DNA of 48,881 nt. Origin: Candidatus Zixiibacteriota bacterium. Its GTDB lineage: Bacteria > Zixibacteria > MSB-5A5 > RBG-16-43-9. Positions 1-48,881 of this stretch are shown here, in pieces; the first letter of the stretch is position 1; the number at the start of each line of letters is the position of its first letter. Where the stretch lies: positions 1-48,881 of the forward strand of contig JALHSU010000150.1 of the NCBI GenBank assembly GCA_022865345.1, written 5' to 3'. A program made the position numbers and the translations under genes. The notes beneath the pieces are model-generated. The model was not told where the DNA came from. It did not search any database and was given only the letters and a program-made list of their open reading frames with translations.

Positions 1-33
1 AAAAACAAATGGAGGTCTGAAGACCTCCGCTAC
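1..33 (-). terminator. Hairpin terminator / REP-like palindrome after the response regulator
   Basis: Positions 11-28 form a perfect hairpin (GGAGGTCT, loop GA, AGACCTCC). Read on the minus strand it follows the stop codon of the response regulator and runs into ATTTGTTTTT (positions 1-10), as expected of an intrinsic terminator. The same hairpin has a GTAG foot on the minus strand (CTAC at 30-33), so it also looks like a REP singlet reused as a terminator. Confidence 0.6.
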
Positions 34-38
34 ATTTC

Positions 39-806
39 TTAAACCTCTTCTTTCTCTAGAAAGAGGTTCCTCATCAGCTCGTCGATCTTCTCGATGCGGA
101 AGGGCTTGGCTAAATATCCGTCCGCGCCCTCATTTAAGGCTTTGTCCTCCGGGTAGGCGTTGGAGTATCCGGTGATCATTATCACCGGAGTTTTAAGGTT
201 CTTCTCCTTAAGCCTCTTCATCAGGGTTATCCCATCCATATGCGGCATCTTGATATCGGTGATGATCAGATCAAAAGGCTGCTCCTGCAAAATCTGCCAG
301 GCTTTTTCACCATCCTCAGCCGCAAAAGGAAGATAATCCAGAGAGGAAAGGGTGTCGATGAGCATATTCCTCAGGATCTCGTCATCATCGATTACCAGAA
401 TCCTTTTAAGTACAGATTTCTTTTCAATCTCCGGTCTTTTGTGTCCCATAAGATTCTGGATTGCCTCCTCGATCTTTCCAATGCGGAAGGGCTTGGCCAG
501 AAAACCGTCTGCCCCTTTCTGCAGCGCCTGTTCCATAGTGAAATTGAAATTGTACCCGGTAATAAGCAGGACTGGCAGGGATGGATTTTTTGCTTTAATC
601 GATTCCAGAAGAGAAAAGCCGTTCATCCTGGGCAATTTGATATCGGCTATTACCAGATCCATCTTCTGCTGGTCTAAAAGGGTCAAAGCCTCTTCTCCGT
701 CCTTGGCTCCGAAGGTGTTGTAACCCAGTGCGGATAAAGTATCGATCATCAGCTGACGTACCTTCTCCTCGTCATCCACGATCAAAACCTTCGTCCCTTG
801 TTTCAT
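39..806 (-). CDS. Response regulator with two tandem receiver domains and no output domain
   Basis: 255 residues holding two CheY-like receiver (REC) domains in tandem and nothing else. REC1 (about residues 5-118) has the acidic pair D11/D12, phospho-acceptor D55 in the ADIK motif and the conserved Lys K105 in LAKPF. REC2 (about 134-250) has D140/D141, D184 in TDIK and K234 in LAKPF. Both therefore look able to take a phosphate. The family usually relays phosphate or acts by protein-protein contact, since there is no DNA-binding or enzymatic part. The start at 806 has a GAGG ribosome binding site 5 nt upstream. No histidine kinase is adjacent; the nearest one is at 10152-11864. The two halves are clearly related to each other, suggesting an internal duplication. 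Confidence 0.9.
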   Translation of the reverse strand: MKQGTKVLIVDDEEKVRQLMIDTLSALGYNTFGAKDGEEALTLLDQQKMDLVIADIKLPRMNGFSLLESIKAKNPSLPVLLITGYNFNFTMEQALQKGADGFLAKPFRIGKIEEAIQNLMGHKRPEIEKKSVLKRILVIDDDEILRNMLIDTLSSLDYLPFAAEDGEKAWQILQEQPFDLIITDIKMPHMDGITLMKRLKEKNLKTPVIMITGYSNAYPEDKALNEGADGYLAKPFRIEKIDELMRNLFLEKEEV

Positions 807-901
807 ACGGACCTCGAGTTTGTGGGTGTGAACTTAAGTCTCCATATCTTTTTATCGTATTTTTTTGAGATTACTTGAGGAGATATAGAAAAAAACTGAT
901 T

Positions 902-953
902 GTAGTTACCAAATTAATTAGGCATTCTCTTGCTCGATAAATCAAGCAACTAC
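902..953. repeat. REP doublet (REPIN-like), TAGTTGC family, degenerate copy
   Basis: It starts GTAGTTAC and ends GCAACTAC, enclosing two imperfect palindromes (CCAAATTAATTAGG and GCTCGATAAATCAAGC) separated by a short T-rich linker. It is a degenerate relative of the copies at 12073-12125 and 44226-44278. Confidence 0.75.
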
Positions 954-998
954 AGGCAGTCTCAAATTTCAAGGATTTCCAAAAAATACAGAGGGAAA

Positions 999-1021
999 GT
1001 CGGGCAGGTTGCCCGACCTAC
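999..1021 (-). repeat. REP-like singlet
   Basis: Perfect inverted repeat GTCGGGCA, loop GGT, TGCCCGAC, followed by CTAC, which is a GTAG foot on the minus strand. Confidence 0.6.
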
Positions 1022-1045
1022 GTGAAATCAATACTTTATGCCATC

Positions 1046-1069
1046 GTAGACAGTCCGCCACCGGCGGAC
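1046..1069 (+). repeat. REP-like singlet
   Basis: GTAG foot at 1046-1049, then ACA and the inverted repeat GTCCGCC, loop ACC, GGCGGAC (1053-1069). It faces the singlet at 999-1021. Confidence 0.55.
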
Positions 1070-1104
1070 CAGCCCTGCAAAAAAAGAGCTTTTCAAGAAT
1101 CTAT

Positions 1105-2460
1105 TCAGGAATGGATAAGGTTCAAAACCTCTGATTTCTTTTGTTCTAAAAGCTCACTGGTTTTTGCCTCCAGATTCAGGCGGAGCAGAGGCTCGGTATT
1201 GGAGGGTCTCACATTGAACCACCAGTCAGGATATTCGATGGTTATCCCGTCCAGGTGGTCTATTTTAGCGTCCTTATACTGAGATACGATTGCCTTCAGC
1301 TTCTTTGGAACATTTTCTACCCTGGAGTTTATCTCTCCAGTCCTGAAATAATGGTCGATAGAGCTTACCAGTTGAGAAAGCGGCTTGTCCTCTTCGGAGA
1401 GAAGCTCCAAACAGACTGATAGGGCGATCATACCAGAATCAGCAAAATAGTTTTGGCGGAAATAGAAATGACCCGAATGCTCCCCTCCGAAGATGGCATT
1501 ATATTTTTTCATCAGGGGCTTAATCAGCGCATGTCCCACCGGCGTGCGGATGGGTATCCCTCCGTTTTGCTGAATGACCTCACGAACAGTCCTGGAACAG
1601 GGAACATTGTATAATATGGTTGCGCCTTTTTCCTTTTGAAGAAGCCTCTTAGCCACCAGGGCAGCAACTATATCTCCACCCAGGGTTACTCCCTTCTCGT
1701 CTACCAAAAACATCCGGTCCGCATCACCATCAAAAGCCACGCCGAAATCAGCTTTCTCCTCTAAAATCCTTTTCCTCAGGGGGACCATATTCTCCGGAAT
1801 CATAGGATTGGGCACGTGGTTAGGGAAAGAGCCGTCCAGTTCAAAGAACATCGGAATCAGCTTGCAGGGAAGATGGGAGAAAAAATCAGGCAGAACCTTT
1901 CCGGCGATTCCGTTCCCGGCATCGGCTACTATCTTAAAAGGCTTGATTTTCTGCGGTTCGATAAAAGATAAAAGGTGCTGTATGTAATCGGGCTGGATAT
2001 CCTGATTTCTGACCTCACCTTTTTTCTCCGGGTTTGAAAAATCTCTTTTAAGTATGATTTCCTTGATCTGCTCAATCCCCTCTTTGCCACTTAAAGGGAC
2101 AGCCTCCTCCCTGCACATCTTTATCCCGTTATATTCCGGCGGATTGTGCGAGGCGGTAATCATTGCTCCGGAATCGTATCCGAATTTGCCGACCGTAAAG
2201 TACAGAGCATCAGAAGTGCACAAGTCTATGTCTATTACATCTGCGCCTGCCTCGGTTATCCCACGGACAAGGCTTTTGAACAGGGTATCTGAGGAGAGCC
2301 GCATATCCCGACCTATGACCACTATTCTGGGATTGAGATATCGGACGAAAGCCTTGCCGATCAGGTAAGCGATATCGTCGTTAATCTCCTGAGGATAGAT
2401 TCCTCTTATGTCATAAGCCTTGAAGATTGAGGGGTTTATGTTCAAGTTTTCTTTTTCCAT
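1105..2460 (-). CDS. Phosphomannomutase / phosphoglucomutase (alpha-D-phosphohexomutase family)
   Basis: Interconverts hexose 1- and 6-phosphates in the cytoplasm and so feeds nucleotide-sugar synthesis, fitting the polysaccharide locus further along the window. The catalytic serine loop TASHNPPEYNG, the metal-binding DGDADR, the sugar-binding GGEHSGH and the C-terminal phosphate-binding RPSNTEPLLR are all present and in the family order. I place the start at 2460 (protein begins MEKENLNIN), not at the longer 2571, because GGAG lies 6 nt upstream of 2460 and the extension would run through a REP palindrome. This gives 451 residues, the usual length for the bacterial bifunctional ManB/AlgC type. 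Which substrate dominates cannot be read from sequence. It is divergent from rex. Confidence 0.93.
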   Translation of the reverse strand: MEKENLNINPSIFKAYDIRGIYPQEINDDIAYLIGKAFVRYLNPRIVVIGRDMRLSSDTLFKSLVRGITEAGADVIDIDLCTSDALYFTVGKFGYDSGAMITASHNPPEYNGIKMCREEAVPLSGKEGIEQIKEIILKRDFSNPEKKGEVRNQDIQPDYIQHLLSFIEPQKIKPFKIVADAGNGIAGKVLPDFFSHLPCKLIPMFFELDGSFPNHVPNPMIPENMVPLRKRILEEKADFGVAFDGDADRMFLVDEKGVTLGGDIVAALVAKRLLQKEKGATILYNVPCSRTVREVIQQNGGIPIRTPVGHALIKPLMKKYNAIFGGEHSGHFYFRQNYFADSGMIALSVCLELLSEEDKPLSQLVSSIDHYFRTGEINSRVENVPKKLKAIVSQYKDAKIDHLDGITIEYPDWWFNVRPSNTEPLLRLNLEAKTSELLEQKKSEVLNLIHS

Positions 2461-2547
2461 TATCTGCTCCAGTTTCAGACAACTATAAGGAAAAAAGTCA
2501 CCCTTGTCAAATCTTTCTTTTGGCTTTGGAATGGACTCCAGAAATCT

Positions 2548-2574
2548 GTAGCGTTGCCAATCCTTTGGCAACGC
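2548..2574 (+). repeat. REP-like singlet between the mutase and rex
   Basis: GTAG foot (2548-2551) leading into a 10-bp perfect inverted repeat, GCGTTGCCAA (2551-2560), loop TCCT, TTGGCAACGC (2565-2574). It lies inside the spurious N-terminal extension of the mutase ORF, which supports the shorter start for that gene. Confidence 0.65.
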
Positions 2575-2633
2575 GTGGAATCATTCATCTGGTTCAAAGC
2601 CTAAAAAAAAGTCTTTTATTCAAGATTTTTTGC

Positions 2634-2680
2634 TTGACAAACCTTCGTTCTGCCGATAAAATATGTGAAAGTATTCACAA
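2634..2680 (+). promoter_or_regulatory. rex promoter with overlapping Rex operator
   Basis: The -35 is TTGACA (2634-2639) and the -10 is TAAAAT (2657-2662), with a 17-nt spacer. Immediately behind the -10, 2663-2680 reads ATGTGAAAGTATTCACAA. This matches the established Rex site TTGTGAA-N4-TTCACAA at all but one base and covers the expected transcription start. Rex bound there would block its own promoter. The untranslated leader would be only about 15 nt and has no Shine-Dalgarno sequence. Confidence 0.85.
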
Positions 2681-2684
2681 CGTT

Positions 2685-3323
2685 ATGCGAAAAATCTCAG
2701 AATCCACGATCCATAGGCTATCCCTTTATTATCGCACCCTGATAAGCCTGCAGAGGGAAAGGTATATCACGGTTTCCTCCAAAGAGCTGGCCAGAAGGGA
2801 TAAGCTCACCCCAGCCCAGGTGAGGAAAGACCTCTCCTTTTTTGGGAGCTTTGGGACAAGGGGATTGGGGTATCCGGTGAACGAGCTTAAGGATAAGATC
2901 GCCTCTATCCTTGGATTGAACCGGACCTGGAATGTGGCTCTGGTGGGGGTGGGAAACGTGGGCTCAGCTTTAGTCTCCTACAAGGAATTTCCCAGGCAGG
3001 GGTTTGTCATAAAGAAGATATTCGACAACGACCAGAGGAAGATCGGAAAAAATCACAAGGGGATCCTGGTCTCAGATGTAAGGAATCTGGCTAAAGAACT
3101 GAAGGAAGACAAAATCGAGATTGTGGTCCTGGCTGTTCCAGCTCCTGCTGCCCAGAGCGTGTTGGATGAGGTAGTATTAGCCGGAGTTCATACTATTCTT
3201 AACTTCGCTCCCACCAACCTCAAGGTCCCGGATAATGTGGTCCTGCGCACGGTCAATATGGCAATGGAGTTAGAGCATCTCTCTTTTGCCCTTTCCAACC
3301 GGGGGAAGATAAAAGAGCTATAA
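2685..3323 (+). CDS. rex: Redox-sensing transcriptional repressor Rex
   Basis: 212 residues, the normal Rex length. An N-terminal winged helix (about 1-78) contains the typical stretch YITVSSKELARRDKLTPAQV and RKDLSFFGSFGTRG. A Rossmann domain follows, with GVGNVG at 88-93 for NAD(H). Rex proteins release DNA when NADH rises and so control fermentation and respiration genes. The start at 2685 is chosen over the in-frame 2427 because homology begins at MRKISESTIH and the promoter and operator lie just upstream of it. The last 6 nt overlap the end of the convergent MFS gene. Apart from rex itself I see no other Rex site in the window. Confidence 0.95.
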   Translation: MRKISESTIHRLSLYYRTLISLQRERYITVSSKELARRDKLTPAQVRKDLSFFGSFGTRGLGYPVNELKDKIASILGLNRTWNVALVGVGNVGSALVSYKEFPRQGFVIKKIFDNDQRKIGKNHKGILVSDVRNLAKELKEDKIEIVVLAVPAPAAQSVLDEVVLAGVHTILNFAPTNLKVPDNVVLRTVNMAMELEHLSFALSNRGKIKEL

Positions 3324-4547
3324 CTTCTTTATCCCCGGTATCAAAAACCCGGTTAATCCACCCAGGGCAACTAAAACCCCGCTTAAAAAAACAATCATCT
3401 GGACGTGTAAAAGCCCTCCCAGGACTCCTACCAAAGCTAAAGAGAGCGGTCTTAAGCCTCCGCTAATTGTTCCCAGGGTGCCGAAGACCCTGCCTTGTTT
3501 CTCGTGTGGTATTTTGGACTGAAACACGACCGGGACTAAGATGTTGGCAAAAGAGAACCCAAACCCGCACCCGCCCAGAAGAAAGATCGAGGTCCAGAAG
3601 GATTCCGAGACTCCGAACAGGGCTAAAAAGGACCCGGCTACAACTATTCCTATCATTATAAAGGTTCCTTTTCTTCTAACTCCGCCAATCATCCCGAGGA
3701 AAAGGCTGCCCAGAACCATTCCTACAGAGATGCTTGAGCCAAGCACCCCGAACCCCTCTGCTCCCATCTTAAATATCTTCTTAACCATCAACGGTATTAA
3801 AACCCCTACTGGAGCCACGAAGAAATTAAGAATGGAGAATAAGACCACGAGTCCCAGTATCCCTGATTCTTTACGGATAAAATTCAGACCATCCAGGAGT
3901 TCCTGCAGGAATCTTTTTCTCGCCTCTGAAGGAAAAACCTGCTCAACTTTGACTCTCACCAGAAATATGGCGATACCCGAGACGAAAAAGCTTAAAGCAT
4001 CCAAAAACATCACTGTTCCAGCTCCAAAAAGAGCGACCAGTGCTCCTCCTAAAGCAGGCCCGATGATTCCGCTTAAGTTGCTGCTCATCTGAGATATGGA
4101 GTTAGCCTGGACTAACTGCTCCTTATTCACTATCACCGGTAGGAATGAGGCTAAGGCGGGGTTAAAGAAGGTTGACATAGATGAAAGGAAGGCTGCGATT
4201 ACAAATATGTGCCAGACCTGAAGTTGATTCAAGAAGTAAAGCACTCCAGGTACAGTGATCAGCACCCCACGTCCCAGGTCCATCAGGATCAAAAGCCTCC
4301 TTTTATCCACCCGGTCAACGTATGTTCCAGCAAAAGGTCCCAGGATGATGGCAGGCAGGGAAGAGCAGATAGCCACAGTAGCCATAGCGGCAGTGGAGCC
4401 GGTTTTTTCCAGGACCCACCACATCAGGGCGATCATATACAAGAAATCGCCGACCACTGAGATAGTCTGGCCTATCCAGATTGAAAAGAAATTCAGATTC
4501 CGAAAAATCGAACCATAGCCCCGGTTTTTTTCCTGCAAACTTCCCAT
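3318..4547 (-). CDS. MFS transporter, probable exporter
   Basis: 409 residues with about twelve hydrophobic segments and the MFS motif-A region between the second and third (GPFAGTYVDRVDKRR). The overall pattern resembles the MFS_3 / enterobactin-exporter-like branch, which exports small hydrophobic or siderophore-like compounds; the substrate here is unknown. The start codon directly abuts the stop codon of the upstream ABC ATPase gene (4547/4548), so the two are co-transcribed and probably translationally coupled. The 3' end overlaps rex by 6 nt in convergent orientation. Confidence 0.85.
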   Translation of the reverse strand: MGSLQEKNRGYGSIFRNLNFFSIWIGQTISVVGDFLYMIALMWWVLEKTGSTAAMATVAICSSLPAIILGPFAGTYVDRVDKRRLLILMDLGRGVLITVPGVLYFLNQLQVWHIFVIAAFLSSMSTFFNPALASFLPVIVNKEQLVQANSISQMSSNLSGIIGPALGGALVALFGAGTVMFLDALSFFVSGIAIFLVRVKVEQVFPSEARKRFLQELLDGLNFIRKESGILGLVVLFSILNFFVAPVGVLIPLMVKKIFKMGAEGFGVLGSSISVGMVLGSLFLGMIGGVRRKGTFIMIGIVVAGSFLALFGVSESFWTSIFLLGGCGFGFSFANILVPVVFQSKIPHEKQGRVFGTLGTISGGLRPLSLALVGVLGGLLHVQMIVFLSGVLVALGGLTGFLIPGIKKL

Positions 4548-5651
4548 TTATCTATTATCAATTCTCAGTTTAAAAATATTTTCTCCCGTTTTCAAATCGA
4601 AGAATAATGCCTTATTCAGGTCAAAAGACAATTCTGTGAAAATACCAGGTTGAAGGTTTTCATAGAATCTTTCCCTGGTTACTAATTTCTGATCTCCGGC
4701 TTTAAAATAAAGGAAAGCCTCTGCACCGACAGGCTCGATCTGCTCCAACTCGAATTTTAGATTCTGGCTTTCTCTACAAATCCTTACATCCTCAGGCCTT
4801 ATTCCCAGGCAGATTTCCCTGCCAGCGTACTCCTTCAAATCCTTTTCAAATTTCCCCGGAAGAGAGAGTCTTTGCCTGTCCCCAAAGGTAAATTCCAGAG
4901 AAGAAATCAGAATACCTTTAAGCAGATTCATTGAAGGCGTTCCTATAAAGGAAGCCACAAAGATATTAGAAGGTGAACTGTACAGCTCAAAAGGTGTTCC
5001 GATCTGCTGAATAGTGCCTTCCTTCAAAACCAGGCACCTGTCACCCAGGGTCATAGCCTCTAACTGGTCATGAGTCACATAAACCACAGAACTCTTTAAT
5101 CTCTCATGCAGTTTCAAAAGCTCACCTCTCATCTGGACCCTGAGAAGAGCATCTAAATTGGATAAAGGCTCATCAAAAAGAAAAAGCTTTGGTTTTCTGA
5201 CTATTGCCCTGCCTAAAGCCACCCTTTGCCTTTCCCCTCCGGAAAGGGCTTTGGGTTTTCTCCGAAGCATCCCGCCTAATCCCAAAATGTCAGCAGTCTC
5301 ATAGACCCTTAGTCTGATTTCCTCTTTTGGATATCCTCTTAGTTTCAAAGGGAAGGCAAGGTTCTCAAATACCGTAAAATGAGGGTAAAGGGCATAGTTC
5401 TGGAAAACCATAGCTACATCTCTTTGTTTGGCTGGCAGGTCATTGATCAAAAGCCCATCCAGACAAATCTCACCCGTGGAAACCTCCTCCAATCCAGCTA
5501 TCATTCTCAAGATGGTACTTTTTCCGCAACCAGAGGGACCTACCAGCACGAAAAACTCGCCCTCCTCCACCTCGAAGCTGATCTCCTTCAAGACTTGATT
5601 TTTATCAAAGTGTTTACTTACTGCTTTTAATTTGAGTTTAGACATTGCCAT
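4548..5651 (-). CDS. ABC transporter ATP-binding protein, MalK/UgpC type
   Basis: 367 residues. The nucleotide-binding domain shows Walker A GPSGCGKST, the signature LSGGERQR, Walker B LFLFDEPLSNLD and the H-loop VTHDQLEAMT. The remaining C-terminal part (from about residue 240) fits the TOBE-type regulatory domain of the carbohydrate-uptake (CUT1) ATPases. In that family the protein energises an import complex with two permeases and a binding protein, none of which is in the window. It may serve permeases encoded elsewhere, as MsmK-like shared ATPases do. It is first in a two-gene operon with the MFS exporter. A second in-frame ATG lies 6 nt downstream of the listed start (MAMSK); neither has a good Shine-Dalgarno site. 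Confidence 0.9.
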   Translation of the reverse strand: MAMSKLKLKAVSKHFDKNQVLKEISFEVEEGEFFVLVGPSGCGKSTILRMIAGLEEVSTGEICLDGLLINDLPAKQRDVAMVFQNYALYPHFTVFENLAFPLKLRGYPKEEIRLRVYETADILGLGGMLRRKPKALSGGERQRVALGRAIVRKPKLFLFDEPLSNLDALLRVQMRGELLKLHERLKSSVVYVTHDQLEAMTLGDRCLVLKEGTIQQIGTPFELYSSPSNIFVASFIGTPSMNLLKGILISSLEFTFGDRQRLSLPGKFEKDLKEYAGREICLGIRPEDVRICRESQNLKFELEQIEPVGAEAFLYFKAGDQKLVTRERFYENLQPGIFTELSFDLNKALFFDLKTGENIFKLRIDNR

Positions 5652-5667
5652 ATAGAGAATTTAGTTA

Positions 5668-5696
5668 ATTATATATTCTGCCATTCAGATTGGCAA
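5668..5696 (-). promoter_or_regulatory. Sigma-70-type promoter for the ABC ATPase-MFS operon
   Basis: Read on the minus strand: TTGCCA (5691-5696), a 17-nt spacer and a perfect TATAAT (5668-5673). Transcription would begin near 5661, only about 10 nt before the annotated ATG, so the mRNA has a very short leader. Confidence 0.75.
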
Positions 5697-6143
5697 GGCT
5701 TTAAAACCAATTTTTTCAAAAAAGCTTGAGAGTGTTTTTATCAAATCTGATTTCAACTGACTTTCAAGTAGAAAAAGATTTTATGTTGAAAAGAAGATTA
5801 TCTCACAGAGTTGAGGTGGTTGACTTCTAAATTTCACAAAATATGTTCTGAAGGCAAAAAGTTTTCTTTCTATATCTTGTATTTTAAGTAAGATATTTTA
5901 CAATATATTGAGGCAGGATGGATATTTCTCAAAAAAATCTTTACTCCTCATCAGATTTTGCTTGACAAGAGATGACATAAGGTTAGATTAATGGTTGAGG
6001 AGAGGGATGTAAATAGCTGGGTAATTTGGTATTAGTATTACTCCTCACAAAAACTTGCTTTTTGAAAAGGGATATTCGAATCTAAGCCAATTTTTGCAGA
6101 TTAGTTGATGTTTTAAAAGGCGCAGGATTTTTTTATCTACGAA
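5697..6143. other. AT-rich gene-free stretch, possible leader of the small plus-strand ORF
   Basis: About 450 nt with no ORF I believe in. A candidate plus-strand promoter is TTGACA (5962-5967) with TAGATT (5984-5989), spacer 16. It is followed by CTCCTCA (6041-6047), with an earlier CTCCTCA at 5944-5950 and a complementary TGAGGAG at 5996-6002. These words can pair with one another and also with the GGAGGAGG ribosome binding site at 6164-6171, so a regulated leader is conceivable but unproven. Confidence 0.35.
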
Positions 6144-6160
6144 TGTTCATATTTTGAACA
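6144..6160 (+). promoter_or_regulatory. Perfect inverted repeat in front of the small ORF
   Basis: TGTTCA, spacer TATTT, TGAACA, ending 3 nt before the Shine-Dalgarno sequence of the 26-codon ORF. It could be an operator or a short RNA stem next to the ribosome binding site. I do not recognise it as a known factor's site. Confidence 0.4.
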
Positions 6161-6178
6161 TAAGGAGGAGGTGATTCT

Positions 6179-6259
6179 ATGGAGCTGAAAGAATTAATCC
6201 TGGAGGTGGAGGAGTTAGAGGAGAAGATTGCTCCTTTATCATCTAACGGCGGACAGTAA
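6179..6259 (+). CDS. Small ORF, 26 residues, unknown function
   Basis: The ORF encodes MELKELILEVEEL then EEKIAPLSSNGGQ. The first 17 residues are a charged amphipathic helix rich in Glu and Leu. The tail APLSSNGGQ is small and polar, a leader-plus-core look that would suit a modified or secreted peptide, but no maturation enzyme is next to it. Support for real expression is unusually good: the sequence AAGGAGGAGGTGATTCT sits directly before the ATG, an almost ideal Shine-Dalgarno site at normal spacing, and an intrinsic terminator lies at 6306-6335. It is on the opposite strand to both flanking genes. It could instead be a regulatory upstream ORF or part of a small RNA. I find no family for it. 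Confidence 0.5.
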   Translation: MELKELILEVEELEEKIAPLSSNGGQ

Positions 6260-6292
6260 TTTGTCCTGGTTGCTTTTTGTAACGACAATTAG

Positions 6293-6300
6293 CACCTCCT
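6293..6300 (+). promoter_or_regulatory. Anti-Shine-Dalgarno word downstream of the small ORF
   Basis: CACCTCCT is the exact complement of AGGAGGTG at 6166-6173, the ribosome binding site of the 26-codon ORF, and equals the anti-SD sequence of 16S rRNA. Within the short transcript it could fold back and hide the ribosome binding site. Eight bases can also match by chance. Confidence 0.3.
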
Positions 6301-6305
6301 AATCG

Positions 6306-6335
6306 AAAGACCACCCTGCTCCTGGGTGGTCTTTT
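6306..6335 (+). terminator. Intrinsic terminator of the small plus-strand unit
   Basis: Perfect 11-bp stem AAAGACCACCC (6306-6316), loop of 7, GGGTGGTCTTT (6324-6334), followed on the plus strand by TCCTTTTCT. The minus-strand side has no T-run, so it serves the small ORF rather than the kinase gene. Confidence 0.8.
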
Positions 6336-6341
6336 CCTTTT

Positions 6342-9300
6342 CTACGCCGAACTCATCATCGCCTCTGCAAGCCTTTTTATATCGGTGAGGAGATCAAGCT
6401 TTTCTTTTTCGTTAAGGTAGCTTTGTTTTAACTCCGGGTCATCTATATTCTGGCTCAAGGTTTTTATGAGTTTGCCAGCCTTTTCATATTCCTTATAAGC
6501 GCTCTCCAGGTCATTATTCAAAAAGTAGAGCTTTCCCCTGAGATAATAAATCCTCCAGATAATTTCCAGTCGATTTAGCCCTGAAGCTTTCTCCAAAGCC
6601 GTTTCCGAGTATTTCAAAGCCTGATTTAAATTCCCCTGCCTGAATTCCTTCCTGAAAAGCATATAATAATATTCAGACTCAATTAAAGGCATGTTATTCT
6701 GCTCGATGATCTTCTTTGCGTTTTCCAGAGAGGTTTCTAGCATCTGGTTTTGTTCTGAGTCTAAATAAGCCCATGCAAAATCCAGGCTCAAGCTGAGCTT
6801 ATCCTCTAACGAGTTCAGCTCCTCAGCCAGGGAGATCGAGTTTTCAAGCAGCTTTAGAGCTTCGGCGGTCTTTTTGTGCTTTCTCAAAAGTATTCCCTTT
6901 AAACGACCAACTGCTATCTGGGTCCTTTTGTCATTTATTTGCTGTGAGATCTCCTGAGCTTCTTCCAAAAACCGATTCGCATCTTCTGCCCGGTTCAACA
7001 AAAAGAACAACCTTCCCAGGGAAAGCAGAACTGAAACTTTCAATTCCTTGTCCTTTATTTCGTCGGAAAGATCCAATGCCTCTTTCAATTGAGCCAATGC
7101 TCTCTGATAGGAACCAGTTTCCAGGTCAATATTAGCCAGACTCTTTAATAAATAGCCCACTGGCTGCTGGAAGCCTATGTCCCGGGCTATCTTCAACCCT
7201 TGACTGGCATAATCTATAGCTTTCTGATAATCCCCCAATTTAAAGTAACTCTCGCTTAGATTCACCAGGTTTATAGATATTTCCTTCTGGTTTTCGATCT
7301 CCTGATTCAGCTCAAGAGATTCCAGGTAAGATTTTACAGCATTTTGCAGGTTTCCCATAAGATAATAGACAAAACCGATATTGTTTAAACTTCTGGCTAT
7401 CTCCTCTTTGTTCCCCAGGTCCTTTTTTATCTGCAAGGATTCCGTGTGATATTCCAGTCCCTTTTTATACTGATGCTGCGAGACGTAGATCGAGCCCATA
7501 TTATTCAGGGTGGAGGCTATATCGTGCTTGTTATCCAAAGATCGATGAATTTCCAGAGCTTCTCCAAACGCCTCCAAAGCCTTTTGATATTGAGAATCTA
7601 TCCAGTAAATATTTCCTAAATTGTTCAGTGTGTGAGCGACCTCTTTATAATCTTTAAGTTTCTGAAAGGCCTCCTTTGCTTTAATCAAAAAGCTCAGTCC
7701 ATTCTGGTGGTCATGTTTTAACCGGAAAAGTTCACCCAAGTCCTTATAGGTTTCAGCAATTAATTCAAGGTTCCCTGAAAGCCCTACCGTTTTCAGGATA
7801 CCCTGGTAGTCTTTCAAAGCCAGGTTCAAATCGCCGATGTTTTTTAAGAACAGATCGCCCCTTTGCTTGAGGGCTTGAGCAGTTCTTTTCGATTTCTCCT
7901 TCTCGTCAGGAAGTTTTTCAGCGGCCGCCAAGGCTTTTTCCAGGTATTTTAGAGCCTGAGGAAAGTCCAGATCCTTCTGATTTTTGATTGCGCAGTTAAG
8001 GGAATAGTCATAAGCTTTAAAGTAATCATCGCTGAAGATGAAATGAGAAGCGATCTCCTCGGTCTCGATTTCTTCTCCGCTGGATTTTCGTCCCTCCAGA
8101 AAATATGCCAGTTTACGATGAAGAACTTCCTTCTCTCCTACGAAGTTCTTGTAGATTAAAGACTGGAGAGTCGGAGAAGAAAAGGCGTATACCAAGCTGG
8201 AAGTTTTCTTTTGAGCCTGGATAAGAATCCGGTCTTTCAGAAGGATGAAAAGAGACTCGAATATTTTGTCTTCTTCGTATCCTGTCAGGAATTTTATAGA
8301 GTTCAGGTCAAACTCCATACCGATAAGTGAAGCCAGATTGAGAAAATTCAAGACTTCCTCAGGGTATTTTTTTAGATTACCCAGGATGGTCTTCTCGATC
8401 GTGTCAGGGACATTGAGCCCTTTTAGAAGTTGTTCTTCAAATCTCAGGGAGCCTTTTTCAACATACAGGGCTTTCTTTTCAAACAGATACTTCAAAATTT
8501 CCAAAGCAAAAAGTGGAACCCCGGAGGAATTCCGGTAAATGAAATCAAGCAAAGTATCAGGGACGGTTTTCTGTCCTAACTTCTGAGACAGGTGCTTACC
8601 CAGGTTCTGCTTAGTAAGAGAGGGTAATCTCAGAAGGTGGAACTGATTTGAACCAGTCAGGCAGTTGATCAAAGATTTAAGCTTACCCTTTGGGTCTAAA
8701 TTGGCTTCTTGTAGGGTTCCGCATAAGAAGAGCTTAGACTTCTCCAGGATTTTAGTCAGTTCCTCCAACAAAACCAGACTTCCTTCTCCCATATGGTGAA
8801 GGTCCTCAAAAGCTAAAACAAAAGGATAAAGATTAGAAGCCTCAAGTATGAAAGAAGAGAGTTTTTCCAGTTCTGAACTGGCCTGACTTTCTTTTTCATA
8901 ACCTTCGTTTAAGAAAGATTTAAAAATCTCTTCGTATCTATCGCCAAATGAGGGATGAAGCTTTTGGAAAAAAGGCCAGATTCGGCTGAAAAGCTCTCTT
9001 ACGGGCTGGAGAGGGTGGGTCTCATCCTTGAGGCAATCTATCTGAACAAAAAGAATCCCTTCAAGCTGGGCTTCCCTTTTTAGGTATTTAAGAAGAGTGG
9101 ATTTACCTATTCCCATCTCTCCCTCGATCAGAAATAACCTTCCTCCGCGGGTAAGTGATTCATCCAGCTCTTTTTTCAGTGCCTGGTATTCTTTCTCCCG
9201 GTCGAGGATCTTACCACCGTAGATTCTGTTTAAATAGGAAGTCTTCTCAGATCCCCAGGCTGGGAAAGGAGTAATATCCGAAAGAGCCTCTTTTAGCTCT

Positions 9301-10073
9301 GATATATTCTGAAAGCGATCTTCAGGTTTTTTTTCAAGCAGTTTCAGAACCAGTGAGTCCAGACCCTGCGGCAATTCAGGTCTAAAGGCAGACGGTGGAG
9401 GGGCAGTTTTCTCCAGGTGGTCAGACCTCAAAATCAAAGGGTCTTCAGAGGAAAAAGGGACCCTTGAGGTCAGAAGCTCAAATAAGATTATCCCCAGGGA
9501 ATAAAGGTCTGTTCGTGAGTCAATTTCTCGACCGAGGAAGACCTCTGGAGCCATATATTCGAGTGTCCCTGAGGTACTGGACGAAACCTGAGAAAAGGTT
9601 CTGCGCGCCAATCCGAAGTCCAGAAGTTTTACGGAGAAAATATTGCGAGTCAACTTGAAATTGGATGGTTTTAGGTCGGCATGAACAAGATCCTGAGAGT
9701 GAAGGTAATCCAGTATGTCACAGATCTGCCAGACTACCTGATAAAACCTGTTTAAATCCTGCCGGGCAATTTCAGAAGTGAGCTCTTCTCCCTGAACCAT
9801 CTCCATAGTGTAGAAGGCGCTTTTGTCGATAGTATACCCGAAATCATAAACCTCCACTATCCCGGGGTGAGAGAGCTCTGAGGTCAGTCTGAACTCCTGC
9901 TTGAATCTCTCCAGGCTGTCTTCTTTCTGCTCTTCTTGGGCAGAATGGAGCTTCAGGGCAACAGTTTTTCCCTCCCATAGATCAGAGACTTCAAAGACTT
10001 TTCCCAGGCCGCCCTGGCCAATTTCCTTTATGATTTGATAGCGTGGAGTAATAAACTCTTTTTCGGTTGACAT
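6342..10073 (-). CDS. Ser/Thr protein kinase fused to an AAA/STAND-type ATPase and TPR repeats
   Basis: 1243 residues in three parts. Residues about 11-270 are a complete Hanks-type kinase: glycine loop GQGGLGKV, Lys K41, HADLKPSNF (D133, N138), DFG at 152-154 and APE near 175. Residues about 285-650 are an AAA_16-type ATPase with the P-loop GEMGIGKST (318-326) and a LAFEDLHHMG Walker-B-like segment. From about 700 to the end lie many tetratricopeptide repeats. This layout matches large signalling kinases of Myxococcus-like and other environmental bacteria, where TPRs bind partners and the ATPase acts as a MalT-like switch. There is no transmembrane segment, so it is cytoplasmic. No good ribosome binding site precedes the ATG. 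The histidine kinase gene ends 78 nt upstream, so they may be co-transcribed. Confidence 0.9.
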   Translation of the reverse strand: MSTEKEFITPRYQIIKEIGQGGLGKVFEVSDLWEGKTVALKLHSAQEEQKEDSLERFKQEFRLTSELSHPGIVEVYDFGYTIDKSAFYTMEMVQGEELTSEIARQDLNRFYQVVWQICDILDYLHSQDLVHADLKPSNFKLTRNIFSVKLLDFGLARRTFSQVSSSTSGTLEYMAPEVFLGREIDSRTDLYSLGIILFELLTSRVPFSSEDPLILRSDHLEKTAPPPSAFRPELPQGLDSLVLKLLEKKPEDRFQNISELKEALSDITPFPAWGSEKTSYLNRIYGGKILDREKEYQALKKELDESLTRGGRLFLIEGEMGIGKSTLLKYLKREAQLEGILFVQIDCLKDETHPLQPVRELFSRIWPFFQKLHPSFGDRYEEIFKSFLNEGYEKESQASSELEKLSSFILEASNLYPFVLAFEDLHHMGEGSLVLLEELTKILEKSKLFLCGTLQEANLDPKGKLKSLINCLTGSNQFHLLRLPSLTKQNLGKHLSQKLGQKTVPDTLLDFIYRNSSGVPLFALEILKYLFEKKALYVEKGSLRFEEQLLKGLNVPDTIEKTILGNLKKYPEEVLNFLNLASLIGMEFDLNSIKFLTGYEEDKIFESLFILLKDRILIQAQKKTSSLVYAFSSPTLQSLIYKNFVGEKEVLHRKLAYFLEGRKSSGEEIETEEIASHFIFSDDYFKAYDYSLNCAIKNQKDLDFPQALKYLEKALAAAEKLPDEKEKSKRTAQALKQRGDLFLKNIGDLNLALKDYQGILKTVGLSGNLELIAETYKDLGELFRLKHDHQNGLSFLIKAKEAFQKLKDYKEVAHTLNNLGNIYWIDSQYQKALEAFGEALEIHRSLDNKHDIASTLNNMGSIYVSQHQYKKGLEYHTESLQIKKDLGNKEEIARSLNNIGFVYYLMGNLQNAVKSYLESLELNQEIENQKEISINLVNLSESYFKLGDYQKAIDYASQGLKIARDIGFQQPVGYLLKSLANIDLETGSYQRALAQLKEALDLSDEIKDKELKVSVLLSLGRLFFLLNRAEDANRFLEEAQEISQQINDKRTQIAVGRLKGILLRKHKKTAEALKLLENSISLAEELNSLEDKLSLSLDFAWAYLDSEQNQMLETSLENAKKIIEQNNMPLIESEYYYMLFRKEFRQGNLNQALKYSETALEKASGLNRLEIIWRIYYLRGKLYFLNNDLESAYKEYEKAGKLIKTLSQNIDDPELKQSYLNEKEKLDLLTDIKRLAEAMMSSA

Positions 10074-10151
10074 AATTTCAGAATATTTTTTAAAGATAGG
10101 AGAGGGAGAATTTCAAATTTCTAAAAAAAGGGTCTTAACGTCATTAACAAT

Positions 10152-11858
10152 TTAAGAAGAGCTTAAAGGAAAGCTGATCAAGAAAGAGGTTCCTTCCCCT
10201 AACTGGCTTTCCACCTTTATTTCCCCTTTATGGTTCTTTATGATCTTCTGACAGGTCACCAGCCCCAAGCCGTGACCTTCTTTTTTGGTGGTGAAATGCG
10301 GCTCAAAGATCTTACTTAAGTTCTCCGCCGGGATCCCCGTGCCGTTGTCCTCTATTTTCACCCAGATTTTTTTCTCTTCAGGCTTGTATTCACTGGAGAT
10401 CCAAATCTCCCCTTTTCCTTCTGGTTTTTCTTTTATGGATTCAGCCGCATTGTTCAGCAGGTTCAAGAAGACCTGCTGAATCTGGCCTGCATCTAATTCC
10501 AGCATAGGTAACTCCGGGTCAAAGTTGGGGTTGAACTTTATCTGGGAGAACTTGGTCTGCGGTTTTAAGGAGAAGAGCAGGTCCTCGATCAGGTTTTTCA
10601 GGTCATATTTCTCCACCTTAGTTTCCAGCCTGGAAAAATCCATCAGCCCGTCGGTGAAGCGCTTCATAGTGTTGACACTTTCCAGGATAGCCTTGGCATT
10701 GGAGGAGACTTTTTCGATCTCTCCTTTTTTCAAGTGTAAAGGTAAAAGCTCAGCATTGTTCAGGATTATGGTAAGGTAGTTATTTAACTCATGCCCTATG
10801 GAAGCTGACATCTCCCCGGCAGCCACCAGTTTCTCGGACTGGATAAGCCTTTTCTCTAAAAGCACCTTATCGGTGATGTCCTCCACTACCAGGATCAAGC
10901 CCATTATCCGATTTTCAACATTCTCCAAAGGACTGACCTTCAGGGATAAGACCAGTTCCTCCTCTTTGAACTTGTGGAAGGATTTTGCCTCCTCATAGGG
11001 TTGGCCAGTATAGAGTACCTGATAACAGATCTTCTTCCATTTGTTCTTCTCCTCTTCAGGCACTAAATCTAAAATGGAGACCTGGCTAAAGGAAAGGTCT
11101 GAGAGGTCCTCTTTCCAGCCGGTCCTCTTGAAGATCTCCTTAGAAGCTTGGTTGGCGATAGTAATCCAGAGATTATTATCAACCACGATCAAGCCAATCG
11201 GGGTACGGCTGACCACGTTTTCGTTATATATTTTCAGGGCTAAGAGGTTCTCGTATAATTTGGCATTCTCAATGGCAATGGCAGCCTGCCCGGCAAAAAG
11301 CTCAAAAACATAAAGGTCGCTCTGTAAAAATACATTGTTTTTAGAGGAGTTGTCCAGATACAAAATCCCGATGATCTTCTCCTTACTTTTCAGGGGAACG
11401 CACATTATCGATTTTAACTTAAGCTCCAGGATGCTTTTTTGCTTGGAGAACCTCTCGTCCTTTAAGGCGTCGCTGGTGTAAATCGATTCTCCAGTGGTAG
11501 CCACTTTATTGGCAATCGACATACTGATTCTGAAATCCTCTTTATTCAAGGATTCGTTGGTTATATTATGCGCGGTCTTGAACTGCAACTCTCCCTTATC
11601 ATCCAAGAGCATCAGGAAACCTCTTTCTGCTCTTAGCAAAGAGACAGCTTTTTTCATCACTGTCTGCAGGATATCATCCAGGACCAAAGTAGAGTTGATC
11701 GCCTGGCTGACCTCTAAGAGGGCTTCTAAATCGTCATTTTTAAATTTTCCAGTAGTGTTATTTTGTAAACGGGGGTGTGCGGTCTGGACTTTCTGAAAGA
11801 GGCTTTCCATTTCCTCCAAGGCAGTTTTGTCCTTTTTGTTAACCCCAGAGTTGTTCAT
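10152..11858 (-). CDS. Soluble sensor histidine kinase, GAF-PAS-HisKA-HATPase
   Basis: Order: GAF (about residues 55-200), PAS (about 215-330), HisKA with the phospho-acceptor H358 in IGHELNN, and a HATPase_c domain with N-box LNLLNNAAESI, G1 DNGTGIP and G2 GHGLGL (numbering from the 11864 ATG). No membrane segment is present, so it senses a cytosolic ligand or redox state. I prefer the ATG at 11858 over the one at 11864: the GGAGG directly abuts the first ATG but is 6 nt from the second. It carries no receiver of its own; the double-receiver protein at 39-806 is a possible partner, which is inference from shared location only. Confidence 0.92.
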   Translation of the reverse strand: MNNSGVNKKDKTALEEMESLFQKVQTAHPRLQNNTTGKFKNDDLEALLEVSQAINSTLVLDDILQTVMKKAVSLLRAERGFLMLLDDKGELQFKTAHNITNESLNKEDFRISMSIANKVATTGESIYTSDALKDERFSKQKSILELKLKSIMCVPLKSKEKIIGILYLDNSSKNNVFLQSDLYVFELFAGQAAIAIENAKLYENLLALKIYNENVVSRTPIGLIVVDNNLWITIANQASKEIFKRTGWKEDLSDLSFSQVSILDLVPEEEKNKWKKICYQVLYTGQPYEEAKSFHKFKEEELVLSLKVSPLENVENRIMGLILVVEDITDKVLLEKRLIQSEKLVAAGEMSASIGHELNNYLTIILNNAELLPLHLKKGEIEKVSSNAKAILESVNTMKRFTDGLMDFSRLETKVEKYDLKNLIEDLLFSLKPQTKFSQIKFNPNFDPELPMLELDAGQIQQVFLNLLNNAAESIKEKPEGKGEIWISSEYKPEEKKIWVKIEDNGTGIPAENLSKIFEPHFTTKKEGHGLGLVTCQKIIKNHKGEIKVESQLGEGTSFLISFPLSSS

Positions 11859-11997
11859 TCCCATCCTCCACAGGAGAAGAGTTTAAAAGATAAAGATTCA
11901 TTTCTTTTTATCGGCAGATTGGGCATTTTTATAATGGTAAAATCAGAGGAAAAAGGTTTTTAGAAGTGGGAAAGATACCTTTCAAAGCTTTTTTTTC

Positions 11998-12054
11998 GTA
12001 GGGGAGGGGCTCGTCCCCTCCCGCCATTCGGAAGCTCACACGGAGCTCCCCTAC
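11998..12054. repeat. REP doublet with GTAGGGGAG / CTCCCCTAC ends
   Basis: GTAGGGGAG at the left and CTCCCCTAC at the right frame two inner hairpins: GGGAGGGG, loop CTCGT, CCCCTCCC (12002-12022), and AGCTC, loop ACACG, GAGCT. The arrangement equals that of the TAGTTGC family but the stems differ. Confidence 0.65.
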
Positions 12055-12072
12055 AAGTCTGAGTGTCGAATT

Positions 12073-12125
12073 GTAGTTGCCCAATTTATTGGGCATGTTT
12101 TTAGCTCGATAAATCGAGCAACTAC
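12073..12125. repeat. REP doublet, TAGTTGC family, intact copy
   Basis: 53 bp beginning GTAGTTGC and ending GCAACTAC. Inner palindromes are GCCCAAT-TT-ATTGGGC and GCTCGAT-AA-ATCGAGC around the linker ATGTTTTTA. The copy at 44226-44278 has the same length and plan with changed but compensated stem bases. Confidence 0.85.
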
Positions 12126-12138
12126 ATCTCCGTGCTAT

Positions 12139-12162
12139 GGCGGAGTTAAACTCCGCCCCTAC
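12139..12162 (-). repeat. REP-like singlet
   Basis: GGCGGAGTT, loop A, AACTCCGCC followed by CCTAC; a GTAG foot on the minus strand. Confidence 0.6.
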
Positions 12163-12187
12163 GCGCACCTGAGGCAACGTAAAAGTG

Positions 12188-12208
12188 GAACAGACATCTT
12201 GTCTGTTC
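12188..12208. repeat. Perfect inverted repeat
   Basis: GAACAGACA, loop TCT, TGTCTGTTC. It has no GTAG foot, unlike its neighbours, so its membership in the REP family is uncertain. Confidence 0.5.
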
Positions 12209-12253
12209 TTTGAAGTCAGACAGGGATGTCAGCCCAGCATTGGGGAGGGTCGT

Positions 12254-12312
12254 CCTCACGGGGGTGAGGGCGCTACGGTTGCTTACCCACGTTGAGGGCA
12301 ATGTGGGCCTAC
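12254..12312 (-). repeat. Two REP-like singlets, the second overlapping the Nudix stop codon
   Basis: First unit: CCTCAC, loop GGGG, GTGAGG with CTAC at 12273-12276. Second unit: CCCAC (12286-12290) and GTGGG (12303-12307) with CTAC at 12309-12312. The CTA of that foot is, on the minus strand, the TAG stop of the Nudix gene. Confidence 0.5.
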
Positions 12313-12968
12313 CGGGCAGAGAAGTAATCTTTCAATGCCTGGCGATGGGACTGGAAGGCGATATTCTGGGGGATGCTTTTCGCAGGGAAAAACTTTACTT
12401 CTGAGGCGTCATCTCCTGGCGCAGGTTCTCCACTTGCGATTTCTCCCTGATAGACTATAAGGATTGCCCGGGTGCGCGGGTCGTCAGAACCTGAATAGAC
12501 TCTGAAAAGGCTGGTCAACTTTATTTCTAAATTGGTCTCCTCTTTTACCTCCCTTACTGCACAATGTTCTGGAGATTCACCATATTCGATAAATCCTGCT
12601 GGCAGGCACCAATCTCCTTTATAAGGGTTATATTTTCTTCTGACCAAAACGATTTGACCTTCTTTTTCGATGATAACCCCTGCGGCAGGGGCAGGATTGC
12701 GGTATAACACAAAACCGCATACCGGACAGACTTTTCTCAGGTTATGGTCAATCTTTTTCTTGATTAGCTCTGCGCTACAGCGCGGGCAATATCGAAAATC
12801 CTCTTCTTTTCTCAGATACTTGAAATAAAGATCGTTTTCCTGTTCTTCTTCTTTTTTAGAAAATTTCCCCTTTCTTTTATAAACCTTGCCGCTTTCCTTT
12901 ATCCGGGTGACAGGAGAGATAGACCAGGTTTTACGGGGCTTGGGTTTTTTGATTTTTATCTTATCCAT
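12309..12968 (-). CDS. Nudix hydrolase with zinc ribbon
   Basis: 219 residues. A basic N-terminal tail (about 1-55) precedes a four-cysteine zinc ribbon (CPRC and CPVC), then a Nudix domain whose box is GFIEYGESPEHCAVREVKEE followed by TNLEI. The REVKEE core with catalytic glutamates is intact; the usual Gly after EE is replaced by Asn. Related ribbon-Nudix proteins hydrolyse ADP-ribose, NADH or other nucleotide diphosphates, and the exact substrate cannot be read here. The lysine-rich tail is longer than usual and may be disordered. The stop codon sits in the foot of a REP-like palindrome, so the 3' end may have been shaped by that element. Confidence 0.88.
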   Translation of the reverse strand: MDKIKIKKPKPRKTWSISPVTRIKESGKVYKRKGKFSKKEEEQENDLYFKYLRKEEDFRYCPRCSAELIKKKIDHNLRKVCPVCGFVLYRNPAPAAGVIIEKEGQIVLVRRKYNPYKGDWCLPAGFIEYGESPEHCAVREVKEETNLEIKLTSLFRVYSGSDDPRTRAILIVYQGEIASGEPAPGDDASEVKFFPAKSIPQNIAFQSHRQALKDYFSAR

Positions 12969-12980
12969 AATTCATCCATA

Positions 12981-13020
12981 GGTCTCAAAGTGTGGGGCTT
13001 GGAGCCCAGCCTACGAGACC
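12981..13020 (-). repeat. REP-like element between the Nudix and NACHT genes
   Basis: Outer arms GGTCTC (12981-12986) and GAGACC (13015-13020) enclose GGGCT, loop TGG, AGCCC. CTAC at 13011-13014 gives a GTAG foot on the minus strand. It ends directly at the NACHT stop codon. Confidence 0.55.
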
Positions 13021-15477
13021 TCATTCAATCCTATAAATTTCAGTACCAGTTCTTTCAGATATCTCTTTTAAAGCTTTGAAAGCAATCTTTCTAACCTGAC
13101 CATATATAGTGTATGCAGTATCATTTAATAATAGCTTTAGACTCTCCACCGCTTTTTTATCCCCAATCTGCCCCAGGGCATCTGCCGCACTCCCTCTAAC
13201 ATCACTCTCTTTAGCCTTCAATAGCTCAAGCAAAGGCATTACCGCCTGGTCTGACTTTATCTGCCCCAGGGCAACTGCCGCACTCCATCTAACATCACTC
13301 TCTTTAGCCTTCAATAGCTCAAGCAAAGGCATTACCGCCTGCTCTGATTTTATCTGCCCCAGGGCAACTGCCGCACTCCATCTAACATCACTCTCTTTAG
13401 CCTTCAATAGCTCAAGCAAAGGCGAAACTGCCTGGTCTGACTTTATCTGTCCCAGGGCATCTGCCGCACTCCCTCTAACATAACTCTCTTTAGCCTTCAA
13501 TAGCTCAAGCAAAGGCGAAACTGCCTGGTCTGACTTTATCTGCCCCAGGGCAACTGCCGCACTCCATCTAACATCACTCTCTTTATCCTTCAATAGCTCA
13601 AGCAAAGGCGAAACTGCCTGCTCTGACTTTATCTGCCCCAAGGCATCTGCCGCACTCCATCTAACATAACTCTCTTTAGCCTTGGTTTTCTCAATGAATT
13701 TTTGAATTATCTTCTGGTCTTTAACCTCCTGTAATACTTCTAAAGCAGTTTCCTTAGAGAGATTAAATTCGTTTATATTCCAGTAAATATTATATAGTTC
13801 ATTTGTGATCCGGGTTCTCATCTCAGTTGAGGCTGACGAACTTTCAGCTAAACATCTTCCAGCTAAAAAGAGATTAGTATGAAATATATCCTCTTTTTCA
13901 TTCAAGATTTTCTGTAAAAGATTGGTAGTATCTTTCATACCGCAATATAGTAAGGTTACCTCTATCCAGTATTTATCTCTCTTTTTTGTAACCAGAAAAT
14001 TCTCCAAATCATTATCCAGGATATATCTGGCAGTCAAGAACTCCTGAAAAGTTGGATGGGTAAAACCAAAATATCGCAGTTTAGTTTCAACCACAATTCC
14101 GCATCTGTCTTTGATGTCATCTAATAAATCACCTGCTTTGTCTTTGGGAACTGCTACTTTGGGCAGTTCATTCTCAAGTAATTCAATAAATTTCTCTCTT
14201 TTTTCCTCTCTCAGTCCATTCTGGTGTAAATAGAATGCCAGAGGCTGCAAAACAGTTCTTTTCTGGCGGGGCTGAAGCTCCGCAGCTATACCTTTAGCTA
14301 TATCCCAGTATCCAAGTAGAACATCACAGCACTCATCATAAAGCTCAACCCTTCTTTCCGGGAGGTGTCCTCTGTAACGATGGACTAAGATGATTATTGT
14401 GAGTAAAAGAGGATTGGCCGTCAGAAATTCTATTTTTGGATTCTCTTTTATGGCTTTCAAAAGTTTATCCGCTTCCCTCTCCGCCTCTTTTAAAGTATAT
14501 TCGCTTTCCTCTCCCCTTGCCTTAATCTCCACAATCTTGGTCCAGTATCTTATGAATTGTTCTATCTGTTCAGGTGTAAAATCGAGGATATGCAATTCAA
14601 AAAAGTCGTTATATAGATGAGCAGTTTCATAACCATATGGCCGGGAAGTAGCAATAAATATATTTTGAGGATAAACAGTGGTAAGTTCATCCACCCATTT
14701 AGCTACCTTAATTCTTTGTTCCGCTGAGGCTACCTCATCCAAACCATCCAGCAGAAGGACACACTTACCCTCATCTAATCTTTTCTTAAAAAAGTCTTCA
14801 GGGGGGGTATCAGGGCATTCTATATAGGTATTATAATTTTCTGTAAATTTTCTTACATCCAGAAATCCAGCTTTTGAAGTATCACGTAAATTTATAAAAA
14901 TTGGCAGGAGTTCATCTTCAAACCCTACCAATTCTTTAACATTCCTTCTGGCAAACTTTAGTGCGAGATAACTAAGTAGAGTGGTTTTTCCGCTACCAGG
15001 AGCACCGATTATTATAAACCTTTTCTGAGGTATATTAAAAAGGTCTTTCAACTCATAAGTTTTTTCTGTTTCATATTCTTCGCCTCTTCTTATAAATTCT
15101 TTTCTTTTAAATATCTCCTGCCCTAGAAACTCTGCTGCAATTCCTTCAATTTTAGATTCTATTGCAGAAACTGCCATTCTTTCTGCAGGCTTTTTAGTTT
15201 TTAAAGAGATAAAAACCTGTTCCAGTTCAATAGCTACAGGTGCATTTGTCTTTATACCCCTAACATTCAAAAACTTAAATCTATTAACCAGCCAATCTCT
15301 ATACTTCTGCTCGAAATTTTTCTCAGCGAACATCTTAATAATAATTTGCCAGATCCAATTAAATAATTTTCTGAATGGTTTCAATATTATCTCAACAATT
15401 ATCGCAAATATGAGCGCAAATAAGGCGGCTAGTATTATTTCTATCTTATGAATCTTTAAGAAATTACTCAAGTCCAT
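13021..15477 (-). CDS. Membrane-anchored NACHT (STAND) ATPase with C-terminal HEAT repeats
   Basis: 818 residues. A transmembrane helix lies at about 13-34, followed by a basic amphipathic stretch. The NACHT NTPase has P-loop GAPGSGKTT (158-166), Walker B LLLDGLDE (241-248), the ATSRPYGY segment and the FTHPTFQEFLTARYIL segment typical of bacterial NACHT winged-helix regions. HEAT/PBS-lyase-type repeats occupy 601-786: five 31-residue units that differ only at a few positions, then one diverged unit. Bacterial NACHT proteins include anti-phage sensors (bNACHT, Avs-related), and repeats usually form the ligand-sensing part. A defence role is inference. The gene starts 22 nt after the RsbU stop with no Shine-Dalgarno site, so it may be read from that operon or have its own weak promoter. 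Confidence 0.9.
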   Translation of the reverse strand: MDLSNFLKIHKIEIILAALFALIFAIIVEIILKPFRKLFNWIWQIIIKMFAEKNFEQKYRDWLVNRFKFLNVRGIKTNAPVAIELEQVFISLKTKKPAERMAVSAIESKIEGIAAEFLGQEIFKRKEFIRRGEEYETEKTYELKDLFNIPQKRFIIIGAPGSGKTTLLSYLALKFARRNVKELVGFEDELLPIFINLRDTSKAGFLDVRKFTENYNTYIECPDTPPEDFFKKRLDEGKCVLLLDGLDEVASAEQRIKVAKWVDELTTVYPQNIFIATSRPYGYETAHLYNDFFELHILDFTPEQIEQFIRYWTKIVEIKARGEESEYTLKEAEREADKLLKAIKENPKIEFLTANPLLLTIIILVHRYRGHLPERRVELYDECCDVLLGYWDIAKGIAAELQPRQKRTVLQPLAFYLHQNGLREEKREKFIELLENELPKVAVPKDKAGDLLDDIKDRCGIVVETKLRYFGFTHPTFQEFLTARYILDNDLENFLVTKKRDKYWIEVTLLYCGMKDTTNLLQKILNEKEDIFHTNLFLAGRCLAESSSASTEMRTRITNELYNIYWNINEFNLSKETALEVLQEVKDQKIIQKFIEKTKAKESYVRWSAADALGQIKSEQAVSPLLELLKDKESDVRWSAAVALGQIKSDQAVSPLLELLKAKESYVRGSAADALGQIKSDQAVSPLLELLKAKESDVRWSAAVALGQIKSEQAVMPLLELLKAKESDVRWSAAVALGQIKSDQAVMPLLELLKAKESDVRGSAADALGQIGDKKAVESLKLLLNDTAYTIYGQVRKIAFKALKEISERTGTEIYRIE
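13120..13677 (-). repeat. Tandem 93-bp coding repeats (HEAT units) in the NACHT gene
   Basis: Six in-frame 93-bp units. The first five (13213-13677) are almost identical in DNA as well as protein; the encoded unit begins KESxVRxSAAxALGQIKS and ends PLLELLK. Differences cluster at few sites: Y/D at unit position 4, W/G at 7, D/V at 11, E/D at 19, S/M at 23. The sixth (13120-13212) has drifted. Such identity implies recent duplication or gene conversion. Confidence 0.95.
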
Positions 15478-15499
15478 ATTTTTTTGATATGCTAAATTT

Positions 15500-17716
15500 C
15501 TATAGCACCTTTAGTATCACAAGGGTGAAATCATCATACAAAGAGATGCCGTGCGCGAAGTTTTCGACTTCCCCGACGATAAGCTCCTTCAGCTCTTCGC
15601 TGGAAAGTTTCCTGTTTTCCAAAAGCAGCTCCAGGAGCCGGTCTTCTCCGAACATCTCCTGTTTCTCATTGAAATTCTCAGTTAGCCCATCCGAATAAAA
15701 GAAGACCAAGTCCTCAGGCTCAAATTGGACCTGCTCCATCTGGTAGGTTGCCTCAGGAAAGGGTCCTAAAATGAGCCCTCCTGTTTTGAGAAATTCCACT
15801 TTCTGGTTTTTGCGAATGACTATGGGATAGTTGTGCCCGGCATTGCAGTAGGAAAGTTTTCGGGTATGAGGATTGAACTCGCCGTAAAACATGGTGGCGA
15901 ACCTGCCGTCGGAGACCGAAGAGGAGATGAGCTGATTTATGTTGGACATAGTTTCAGAAGGCTCGAATTTGTTTTTCATCATCGCCCTTAAAGAGGCGTG
16001 TAAGAGAGAGACCATCAAGGCGGCAGGAACACCTTTGCCAGAAGCATCAGCTATGGCAACCCCCAGGGAGCCATCAGACCTCTCTAAAAAGTCATAATAA
16101 TCCCCTCCGACCTGATGGGCAGGCTGGGTATAAGCGGAAAGCTCAAAGGCTTTTCCCCTGGGAAAAGATTTAGGCAGAAGCCCGAGCTGGATTTGCTTTG
16201 CTACCAGAAGCTCCTCCTCTATCTTTTGTTTTTCTAAAGACTCCTGATAGAGACGGGCGTTTCTATAGGCGATCACGTACTGGTTAGCCAGGACCTTTAA
16301 AAGGGTTAAATCCTCATAGGTATATTTCAAACCGGTGATTTTTTTGGTTAAACCGAAAAAGCCGATAAACTCCTCAGAGCTATAAATCGGCACCATGAGA
16401 AAAACATCTGACTCAATCAGAGTTTTAAAAAGAGGAGTTTCAGCTCCAGGCTCCAGCTCATCTAAAAAAAAAGGCCGGTCCCTGGATTTGAGCTGTTCTA
16501 TCAGACGGTCATCTTCGGGAAAGAAAAAGTCTTTATGCTCGGATAAAAGTGAAAATCTTTTATTTTTCGTCTCGCACAGGCAGAGGTAAACCTCCTCCAC
16601 TAACATCTCCTTTTTCAAGGAGTCAAAGATCGTGCGGTTAAGCTCATCCAGATTCAAAATGGAGATTATCTTACGGCTGAACATCTCCATCATTATGCGG
16701 TAATCAGCCTTGTCTTTCATCAACAGCTTCTTTACCAACTCATCCATCCATCCCATAATCGGCTGGAAAAGGAATATAGCCAGTATCAGGTAACCTATCT
16801 CTAAGATGGGGACCCTGCGGCCTAAAAGGCTCTGCATCAGATTACTCAACTGAGCAATCAAAAGAAAATAGATTCCTAAAAGAAGGGCCGAGGTCAGGGA
16901 ATAGACCAGACTCTGCCTTACCAGGGTCCTGATATCCAGAAAGCGGTAGCGGATGATTGCCCAAGCAATAGAACCTGCCCCGATCAGAAGAGCCGCAATG
17001 GTCAGTGCATATCCCAGTGTGTCAGGGATCCTCAAATTAGTCAGGGCAGGCAAGATAAAGGCGACCGCATAAAGTCCAGCAGCAGATCTAATGCCCCAGG
17101 TAACCAGTTGAGCCTGAGTTTTCAAGCGGCTCTGGGTCAGTTTTCTGGTTCCCCGGTAAAGGAAGAGAACCGCCAGGAAAAGATAGGTTAAGTTTATGAT
17201 CGAAAAAAACTGTAGATGAAACCTGTAGATTACCTCCACCGAAAGAGAAAGGAATTTGAGAACGAAAGTTACCGGTTGGAGAATAAAACCTCCCAGTCCG
17301 GATACATTTTCCAGGGAGGAGAAATTGATGAGATTGCGTGGCTGGTACAGGAACAAGACCAGAAGGAGACGAAAGATGTGAGGCGTGAAAATCAGTATCT
17401 TGACCCGGGGATGTTTTTTCAAAAAAGGATTTTCCGCTGGAAAAATCAAGGAGAAAAGCAGAAGCTGGGGGAAGAAAAGCTCCCACAAGAAAAAGATATT
17501 GGTGTAGAAAACCGAAGTCGTAGATGCCAGCCCGCCAGCTTTAAGAATGGTTCCAAAGGCGGCAAAAACTGGGCCTGAGCCGGCAAAGAAAAGCATCAGG
17601 CTGGTTATCCGGTTCAGCCTTCCCCGGTAATCCTCGGACAAGATAGTAATACCCAGGAAAAAGAGGACTATGCCGCAGACCAGATAGACTGAAGCTACTA
17701 AAGTAAGGAGAATCAC
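15500..17716 (-). CDS. RsbU-like PP2C phosphatase with membrane domain and GAF
   Basis: 738 residues from a GTG start at 17716. Residues 1-320 hold about nine to ten hydrophobic segments, resembling 7TM-type sensor regions of membrane kinases. A GAF-like domain follows (about 340-490), then a SpoIIE/RsbU PP2C domain (about 505-735) with QIQLGLLP, the metal-site GGDYYD (537-542), ADASGKG (556-562) and the late DDFTLVIL. In known systems this class dephosphorylates the anti-anti-sigma factor, here probably the RsbV-like protein at 18237-18575. It sits 8 nt after the RsbW-like gene, so V, W and U form one operon. The signal detected by the membrane/GAF part is unknown. Confidence 0.9.
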   Translation of the reverse strand: MILLTLVASVYLVCGIVLFFLGITILSEDYRGRLNRITSLMLFFAGSGPVFAAFGTILKAGGLASTTSVFYTNIFFLWELFFPQLLLFSLIFPAENPFLKKHPRVKILIFTPHIFRLLLVLFLYQPRNLINFSSLENVSGLGGFILQPVTFVLKFLSLSVEVIYRFHLQFFSIINLTYLFLAVLFLYRGTRKLTQSRLKTQAQLVTWGIRSAAGLYAVAFILPALTNLRIPDTLGYALTIAALLIGAGSIAWAIIRYRFLDIRTLVRQSLVYSLTSALLLGIYFLLIAQLSNLMQSLLGRRVPILEIGYLILAIFLFQPIMGWMDELVKKLLMKDKADYRIMMEMFSRKIISILNLDELNRTIFDSLKKEMLVEEVYLCLCETKNKRFSLLSEHKDFFFPEDDRLIEQLKSRDRPFFLDELEPGAETPLFKTLIESDVFLMVPIYSSEEFIGFFGLTKKITGLKYTYEDLTLLKVLANQYVIAYRNARLYQESLEKQKIEEELLVAKQIQLGLLPKSFPRGKAFELSAYTQPAHQVGGDYYDFLERSDGSLGVAIADASGKGVPAALMVSLLHASLRAMMKNKFEPSETMSNINQLISSSVSDGRFATMFYGEFNPHTRKLSYCNAGHNYPIVIRKNQKVEFLKTGGLILGPFPEATYQMEQVQFEPEDLVFFYSDGLTENFNEKQEMFGEDRLLELLLENRKLSSEELKELIVGEVENFAHGISLYDDFTLVILKVL

Positions 17717-17724
17717 TTTATATC

Positions 17725-18159
17725 TTATTCCTTATTCTTCAAATACTTGGTGAGACGGACAATGGTTCCGCCTTCTGGCTTGAAGATGAAATCGACTTTG
17801 TCCATCAGAGACCGGACTATGAAAATCCCCCTTCCAACTTCCTTGAGCAGGTTTTCTTCGGTAATAGGGCAGGGGAGAGAGTTAAGGTCAAACCCTTTCC
17901 CCTCGTCCTCGACCTCTATGCAGATACAGGACTTATCGCAAATGAGCCGGAGGGTGACTTTTTTCTCAGGGTCTTTTTTATTTCCGTGCACTATGGCGTT
18001 ATTGACCGCCTCGGTCACTGAAATCGCCACGTCGGCCAGCTGGTTTTTGTCCAGTTTTAATTTTCTTAATTTACCCTCCATGAAACTATCCACTTTGGCT
18101 AAGTAAAGCTGGGAGCTGGGGATTATAATCTGGTTTTTTCTGCGGATCACCTTAGTCAT
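17725..18159 (-). CDS. Anti-sigma factor-type Ser kinase (RsbW/SpoIIAB family)
   Basis: 144 residues, usual for the family. A GHKL ATPase fold is seen from the N-box EAVNNAIVHGNKK (50-62) and the G1 box DEGKGFD (85-91), with EVGRGIFIVRSLMD as the G2 region. These kinases phosphorylate a Ser on the STAS partner and bind a sigma factor or another target when the partner is phosphorylated. The STAS gene precedes it and the phosphatase follows, so the switch is complete, but there is no sigma factor gene beside it. A hairpin with T-run lies in the 77-nt gap to the STAS gene and may lower its expression relative to the STAS protein. Confidence 0.9.
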   Translation of the reverse strand: MTKVIRRKNQIIIPSSQLYLAKVDSFMEGKLRKLKLDKNQLADVAISVTEAVNNAIVHGNKKDPEKKVTLRLICDKSCICIEVEDEGKGFDLNSLPCPITEENLLKEVGRGIFIVRSLMDKVDFIFKPEGGTIVRLTKYLKNKE

Positions 18160-18166
18160 TTTCTTA

Positions 18167-18199
18167 AATAAAAAAAGGTAGGTTGATCGACCTACCTTT
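18167..18199 (-). terminator. Intrinsic terminator or attenuator between the RsbV-like and RsbW-like genes
   Basis: On the minus strand: a 10-bp stem AAAGGTAGGT, loop of 6, ACCTACCTTT, then TTTTTTTATTT. It sits inside the presumed operon, so complete termination is unlikely; partial read-through would give more STAS protein than kinase. The stem also contains GTAG and CTAC words, so it may derive from a REP-like element. Confidence 0.65.
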
Positions 18200-18236
18200 A
18201 GATCTGCATTAAGTTCTTTCCAAAATAAAAGAGAGT

Positions 18237-18575
18237 TTAATTGAAGCTTCCCACTGCCTGATCAACTGATTCAAAGGTCTCAAACACGGTTATGAGCTTG
18301 GTGATGGTCAAAAGGCTCTGGATTTTTTCGGTCACGTTAGCCAGTTTAAGCTCTCCGCCATTATTCCGCATGGTGGTCAGTCCGGAGATCAATATGCCCA
18401 GCCCAGTGCTGTTCATCCAATCTACTTTAGCCAGGTCGATTACAACCTTCTTTTTTCCCTGATTTATGAGCTCGTGCAGCTTGTCGTGCAAAAGGGTTGC
18501 ATCCGGGCCTCCCATGATTTTGCCTTTGGGTTCTAAAATCACTATCCCTTTATCTTCACGCGTAGTCAATTTCAT
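18237..18575 (-). CDS. Anti-anti-sigma factor, STAS domain (RsbV/SpoIIAA family)
   Basis: 112 residues forming one STAS domain. The regulatory serine is S56 in VDWMNSTGLG, the position phosphorylated by RsbW-type kinases. AGGAGGAGAAG precedes the ATG, a strong ribosome binding site compared with the weak ones of the kinase and phosphatase genes, again favouring an excess of this protein. Unphosphorylated, it would sequester the kinase partner. The gap to the upstream small exported protein is 55 nt. Confidence 0.92.
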   Translation of the reverse strand: MKLTTREDKGIVILEPKGKIMGGPDATLLHDKLHELINQGKKKVVIDLAKVDWMNSTGLGILISGLTTMRNNGGELKLANVTEKIQSLLTITKLITVFETFESVDQAVGSFN

Positions 18576-18630
18576 CTTCTCCTCCTAATTTTTTTTTACG
18601 CAGAACAAGATTCAGAGTTTCAAGTCAGGT

Positions 18631-19065
18631 TCATTTAAAGAGTGCCTTGATCTTTCCCCAGGTGGTGAGATTAAGCACTCCCATGGTGGTTAAGTTTATA
18701 TCGATTTGAGGTGTTAAGTCGTTTGACGAGATCTGGAAAGTCGTGGCTCCTGAATAACCCTCGACTTTTAAGGATACGAATTCCTGGTCTTCCCAGCCTT
18801 CTTTTGCCGCAGTGGAGGGGTCATCCGCCGGAATGGAGAGAGTGTAGGCTCCTCCTCTGACTTCTTTCTCATCATACTTGACACCCTGAATGTAAGCCAT
18901 AACTTTACGGCCATCCGGCACCAATTTCCCCTTATAATAGACCTTACCCGAAGGCTGGCAGGGGAAATTCGCGGAATGAACAAAAGCACCAATGCCCAGT
19001 GCCAGGTAAAAAATAATTAACCAGCCTATCCAGCTTTTTCTCAAAATCCTTTTTACCCCTCTCAT
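18631..19065 (-). CDS. Small exported or membrane-anchored protein with carboxypeptidase-regulatory-like fold
   Basis: 144 residues. A basic start (KRILRK) is followed by a hydrophobic helix at about 13-30, a signal peptide or anchor. The rest (VYYKGKLVPDGRKVMAYI, later GAYTLSIPADDPS) resembles the beta-sandwich of carboxypeptidase-regulatory-like or transthyretin-like domains in exported proteins. The function is not known. It is the first gene behind the promoter at 19088-19115 and leads into the STAS-kinase-phosphatase operon. A GAGG ribosome binding site lies 7 nt before the ATG. Confidence 0.65.
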   Translation of the reverse strand: MRGVKRILRKSWIGWLIIFYLALGIGAFVHSANFPCQPSGKVYYKGKLVPDGRKVMAYIQGVKYDEKEVRGGAYTLSIPADDPSTAAKEGWEDQEFVSLKVEGYSGATTFQISSNDLTPQIDINLTTMGVLNLTTWGKIKALFK

Positions 19066-19087
19066 AAAGGTCCTCTAATCTCTGTTT

Positions 19088-19115
19088 ATTATAGAAATTA
19101 TCGAAGGTTTGTCAA
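19088..19115 (-). promoter_or_regulatory. Sigma-70-type promoter of the partner-switching operon
   Basis: Minus strand: TTGACA (19110-19115), 16-nt spacer, perfect TATAAT (19088-19093). The first 14 nt, TTGACAAACCTTCG, are identical to the start of the rex promoter. Confidence 0.8.
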
Positions 19116-19415
19116 GGGAAATTAATCAGATTTTTGTAAAAAAATGCTTTTTCACCAGATGTTTGACCAAAATGAATTTTGACCGCGAAAACCTTTCTTT
19201 TCTGACCTTTTACTAACTTGTTTGTTTTCATATACCAAACAGCAAATAATGTTCCCGATATTAACTCCTTGAAAATCAAATAATTAACTTCAGAGAATTT
19301 CTTAAAACTTGTATGGCATTTGAACAAATCTCAAAACATTATCCTTTTTAATGAAAATTTTAGAGTTTGTTATTTCAAAATCGATTTATATGATAAAAAA
19401 AAGTCAAACATCGGC
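19116..19415. other. AT-rich gene-free stretch
   Basis: About 300 nt between the promoter above and the end of the polysaccharide locus. Short ORFs here have no ribosome binding site or recognisable content. No palindrome of the REP type is present, and I see no clear terminator for the deacetylase gene. Confidence 0.5.
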
Positions 19416-20225
19416 TTAATTTTTTTTGGTAGAAATCCTCTGGTAGAAATTCCAGAGTTTGAAGTAATTATTCGGTCCTAAAATGGCTTTGAGAAAACTC
19501 AGAAAGTTGCCCCTCAACTTCTTTTTCAGATAAAGCTTTTTGTCCTGATTAACAATGGAAATAAATTGTGAAAAGGGGTCATCAAATCGGAGAGAAATTC
19601 TCTTAAGCTCAAAAGGGTCGGTATTATTTTCGTTTAGTCCGAATTTGGAAGTGCAGATTCCTTTGTAGCCAAGCTCCTGCCCCATTCTCTTTACTTTAGA
19701 ACTGTGATAACCACCAGGCAGACTCAAAAGATCAATTTTCTTCCCGGTGATTTCCTCCAGCACTTTTTTTGATTCCTGAAGCTCCAGTTTCAGTTCATTC
19801 TCATCCAGAGTCGATAGAAATTTGTGGGTTTTGCCGTGCGTGCCGAACTCCATTCCTGCCTGGCTCATCTTTTGAATCTGAGATTTACTCAGATGACCCG
19901 GTGTATCAATGAAATCGCTGGTTAAAAAAAATGTAGCTTTGAAACCGAGCTTTTCAAGTAGGGGGAAGGCTATAGTATAATCGGTCTGGTTTCCGTCATC
20001 GAAGGAGATTATCAAGCTTTTTTCCGGTAAGGAAGTTCTATTCTTTAAAGATTCCAATAACTGTTCCACAGAGATAGTGTTCCACTCCTCAGAATGCAAA
20101 TACTCCAACTGTTTTATAAATTCCTCTTCTTTTAAGAGATAAACCCTTTCTTCTGAGTTTATCTTTGAGAGGTTCTCTTTCCTGGACAAAAGACGGTGAT
20201 AAAGAAGGATTAAGGTTCTTCCCAC
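19416..20225 (-). CDS. Polysaccharide deacetylase (NodB homology domain)
   Basis: 269 residues, with GTG as first codon and an AGAGG ribosome binding site. The NodB motifs are visible: LIISFDDGNQTDY (motif 1 with catalytic base and metal Asp), FGTHGKTHKF (metal histidines) and LSLPGGYHSSK. It removes N- or O-acetyl groups from a polymer. There is no signal peptide, so it may act on lipid-linked or cytoplasmic intermediates, as in exosortase-type clusters. It is last in the locus, 232 nt after the GT2 gene, with REP-like elements in between. A second deacetylase is encoded at 34299-35333. Confidence 0.9.
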   Translation of the reverse strand: MGRTLILLYHRLLSRKENLSKINSEERVYLLKEEEFIKQLEYLHSEEWNTISVEQLLESLKNRTSLPEKSLIISFDDGNQTDYTIAFPLLEKLGFKATFFLTSDFIDTPGHLSKSQIQKMSQAGMEFGTHGKTHKFLSTLDENELKLELQESKKVLEEITGKKIDLLSLPGGYHSSKVKRMGQELGYKGICTSKFGLNENNTDPFELKRISLRFDDPFSQFISIVNQDKKLYLKKKLRGNFLSFLKAILGPNNYFKLWNFYQRISTKKN

Positions 20226-20269
20226 GTCTCTTACCTCTTTCCCAATATAGGATTGAAGAAATAGTATCT

Positions 20270-20350
20270 GGAGTGCAAATCTTTAGGTTTGCCAGCAGAA
20301 CTTCTCTTGTTCCTCAATAGGTTAAAACTAAAGCTAAAGCTTTACACTCC
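20270..20350. repeat. Double-hairpin element with GGAGTG / CACTCC ends
   Basis: Outer arms GGAGTGCAAA and TTTACACTCC enclose GCAAA...TTTGC and AAAGCTAAAGCTTT palindromes. It resembles the element at 47271-47327, which shares GGAGTG and the AAGCTTTAGCTTTA words. Confidence 0.55.
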
Positions 20351-20360
20351 TGTATTTCTT

Positions 20361-20423
20361 TGTGCACGCCAGGTCCCCTCACCTGGCATGCTTTTAGTCG
20401 GGTCAGGGGACCCGACCACCACA
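20361..20423. repeat. Double-hairpin element, GCCAGGT / GTCGGGTC family
   Basis: GCCAGGT, loop CCCCTC, ACCTGGC (20368-20387), linker ATGCTTTTA, then GTCGGGTC, loop AGGG, GACCCGAC (20397-20416), bounded by TGTG and CACA. The linker nearly equals that of the TAGTTGC family (ATGTTTTTA). A sister copy is at 44106-44172. Confidence 0.7.
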
Positions 20424-20457
20424 TCAATCGCTTGAGTCGGTACTTTTTAAAAAATTC

Positions 20458-21606
20458 TCACCTCCTGGATGGCTCCCAGATTATTTCTCTTTTTCCTGAG
20501 ATAAATTTAACCCAGGCAAAAAGCAGGGCTAAGTTTACCAGATAAAAATAAAATATAGATTCGAAATAAGAAAAAATTCCTGCTGATTTTTTATTACTCA
20601 AAAAAAGCCAGTGAATCAGGACAATCAGAACGGTGAGAAGCTCAAATAGAAAAGTTAGTCTGAAAATCAGATGAGTGTGCAGCAGAAAAATATTGGTCAG
20701 GGACAAAAGCAAGAGCAAGAAAGGGGTAAGCCATCTCAACAGTTTATGGCTCAGAAGCTCCAGGCTGAAGATACCATACTTAAAAGGATTCAATAAAGAG
20801 AGCTCCGAGAAAAAGACCTCCAAGCCTCCTAAGGTGGTTCTACTTCTTCTTCTGAACTCCTCTTTGAAATCAGTGACTTTAGTGACAAAGGCAGTTGCCT
20901 CAGGCTCGGAGACCACCCTTTTTCCTTTTTTCACGACCTGAAGAGGAAGATAAAAGTCGTCTATAAGATCGTTCGGTATCTCGTTAACAAGCTCTTCCCT
21001 GATAGCATAAAGACACCCGCTCACCCCGGTCAGGTTTCCGCTTTGACTTTCCAGCCTTCTTAATTTCATCTCCAGGCCAACATAAAGCCCTTCCCCGGAT
21101 TCAGACTTTTCTGAAAAAGCAGAGATGCTCCGGTCTTCTCCGCTTACACATCCAACATTTAGATCAGCGAAATTTCTGGCTATGTTTCTCAAAGAGTTTT
21201 CGCTCAAAAAGGTAGAGGCATCTGTGAAAAAGACCAGTTCAGTCTGAACATCTTTCAAGGCCAGATTTAAAGCCCTGGTCTTTCCTCCCCTTTTTCCCAG
21301 TCTGATAAGTTTTACCCCCTGGTCCTGGAATGATTGAGCGATCTCTTCAGTTCTGTCTGTGGATGAATCAGAGATGACTATTATCCTTAATTTTTCCTGA
21401 GGATAATCAAGTTTGAGGCAATTCTCCAGCTTACCTCTGATCACTTTCTCACCATTATATACCGGGATAAGAAGGGTTGCTTGAGGAAGATATTCCCCTT
21501 TTTGAACTGGAGTAGATCTGAAAAAAGAAATGATTTTCAGGAGAAGAAAATATCCCGAATAGGTGTAAAACAGCAAAAATACTAAAACTATAAAAAAAAT
21601 AATCAT
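20458..21606 (-). CDS. Family 2 glycosyltransferase, membrane-anchored
   Basis: 382 residues. An N-terminal membrane helix (about 1-22) is followed by a GT-A domain beginning QATLLIPVYNGEKVI, with the DSSTDRTEEIA and FFTDASTF (DxD-like) segments and later ISAFSEKSESGEG. Two or more membrane helices close the protein (from about 290). It is likely a processive or lipid-acceptor GT2 that adds a sugar on the cytoplasmic face of the membrane. The ATG overlaps the TGA of the upstream GT4 gene by 4 nt, so translation is coupled. Confidence 0.9.
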   Translation of the reverse strand: MIIFFIVLVFLLFYTYSGYFLLLKIISFFRSTPVQKGEYLPQATLLIPVYNGEKVIRGKLENCLKLDYPQEKLRIIVISDSSTDRTEEIAQSFQDQGVKLIRLGKRGGKTRALNLALKDVQTELVFFTDASTFLSENSLRNIARNFADLNVGCVSGEDRSISAFSEKSESGEGLYVGLEMKLRRLESQSGNLTGVSGCLYAIREELVNEIPNDLIDDFYLPLQVVKKGKRVVSEPEATAFVTKVTDFKEEFRRRSRTTLGGLEVFFSELSLLNPFKYGIFSLELLSHKLLRWLTPFLLLLLSLTNIFLLHTHLIFRLTFLFELLTVLIVLIHWLFLSNKKSAGIFSYFESIFYFYLVNLALLFAWVKFISGKREIIWEPSRR

Positions 21607-22715
21607 CTCAGTATCTGGGAATAAAGCTCCTCGTAGTTTTTTATCATCGTTTCCCTGGAGAATTTCTCTTTAACCCTTTTTCTGCCCTCCTCTCCCATCT
21701 TTTTTCTTAGCTTTTCATCTTTTAAAAGCTGGACTATGGTCTCAGCCAACTTCTCCGGCTCGGCATAAGGGACGAGAAAGCCAGTCTTACCCTCTAGAAC
21801 CAGCTCAGGATTTCCGCCCACCCTGGTGGCAATCACAGGCTTGCCTGATGCCATCGCCTCTAAAATTGAGATAGAACAGCCTTCCAGACGGGAGGATAAG
21901 ATGAAGATGTCCATAAGGTTTAAAAGAGAAGGGATGTCATCTCGATGTCCCAAGAGCAAGACCTTATTCTCCAGTCCCAGTTCAGCCCTCAGTTTGAGCA
22001 AATTGGATTTAAGCTCACCCTCTCCGATTATCAAGAGCTTAGCCTGAGGAAAAAAAGGAGAGACTTTGGAAAAAGATAGAATCAGCGTGTGATGGTCTTT
22101 GACTTCTCTCAGGTTGCCCACATTCCCCAGGATAAGGTTTTCCTTTGAAAGGTTTAACTCCTTTCTGAGCTTTTCCTGGTCAAACTTTTTTTCGAATCTG
22201 CTGGTATCGATCCCGTTATAAATCAGCTTTATTTTTTGAGGGAGCAGTTTGAGGTCTTTTTTCAGCAGATTCTGTATATCTTTAGAGACCGCCACGATCT
22301 TCTGGACGTGGCTGATCAAAACCTTATAGGAAAGCCTCCTGGTCCACTTCTCGAAGATGTAATACCGGTTATGGACTGTGGCGAGCATCGGAATCCCGAG
22401 TATCTTTGAAGCCCAGTATCCGTAGAAATCTGTGCCCCAGGTATGAGAATGAATCAGGTCAATTCGGCTCTCTCTTACCAGCCGGGTGATATTCTTCAAA
22501 AACCTGTAATCATACACCTGGGTGCTCTCTTTAAGCCAGACGAATCTTATATCCCTTCTCCTCATCTCGGAGACAAGCTCCCCTTCTCTGAACGCGGATA
22601 CATAGGACTTGAATTTTTCCGGGTCGGTAAAAGCTGCCAGGTCTAAAATCACCTGCTCAGCTCCACCCATGGAGCTGGTGTTGTTTAGATGAAGTATTTT
22701 TCTAACTTTGTTCAT
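21603..22715 (-). CDS. GT4 glycosyltransferase
   Basis: 370 residues. The N-terminal half has the donor-independent motif SSMGGAEQVILDLA and VHNRYY; the C-terminal GT-B half has ILGNVGNLREVKDHHTLI and the nucleotide-sugar site LEGCSISILEAMASGKPV, where the glutamates of the EX7E motif sit. It is a retaining GT4 enzyme extending the repeat unit; the sugar is unknown. It overlaps both neighbours by 4 nt (ATGA). Confidence 0.92.
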   Translation of the reverse strand: MNKVRKILHLNNTSSMGGAEQVILDLAAFTDPEKFKSYVSAFREGELVSEMRRRDIRFVWLKESTQVYDYRFLKNITRLVRESRIDLIHSHTWGTDFYGYWASKILGIPMLATVHNRYYIFEKWTRRLSYKVLISHVQKIVAVSKDIQNLLKKDLKLLPQKIKLIYNGIDTSRFEKKFDQEKLRKELNLSKENLILGNVGNLREVKDHHTLILSFSKVSPFFPQAKLLIIGEGELKSNLLKLRAELGLENKVLLLGHRDDIPSLLNLMDIFILSSRLEGCSISILEAMASGKPVIATRVGGNPELVLEGKTGFLVPYAEPEKLAETIVQLLKDEKLRKKMGEEGRKRVKEKFSRETMIKNYEELYSQILR

Positions 22716-23839
22716 GTTTGAGCCAGAAGCTCCCGGTAAAGCTCCACTATATTTTTCACCCTTTTCTCCAGTGAGAAATTCTCCAGGACATATTTCCGGG
22801 AATTGTCTGAGAAAATCCTCATCTTATTTCTATCTTCTAAAAGCTCCAGTATTGCCTTAGACAAACTATCCGGGTCTGCTGCTGACACTAATATTCCCGT
22901 CTTTTCCTCTATGACAACCTCAGGTATCCCGCCTAACCTTGTTCCTATAACCGGCTTTCCAAAAAGCATTCCCTCTAAAGCCACATTAGGCATACCTTCT
23001 GAAAGAGAGGGGAGGATAACTAAGTCTAAAGACTTATAGATTGAGGTTATGTCTTTTTGATATCCGGTGAAGACTACCTTTGACTCAAGTCTTTTTGAGG
23101 CACAGTATTCTTTTAGTTTTTTCTCATCCGGTCCTTCTCCCACAATCAGGGCGGTTACCTGAGGGTAGTTTTCTGCTAATTTAGAAAAAGCCTGCAGGAA
23201 AAAAATTTGTCCCTTTTCCGGACTTAATCTGCCAATCACGCCCAAAAGTTTATCTTCTGCCGGGATTCTGAATTCTTTTCTTACCTCAAGGGGAGGATTT
23301 AATTTCGGGATGCCGTCCTCAAAGACTGCATTGTAGATGACCCTGATTTTCTCCTGGGGAATTTTCAGAGCATAAAGCTTTGACGTCAGCTCCTTAGAGA
23401 CCGCAACTAACCTGTCAGGAAATTTGAGCAGGAATTTATCCAGCCGGTTGTAAGCTCTGATCTTCCAGTCCTCATCGGTCCAGCCATGAATGAATGAGAT
23501 CCAGGGGATCTTGAAAAACCTTCGTAAGGTTAGAGCTAAAAAGTTTGCCTTATGACCGTGAGTTTGAAGGATATCTGCTTTATTCAGTTTTAGAATAGAG
23601 GAAAACTGGGTAATCAGGGTTGGGTCAAACCTGAAATGATGTTTTATACTTAAAGTCTGGATTTTTCTTTTTTTAGCTTCCTCTAAGAAAGGGGAAGTCT
23701 CCTCTTTTCCCACAGTAAACCCGACCAAAACCGGGCCACATCCATAATCCGGTGCTGCCTGGCAGAAGTCCATCAGCCCTTTGCCAGGTCCCCCGATTCG
23801 ATAAGTGGCGATCAGAATTATGACTTTGATTCTTTTCAT
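22712..23839 (-). CDS. GT4 glycosyltransferase
   Basis: 375 residues, GT-B fold. It has GGPGKGLMDFC near the N terminus, VIGRLSPEKGQIFFLQAF at the start of the second domain and the EX7E site SEGMPNVALEGMLFGKPV. It is close to the exosortase-associated GT4 group in overall look, but that is an impression. It is tightly packed: 4 nt from the upstream gene and overlapping the downstream one by 4 nt. Confidence 0.92.
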   Translation of the reverse strand: MKRIKVIILIATYRIGGPGKGLMDFCQAAPDYGCGPVLVGFTVGKEETSPFLEEAKKRKIQTLSIKHHFRFDPTLITQFSSILKLNKADILQTHGHKANFLALTLRRFFKIPWISFIHGWTDEDWKIRAYNRLDKFLLKFPDRLVAVSKELTSKLYALKIPQEKIRVIYNAVFEDGIPKLNPPLEVRKEFRIPAEDKLLGVIGRLSPEKGQIFFLQAFSKLAENYPQVTALIVGEGPDEKKLKEYCASKRLESKVVFTGYQKDITSIYKSLDLVILPSLSEGMPNVALEGMLFGKPVIGTRLGGIPEVVIEEKTGILVSAADPDSLSKAILELLEDRNKMRIFSDNSRKYVLENFSLEKRVKNIVELYRELLAQT

Positions 23840-23843
23840 AACC

Positions 23844-24989
23844 TTAAGCCAGAAGAAGAGGTTTCAAATTCTTCTGCACCAGTTTTTCCCAGGAGTTCTC
23901 CCTGGCTAAATCAATTCTTTTCTTTTTTTGAGATTCATCTTTTTCCTGTAAGGATTTTTCTATCTGCTGGATGAATTCTTCATGGGTTGAGCCTATCCTG
24001 ACTATGTCCTGGTAGGGTAAAACAGAAGGGAGAGGCGTGCTGACTACCGGTTTACCTGAAGCCAGATACTCGAAAAGTTTTAAAGGTCTGGCATTTATCG
24101 TGACCTCTGTTAGTTTATAGGGGATGATACATACATCAAAACCCTGGAGATAGAAAGGTAAGTCCTTATAATCTTTAGGTCCTAAGAAGTGCTTATTCTC
24201 TTTTGCCTGAATTTTGCTTATATCCACGCTTGTCGGCCCTATCAGAACTAAGGACCAATCTTTCTTCTGGGTGATTTTCTCCAGAAGCTCAAAATCTATC
24301 CAGTCCCGGATCAATCCGTAATATCCGATTATCGGTCTTTTAATATATTTTATATCAGCAGGGAGTTCCACAGAAGTTAGGTTGTATCGAGAAAAATGGT
24401 CAAATTCGACCCCGTGAGGAATTAAAAAGATATTCGGATTGTATTCTTTTTTGGTCTGGAATAATTTATCAGAAACGACCAGGACCAGATCTACCTTTTT
24501 TAGAAGTTCTTGCTCCAACTCTTTTACCAAGTTTTTAGAATATCCGGTAAATTCAGAATATTCATCTGCACAATAATAAATGCTTTTTTCCTCTTTCAAC
24601 CTTCCCACCAGGCTCTCTGCTGTTGGGCAGGCAGCCCACAGGATCCTCCTTTGAGCTTCTTTTCTAGAGAGGAAAAATTTTAAACTCAAAGTCAGGATAA
24701 ACTGATTTATTTTTCTGGCCAGTCGGTTTTGAAAATAAGGCAGGACTAAAGGAGAATAAACGTAGATGTTTGGCTCTTTTTCTTTGATCCCGGAAAAGAA
24801 TTTCTTCAATTTCTGAAAAATTCTTTTTAAATCTTTTTGGCTGACCGAAGGGGTTCTCAAACCCAGAGAATCCACCCAGAGAATTGAATATTCCCTGGAT
24901 AGAACCCGCATTATGTGCTGAGAGGATGAAGGGAGTCTCCCCCAATCCTCAGCTAATGAGATTATGAATTTCTTAGGTTGATCACTCAT
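23844..24989 (-). CDS. GT4-like glycosyltransferase
   Basis: About 381 residues when started at the ATG at 24989 (protein begins MSDQPKKFIISLAEDW). The longer ORF to 25061 would lie deep inside the acetyltransferase gene. The family is seen in the C-terminal half: IIGYYGLIRDWIDFELLE and LTEVTINARPLKLFEYLASG then KPVVSTPLP. The first glutamate of the usual EX7E pair is not obvious, so it belongs to a divergent GT4/teichuronic-acid-like branch. It overlaps the acetyltransferase stop by 8 nt. Confidence 0.85.
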   Translation of the reverse strand: MSDQPKKFIISLAEDWGRLPSSSQHIMRVLSREYSILWVDSLGLRTPSVSQKDLKRIFQKLKKFFSGIKEKEPNIYVYSPLVLPYFQNRLARKINQFILTLSLKFFLSRKEAQRRILWAACPTAESLVGRLKEEKSIYYCADEYSEFTGYSKNLVKELEQELLKKVDLVLVVSDKLFQTKKEYNPNIFLIPHGVEFDHFSRYNLTSVELPADIKYIKRPIIGYYGLIRDWIDFELLEKITQKKDWSLVLIGPTSVDISKIQAKENKHFLGPKDYKDLPFYLQGFDVCIIPYKLTEVTINARPLKLFEYLASGKPVVSTPLPSVLPYQDIVRIGSTHEEFIQQIEKSLQEKDESQKKKRIDLARENSWEKLVQKNLKPLLLA

Positions 24990-25467
24990 CTGGCTCAATA
25001 TCGACTTTATCCTTAATCTTTTTTGCCGGCACTCCAGCCACCACGGTATAAGGCTCAACATCTTTAGTCACCACAGCCCCGCTTCCCACCTGGGCATATT
25101 CGCCGATTATAATTCCGGGCATAATTATCGCTCCCACTCCAACCAGAGCTTTTCTTTTAATGGTCACCGGAGCGACTATGTGCGGATGCCTGGAAGTATC
25201 ATGCATCAGGACAACCACTCTCCAGCTCAACACCACGCCGTCCTCTAAGGTCAAAAGCTCAGGAAAATTGTCGTCAATCAAAACCTCACGGGCGATAAAA
25301 ACATTTTTGCCTGCCTTCACGCCCAGGCCTCGATACAGTTTATTTCTCAACCTGTAACTCATGACAAAATTCCGGGTGACTAGATTCAGGATTTTCCTAA
25401 AAAGGTCTTTTGCCCGGCCCAACCTCCTTTTGGTCTTATAATCCTCTAAGGATATCTGCTGATTCAT
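24982..25467 (-). CDS. Hexapeptide-repeat O-acetyltransferase (left-handed beta helix)
   Basis: 161 residues. The C-terminal half consists of hexapeptide turns (KALVGVGAIIMPGIIIG, AQVGSGAVVTKDV) ending in PYTVVAGVPAKKIK, as in the maltose/galactoside O-acetyltransferase and WbbJ group. HDTSRHPH probably carries the catalytic His. It would acetylate a sugar of the repeat unit in the cytoplasm, which the two deacetylases in the locus could later remove or edit. It lies 4 nt after the aminotransferase gene. Confidence 0.9.
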   Translation of the reverse strand: MNQQISLEDYKTKRRLGRAKDLFRKILNLVTRNFVMSYRLRNKLYRGLGVKAGKNVFIAREVLIDDNFPELLTLEDGVVLSWRVVVLMHDTSRHPHIVAPVTIKRKALVGVGAIIMPGIIIGEYAQVGSGAVVTKDVEPYTVVAGVPAKKIKDKVDIEPDE

Positions 25468-25471
25468 ACGT

Positions 25472-26665
25472 TCATCTTCCTCCCTCTTTTATTACCTTGA
25501 TTATATTCTGCAGGTCACTTTCTTTCAGATATTGATGAGTAGGCAAAGTCAAAATGGTTTTCTCCACCAGATGGCTTTTGGAAAGCTCATCCGAGCGCGG
25601 GGCTAAATATTTTTCTATTCCCGGTATTTTATCCAGAGAAGTCGGATACATCTTCGAAGCTCCCAAGTTCTTCTTTTTTAATAGCTGAAAGACTTTTTCT
25701 CTCTCAGAGATAGCTTTAAATAATATCGGCAGGCGAAGGTAAACAGAATAAGCCTCAGCCGGCAAGGGAAGAAACGAAATTCTGTCTAAATCTTTCAAAC
25801 CGGAGATAAGATAGGAAGCGTTCTTTATCCTTGCCTGATTAATCTCTTCCAGCCTTGGGAAAAGACAAAACCCCAGTTTAGCCTGGTATTCGGAAAGGGA
25901 GAAAAGGTCAAAATCCAAAGAGAATTCAGACTCACCCAGCTTAAGAGCCGGTATTCTCTCCGGGACCCAGAAAAGATAAGGGTTCAGAAAAATCTTGTAG
26001 ATTAGGGTCTTCCAGAAGAATTCAATGCCGAGATTTTTTCTCAAATTTGACAATTCCTTTTTCAGAAGGGTAGATATTTCCTGATCCTGGCTCAGGATGA
26101 TTCCTCCCTCTATGGTGGTGATATTTTTACCCCGACCTAAACTGAAGAAACCTAAATCCCCAAAAGTCCCTAAGAATTGATTCCCGAATCTTGCTCCCAT
26201 CCCCTGGGCAACATCCTCAATCACGAAAACCTTCTTTTCCCGACATAGGTCAAATATATCAGAGATAGAGTGAGCTAATCCGAAATGATAGACCGGCAGG
26301 ACTGCCAGGGTATTTTCATTAACAAGCCGTGAAAGTTTCTCAACGTCAAGGTCTAAGGTCTCCATGGATATGTCGCACAAGCTAATTTTCAACCCAGCCT
26401 TGGCTATGGCTGAGGGGACTGAGAAGCAGGTATAAGCCGGGATGATTACCTCATCCTTATTCCTGATCTTCCTGAGGGTTTTAAGAATCAAAGTCAAAGC
26501 CGCTCTGCCAGATGAGACCAGGAAGCAGTCTTTCACCTGAAAATATACGCAGAGGCTTTGCTTGAATTCTTCGCTGGAGCGACTTTTAGAGAAGAAAGAG
26601 GAGAGGCTTGCAAATATCTCTGCGAACCGAATCTGAGTTCCGGCTGGAGCAATAGATCTTAACAT
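25472..26665 (-). CDS. DegT/DnrJ/EryC1/StrS-type PLP aminotransferase
   Basis: 397 residues. The protein has the fold-type-I pattern of sugar aminotransferases: SSGRAALTLILKTL for PLP phosphate, IEDVAQGMGA with the PLP Asp, and the Schiff-base Lys in FFSLGRGKNITTIEGG. The usual SFHxxK is here SLGRGK, so the residue before the Lys differs from most members. It would transfer an amino group to a keto-sugar nucleotide, or, as in some clusters, act on a lipid or amino acid. The FemAB-like gene lies 5 nt upstream. Confidence 0.88.
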   Translation of the reverse strand: MLRSIAPAGTQIRFAEIFASLSSFFSKSRSSEEFKQSLCVYFQVKDCFLVSSGRAALTLILKTLRKIRNKDEVIIPAYTCFSVPSAIAKAGLKISLCDISMETLDLDVEKLSRLVNENTLAVLPVYHFGLAHSISDIFDLCREKKVFVIEDVAQGMGARFGNQFLGTFGDLGFFSLGRGKNITTIEGGIILSQDQEISTLLKKELSNLRKNLGIEFFWKTLIYKIFLNPYLFWVPERIPALKLGESEFSLDFDLFSLSEYQAKLGFCLFPRLEEINQARIKNASYLISGLKDLDRISFLPLPAEAYSVYLRLPILFKAISEREKVFQLLKKKNLGASKMYPTSLDKIPGIEKYLAPRSDELSKSHLVEKTILTLPTHQYLKESDLQNIIKVIKEGGR

Positions 26666-26669
26666 AATC

Positions 26670-27698
26670 TTAAGGCAGGTTCCTCACGATTTTAGGTCCT
26701 AAAAAATTAGCCCAGCTTAGAGGTAGCTTTTTCCAGAGCTTTATACCCAGGCTGAATTTTGAGCTCTCCGGGTTAAGCTCAGGCAGGTCTTTTATTTTAT
26801 TCAAATAATACTGCCAGAAAAGCTGGGTTGGCTCTTTAACCCACTGGCTTTTAAAGCTGAACGTTCCTGAATTCCAGGTCGATCTTCCTAAATCGAATTT
26901 CTTAAACCCTTTTAGGCACCCGCGCTGGATTATCTCCCAGTACAAAAGATTATTAGGACAAAGGCTCAAGTATGAGCCCAGGGAAGAAGCAGAGGGAACG
27001 GTCAGCATATCCTTGAAATATAAGATCAACCCACCTCCGATCACTTTATCCTTTAATCTCACCAAAGCAATTTCGCTTTTATCCGGGAAATAAGTCAAGA
27101 TATTTTTGAAAAGCTCTTTTGTCCAGACCGGGGTTCCTAAGTCCCTCATGTTAACCGAGAAGACTGAATAGAACTGGTCCAGATTTTCCTTCTGTCCAAA
27201 GGTGACTTCTAACTCTGATTTCTGGGCTTTCCTGACCTGATTCCGGGCTTTGGAATCTATTCTTTTCCAGACCTTTTCCGGATCAGGGTCGAGTTCCAGA
27301 ATAAAGGTTACTTTTGAAGTTTTTGTGGTCAGCCTTTTATCCTCCGCTTTCACGCTTCTCAGCTCTAAGAACTTACATCCTTTTTCTCTGGCTAACTCAA
27401 TCGCTTTATCGATGAGCTTCTCCTGAACCTCGACTGAATCAGAACAAACACCTCCATAATCCAGCCAGGGTAAGGAGATTAAGAATTTCCCGAAAAGAAC
27501 GCTGGAATAATAAAAAAGGGGAAGGATGCCAACCACCCTATCTCCATCTTTTGTTAAAAGATAAACCGGCTTCTGCTTAAAGCTTTTTTCCAGCACAGCC
27601 TTCCATTCGATCTGATGAGCGAAAGTGGAAAACTCTTTTTCAGTCAGATAAGCTTTCCACTGGCTTTCGAATCTATCAGTATATTCAATTATCTCCAT
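26670..27698 (-). CDS. FemAB/GNAT-fold acyltransferase (exosortase-associated type)
   Basis: 342 residues made of two GNAT-like halves. CKFLELRSVKAEDKR and the later KVIGGGLILYFKDML, YWEIIQRGCLKGFKKFDLGR and SGTFSFKSQWVKEPTQLFW are typical of the FemAB-related group found in exosortase-type polysaccharide clusters. Classical FemAB adds amino acids from aminoacyl-tRNA to peptidoglycan; in polysaccharide loci the acceptor is probably a sugar, which is inference. It overlaps the next glycosyltransferase by 14 nt. Confidence 0.85.
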   Translation of the reverse strand: MEIIEYTDRFESQWKAYLTEKEFSTFAHQIEWKAVLEKSFKQKPVYLLTKDGDRVVGILPLFYYSSVLFGKFLISLPWLDYGGVCSDSVEVQEKLIDKAIELAREKGCKFLELRSVKAEDKRLTTKTSKVTFILELDPDPEKVWKRIDSKARNQVRKAQKSELEVTFGQKENLDQFYSVFSVNMRDLGTPVWTKELFKNILTYFPDKSEIALVRLKDKVIGGGLILYFKDMLTVPSASSLGSYLSLCPNNLLYWEIIQRGCLKGFKKFDLGRSTWNSGTFSFKSQWVKEPTQLFWQYYLNKIKDLPELNPESSKFSLGIKLWKKLPLSWANFLGPKIVRNLP

Positions 27699-28653
27699 AG
27701 ACGATCTCTTGGGCTAATCTAATGATTCCTTGAAAGAATTTTTCAGTGGTTAAATCCTGGGCTTTCCTTTGAGCTTCTTCCACCATCTTCTGAACCTGTT
27801 CAGGATTTTCTAAAATATAGGAGATGGCATCTCTCAATGCCCCGACCTCACCCGGATTTACCAGCATCCCGGTTTTTTTATCCTCGATATAATCATTTGC
27901 TCCTTCCGGGTCAGTAACAATAACCGGTTTTCCCCAGAACATAGCGTTCAAGAAGGTCTGCTGTCCTCCGGAATGCAAAAATCCCTTTGCCATCGGCACA
28001 ACCACCATTTTCGATTTTGCCAGAAGATCATAGAATTGATAGTCAGTTGCGCTAATCACTTTGACGTTCTCCGGCAGGTCTATTCCATCCAGAAGAAGAC
28101 GGTTGTTGGTTGCTATGACAACTCTCAAGTTCAGACCTCTGGTCGCCTCCACTAAGGTCTTATAATCCCGGTTCCAGTTGCCTCCGCTGAAAAGATAATC
28201 ACCTTTTTCCACTGTGCAATCGTAAACTTCGCAGGTGGTGTGATAAGGGAAAAATTTTAACTTCTCCTGAGGTATCCCAAATTCAGAAGAGTAAGCCTCT
28301 ATTTCTCTTTTAGCCCAGACCAGGAAAAGTCTGTCTGACTGGTTCATCAGTCTTATCTGAGTACGCTTCAGAATCCTTTTCAAAGGGTTTTTAGCTCTAT
28401 ACCAGAGGCAATCCAGCATCAGGGTTGGGGTTTTTTGAAAGGGCAGCAGGCTCTGCAGAAGAGAGAAAAATACTCCGGCTTTCCCTCCGGAGATAACCAC
28501 CAGGTCAAAATCTTTTCTTTTGAAATAGAGTTTCAGGGAAAGGATAAGGGAATTCAGTGTGCCTGGTCTTGTCTGAACAAGAGTTGCCTTTTCTTTCCAG
28601 GTGGGGCTCGCCTGTGTCCCTATATGAGTCAAAATCTTTAAGTCTCCCGCCAT
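27685..28653 (-). CDS. Glycosyltransferase, GT4-like
   Basis: About 322 residues from the ATG at 28653 (MAGDLKILTHIG). The longer ORF to 28800 would sit in the polymerase gene and has no homology. The C-terminal half shows YLFSGGNWNRDYKTLVEA, VVVPMAKGFLHSGGQQTF then LNAMFWGKPVIVTD, a GT-B donor site where the EX7E glutamates are mostly replaced (GGQQTFLNAMFWGKP). The substitution may mean altered chemistry. It overlaps the polymerase gene by 16 nt. Confidence 0.82.
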   Translation of the reverse strand: MAGDLKILTHIGTQASPTWKEKATLVQTRPGTLNSLILSLKLYFKRKDFDLVVISGGKAGVFFSLLQSLLPFQKTPTLMLDCLWYRAKNPLKRILKRTQIRLMNQSDRLFLVWAKREIEAYSSEFGIPQEKLKFFPYHTTCEVYDCTVEKGDYLFSGGNWNRDYKTLVEATRGLNLRVVIATNNRLLLDGIDLPENVKVISATDYQFYDLLAKSKMVVVPMAKGFLHSGGQQTFLNAMFWGKPVIVTDPEGANDYIEDKKTGMLVNPGEVGALRDAISYILENPEQVQKMVEEAQRKAQDLTTEKFFQGIIRLAQEIVYGDN

Positions 28654-30035
28654 ACCCTTGTCTCTTCTGCATGTTTTAAAATCCGAATTACTATCACCAT
28701 CCCCAACAAAAGGTAAAGATGAGGGTAAAGTCCGACTGACAAAAAGAAACTTCCAACCGCATAGGCTAAAAGGGCTGCTTTCAGTCCCTGAGAGACCCAC
28801 TTCAGATAGTTTTCCTCCCTGGATGATTTCATAAAGGAGTTAGCCTGGGCATAAACGTAAAACATTAAGCCCAGGTAGAACAGTATTCCAAAAAAACCTA
28901 ATTCCGCACCGACCTGAACATAAGCGTTATGAGGCGAAAACCAGGGACCGCTTTTCCCCCCGTACTCTACGCCGTATGCCACCTCATAAACTCCCACTCC
29001 TACTCCGGATATAGGCCTGTCTGCAAACATCCTGAGACCGGCTTTCCAGGCTCCGATTCTTCCCATGGCTGATTCATCCTGCTGGTAGGTGGTGATGGTC
29101 ATCTGTCTCTGCCAGTACTCCTTTGGAGCAAATAAAAAGATCAAAAGGAAAATGAGGAGCACTGATAAAATCCCCGCCAGCTTATGCTTGCTCTTGAAGA
29201 TGAAATAGAGAAAAAGGAAGACCAGGGTTATAAAACCTCCGCGAGAGGCAGTGGAGATGATTCCTAAGGTGTAAAGACTGATGAAAAGAAAATAGACCAG
29301 CTTCAAAATCTTTTTTTTCTCCGACAAAAAAAGATAGAAGGAAAAGGGGAGAGCGATACTCAGAGCTAAGGCAAAATCGTTAGCATCCCCCAAGAATCCT
29401 CCTGAGCCGCCGATACGCGCGGCAACTGCGCTCTGCCCCAGGATAAGAAAATTCTTAATTGCGCTCAGGGCTAAATAGCCGTTAACCAGAAGGAAAACCC
29501 AGAAGAAGGTCTTTAGTTTTTTGGGGGAATCTATCAGGTGGATGAGAAGAATGGTGAAAATCAGGATCTTGAGCATATCCACAAAGATATCGAAGGAGCG
29601 GGAAGGCCAGAAACTAAAGGGAATAGAAAAAACCATCACCAGGTAAAAAAGGTATAAAAGGATAAGCCCCTTCTCCTGCAAGTAGAGTCCGGATTTGGTG
29701 ATCCCGATTTTCAATGCCCAGACTACAATCAGGGTGATTGTCAGAAGTTTAGCTAAATGCAGATGACCCAGGGCAGGAATAGTTTCCTCAAACCGCATAT
29801 AAGATAAGATGATGTAAGCTAAAACCCCCAGATATGGATAAAAGAAAAAGGTAATACCGACTATAAAGGCTAAAGCCATAGCTGGCACAATCTCGGGTCT
29901 GGGGACGAAAAGAAGAAAAGCCCCGGAGACCAGAGAGATGAAGATCAAAAAGAGATACCAGAGCTTCTCTGAGGTGATAATCCGGGAGACGCCCTCGCCT
30001 TTTCCCGGAAGAGCTCTATTTTTAGACGGTTCCAT
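28638..30035 (-). CDS. O-antigen ligase / Wzy-type polymerase
   Basis: 465 residues with about ten to twelve membrane helices. The Wzy_C/WaaL signature lies in the large periplasmic loop: RIGAWKAGLRMFADRPISGV, GVYEVAYG and FSPHNAYVQVGAELGFFG. It would polymerise or ligate undecaprenyl-linked repeat units after the flippase at 36704-38209 has moved them outward. This gene is 176 nt after the large secreted protein, with a REP doublet in the gap, so expression may be partly separate. Confidence 0.9.
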   Translation of the reverse strand: MEPSKNRALPGKGEGVSRIITSEKLWYLFLIFISLVSGAFLLFVPRPEIVPAMALAFIVGITFFFYPYLGVLAYIILSYMRFEETIPALGHLHLAKLLTITLIVVWALKIGITKSGLYLQEKGLILLYLFYLVMVFSIPFSFWPSRSFDIFVDMLKILIFTILLIHLIDSPKKLKTFFWVFLLVNGYLALSAIKNFLILGQSAVAARIGGSGGFLGDANDFALALSIALPFSFYLFLSEKKKILKLVYFLFISLYTLGIISTASRGGFITLVFLFLYFIFKSKHKLAGILSVLLIFLLIFLFAPKEYWQRQMTITTYQQDESAMGRIGAWKAGLRMFADRPISGVGVGVYEVAYGVEYGGKSGPWFSPHNAYVQVGAELGFFGILFYLGLMFYVYAQANSFMKSSREENYLKWVSQGLKAALLAYAVGSFFLSVGLYPHLYLLLGMVIVIRILKHAEETRVWRET

Positions 30036-30101
30036 ATCTTTAAGATAGTAAATTTTTAGTTAGATAAAACTAAAATTTTTATCTGATCACAGCCAGGATC
30101 C

Positions 30102-30183
30102 TGTAGGTCAAGCATATCCGCAGGATTGCTTGACAAAAAGAATTGTCAACCACCCTGCCTTTGGCGAGGATAGTTGACCTACA
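30102..30183. repeat. REP doublet with TGTAGGTCAA / TTGACCTACA ends
   Basis: 82 bp with perfect 10-bp outer arms. Inside are two imperfect hairpins, each repeating GTCAA words (GTCAAGCA...TGCTTGAC and GTCAAC...GTTGAC), around the linker AAAAAGAA. It is longer than the other doublets, but the plan is the same. Confidence 0.7.
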
Positions 30184-30211
30184 AAGCTTCAATTTTCTAT
30201 TGCTATGATTT

Positions 30212-32857
30212 TTATCGGATTACAGCTAACTTTCCAGTAGAACTGCCGGATTGGAAATCGACCCGGTAATAATAAACCCCCGAGGCCAGGTCTTTACCCT
30301 CCTTACTCTTTACATCCCAGACAACATCCGTAGAGGCGTTGCCAGTAAGCTCCCGGACTAACTCCCCGGATAAGGTGGTGATCTGTATTTTTGAATATAG
30401 AGGGATATTCCTGAAGGTTACAAAATTATCGCCCTTAGAAGGCTTAAAGGGATTAGGAAAGACGTGAATCGAGCCAGTCAAAAAAGAGCCAGGATCGCTG
30501 GCAGCGACTAAAACGTCTAAATCATAAACGTTTACTCTCCAGAAATATCTTCTTCCCTCCTGCAGGTCCCGGTCCAGGGTCCAGGAGAGTGTGAGGTTAT
30601 CCGGGATATTTATGTAGGGAGAGAAAATCGTCCGGTCGTTGTCAAATGCTGGATCTTCACCTACCAGGAATTTCGCCCTGATCTGGTTTCGGTCAAAACC
30701 ATTATGTATGAACTGGGCATTTAGAGTCGGTCGCAGGGTAACTACCTGCTCATCTCCCACCGGGGAAGGGAGGAAAAGAGCATAAATCGAATCCCCTATT
30801 CCGGTGGAAAGCTGAAAATGATAAACTGCAGTAGGCTGGCTGGTGTCACTTGGGTAAGTATTGGTATACGCCCGGCTTCTCCAGTAATAGACTCCAGAGG
30901 AGAGCGGTGTCGGGACAGTCCAGTGGGTAGTACTGTCCTGACCCGCTCCCAACTCAAAAGGGGTTGATTCCTTTTTTTTCTGTGAGCCGAATTGGGTGGT
31001 CGTGTCCAGCTCAAAGTAGTAAAGTACAGGCCTGCCGGCCGAATCCTGGACATTATGTATAATGAGGGTCGGCTGGGTAGTATCCACAGTAGAGCCGTTT
31101 TGAGGAGAAAGAGGAGTCGGGGGAAGCAAAGCCGTCCCGGGGACCCTTTTTGTTAAGACAGCACCCTCGTTGTTCCGCAGTGAAATCGAGTTAATCGAAT
31201 CCCCGACAATAGCCCCAGTTGAATTTAGTCGGTAGTAATATCCACCCAAACTGTAGGAACTGGAACTGGTATAATCATCACACCCATCGCATCGGTGTCG
31301 GGCAAGGGCAATTCCCTTAGTAAATGGTCGTTTCCAAAGATTCCCAAGTGAACCACCTGGAGATTGCACTATCTTACAGGTATCCGTAGGAGTTCCCATA
31401 TCAATACTCATTAAGCCATACCACCAGACAGTCGTATCGCCGAAATTGACACCGTAGGCACTCCCCGTTCCGTAAAGATAGTAGACTGAATCAGTCTTAT
31501 AGAGATAGTAAGTTGCCAGTGAATAAATCTTAGATTGCTCTCCCCCAGGATAACCTTGAGCGTGAATTAAAACATATTTGTTGTGTTGTTGATACCAACG
31601 TATCTGATGATGATGACTCCAGTAAATAGGTGGATAATCATTTGCCTCAAACTTACCGTCATCCTCTATCATATTTTCTTCCATCCCGCCACTACCATAT
31701 TGAACCAGACTGGTATCACAATAATTGCCAGCAAAAGACACCATCAAGAACATGCTGTCGTTAGGATGTGCGGCAAAAGTATCCCTGATAGCTTTATGGG
31801 ATAGCATATTCCCAACTCCCCAGCCGGTATCTATCTCTGGTTCATTGAAACAGGTTGGACTTGTGCCACCGTAAGTCCACTCCAGATAATTAAAAACACC
31901 GCCAAAATCCGTAAAGGGATTGTCAGAATGAATTGAACGCGGTCGATAAGAACCTTCATCAAGAAAAAGTTTTCTGGCACTATGACCGTTCCAAGACTGA
32001 ACCAATGGTTTTGCCATATTAAAAATAATCTGTCTTAAATCGGAAGTCCAAAAACACTGAATTACTCTGGCTTGGGTGTCTGCCATCGCCACAGCATTAT
32101 GATTAACTGCAGAACTGTCATCTACAAAATAAAAAGTGTAGGTATGTGAAGGCGGAGCAGAGGGTAAATATAATCGACTGGTGGTAGATGAATCAACCCG
32201 GTATGAAACTGTATCTGGATTACCACCCCAGCCTAATTTAATATAATCTCTCCGCCACTTATTAGCCGTCCAACTAACTCCAGACAGTCCACCGCCCGCA
32301 TCCTCTATGTAATAGGGAGAAGAAGTTCGCTGGACAGTAAACCTTGTCCCGTAAACTGCATTATTGTAGTCAAAATCGCTTTCCTTATCCCTTGTCCAGT
32401 TATGGTCAGCATCATTAGCATTGTCCCAGCCAGGAACAAAAAACCACTCAGCTACGGAAGTGGGATGCTCCCAAGCATTAGTCCGCCAATGGACGAGACA
32501 AGACTCAGGATGAGTAGAACCTTTGGCTGTCATCCAGGCTACCAAATCCAGATGTCTTTCAGAGTTTTCGTTATCGCACCAAGTATTGTAATATTCCCCA
32601 ATGGCTTGCCCACGATTATAGTAAAGAGCATAAGTAGGATCTGTTGCCGTAACACTACCCCAATATTGAAAATCTATGTGAGTATTCATCCAAGCCATAC
32701 TGGTAGAATTATAATAAGGCCAAGTAGGTGTTAAGTAGGGCCCTCCCATTCCGAAAGTATTTACAGAAGGGTGCGTAGGACCCTTACCCAAAGTCACAGA
32801 AAAGAAGAATAATGAAAAAAATAGAACCGCTGAGCCGATCTTCTTATTATTACACAT
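30212..32857 (-). CDS. Large secreted protein, putative glycoside-hydrolase-like, with FlgD-type C-terminal domain
   Basis: 881 residues from the ATG at 32857, which has AAGGAGG 6 nt upstream; the longer start at 32902 is rejected. A signal peptide (KKIGSAVLFFSLFFFSVTLG) comes first. Residues about 25-580 are rich in aromatic and Asp/Glu residues, and their end (WKRPFTKGIALARHR, YYYRLNSTG, RNNEGAVLTKR) resembles the closing beta domain of hypothetical glycoside hydrolases such as GHL15. I infer a glycan-active TIM-barrel, not proven. Two Ig-like/fibronectin-like regions follow (about 590-790), then a FlgD-like domain (FPNPFKPSKGDNFVTFRNIP ... GVYYYRVDF), the C-terminal module used as a secretion or anchoring tail in FCB-type phyla. 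It could trim the polysaccharide made here, like PslG or PelA. Confidence 0.75.
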   Translation of the reverse strand: MCNNKKIGSAVLFFSLFFFSVTLGKGPTHPSVNTFGMGGPYLTPTWPYYNSTSMAWMNTHIDFQYWGSVTATDPTYALYYNRGQAIGEYYNTWCDNENSERHLDLVAWMTAKGSTHPESCLVHWRTNAWEHPTSVAEWFFVPGWDNANDADHNWTRDKESDFDYNNAVYGTRFTVQRTSSPYYIEDAGGGLSGVSWTANKWRRDYIKLGWGGNPDTVSYRVDSSTTSRLYLPSAPPSHTYTFYFVDDSSAVNHNAVAMADTQARVIQCFWTSDLRQIIFNMAKPLVQSWNGHSARKLFLDEGSYRPRSIHSDNPFTDFGGVFNYLEWTYGGTSPTCFNEPEIDTGWGVGNMLSHKAIRDTFAAHPNDSMFLMVSFAGNYCDTSLVQYGSGGMEENMIEDDGKFEANDYPPIYWSHHHQIRWYQQHNKYVLIHAQGYPGGEQSKIYSLATYYLYKTDSVYYLYGTGSAYGVNFGDTTVWWYGLMSIDMGTPTDTCKIVQSPGGSLGNLWKRPFTKGIALARHRCDGCDDYTSSSSYSLGGYYYRLNSTGAIVGDSINSISLRNNEGAVLTKRVPGTALLPPTPLSPQNGSTVDTTQPTLIIHNVQDSAGRPVLYYFELDTTTQFGSQKKKESTPFELGAGQDSTTHWTVPTPLSSGVYYWRSRAYTNTYPSDTSQPTAVYHFQLSTGIGDSIYALFLPSPVGDEQVVTLRPTLNAQFIHNGFDRNQIRAKFLVGEDPAFDNDRTIFSPYINIPDNLTLSWTLDRDLQEGRRYFWRVNVYDLDVLVAASDPGSFLTGSIHVFPNPFKPSKGDNFVTFRNIPLYSKIQITTLSGELVRELTGNASTDVVWDVKSKEGKDLASGVYYYRVDFQSGSSTGKLAVIR

Positions 32858-32890
32858 AATTTTCCTCCTTATCAAGTCTGTTATTAGCAA

Positions 32891-32918
32891 ACTATATGCC
32901 ACTTCATAACTTATTCAA
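32891..32918 (-). promoter_or_regulatory. Likely internal promoter for the secreted protein gene
   Basis: Minus strand: TTGAAT (32913-32918), 16-nt spacer, TATAGT (32891-32896). It would give a leader of about 27 nt containing the strong ribosome binding site. The 236-nt gap in front of this gene is the longest inside the downstream half of the locus, which fits separate control. Confidence 0.5.
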
Positions 32919-33093
32919 ATAAAACGCAATCTTACAAAAAATAAAGTCACAAAATGCTCAATTTCTGCACAAAATATTTAGAGTTTGTAGTTCTGTTAGT
33001 CTAATCCCTTGGTACATAGTCACTTCACCTTTTGAATCAAAAGCTGAACAACATTGAAATTTTATCAATAGAAAGATCCTCACTGAAAGCTGT

Positions 33094-34296
33094 TTATTCT
33101 CCTGCAAAACCTGCTTTTCGCCAGAGATATTTTAATACTTTTATTACGAAGTCAGGCAGATATCTTTTAATTAACTTTTTAGAATTTGTCAGAAAAGAAA
33201 GAAAATTTTTATAGATTGTTGATCTGAAATTTTTGTTCCAGACTAAAACCTTTAGATTTTTTCTTTCCTTTTCAGTCCATTTGTATTTGTATTGAGCCTC
33301 CCCTCTCAAGAAATCGAATTCCTTGATGCCTTTAGAAATGGCTGCCTGGATAGTCAAAGTTATCGAAGCTGTTCCTGGGCTAAAATCTTTCCAATCAGGG
33401 TCAAACCCGGACTGATAATAATAGACCCGGTTGGAGTAAATAAAATTATAATATAAAGCTATGATCTTATCCTTGGTCGAAAGATAAGATATAAGCAGCC
33501 ATCCTTGGTCAAAGAAGAGCTGGGCAATTTTTTTATGGAAGCGATTGAATCTCTCCCTTTGAAAAACCCCTTGTTCCCCTAAGGCACTCCATCTTTTGCC
33601 GTGCAGAAAGAAAAGCTCCTCCATCTTGGGGATAACCTCATCCTTGTTTTCAACAGTAGAATGAAGAACATCCGAATGTTCTTTAAGCAATTTCAACTGA
33701 TATTTAATATCCTTGCGAGCCTTTCGTGAAAGGACTTCCAAGAGATCTTCCCAACTATTAGGCAGGACCACATAAGGGCAAACAGTCCAGGGGTCAGAAG
33801 AAAAGCTTAATCTGTTTTTTTCTGCCAGGGTCTGAACGAAAGGCAAGCTAAAAGAGTCCTCAGGCATGTCGGTGAACTCAAGTAGATCCCATTCTTTCGA
33901 ATTTTCTTCAAGAAACTTAAAGAAAAGAGCGAGAGCCTCTTTTTCTCTTCCTTTCTTCAGAATAAAATCAAGATGGTCTGAACAAACTTCCTCGGTTCCA
34001 AGAAATCTCAAGACTTTTATTCTGATCGGGCTTATCCGGGTCAAACAGAATGGGGCAATTCCTGAAAGATTCTCATTCTGATCCAGAGCCAGAAGTATAA
34101 AGAGCTGGTATCCGGCTGAATAGAATTCCCACCAGGTGTAAAGCCATTCCCAGGTGAGAAAGATGTTGGGGTTAGAGGTCTCCTCTAATAGCCTGTCCCA
34201 GGAATCCCTTAGCTCTTTGAATTCCTGCAAGGTATCGACCTTTTTTAGAATCAGTTTCTGGTCAGTCCCAGATGAAAGCAGCTCTTTTTTTTGCAT
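33094..34296 (-). CDS. BcsL/CelD-type GNAT acyltransferase
   Basis: 400 residues. The GNAT_6 (BcsL) pattern is visible in WDRLLEETSNPNIFLTWEWL then YTWWEFYSAG, and in the second half (LISYLSTKDKIIALYYNFIY, YYQSGFDPDWKDFSPG, EFDFLRGEAQYKYKW). This group is common in exopolysaccharide and cellulose clusters, where it is believed to acylate sugars. Together with the FemAB-like gene at 26670-27698 it gives two enzymes of one superfamily in the same locus. It is 2 nt from the deacetylase gene. Confidence 0.87.
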   Translation of the reverse strand: MQKKELLSSGTDQKLILKKVDTLQEFKELRDSWDRLLEETSNPNIFLTWEWLYTWWEFYSAGYQLFILLALDQNENLSGIAPFCLTRISPIRIKVLRFLGTEEVCSDHLDFILKKGREKEALALFFKFLEENSKEWDLLEFTDMPEDSFSLPFVQTLAEKNRLSFSSDPWTVCPYVVLPNSWEDLLEVLSRKARKDIKYQLKLLKEHSDVLHSTVENKDEVIPKMEELFFLHGKRWSALGEQGVFQRERFNRFHKKIAQLFFDQGWLLISYLSTKDKIIALYYNFIYSNRVYYYQSGFDPDWKDFSPGTASITLTIQAAISKGIKEFDFLRGEAQYKYKWTEKERKNLKVLVWNKNFRSTIYKNFLSFLTNSKKLIKRYLPDFVIKVLKYLWRKAGFAGE

Positions 34297-34298
34297 GT

Positions 34299-35333
34299 CT
34301 ACTCTTTCAAGAAAGGGAGTGCTCCGAAGGCCCTTCCCAGGGAGATGATGAAATCATCCAGGCTCTGGGATTCCTCCAGGCTCAAACGTTTCAGAGAAAA
34401 AAAGTCAATTCCCTTAGGGTTAAACCCATAAGAATTCGAGCAGCCTGCCTTATACCCACACTCCCCAGCCATTTTCTCTATCTCCGAATTATAAAGACCG
34501 CTGGGATAAGATAGAAATTCGATCTTCTCTTCTAAGTGCTCTTCCAGTTTCCGTTTTGAGACTTTGAGCTCTTCGGTAATGGTCTTTTGGTCCTCAAAAG
34601 TCAGCAGGTAATGGTTATGAGTGTGGGAGCCAAACTCGATTCCGTACTTTCTCAGTTTTTTGATCTCATCCCAGGAAAGGACTTCCCTTTTTTCCTCTTC
34701 TTCTGATTTCAAAAGGGGCTTGAGTTTATTTAATAACTCATCCCGATATTTACCTTTGATCTTTTTGATTCGCTCAGTTAAGGTCTCTAAAAAAACTCTT
34801 TTGTCCTGAATTGTCTTAAGATGGCCCAGGTCTAAATCATATTCCGGGGAAAAACAATTTTCCAGAGCTAATTTGATTTCCTCCAGATGGTTATGCACTA
34901 CTAAACCTTCAAGCTCATCCCACCAGAAAGGCTCTCCTTTTTCCACCATACGGGTGGAGATGAAAACTATGGCTGGTAAATCAAATTTCTCCAGGACAGG
35001 GAAAGCATTAAGATAGACATCCCTGTACCCGTCATCGAAACTTATGACCACCGGGAATCTGGGCCAATCGTTTCCATTTTTTAAAAGGTCGATTGCCTGT
35101 GAAAAGGGGATGACCGAGAAGTTTCGAGCCAGATATCTCAGCTCTTTTTCAAATTTCTCTGTGGTAACCCCGATATCAAAAGGACTCAAAGATTTTTCTT
35201 CTTTTTTGTCGCTTATCCGATGATAGTTGAGGATAACCAATCTCCCTTGAGGTGCGAAAAGGAAAAAGAGCCGGATGAGATTTAATTTCACCAGTATGAA
35301 TTTGATTATTTTTTTAAAAAATATCTTCAGCAT
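34299..35333 (-). CDS. Polysaccharide deacetylase (NodB domain)
   Basis: 344 residues. An N-terminal hydrophobic stretch (about 5-30) may anchor it. NodB motifs: VISFDDGYRDVYL, FGSHTHNHYLL (metal His pair), LSYPSGLYNSE. It is longer than the enzyme at 19416-20225, mainly through an insert after PFWWDELEGL, a feature of the polysaccharide-locus deacetylase group. It would remove acetyl groups from the growing polymer. Seven nt separate it from the upstream glycosyltransferase stop. Confidence 0.9.
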   Translation of the reverse strand: MLKIFFKKIIKFILVKLNLIRLFFLFAPQGRLVILNYHRISDKKEEKSLSPFDIGVTTEKFEKELRYLARNFSVIPFSQAIDLLKNGNDWPRFPVVISFDDGYRDVYLNAFPVLEKFDLPAIVFISTRMVEKGEPFWWDELEGLVVHNHLEEIKLALENCFSPEYDLDLGHLKTIQDKRVFLETLTERIKKIKGKYRDELLNKLKPLLKSEEEEKREVLSWDEIKKLRKYGIEFGSHTHNHYLLTFEDQKTITEELKVSKRKLEEHLEEKIEFLSYPSGLYNSEIEKMAGECGYKAGCSNSYGFNPKGIDFFSLKRLSLEESQSLDDFIISLGRAFGALPFLKE

Positions 35334-35339
35334 ATCAAG

Positions 35340-36707
35340 CTATTTTTGAGTTAGACAATTCTCAAAAACCAGGCTGAGTTTTTGAGTTAATTTTTTCCTT
35401 TCGAACTGCTCTACGTAATTCCTGTTCGGCTGGATTTTCAATTCTCCTCTGAAGAAAAGCTCGCAGATCTGTTTCAATTTTAGTTTAATCCCTTTTTTGT
35501 CATTTAGATCCAGCACCCAGCCGGAGTTTGCCTGCAGGATCATCTTTTCGCTCTCTCCACCCTTAGGGGCAAAGGATAAAATCGGTTTTCCGCTGGCTAA
35601 ATACTCATACAATTTCCCTGCCACCACCCCTTTCATGAACTCCCCTTCTGAGCCTATGAGATGAAGCAGGAGATGGCTTTTCAATAGAAAATTTATGGAG
35701 GAAAGATGTTCCACATATCCCCAGAGTTTGACTACGTCCTCAAGCTGGTTCTTTATTATCGAATCCCGGTACTCCTCTTCCAGGTAACCCACCAGATCCA
35801 GCTGGATTTTCCCTCTTAATTCTGGATTCTCCAGAAAAAACTCTTTTAAAGTCTCAAAAAAAGAAAGCGCTATTCCTGGATAGAAATAACCAGTATGGCA
35901 TAGGTGGAGCTTGTCATCTAGCCATTTATCCTGCTTTTGCCTGGCCCTCATTAAGTCTTCGGCATCAAATCCATTCTGAATAACCACTATCCTTTTTGCC
36001 TGAGGATAATTTTTATCATAGGTCTCTTTTTTAAATTCGGTGTTGGCGATCAGGCAGGAGGTTTTTGTAATTAATTTCTTACCCAGGTATCTTTCCAGTC
36101 TCAAATAGAAACCCGGGTAATGACTTATCCTCTGCTCATCCTCTAACCAGTCATCCCGGAAATCTGCCACCCAGGGCTTGCCGGAAAGCTTACTTAAAAA
36201 AAGGCCGATTAACTGGGAGGAGTGAGGGGGTGAAGTTGTGTAGATAAGATCGATCTTTTTTGATTTGAGCAGAGAAAGGCCTTCCAGGATGGCAAACGGG
36301 ACCCAGCCGACCTGGTCATCCGGAACCCTCAACCAAAGGGTAAGAAACATATAAATTCTTTTAAGAAGAGCTCTCAGATTAGGAAGGTGAGCTTTTACCT
36401 CCTGAGGAAGATGGGGGCCGCTCCCCTTTTTTTCTGCCCTTGAATTCGCCGCGGGTTTAAATAAAGAGAAAAACCTTTTCTCCCATTTGGAAAGCTCAAA
36501 AGCTGGAGCCCTGAAGATCCGCAGATCAGCCGGAAGCTCTTTCACCAGAGAATAATCCCAGAGGAGTGAATCCGGTTTGGACACAGTGAGGATTATTGGT
36601 TCCCAGCCGAATAAAGGGAGGTATCTTGAGAACTTAAGGGTCCTTTGAACCCCGCCGCCTCCCAGAGGGGGGAAATTATAAGCGATGACTAAAACCTTTC
36701 TTTTCAT
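35340..36707 (-). CDS. GT4-like glycosyltransferase
   Basis: 455 residues. The N terminus (IAYNFPPLGGGGVQRTLKFS) and the linker IYTTSPPHSSQLIGLFLSK are typical of one GT4 branch (WcaI/WbuB-like). The donor half has LHLCHTGYFYPGIALSFFET and LLLHLIGSEGEFMKGVVAGK then LYEYLASGKPIL. The stretch of about 60 basic and hydrophobic residues near 85-150 is longer than usual. The gene overlaps the flippase by 4 nt. Confidence 0.9.
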   Translation of the reverse strand: MKRKVLVIAYNFPPLGGGGVQRTLKFSRYLPLFGWEPIILTVSKPDSLLWDYSLVKELPADLRIFRAPAFELSKWEKRFFSLFKPAANSRAEKKGSGPHLPQEVKAHLPNLRALLKRIYMFLTLWLRVPDDQVGWVPFAILEGLSLLKSKKIDLIYTTSPPHSSQLIGLFLSKLSGKPWVADFRDDWLEDEQRISHYPGFYLRLERYLGKKLITKTSCLIANTEFKKETYDKNYPQAKRIVVIQNGFDAEDLMRARQKQDKWLDDKLHLCHTGYFYPGIALSFFETLKEFFLENPELRGKIQLDLVGYLEEEYRDSIIKNQLEDVVKLWGYVEHLSSINFLLKSHLLLHLIGSEGEFMKGVVAGKLYEYLASGKPILSFAPKGGESEKMILQANSGWVLDLNDKKGIKLKLKQICELFFRGELKIQPNRNYVEQFERKKLTQKLSLVFENCLTQK

Positions 36708-38209
36708 CTCTTGTTGAAGATTAAGCGGTATGCTTTTCTGAGCCCGAGTTTTTCAAAAAGCTCCAGGGTAAGATCTTTTGCTTTTTTAAGCTCGCCTGGA
36801 GCAAAAAAGCCGGTTATCCATAGAGCTAAAGGGAAAAGAAGAAGAACGGCCATCTTGAAAAGTAACTCCTTTTTCCAGGAGCTTACCTGGACGAGGTTAA
36901 GGGCAAAAAGGACTAAAGCTGTAACTGTGACCATCTTCAGAATTCTTATCCATTCGTAGGGTAGGGGATAGATTCGAAGATTGATCAGATATGCCAGAAG
37001 GTTCATCAGAAGATAGGAGAAAAATATGGAAAAGGCCGCTCCCAGCATGCCGTAAGGAGGAATCAAGAGGAAGTTGAGCAAAACGTTAAATGCTGCCGCG
37101 ATTCCTATGATCAAAGGATTGTATTTGGTTTTATTCTGGATGAATAAACCAATGATAGTTATGCCAAAAAGCCCATATAGCAGTGTCGAAAACACTAAGA
37201 GGGGGATGACCTTATAGGCTCCCCAGAATTGTGGATCTGCCATGACTTTTATAGCTGGATTGGAAAGGGCGATTATTCCAAGGCTGAAAAAACAACCGAT
37301 TAAAAGAAAATAAGTGGTCAAGCGGGAGAAAGTCGCTTGAGCATCCTTCTCCTTAGCCAGGGGGAAATAAATCGAAGGCCAGGTGGTTAAAAAAGGCTGG
37401 ATTAACAGGAACTCCAAAATCCCGGAAAACCTGATTCCCAAAGAGTACAAACCAAGCTCGGTGGTGGAGGAAAGCCTTTCCAAAAGATACCGGTCTGCAA
37501 CTGTCAAAACCCAGAAGGAAAGCGCTCCCGGAACCAGAGGCAGTCCATAGCTGAGCATCCCTTTTAGCTTTAACCAGGAGATCTTGAAGGAAAGCTGTTT
37601 CCAGGTCAAAATGAGCATCAACATGGAAATCAGAACAGCGGTGCATAAATTCCCGTAGATTACTCCGCTTAATCCCAGCTTCAGCTTTAAGATGAAATAA
37701 ATGTTGAAGAAAAGATTCAAAGAAAATCTCACTATGGAGACCAGGCTGAATTTAACTGACTGAAGCTTAGCCCGAAAAAGCTGAAAAGGGATATTGCTGA
37801 GGGTATTGAAAAAGCCGGTCAAAAAAGTCAGCCGGACCAAGAGGGTATAGTCTTTGGATTGAAAAAGGAGGTTGTTTATCGGTCTGGAAAAAAGGGAAAT
37901 TCCACCCAGGAAGATAAAAGAGGAAAAGAGAAGATACAAATAAGAGGTGCTGACTATTGATTTTTGGTCCTCTGCTTTATCTTTATAATCAAAAGAATAA
38001 GCCCGGAAGAAAGAGGAGTGCATTCCCTGCTGGACCAGGATTATGACGATGTTCAAGGTTACTGCCAAAAGCTCCAAAATCCCATAATCTGCCGGACTTA
38101 GGTATCTTGTATAAATCGGCAGAAGAAAAAAGCCCACTGCCTTGGCTAAAAGGTCAGAGGTGCTGTAGATGGCAGTATGCTTGATTATGGTTTTGAAGGT
38201 CTGGTACAT
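36704..38209 (-). CDS. Wzx-type flippase (polysaccharide biosynthesis/MATE-like)
   Basis: 501 residues with about twelve to fourteen membrane helices. The N terminus has the family pattern TAIYSTSDLLAKAVGFFLLP followed by IYTRYLSPADYGILELLAV. It moves undecaprenyl-linked repeat units across the inner membrane for the polymerase at 28638-30035. It lies 1 nt after the upstream glycosyltransferase and overlaps the downstream one by 4 nt. Confidence 0.92.
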   Translation of the reverse strand: MYQTFKTIIKHTAIYSTSDLLAKAVGFFLLPIYTRYLSPADYGILELLAVTLNIVIILVQQGMHSSFFRAYSFDYKDKAEDQKSIVSTSYLYLLFSSFIFLGGISLFSRPINNLLFQSKDYTLLVRLTFLTGFFNTLSNIPFQLFRAKLQSVKFSLVSIVRFSLNLFFNIYFILKLKLGLSGVIYGNLCTAVLISMLMLILTWKQLSFKISWLKLKGMLSYGLPLVPGALSFWVLTVADRYLLERLSSTTELGLYSLGIRFSGILEFLLIQPFLTTWPSIYFPLAKEKDAQATFSRLTTYFLLIGCFFSLGIIALSNPAIKVMADPQFWGAYKVIPLLVFSTLLYGLFGITIIGLFIQNKTKYNPLIIGIAAAFNVLLNFLLIPPYGMLGAAFSIFFSYLLMNLLAYLINLRIYPLPYEWIRILKMVTVTALVLFALNLVQVSSWKKELLFKMAVLLLFPLALWITGFFAPGELKKAKDLTLELFEKLGLRKAYRLIFNKR

Positions 38210-38210
38210 C

Positions 38211-39134
38211 TTAAAAATCCTGGTAAATAGATAGGCATTTTGATGCTATTTTCCTGACATCATGATATCTTTCCGCATAAGCCCTCCCTTGTTCTCCCAA
38301 CTTTCTTCTCAGGTTTTCATCCTCGATCAATTTCCTGAGGTTTTGCTTCAGGTTATCGGGATTAGTATTCATTACCGGAAGCTCCTCCGGATATAAAGGC
38401 AGGAGCTCCTCTTTTATAAAAACACAAACCGGTTTTTTCAATGCCATACCCTCTATGGCGAAGGTCCCGTAGATTCCCAGGGTTATCTTATCAATGAAGA
38501 TATCACCTTTATGATAATACTCTTTTAAACTCTCATAAGGCATACCCTCGATCAGTAAAAGCTCTAATCTGTATCCCTCTTTTTTTAAATCTTCCACTGC
38601 GGAGATGATATAATCTGTGCCGCTAACTTTTCTGCTGGTCGGAGCATGAACCAGAATCAGTTTCTCCTTTGGACTATTCTCAGGTTGAGGCGTCCAGTAT
38701 TCCAGATCCACAGGCTGAGGAATCCAGATGCCGTCCGGAACGAACTCCAGAAGGTCCGGGCTGGAGACCAGCCGGGCATAAGCTAATTTAATCCGGGGAT
38801 GCATATTCTTGCCGCGGATCTCGCTTCCGTGAAAATGAAAGATAACCTTTTTGCCCAGTTTTCTTAAAAGAGGAATATCTTTAAACTCTGCAGCAAAAAT
38901 GGATTCTGCATGAAAATGGAAAACATCATAATTCCTCAGACATTTCAAGAAGAAGAGAAACCTCTGGGTTCGGGTCCATTCTTTTTTTTCATCTTTCAAA
39001 ATGAAATCCACTGGAAAGCCGGAGAAAGATGGACGGAAAACTGCAAAATCACTTTGGTGACCTAATTCTCTTTGAGCCCGTGAGATCCGGGACCCGGCTC
39101 CGCCATAATCGTGAGGTCCATGCAGGATTCTCAT
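38211..39134 (-). CDS. Glycosyltransferase, GT4-like
   Basis: 307 residues. The N terminus MRILHGPHDYGGAGSRISRA is followed by FHFHGSEIRGK and the donor half LEYWTPQPENSPKEKLILVH, then FIDKITLGIYGTFAIEGMAL, KKPVCVFIKE. The glutamate in AIEGMALKKP corresponds to the second E of EX7E; the first is replaced within ITLGIYGTF. It overlaps the hydrolase gene by 4 nt. Confidence 0.85.
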   Translation of the reverse strand: MRILHGPHDYGGAGSRISRAQRELGHQSDFAVFRPSFSGFPVDFILKDEKKEWTRTQRFLFFLKCLRNYDVFHFHAESIFAAEFKDIPLLRKLGKKVIFHFHGSEIRGKNMHPRIKLAYARLVSSPDLLEFVPDGIWIPQPVDLEYWTPQPENSPKEKLILVHAPTSRKVSGTDYIISAVEDLKKEGYRLELLLIEGMPYESLKEYYHKGDIFIDKITLGIYGTFAIEGMALKKPVCVFIKEELLPLYPEELPVMNTNPDNLKQNLRKLIEDENLRRKLGEQGRAYAERYHDVRKIASKCLSIYQDF

Positions 39135-40069
39135 TTTTTCACCCCCGGATATTCCTGCCTAAGCCAGGTGCTGATCTTGTCTAATAACTTCGCCTGACAT
39201 TCGCTTAAGGAGAAGATATGATTAGCCTTCTTGATCATGTGGATCTGATAAGTGCTGTCAGGATTTTTCAGGTTTTTTAGATATCTATCCTCAAATTCGT
39301 CTTTAAACTCCCAGGTGGCTGGGTCAAACTCCCCGTTGATGAATAAGATTTTTTTGCCTTCCGAAATAAGGCTTTTAAAAGAGCTTAGAAAAAGGTCATT
39401 AAGTCGCGGATTTTTTTTTGAATTATTTTTTTTGAAGAATTTTCTAAAATATAAAGAAACGGATTTAGCCAGGGTCCGATATTCGCTTTTAAAAGTCAAA
39501 AGCCGGAGCCAGGCCTGGGGGCTTAAAAGCTTACTTTTATAGGTGGAAAGGACCTGCCCGGCATATTCCGGAGTGGTTATCGTATCTTTGAATTCAGGTT
39601 TAACTTCAGGGATATTCTCCAGCAGAACCGGAACTCCCAGGAGTATCAGCTTATTCACCCTCTGGTCTTTAGCCCCGGTAATGAGCATGGTTATCGCTCC
39701 TCCACACAGACCCAACAGGATGATCTGGTCCAGCTTATATTCTTTTTTGAAGAAATCAATAGCGGCTTTAGTCTCTTTCACATATCTGCCGGCCTGGATC
39801 TCTAAGAAGTGGTTCAAGCCTAAAGCAGAAGGAAGATTGCCCTGGCTGTCTCCTATTCCCAAAGGGTCAAATCTCAAAGCAAAAAAACCTTCTTGAGACA
39901 GTCTTCGAGCGATCTTCACATTCAGGCGATAAGAACAGACCCGGTATTTAAGAGCAGACACAGAGAGAATGATCCCCACCTTATCCCTTCCAGGAAAGCT
40001 AATCTCAGGCAGATTAACAATCCCCGCTAACTCCTGATTTTCGAATTTGAAATTAGCTATCTTTTCCAT
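39131..40069 (-). CDS. Alpha/beta hydrolase, exosortase-system hydrolase 1-like
   Basis: 312 residues with an alpha/beta-hydrolase fold. The nucleophile elbow is LLGLCGGAIT, so the nucleophile would be Cys and not Ser, a feature I associate with the exosortase A-associated hydrolase 1 family. The acid is probably in NGEFDPATWEF, the base in KANHIFSLSE. The substrate is unknown: a thioester on the ACP encoded in the same locus, or an acyl group on the polymer, are candidates by context. A second hydrolase gene lies 6 nt upstream. Confidence 0.85.
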   Translation of the reverse strand: MEKIANFKFENQELAGIVNLPEISFPGRDKVGIILSVSALKYRVCSYRLNVKIARRLSQEGFFALRFDPLGIGDSQGNLPSALGLNHFLEIQAGRYVKETKAAIDFFKKEYKLDQIILLGLCGGAITMLITGAKDQRVNKLILLGVPVLLENIPEVKPEFKDTITTPEYAGQVLSTYKSKLLSPQAWLRLLTFKSEYRTLAKSVSLYFRKFFKKNNSKKNPRLNDLFLSSFKSLISEGKKILFINGEFDPATWEFKDEFEDRYLKNLKNPDSTYQIHMIKKANHIFSLSECQAKLLDKISTWLRQEYPGVKK

Positions 40070-40075
40070 TGCCGA

Positions 40076-40897
40076 CTATAAATTAGCCTTTATCCAGGTT
40101 AAGGTCTTTCCGAAAAGGTCATCAGTCAAGGGTGGATAATATTTCATATCTCCCCAGAAAGGCGGATCATTGCTTTTTAAAAGCTCAGAGGTGCCATTCC
40201 TCGAATACAGGCTCCTCAATCTCTCTAACTCCGGCTCAAAGTCAGTTGAATTCTGGGAAAACTGGAACAGCAGCGCCTTTCCTTTGAATTTTTTGTCTTC
40301 AGCCAAAAGATCTACCTTTGAGACCTGTTCATAAAGTTCTCTGGTGATCTCATGTCCTTCGACGTTAATCTTTCTCCCTTCCTTTAACCCTTTAATCAGA
40401 TCCTCACGGGTGTAAAGCACCCTTTTATAAACAACCACCTGATGAGTCAAGTTCATCCTCAAGAGCTGAAGCAGATAGTCATTCCCTTTTAAGATTGGAG
40501 CCCAGAGGATTAAAGCATCCGAAAGTCCCTTATTCTCTGCGGAGAGAGAGGCTAAAGTGGCTCCGAACCTGACCCCTAAGAGGGCTAATCTATCAACTGA
40601 GGTTTTTCCCCTGAAGAAATCCAGAGCCGAGGAGATGTCATTTAAACGGGTTTGTAGAGTAGCTTCTTCAAACTCACCCTGACTGTCACCATCTCCGTAA
40701 TAATCGAAACGCATCACGCTAAACCCGGAGGAAGATAAAAGGCGGGAAAAATCCACCAGCACACGGTGGACGTGAAGTTTTTCCTCAAACAGGGGATGGC
40801 AGATCAGAACTCCTTTAGAACCTGGCTTTTCAGGATAATGCATTATTCCGAAAAGCTCTTTCCTGGAGCTGTTTTTGAAATAGAAGTGCTCTTCCAT
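40076..40897 (-). CDS. Alpha/beta hydrolase, exosortase-system hydrolase 2-like, nucleophile lost
   Basis: 273 residues. Family features: GVLICHPLFEEKLHVHRVLV, VMRFDYYGDGDSQGEFEEA, and the elbow LLGVRFGATLAS. The position of the usual nucleophilic Ser is Arg (GVRFG), as I recall for the exosortase A-associated hydrolase 2 group (GLRLG). ALILWAPILKGNDYLLQLLR also fits that group. It may be non-catalytic or use another residue. It abuts the DUF362 gene (40897/40898). Confidence 0.85.
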   Translation of the reverse strand: MEEHFYFKNSSRKELFGIMHYPEKPGSKGVLICHPLFEEKLHVHRVLVDFSRLLSSSGFSVMRFDYYGDGDSQGEFEEATLQTRLNDISSALDFFRGKTSVDRLALLGVRFGATLASLSAENKGLSDALILWAPILKGNDYLLQLLRMNLTHQVVVYKRVLYTREDLIKGLKEGRKINVEGHEITRELYEQVSKVDLLAEDKKFKGKALLFQFSQNSTDFEPELERLRSLYSRNGTSELLKSNDPPFWGDMKYYPPLTDDLFGKTLTWIKANL

Positions 40898-42001
40898 CTA
40901 AAGCTCTACTTTTAGATAGTCTATCTGGGAATATTTTCCGTTTTTATCCTTATGCTCATGGATTCCCAAGCCCTGCCTGAAGGCACAGTGCAGGTGGTCA
41001 TGGTCATCCGGAGGCATAGAGCCAGTGGGCCACTGAGTATGGAGAAGATCCTGCATAACCGTGTCCAAGGCAACAGGGTCTAAGGAGAAAAATAGAGTGT
41101 TGGGTGATTTGTTCCCGAAGGTAGACCAGCTTTCCGGGGTGGCGTTATACGATTTTGCGCCAAAAAGACCGTCTCCAACCGTCAGCCTTATCTTGTCTTT
41201 TATATGGGTATTCATAAAGATATCAACTAATGGATTTTTTTCTAAATCGTAAAGGTAAGGATGAATATCCCCATAGCCCGGCCCGTTGATTGTTCCCAGA
41301 TGAAGCTTGAAGCCTCCGGAGACTCCGGTGGAATGGGCTTTTAATAAGGGAACGCTGATCAAATGCTGAGCATTGACCAGCACATCCGTGATCTGGTGAG
41401 AAGGGATATTTGAATTGGAAAAAGTTACGATCCTGGATGGGTCGGTGCTGTCGAAACCAGCTTTCAAGTTTCCGTTTTGTCCTTGGTAATCATAAAATCG
41501 GACTCCAGAATAAGGACAGCCGGAGGTAAATCTGACAGGCAAAGTCCTGGAGGCATCATATACCCAGATGTCTGAGCCCGGAATTCCAATCCTGGTCAGC
41601 CCGGAGATTATAGAATTGATCGGCTCTATTACTGCATCTATTAAATTGCCAGAAGGATCGTAGCTTTCGGTGCAATTGAAATTAACCCGGATTGCGATTT
41701 TATCCCCGGAGCTGTAAGAGCTCATGATCCTCTGCCAGGCAGAAACTGCATCCGAAAGTCCAGTTAGCTCGCATACACCTCTATCCACCATCGTGTCCAC
41801 TAAGCTCTGGTTAACATAATCTCCATAATAGCCACTGGCAAAATCCCAGTTGGTGGCGTTCGGGTTATGAATCTGGACTACCCGGGTTGCAGGTATATTC
41901 CTGATCAAACTTTTTGCCTCTCCTTTCAGGGCTTCAGGTAAAAAGATTATCCCTCCTCCCATGCCTAATCCGATATTTTTGAGAAAATCTCTTCTGCGCA
42001 T
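40898..42001 (-). CDS. Tat-exported DUF362 family protein
   Basis: 367 residues. The N terminus MRRRDFLKNIGLGMGGGIIF is a textbook twin-arginine signal, so the folded protein is exported. The body matches DUF362 (for example KIAIRVNFNC, FKLHLGTINGPGYGDIHPYL, RLTVGDGLFGAKSYN, LDPVALDTVMQDLL). There are too few cysteines for the ferredoxin fusion seen in some members. The function of the family is unknown. It is within the polysaccharide operon, preceded by GGAGGAAAAT as ribosome binding site and a 121-nt gap. Export suggests a role on the periplasmic side, perhaps with the two hydrolases that follow it directly. Confidence 0.88.
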   Translation of the reverse strand: MRRRDFLKNIGLGMGGGIIFLPEALKGEAKSLIRNIPATRVVQIHNPNATNWDFASGYYGDYVNQSLVDTMVDRGVCELTGLSDAVSAWQRIMSSYSSGDKIAIRVNFNCTESYDPSGNLIDAVIEPINSIISGLTRIGIPGSDIWVYDASRTLPVRFTSGCPYSGVRFYDYQGQNGNLKAGFDSTDPSRIVTFSNSNIPSHQITDVLVNAQHLISVPLLKAHSTGVSGGFKLHLGTINGPGYGDIHPYLYDLEKNPLVDIFMNTHIKDKIRLTVGDGLFGAKSYNATPESWSTFGNKSPNTLFFSLDPVALDTVMQDLLHTQWPTGSMPPDDHDHLHCAFRQGLGIHEHKDKNGKYSQIDYLKVEL

Positions 42002-42122
42002 ATTTTCCTCCGAATATTCGATTATTTACAATATAAACGGAAAGGGTTAAAATCCAAAGAATTTTAATCCCCTTATCTTTTAAACGTAACTTTAGCGAGA
42101 TTCTATTTGAGCCCCGAAATTA

Positions 42123-43058
42123 TCAGGAGTTCAATCCAGCATACCAGTCCAGGGTTATCTTCAAGCCTTCTTCAAATCCGGTTTTTACCTGGTAGTCCAA
42201 AAGTTTTTTGGCTTTGTTGATATCACCCAACGAGTGCTTGACATCTCCCGGCTTAGGATCGGAATAGACCGGCTCCACTTTCTTCCCGCTCAAGCGCACC
42301 AGGTTGTTCCAGAGCTGGTTTAAAGTGTATCTCTGGTTGCAGGCGATATTGATGCTTTCCCCGGCAACAGAAGATACTTTACAGGCGCTCAGATTGGCAT
42401 CCACTACATTTTCCACATAGGTAAAATCCCTGGATTGTTCACCATCCCCGAAGATACTGGGCTTATTTACTTTCAAAAGAGCCATTATAAACCTGGGAAT
42501 TACCCCGGCATATTCTGAGTTCGGGTTCTGCCTTGGACCAAACACGTTAAAATACCTTAAAGAAACAGTTTCCAGTCCATAAACCTTGTAGAATACCTGA
42601 CAGTATTCCTCTCCAGCCAATTTGCTGATGGCATAGGGAGAGATCGGGTTCGGGCACATCGTTTCCACTTTAGGCAAAGTGGGGGTATCTCCATAAACTG
42701 AAGAGGAAGAGGCATAAATAAATCTTTTTACCTGGTGGATTTTGGCAGCTTCCAAAAGGTTTAAGGTCCCGTTGATGTTGACCTCATTGGTAGTCAGAGG
42801 GTTTTTTATAGACCTTTGAACCGAGGTTAAGGCTGCCTGATGCAGGATGAAGTCAACCCCTTCTACTGTTTTGATGACTGTCCAGAAATCTCTGATGTCT
42901 CCTTCTACCAGTTCGATCTTATCCAGGAGATCTTTCAGATTTTCCCTTCTGCCAGAGGAGAAATTGTCCAATACCCTGACTTTTTCTCCAGCCTGGACTA
43001 ATTTCTCGACTATATGGGAGCCGATAAAACCAGCTCCACCAGTGACTAAATATAACAT
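42123..43058 (-). CDS. NAD-dependent sugar epimerase/dehydratase (extended SDR)
   Basis: 311 residues. The NAD site is GGAGFIGSH (7-15) and the catalytic pair Y142/K146 lies in PYAISK, with SSSS near 117-120. RYFNVFGPRQNPNSEYAGVI and GDGEQSRDFTYVENV are the substrate-side motifs of the GalE / UDP-GlcNAc 4-epimerase (WbpP) branch. It would supply a 4-epimerised UDP-sugar. It begins 1 nt after the amidotransferase stop. Confidence 0.92.
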   Translation of the reverse strand: MLYLVTGGAGFIGSHIVEKLVQAGEKVRVLDNFSSGRRENLKDLLDKIELVEGDIRDFWTVIKTVEGVDFILHQAALTSVQRSIKNPLTTNEVNINGTLNLLEAAKIHQVKRFIYASSSSVYGDTPTLPKVETMCPNPISPYAISKLAGEEYCQVFYKVYGLETVSLRYFNVFGPRQNPNSEYAGVIPRFIMALLKVNKPSIFGDGEQSRDFTYVENVVDANLSACKVSSVAGESINIACNQRYTLNQLWNNLVRLSGKKVEPVYSDPKPGDVKHSLGDINKAKKLLDYQVKTGFEEGLKITLDWYAGLNS

Positions 43059-43059
43059 A

Positions 43060-44055
43060 TCAATTCAGGTTAAGTTTTTTCTTAACCAGCTCCACTGTGT
43101 TCTGGTCTTCTGCCTGTTCTAACCTTTTCAAAGCCTCATCTCTTTCGAGATAACCTTCCCTGACCAGCTTGGCTAACTCGAAGGCATAAGGGTGAAATCC
43201 AAATCTCTGTTTATGTACTAAATTGGCAAAGGAGTTCAAAAGGCAGTTAGTCGAGTTCGAGTCGGTATCAACTGGCATATTCCAACCGAGCCTTTCGATC
43301 TTTGTGAATATTTTCTTCTCATCGTATTCCAGAAAAGCTAAAGGGCTGATATTATAAGGAAAATTCTCTTTTTGCTCGAAATGATTCTCCTCTAAAAAAT
43401 AAGGATTAATCTTTTCGCCCGCGATCCTGAAAAGAGGCTCTTTGATGGCATTCTGCATCCCTTTCAGCATGGAGGGGTTGTTCTTGAAAATGGAGGCGGA
43501 AATCGGTGCCTGTCCTGGTGACCAGCCATAAGTGATAAAGGGAATCTTCTTTTCCAGAGCCAGTCGCAAAGTGGTGAACTTGACAATCCCCATACAGGAG
43601 GTGCAGATGGTGCTTGCCCGGTCTAAAGTTTTGCGGGAGAAGATGTCATCTTTTGTCCCGGTCAAAAAAATCTTTTTCAAAAGGCTGAAATCCGGCTTGA
43701 AAAAAATATGGTCAACTCCCAAATTCTCCACCACCTGCCGGATATTCTTAAAAGCCTGTTCTGATAAAAAGCCATTATCAAAGGTCAGAGCTAAGATTTT
43801 AAGGTCGTATTTTTCTTTCAAAATGCTCAGAGTATAGGTGCTGTCTTTTCCGCCGGAGTAAGCCATTAAAGCGTCGTAGGAAGAGGAGTTTTTAAATTTG
43901 TCCAGAAGCTCCTGGAACTTCTGCAGGTATTTCACCTTCTCTTTTTCCAGATATTCTTTTCCCTTGAACTCCTGGCAGAAGTTACAGACCCCTCTGGAGT
44001 CAAAACTGATGCCAGGAAAGGTCTCTGGTAGCACGCAATTGGTACAGATTTTCAT
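43060..44055 (-). CDS. N-acetyl sugar amidotransferase (WbpG/PseA-like), PP-loop
   Basis: 331 residues. Two CxxC pairs at the N terminus (C4/C7, C24/C27) suggest a zinc or Fe-S site. The ATP pyrophosphatase PP-loop YSGGKDST (66-73) and the later CTSCMG complete the family pattern. Members convert an N-acetyl group to an acetamidino group using ammonia from HisH/HisF-like partners, as in Pseudomonas B-band O-antigen. No hisH or hisF homologue is in the window, so the ammonia source is open. Ribosome binding site GGAGAG. A block of REP-like elements lies upstream. Confidence 0.85.
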   Translation of the reverse strand: MKICTNCVLPETFPGISFDSRGVCNFCQEFKGKEYLEKEKVKYLQKFQELLDKFKNSSSYDALMAYSGGKDSTYTLSILKEKYDLKILALTFDNGFLSEQAFKNIRQVVENLGVDHIFFKPDFSLLKKIFLTGTKDDIFSRKTLDRASTICTSCMGIVKFTTLRLALEKKIPFITYGWSPGQAPISASIFKNNPSMLKGMQNAIKEPLFRIAGEKINPYFLEENHFEQKENFPYNISPLAFLEYDEKKIFTKIERLGWNMPVDTDSNSTNCLLNSFANLVHKQRFGFHPYAFELAKLVREGYLERDEALKRLEQAEDQNTVELVKKKLNLN

Positions 44056-44105
44056 AGGATTTCACTCTCCGGTCATCATCTCATTCTGCCGACAATCCGA
44101 CATTC

Positions 44106-44172
44106 TGTGCCAGCCAAGTCCCCTGACTTGGCTGGTTTTAACCCCGTCGGGTCGGGGGACCCGACGGTCACA
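44106..44172. repeat. Double-hairpin element, sister of 20361-20423
   Basis: GCCAAGTC, loop CCCT, GACTTGGC (44113-44132), then CCGTCGGGTC, loop GGGG, GACCCGACGG (44144-44167), bounded by TGTG and CACA. Compared with 20361-20423, GCCAGGT/ACCTGGC has become GCCAAGT/ACTTGGC; the change in one arm is matched in the other. Confidence 0.75.
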
Positions 44173-44175
44173 GAG

Positions 44176-44302
44176 CAATCAGGCAACTACGTGCTCGATA
44201 AATCGAGCGACTACATCCGAATATTGTAGTTGCCCAATTCATTGGGCTTTTTTTATGCCTGATAAATCAGGCAACTACAGGCTCGATAAATCGAGCAACT
44301 AC
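44176..44302. repeat. Array of TAGTTGC-family units
   Basis: One complete 53-bp doublet at 44226-44278 (GTAGTTGC ... GCAACTAC, stems GCCCAAT-TC-ATTGGGC and GCCTGAT-AA-ATCAGGC) is flanked by half units: ATCAGGCAACTAC (44178-44190), GCTCGATAAATCGAGCGACTAC (44193-44214) and GCTCGATAAATCGAGCAACTAC (44281-44302). This is a tandem arrangement of the right-hand REP, typical of BIME-like growth. Confidence 0.85.
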
Positions 44303-44308
44303 AATTCC

Positions 44309-45274
44309 TCAGAGCAGATTCGGGGCATTCTGGTTCAAATGAACTGAGGCTTTCCTTTTCTGGTCAAAATCCCGATAGACTCTTGTTATCTGCTCCTCTG
44401 AAAGGTTCAATACCTGGCTCACCTTTGAAAGAGGGACCTTGTTTTCCTGAGCATACAAAAGCAAGTCTAAAAGGTCATAAGGCATACAGAAGAAAAATTC
44501 CTGGTCTGATACCACTGCTGAAAAAGTATCCGGGCTAGGGACTCGCTTGATTATCTCCTCCGGAATCTCCAGAAATTTCGCTAATTGGTATACCTGAGTT
44601 TTATAAAGATGAGCGATCGGCTCCAGATCAACTCCTCCATCTCCGAATTTCACGTAAAAACCCTGAGCATATTCGCTCAGATTGGTTGTGCCAATGACCA
44701 AATAGTTATGTTTTTCCGCATAATAGTAAAGCTGGATCATCCGGCTTCTCTGTTTTATATCCGTGGCAGCCACGATTCCTAAAAGTCCCTCTTTGGAAAG
44801 GCGGAAACTTTTCTCCTCTCCTTGGTGGCTTATTACCTTCAAGCTGAAATAATTAATCCGGTCCCTTTCTAATAAGTCCTGGGGAAGCCCGATTTTTATT
44901 TTATAGGAACGGTCATAAGCGGGGAAAATCTTTTCAATTACCTCGTCCCTCTTTTTATAACATCCCAGACTTTCCAGGGCTTGAGTCAGGTCGACTTTTT
45001 CGGTTCTTATGCCCAGTTTCTTAGCTAAGAGTTCCCCATAGGTTAAGCTTATCGGATTCGATTCTTTCTCTGGCAGAAAGACCCCTAAAACCTTATCCTT
45101 GCCCAAAGCCCTGACCGATAAAGCAGCAGTTAGAGCTGAGTCTATGCCTCCGCTTATCCCCACCACTGCGCCCTCTCTTCTGAAATGCGTAAAAATCTGT
45201 TCTTTAATGAATTCGCAAATCCTTTCGCACTCTATCTCAGGATTTATATCCAGAATTTTTTTGTGAAACTCCAT
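44309..45274 (-). CDS. NAD synthetase-like ligase (NadE family), divergent
   Basis: 321 residues. The PP-loop VVGISGGIDSALTAAL, GTTNLSEYAQGFYVKFGDGG and LEPIAHLYKTQVYQLAKFLE are NadE signatures. The usual PPSADLxxGQTDE loop is replaced by VPSPDTFSAVVSDQ, and the C terminus (about 60 residues) is longer than in housekeeping NadE. There is no glutaminase domain, so it would need free ammonia. It may be the genuine NAD synthetase or a paralogue adapted to a sugar or acyl substrate; its place between the acyl-CoA ligase and the amidotransferase favours a pathway role. Confidence 0.82.
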   Translation of the reverse strand: MEFHKKILDINPEIECERICEFIKEQIFTHFRREGAVVGISGGIDSALTAALSVRALGKDKVLGVFLPEKESNPISLTYGELLAKKLGIRTEKVDLTQALESLGCYKKRDEVIEKIFPAYDRSYKIKIGLPQDLLERDRINYFSLKVISHQGEEKSFRLSKEGLLGIVAATDIKQRSRMIQLYYYAEKHNYLVIGTTNLSEYAQGFYVKFGDGGVDLEPIAHLYKTQVYQLAKFLEIPEEIIKRVPSPDTFSAVVSDQEFFFCMPYDLLDLLLYAQENKVPLSKVSQVLNLSEEQITRVYRDFDQKRKASVHLNQNAPNLL

Positions 45275-45284
45275 TTTCCTCTCC

Positions 45285-46829
45285 TTACTTCAAACCGACT
45301 TTTCTTATTTTCCCAGATTCTGTCTTGGGCAGGATCTCGACTAATTCCACAGATTTTGGCACCATAAAATCTTCTAAGCTCTTTTGACAGTGTCTCAGGA
45401 TATCTTTTTCCGAAAGGATTACTCCTTCTTTCAAAACCACAAAGGCTTTGATCGCCTGACCCAAAATATCATCCGGCACTCCAACAACTGCTGCCTCTAA
45501 TACACCTTCAAGATTATATAAAACATTCTCGATTTCCTTTGGGCTTACCTTTTCTCCCCGGCATTTGATTATGTCATCTTTTCTTCCTATGAAATACAAA
45601 AACCCTTCTTCGTCCATCCTGAATAAGTCACCTGTATATAAAACCCTTTCCCAGGGCAGGGGACCCGGTTTCAGAACCTTTGCGGTTTCTTCTGGGAGTT
45701 CCCAGTAACCAAGCATAACGTTTGAGCCACGCACCACAAGCTCCCCGACCTCTCCCGTTTCCACCTTTTGTCCACTCTCATTCACTATATAGACCTCCTC
45801 ATTTGGCATTCCCTTTCCGATTGAGTTAGGTCTTCTGTCAAGCTCTTCTGGAGGAAGATAGGATACTCTCTTGCATTCGGTCAAACCGTACATTGAATAC
45901 AATTTTGCTTTTGGGAAAGTCTCCCTGATTTTCTTTATGAAGGCAACAGGTAAAGCTGCAGCGGTGTTGGAGATATATCTTAAGGAATCGAAATTCTGTT
46001 TTTTCAAGTCTTCTAATTGAAGCAGGATGGCGAAAATGGTTGGGACTCCTGGAAATCCGGTAACTTTTTCCTTTAGCATCAGATCGATTATCACATAAGG
46101 ATATAAAAAGCTCTTCTCTAAGATGACTCTTCCACCGATTTTAAATCCCATCAGGACCTGATAAAGTCCATAGTCGAAAGACAAAGGTAAGACGTTGAGG
46201 ATGACATCATCGCTGGTATTCTCCAGATATTGAGTGATGGAGTTTGCCGCAGATACCATATTCAAGTGAGATAGCATCACCCCTTTGGGGTTTCCGGTTG
46301 TGCCGGATGTATAGATTATGCTTGCCAGGTCGAGATCGATATTTTTGTTCTCCAGAGAATTGTCAGGATAGGAGCGTAAAACCTTGTCAAAGTAAGAGAC
46401 CTTTTTGTCAGGTACGAACATTTTCACTTCAGATTCCTGCTTACCTGCGAGGATAACAGATTTGACTGAGGGTGCTTTCTGTAAAACCTCCTGGATGAGA
46501 TCCAGTTTATCAGAACCAGTGATTAAAGCTTTGACCCGGCAATTGTTTAAGATATAGGTGAGCTTGTCTTTCTTGGTGGTTGGGTTGATAACCACGAAAA
46601 CTGCATCTGCTTTTAAGATTCCGAAGATGGATAAAACCGCCTCAACTGAGTTCTCTAAGAAAATCGCAACCCGGTCGCCCCTTTCCACTCCAAAGTCTTT
46701 CAGACCCTTGGCTAATCTATTGGCAGAGCTATCGATCTGCTGATAGGTTAATCTTTCGCCCTGGCAGACTAAGGCGATCTTATCTGGAAATTTTTCAGCA
46801 CTTTTTTCAAGGAAATGATTTAAAAGCAT
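45285..46829 (-). CDS. AMP-forming acyl-CoA ligase / acyl-ACP synthetase, exosortase-locus type
   Basis: 514 residues of the ANL superfamily. Motifs in order: IIYTSGTTGNPKGVMLSH (ATP), YSMYGLTECKRVSYLPPEEL, YTGDLFRMDEEGFLYFIGR, KDDIIKCRGEKVSPKEIENV and the catalytic Lys near the end in PKTESGKIRK. It activates a carboxylic acid as adenylate and passes it to CoA or, given the next gene upstream, to the carrier protein at 46860-47105. The pair could provide the acyl group used by the GNAT/FemAB-type enzymes. Confidence 0.92.
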   Translation of the reverse strand: MLLNHFLEKSAEKFPDKIALVCQGERLTYQQIDSSANRLAKGLKDFGVERGDRVAIFLENSVEAVLSIFGILKADAVFVVINPTTKKDKLTYILNNCRVKALITGSDKLDLIQEVLQKAPSVKSVILAGKQESEVKMFVPDKKVSYFDKVLRSYPDNSLENKNIDLDLASIIYTSGTTGNPKGVMLSHLNMVSAANSITQYLENTSDDVILNVLPLSFDYGLYQVLMGFKIGGRVILEKSFLYPYVIIDLMLKEKVTGFPGVPTIFAILLQLEDLKKQNFDSLRYISNTAAALPVAFIKKIRETFPKAKLYSMYGLTECKRVSYLPPEELDRRPNSIGKGMPNEEVYIVNESGQKVETGEVGELVVRGSNVMLGYWELPEETAKVLKPGPLPWERVLYTGDLFRMDEEGFLYFIGRKDDIIKCRGEKVSPKEIENVLYNLEGVLEAAVVGVPDDILGQAIKAFVVLKEGVILSEKDILRHCQKSLEDFMVPKSVELVEILPKTESGKIRKVGLK

Positions 46830-46859
46830 AATGAAATCTTCTTTTCAGGATTAAGTTTA

Positions 46860-47105
46860 TTATTCCTGTTTTCTCTGGATATAGGCTATCAAATTCTGGA
46901 TGGAATCCAGATTCTCCGGGACAAGCTCCTCATCCTCCACCTTGATCTTGTAGGTCTCCTCGATGAAATTGACCAGCTCTAAAACCCCGGTGGAATCGAT
47001 TATCCCGTTCTGCAGAAACGACTCGTCTTCTTTAATAGCCCGGTTCTTGTCCCCCAAGAGGAAGTTATTCTGGATAAAAGTCCTAATTTTTTCCTCCATA
47101 ACCAT
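46860..47105 (-). CDS. Acyl carrier protein
   Basis: 81 residues, acidic, one PP-binding domain. The phosphopantetheine attachment serine is S38 in NGIIDSTGVLEL; the motif is DSTG, not the DSL of fatty-acid ACP, which marks a pathway-specific carrier. AAGGAGAG lies 6 nt before the ATG at 47105. It is the first gene of the polysaccharide locus and is followed by its probable loading ligase after 30 nt. Confidence 0.9.
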   Translation of the reverse strand: MVMEEKIRTFIQNNFLLGDKNRAIKEDESFLQNGIIDSTGVLELVNFIEETYKIKVEDEELVPENLDSIQNLIAYIQRKQE

Positions 47106-47209
47106 TTTCTCTCCTTAGTTTGCTTAAAATAAAAATCAGGAACCTTTACTATTTCTTAATACCCATAGTTACCTTTAGTTTATCGGAACTATTATTTACT
47201 GGTTTAACT

Positions 47210-47238
47210 TATATACAGTAGAAGATTGAATTTGTCAA
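47210..47238 (-). promoter_or_regulatory. Promoter of the polysaccharide locus
   Basis: Minus strand: TTGACA (47233-47238), 17-nt spacer, TATATA (47210-47215). The predicted leader is about 100 nt, long enough for regulation, but I see no riboswitch I can name in it. Confidence 0.75.
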
Positions 47239-47270
47239 GATTTTTAAGTGAGGGTTTTCGCGGAAGATTG

Positions 47271-47327
47271 GAGTGTAAAGCTTTAGCTTTACCTTAGAAA
47301 GGGAGTCAGGAGGTAACTCCTGACTCC
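47271..47327. repeat. Double-hairpin element upstream of the locus promoter
   Basis: GTAAAGC, loop TTTA, GCTTTAC (47275-47292), linker CTTAGAAA, then an 11-bp perfect stem GGAGTCAGGAG, loop GTAA, CTCCTGACTCC (47302-47327). GGAGT and ACTCC form the outer ends. Confidence 0.7.
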
Positions 47328-47390
47328 ACCAGTAAAAGGAGAGGCCTTTCAAAAGATTAGTTTTTTCAATAAGAAGGTTTACAAAGTTGG

Positions 47391-48581
47391 TTAAAATGGA
47401 AGATCGTAACTACCTATTTTCACAGGCATCCAGGGATACATATCAGTATCAGAGATGAAATGACTAGGTACATAACCTAAACTGCCCCAGTACTCGGGTG
47501 AATCATTTTCTTTGACAGGAGTTGAAAGACTACCTATGTCCATAGACCAGAATGCATCCTTACCAGAACCTCGCAATTTATTTAATATCACTACAGCATC
47601 AACTATTCTACCACTAGCTAGATTATCTTGCGTTATCATCTCCTGCTCTTTTGAGATGAGTAATAGAAGCTCCTCTAGAGCCTTTTTAATCTGTGCGTAC
47701 TCTTTTGACAACACCTCGTGGTTAAAAACCATTGATATTCTCTTACTAAATTTCACATTCCTTTTTTCATCCATACGAGTATAGGGCACCTCTTCAGAAA
47801 TGTAAGTTAGGAGATTACATAAAACTGGATATTGCTCTACAATTGCTGATGTCTTAATATTTAAAATTCTATAACGAATGAGTGCTTCGGTATTTGACAT
47901 CTGTTGTTTCAATAATGGACAATCGTAAGCCAAAGTTATTCTTATCCAATTCTCGTCATTACTTTGATTAAAAGATAGAGTGCAGTTTTCAGTCCCAAGA
48001 GTCCTTAACTCTTTGTACCAATTTTCATCCATATTAGTAGGGATAATTTTGTTACAAGTCATCATTTCAAATAGACATTTTTCTACCTCCGCCAAGACAT
48101 GTTTAGCGTTTTGCTTTATGACATCAACATCGTCCTCCTTGATTGGCCTGAAGTGAGCAAGAGAATTTCGAATAGCACCTATTTCATCTAATTTATTTTT
48201 AATAATCTCTTTGCTACCTAGGAAATATTTCCTGAAATATTTCCAATATGATTCAGAGGTTATCAAGCGTATAAGTTCACCACTTGTTAGATGTAGCATG
48301 GGACAGTTAATGGCATAACCAAGATATCCATAGGTGCTGGCCTGTGCCATCCTTTTTTTTGCAATAGATTTAATCGTGCTTTCTTCTGAATCATCACTTG
48401 TAATGTTTAGATCTAGCCATTTTTCGTGAAATTCATTTTTTAACACAGCATATACAAAGACACGAAGAGCATTTTCCACACGAAATAAGATTGTCAAAGT
48501 CTCATAATAATATAAAGGTAACCATTCTCCAGGTATGTCAATATTACGCCCTTCTTTTTCAACTGCTTTTTTCCAATCCAT
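47391..48581 (-). CDS. HEPN-domain protein (Swt1-type), possible RNase
   Basis: 396 residues. The N-terminal half (about 20-175) is helical, with FRVENALRVFVYAVL and GAIRNSLAHFRPIKEDD; RNSLAH is the Rx4H motif that forms the active site of HEPN ribonucleases. The layout is like Swt1-family HEPN proteins. The C-terminal half (about 195-396) is not recognised. HEPN proteins often act in toxin-antitoxin, abortive infection or RNA decay. No antitoxin gene (for example MNT nucleotidyltransferase) is adjacent inside the window. AAGGAG lies 8 nt before the ATG. Codon use looks more AT-rich than the polysaccharide genes, which may point to transfer. Confidence 0.6.
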   Translation of the reverse strand: MDWKKAVEKEGRNIDIPGEWLPLYYYETLTILFRVENALRVFVYAVLKNEFHEKWLDLNITSDDSEESTIKSIAKKRMAQASTYGYLGYAINCPMLHLTSGELIRLITSESYWKYFRKYFLGSKEIIKNKLDEIGAIRNSLAHFRPIKEDDVDVIKQNAKHVLAEVEKCLFEMMTCNKIIPTNMDENWYKELRTLGTENCTLSFNQSNDENWIRITLAYDCPLLKQQMSNTEALIRYRILNIKTSAIVEQYPVLCNLLTYISEEVPYTRMDEKRNVKFSKRISMVFNHEVLSKEYAQIKKALEELLLLISKEQEMITQDNLASGRIVDAVVILNKLRGSGKDAFWSMDIGSLSTPVKENDSPEYWGSLGYVPSHFISDTDMYPWMPVKIGSYDLPF

Positions 48582-48775
48582 GTTAATTAGCTCCTTTATC
48601 TTAATTACTAAGACAAATTGCTTTTCTGTATATATCTAAAATATATGTAGTTTTGAACTTAGCAACAGGAAAAAACAGAAAAAGGAAAGGTTTTTAAAAT
48701 TGGGCACTATCTAAATTTCTCTTGACTTAGTCTTTAAATTATTGCTAAATATAATTCCTGAATATAGTTGTAACA

Positions 48776-48799
48776 GGGCGTCCAATTGGACGCCCCTAC
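48776..48799 (-). repeat. REP-like singlet, 20-bp perfect palindrome
   Basis: GGGCGTCCAA directly joined to TTGGACGCCC with no loop, followed by CTAC (48796-48799), giving a GTAG foot on the minus strand. Confidence 0.65.
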
Positions 48800-48817
48800 G
48801 TAGACTGGACAAATCGT

Positions 48818-48856
48818 CATTCTGAGCACCAAAGGCGAAGAATCTCAGATTCTTCG
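48818..48856. repeat. Dispersed repeat of the TCATTCTGAG...GAAGAATCTCA type
   Basis: TCATTCTGAGC is followed by a hairpin CGAAGAAT, loop CTCAG, ATTCTTCG (48836-48856). Sequences with these words are widespread intergenic repeats in many unrelated bacterial genomes; I recognise the type but cannot assign a mechanism. Confidence 0.55.
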
Positions 48857-48881
48857 GTCGTCTCGCCAAAAGCGGACTCCC

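Follow-up and report, generated by a model that had tools for sequence, protein, structure and literature searches.

Gene cluster and domain architecture

An 818-aa protein with a NACHT domain is encoded on the minus strand of the window, by which we mean the whole analysed stretch of DNA (48,881 nucleotides). Its gene is the fourth in a same-strand run of rsbV, rsbW, rsbU, the NACHT gene, nudix, a histidine kinase gene and a Ser/Thr kinase-AAA-TPR gene. The genes of this run and the domains of the NACHT protein are as follows.

18237-18575 (-), rsbV-like STAS anti-anti-sigma factor
17725-18159 (-), rsbW-like anti-sigma kinase (HATPase_c_2)
15500-17716 (-), rsbU-like SpoIIE/PP2C phosphatase with a membrane N-terminus (PF07228, E 2e-53), 22 bp upstream of the NACHT gene
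13021-15477 (-), coding sequence (exact ORF) of the 818-aa STAND protein with transmembrane (TM), NACHT and HEAT (PBS/alphaRep-type) parts
15382-15438 (-), single N-terminal TM helix, aa 14-32 (hydropathy maximum 3.17)
14542-15018 (-), NACHT domain, aa 154-312 (PF05729, E 4.2e-14)
14983-15006 (-), Walker A, GAPGSGKT, aa 158-165, intact motif
14731-14757 (-), Walker B, LLLDGLDEV, aa 241-249, intact motif
12309-12968 (-), zinc-ribbon NUDIX hydrolase (PF00293, PF14803), 52 bp downstream of the NACHT gene
10152-11864 (-), GAF-PAS sensor histidine kinase, in the same order in relatives
6342-10073 (-), Ser/Thr kinase-AAA-TPR protein, in the same order in genomes G001 and G003

Both features by which STAND proteins are recognized were found in the 818-aa protein, namely a NACHT domain with intact Walker A and Walker B motifs (PF05729, 53.2 bits against the Pfam cut-off of 26.7) and a C-terminal superstructure-forming repeat sensor, the latter indicated by Pfam matches of the array region to HEAT_2/HEAT_PBS, by a solenoid model and by matches to alphaRep proteins. 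The TM-anchored NACHT-HEAT architecture described in the earlier note was thereby confirmed. The N-terminus consists of the TM anchor and a short linker, and Pfam revealed no nuclease, TIR, protease or other known effector in it; of the membrane-linked effector end proposed in the same note, the anchor stands, and no effector is visible besides it.

The gene order of the cluster is conserved across the taxonomic order. In G008 and G009, which belong to the same order, rsbU directly adjoins nudix and the site is empty, so that the simplest account has the family's ancestor acquire the NACHT gene within a cluster that already existed. The rsbU-nudix gap appears to have taken up genes at least twice, because in G004 it holds an unrelated, membrane-like ORF of 330 aa, which runs in the opposite direction (L053 3827-4819 (+)) and for which no Pfam family was found.

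The spacings of 22 and 52 bp, the shared strand, the conserved cluster order and the lack of a convincing terminator between rsbU, the NACHT gene and nudix would suit a stress-signalling STAND protein of the Rsb partner-switching cluster, which would sense an internal cue and act on RsbU or the downstream kinases. We regard this role as possible but rather unlikely, since absence of the NACHT gene from the G008 and G009 clusters indicates that the Rsb module works without it, co-transcription is deduced from spacing only, distant homologues sit in unrelated contexts, and our literature search found no paper tying a STAND NACHT protein to Rsb.

A perfect sigma-70 consensus promoter (TTGACA-16-TATAAT; window 19088-19115 (-)) is located upstream of a small secreted-protein gene and rsbV, and could start the cluster transcript. 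At the other end of the cluster, the kinase domain of the Ser/Thr kinase-AAA-TPR protein strongly matched the PADLOC PD-T4-6 models (E 1e-70); its orthologues keep their place in G001 and G003, suggesting that it is probably a signalling kinase and not a defence gene.

The 93-bp HEAT array

One strong tandem array was detected by TRF in the window. It runs from 13166 to 13683 with a period of 93 bp, 5.6 copies, 94% matches and a score of 889, and was divided into the following units.

13591-13683 (-), HEAT unit 1, aa 599-629
13498-13590 (-), HEAT unit 2, aa 630-660
13405-13497 (-), HEAT unit 3, aa 661-691
13312-13404 (-), HEAT unit 4, aa 692-722
13219-13311 (-), HEAT unit 5, aa 723-753
13126-13218 (-), hybrid unit 6, aa 754-784, with the first ~18 codons array-like and the rest (GDKKAVESLKLLL) like the single unit of the G003 orthologue

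Any two of the five full 31-residue units (aa 599-753; 13219-13683) show 2-10 differences in 93 bases, corresponding to 89-98% DNA identity, and their pairwise amino acid identity is 84-97%. The near-identity of five 93-bp repeats noticed earlier is therefore real, and the recurrent residue changes reported at unit positions 4, 7, 11, 19, and 23 were found at the same sites, which are positions 6, 9, 13, 21, and 25 in our phase (a shift of 2); position 2 carries one more change, a singleton. In fungal NLRs, high internal conservation has been defined as more than 85% over 100 aa (PMC4986451), a value exceeded by the five units with a mean of about 90% amino acid identity over 155 aa. The top adjacent-unit DNA identity at the 93-bp period was 0.98 here, whereas it was 0.43-0.82 in related HEAT and NACHT-HEAT proteins, indicating that HEAT arrays do not consist of near-identical units by default. 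Likewise, 369 bases lay over the 85% line here and none in any related HEAT or NACHT-HEAT protein scanned. Milder cases of alike HEAT units exist, as a cyanobacterial plasmid locus of Scytonema NIES-4073, with a gene annotated as having a NACHT domain, contains a 99-bp HEAT array at 78%.

The best match of the HEAT part was to alphaRep binders, both by sequence (phmmer, E 7.6e-81 to 9sah) and by fold (Foldseek, E 3.5e-13 to 6bzx). In the AlphaFold2 model, which had a pLDDT of ~97 over the array, helices were placed at unit positions 5-18 and 21-30. The array shares its 31-residue unit, consensus VRxxAAxALGxI ... AVxPL and fold with alphaRep and natural PBS-lyase HEAT-like repeats (PMC3754942; PDB 3ltj, 4jw2, 9sah); it differs in that it occurs in nature, at the C-terminus of a STAND protein, whereas the alphaRep binders are artificial.

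The variable positions of alphaRep are 18, 19, 22, 23, 26, and 30 (PMC3754942), which by our own consensus alignment map to unit positions 5, 6, 9, 10, 13, and 17, all on the concave binding face. Three of the five recurrent positions of the array (6, 9, and 13, i.e. alphaRep 19, 22, and 26) are concave and exposed, as the earlier note had expected of a recognition surface, whereas the remaining two, 21 and 25, belong to the other helix; position 2 is in a loop, and positions 2, 21, and 25 are fixed in alphaRep. None of the variable positions is buried; burial would have spoken against the earlier note. The overlap between variable and concave positions was assessed over all 31 positions (p = 0.04-0.07) and over the exposed ones (p = 0.39). 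As it is not significant among exposed positions, a gathering of variable positions on the modelled binding face is not demonstrated.

Copy number, age and selection of the units

The sole close orthologue was found in G003, which belongs to the same family and another genus. It is syntenic and 74% identical ahead of the repeats, and the nudix, histidine kinase and Ser/Thr kinase genes come after it as they do in the window; as a contig-end fragment, it spans query residues 346 to the end. This orthologue contains exactly one unit, compared with 5-6 in the window gene, although the G003 assembly is fragmented and a contig of it starts inside the same gene, so that the count of one may reflect assembly collapse, and the count in the window may likewise be compressed. 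In these assemblies the repeat number differs between the two genera; a comparison of this kind had been proposed in the earlier note. The first half of the G003 unit showed 81-83% DNA identity to all window units, whereas its second half showed 82% to hybrid unit 6 and 33-36% to the other units. The direction of the change, probably expansion in the window lineage and not contraction in G003, is read from this one orthologue.

A search with the array DNA found nothing in the congeners G001 and G002, whose assemblies both lack the locus: the G001 contig starts inside nudix, and G002 has no nudix, rsbU orthologue or histidine kinase. Assemblies break at or near the locus in several places (start of G001:C86, end of G003:C195, start of G003:C102), which may reflect strain variation.

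The mean pS among the five units was 0.113. Between the window genome (G000) and G001, the neighbouring genes gave a pS of 0.386 for the histidine kinase and 0.267 for the Ser/Thr kinase; against G003, pS of the compared genes was near saturation. All units accordingly share an ancestor that postdates the divergence from the nearest congener with a sequenced genome. To judge from these divergences, either the array would have been amplified that recently, or exchange would keep resetting its units. Furthermore, 6 of the 21 informative site pairs among the units violated the four-gamete condition. Shuffling of units or unequal exchange in register would leave this trace, and so would tandem duplications whose breakpoints fell within a unit. 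The low pS and the mosaic units bear out the recent repeat turnover that the earlier note implied. Recent tandem amplification with some unit shuffling would fit these sequences at least as well as long-term homogenisation, and the word "homogenised" in the title of that note is an interpretation and not an observation. Homogenisation with another gene was rejected, because C225, the closest other HEAT gene in the genome, showed 48% protein identity and no DNA match.

Five synonymous and seven nonsynonymous sites vary among the units, with a mean pN/pS of about 0.47. This ratio is above the values of the neighbouring genes, yet below 1, and relaxed constraint suffices to explain it; with so few sites, positive selection at interface positions was not detected. 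For the C-terminal half of the NACHT gene compared with G003, pN was 0.134, within the range of its neighbours (rsbU 0.151, nudix 0.129, histidine kinase 0.116), and gene-wide fast evolution was rejected on this ground. The agreement with the rate of the neighbours is also what would be expected of a signalling component of the cluster, and location and evolution rate together are as compatible with signalling as with defence. The fast-evolving recognition array of the earlier note is not seen in these values. The evidence supports a membrane-tethered STAND protein whose HEAT array was amplified recently; a homogenised, fast-evolving recognition array exceeds the data.

It is also conceivable that strand slippage or unequal exchange amplified a tolerant modular solenoid in a neutral or near-neutral manner, with recognition unchanged. 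Solenoids accept whole-unit insertions, the exact 93-bp periodicity preserves the frame, and the replacements avoid the core, with pN/pS below 1. On the other hand, the array exceeds the one-unit orthologue by about 465 bp with the frame intact and no broken unit, and several replacements at exposed positions are radical (Y/D, W/G, D/V, S/M); on balance we see such drift in unit number as possible, though on the improbable side.

Relatives, defence systems and proposed function

Among 132 genomes, the class- and phylum-level search found relatives of the NACHT region only in G003, G066, and G015. The G066 protein, from the same class, is 35% identical over NACHT and likewise has a TM segment before NACHT and an alphaRep-type HEAT tail. 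It differs in a longer HEAT tail of divergent units (mean DNA identity 0.53), in a signal peptide-like extra N-terminus, and in its gene neighbours; its gene adjoins what we take, from the sequence, to be an HdrA-like oxidoreductase gene. A scan of genome contigs yielded one distant TIR-NACHT-FGE locus only, the scan of viral contigs found no homologue, and phage records gave three matches, all with 25% identity or less. Distant relatives (L063 7068-10343; L072) presumably end in FGE/C-type-lectin-like domains instead of HEAT, judging from their sequences, suggesting that the sensor arm has been swapped between homologues. The one of them that comes from Chloroflexi starts with what we presume to be a TIR-like domain.

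The earlier note took the protein for an antiphage NLR-like sensor, in which recombination would keep the repeats alike and selection would diversify recognition positions. Its NACHT plus HEAT architecture is common to defence STANDs, and it shares the central NACHT module and the tripartite layout with the bacterial antiphage NACHT proteins (bNACHT, DS8, EruA). Internal conservation above the fungal NLR threshold (PMC4986451), mosaic units, a repeat number of 1 versus 5-6 and variation at three concave positions would also fit. However, a pN/pS of about 0.47 from seven nonsynonymous and five synonymous sites is no different from neutral or constrained evolution, the concave overlap among exposed positions is not significant (p = 0.39), and no second array for exchange was found in the genome. 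The antiphage claim found no local support either: the NCBIfam scores were far below the antiphage NACHT cut-offs (DS8, 36.3 against 790; EruA, 35.4 against 1000), PADLOC gave only HEAT and P-loop similarities for the NACHT gene, and no SNaCT, NCH1 or PD-(D/E)XK domain was recognised. The gene lies in an Rsb-type signalling cluster, whose Rsb, nudix and kinase genes are kept in relatives, and not in a defence island or mobile element; a distant HEPN gene is the only defence-type gene around it. We therefore judge an antiphage sensor unlikely.

Fungal NLRs (het-d/het-e/hnwd and the ANK, TPR, and HEAT NLRs of P. anserina; PMC1805685, PMC4986451) resemble the window gene in combining a NACHT STAND core with alike C-terminal repeats, in variable positions that are partly concave and, provided that the G003 assembly is correct, in repeat-number variation. 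They differ in that here one bacterial gene has no gene family to exchange with, positive selection is not detectable, and the N-terminus is a TM helix instead of a HET, sesB or prion-forming domain. In Podospora, concerted evolution was proved by the clustering of units by species, and recent duplication was rejected (PMC1805685), whereas here the two are inseparable, as the G003 orthologue has one unit. A bacterial counterpart of the fungal incompatibility receptors, namely an NLR-like receptor in an Rsb-type operon whose fast-remodelled HEAT array, with unit shuffling, would feed a membrane-linked stress or defence programme, appears distinctly unlikely.

We favour, with slightly better than even confidence, a membrane-tethered STAND (NACHT) switch with a recently lengthened alphaRep-like HEAT arm for ligand binding, the gene having been inserted in the Rsb cluster. 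The gene would have entered the rsbV-rsbW-rsbU-nudix cluster before the two genera split and been inherited with it since. In the window lineage, inter-unit recombination would then have raised the number of 93-bp units from about one to five and a half, with some variants shuffled. One N-terminal helix would tether the switch to the inner membrane. By analogy with the family, a partner would bind the HEAT solenoid, whereupon the NACHT ATPase would exchange nucleotide and oligomerise; the output may come from clustering of TM helices at the membrane or from contact with a membrane partner.

Should the array serve as a recognition surface, the locus provides a dated bacterial case of change in NLR sensor length inside one family, in which the ancestral insertion site, the one-unit orthologue and the expanded copy can be compared together. 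Nature has here supplied a one-unit and a six-unit protein, whose comparison could show what repeat number does. If only neutral amplification has occurred, the array is a warning against taking identical repeats for an arms race. The place inside the rsbV-rsbW-rsbU cluster also suggests that STAND switches and partner-switching regulation may be linked, which can be tested.

Two further genes were observed. At the window edge, 47391-48581 (-) encodes a 396-aa protein of possible abortive-infection type, in which a Swt1-like HEPN domain was recognised (PF18731, E 9e-8) and which weakly matched PADLOC PDC-M34B. The window genome also contains a second NACHT-related gene (G000:C109:1-5989, L074), in which an in-frame TAG separates an N-terminal piece from NACHT; from its sequence we take the N-terminal piece to be nuclease-like, and the gene is possibly a broken defence STAND gene.
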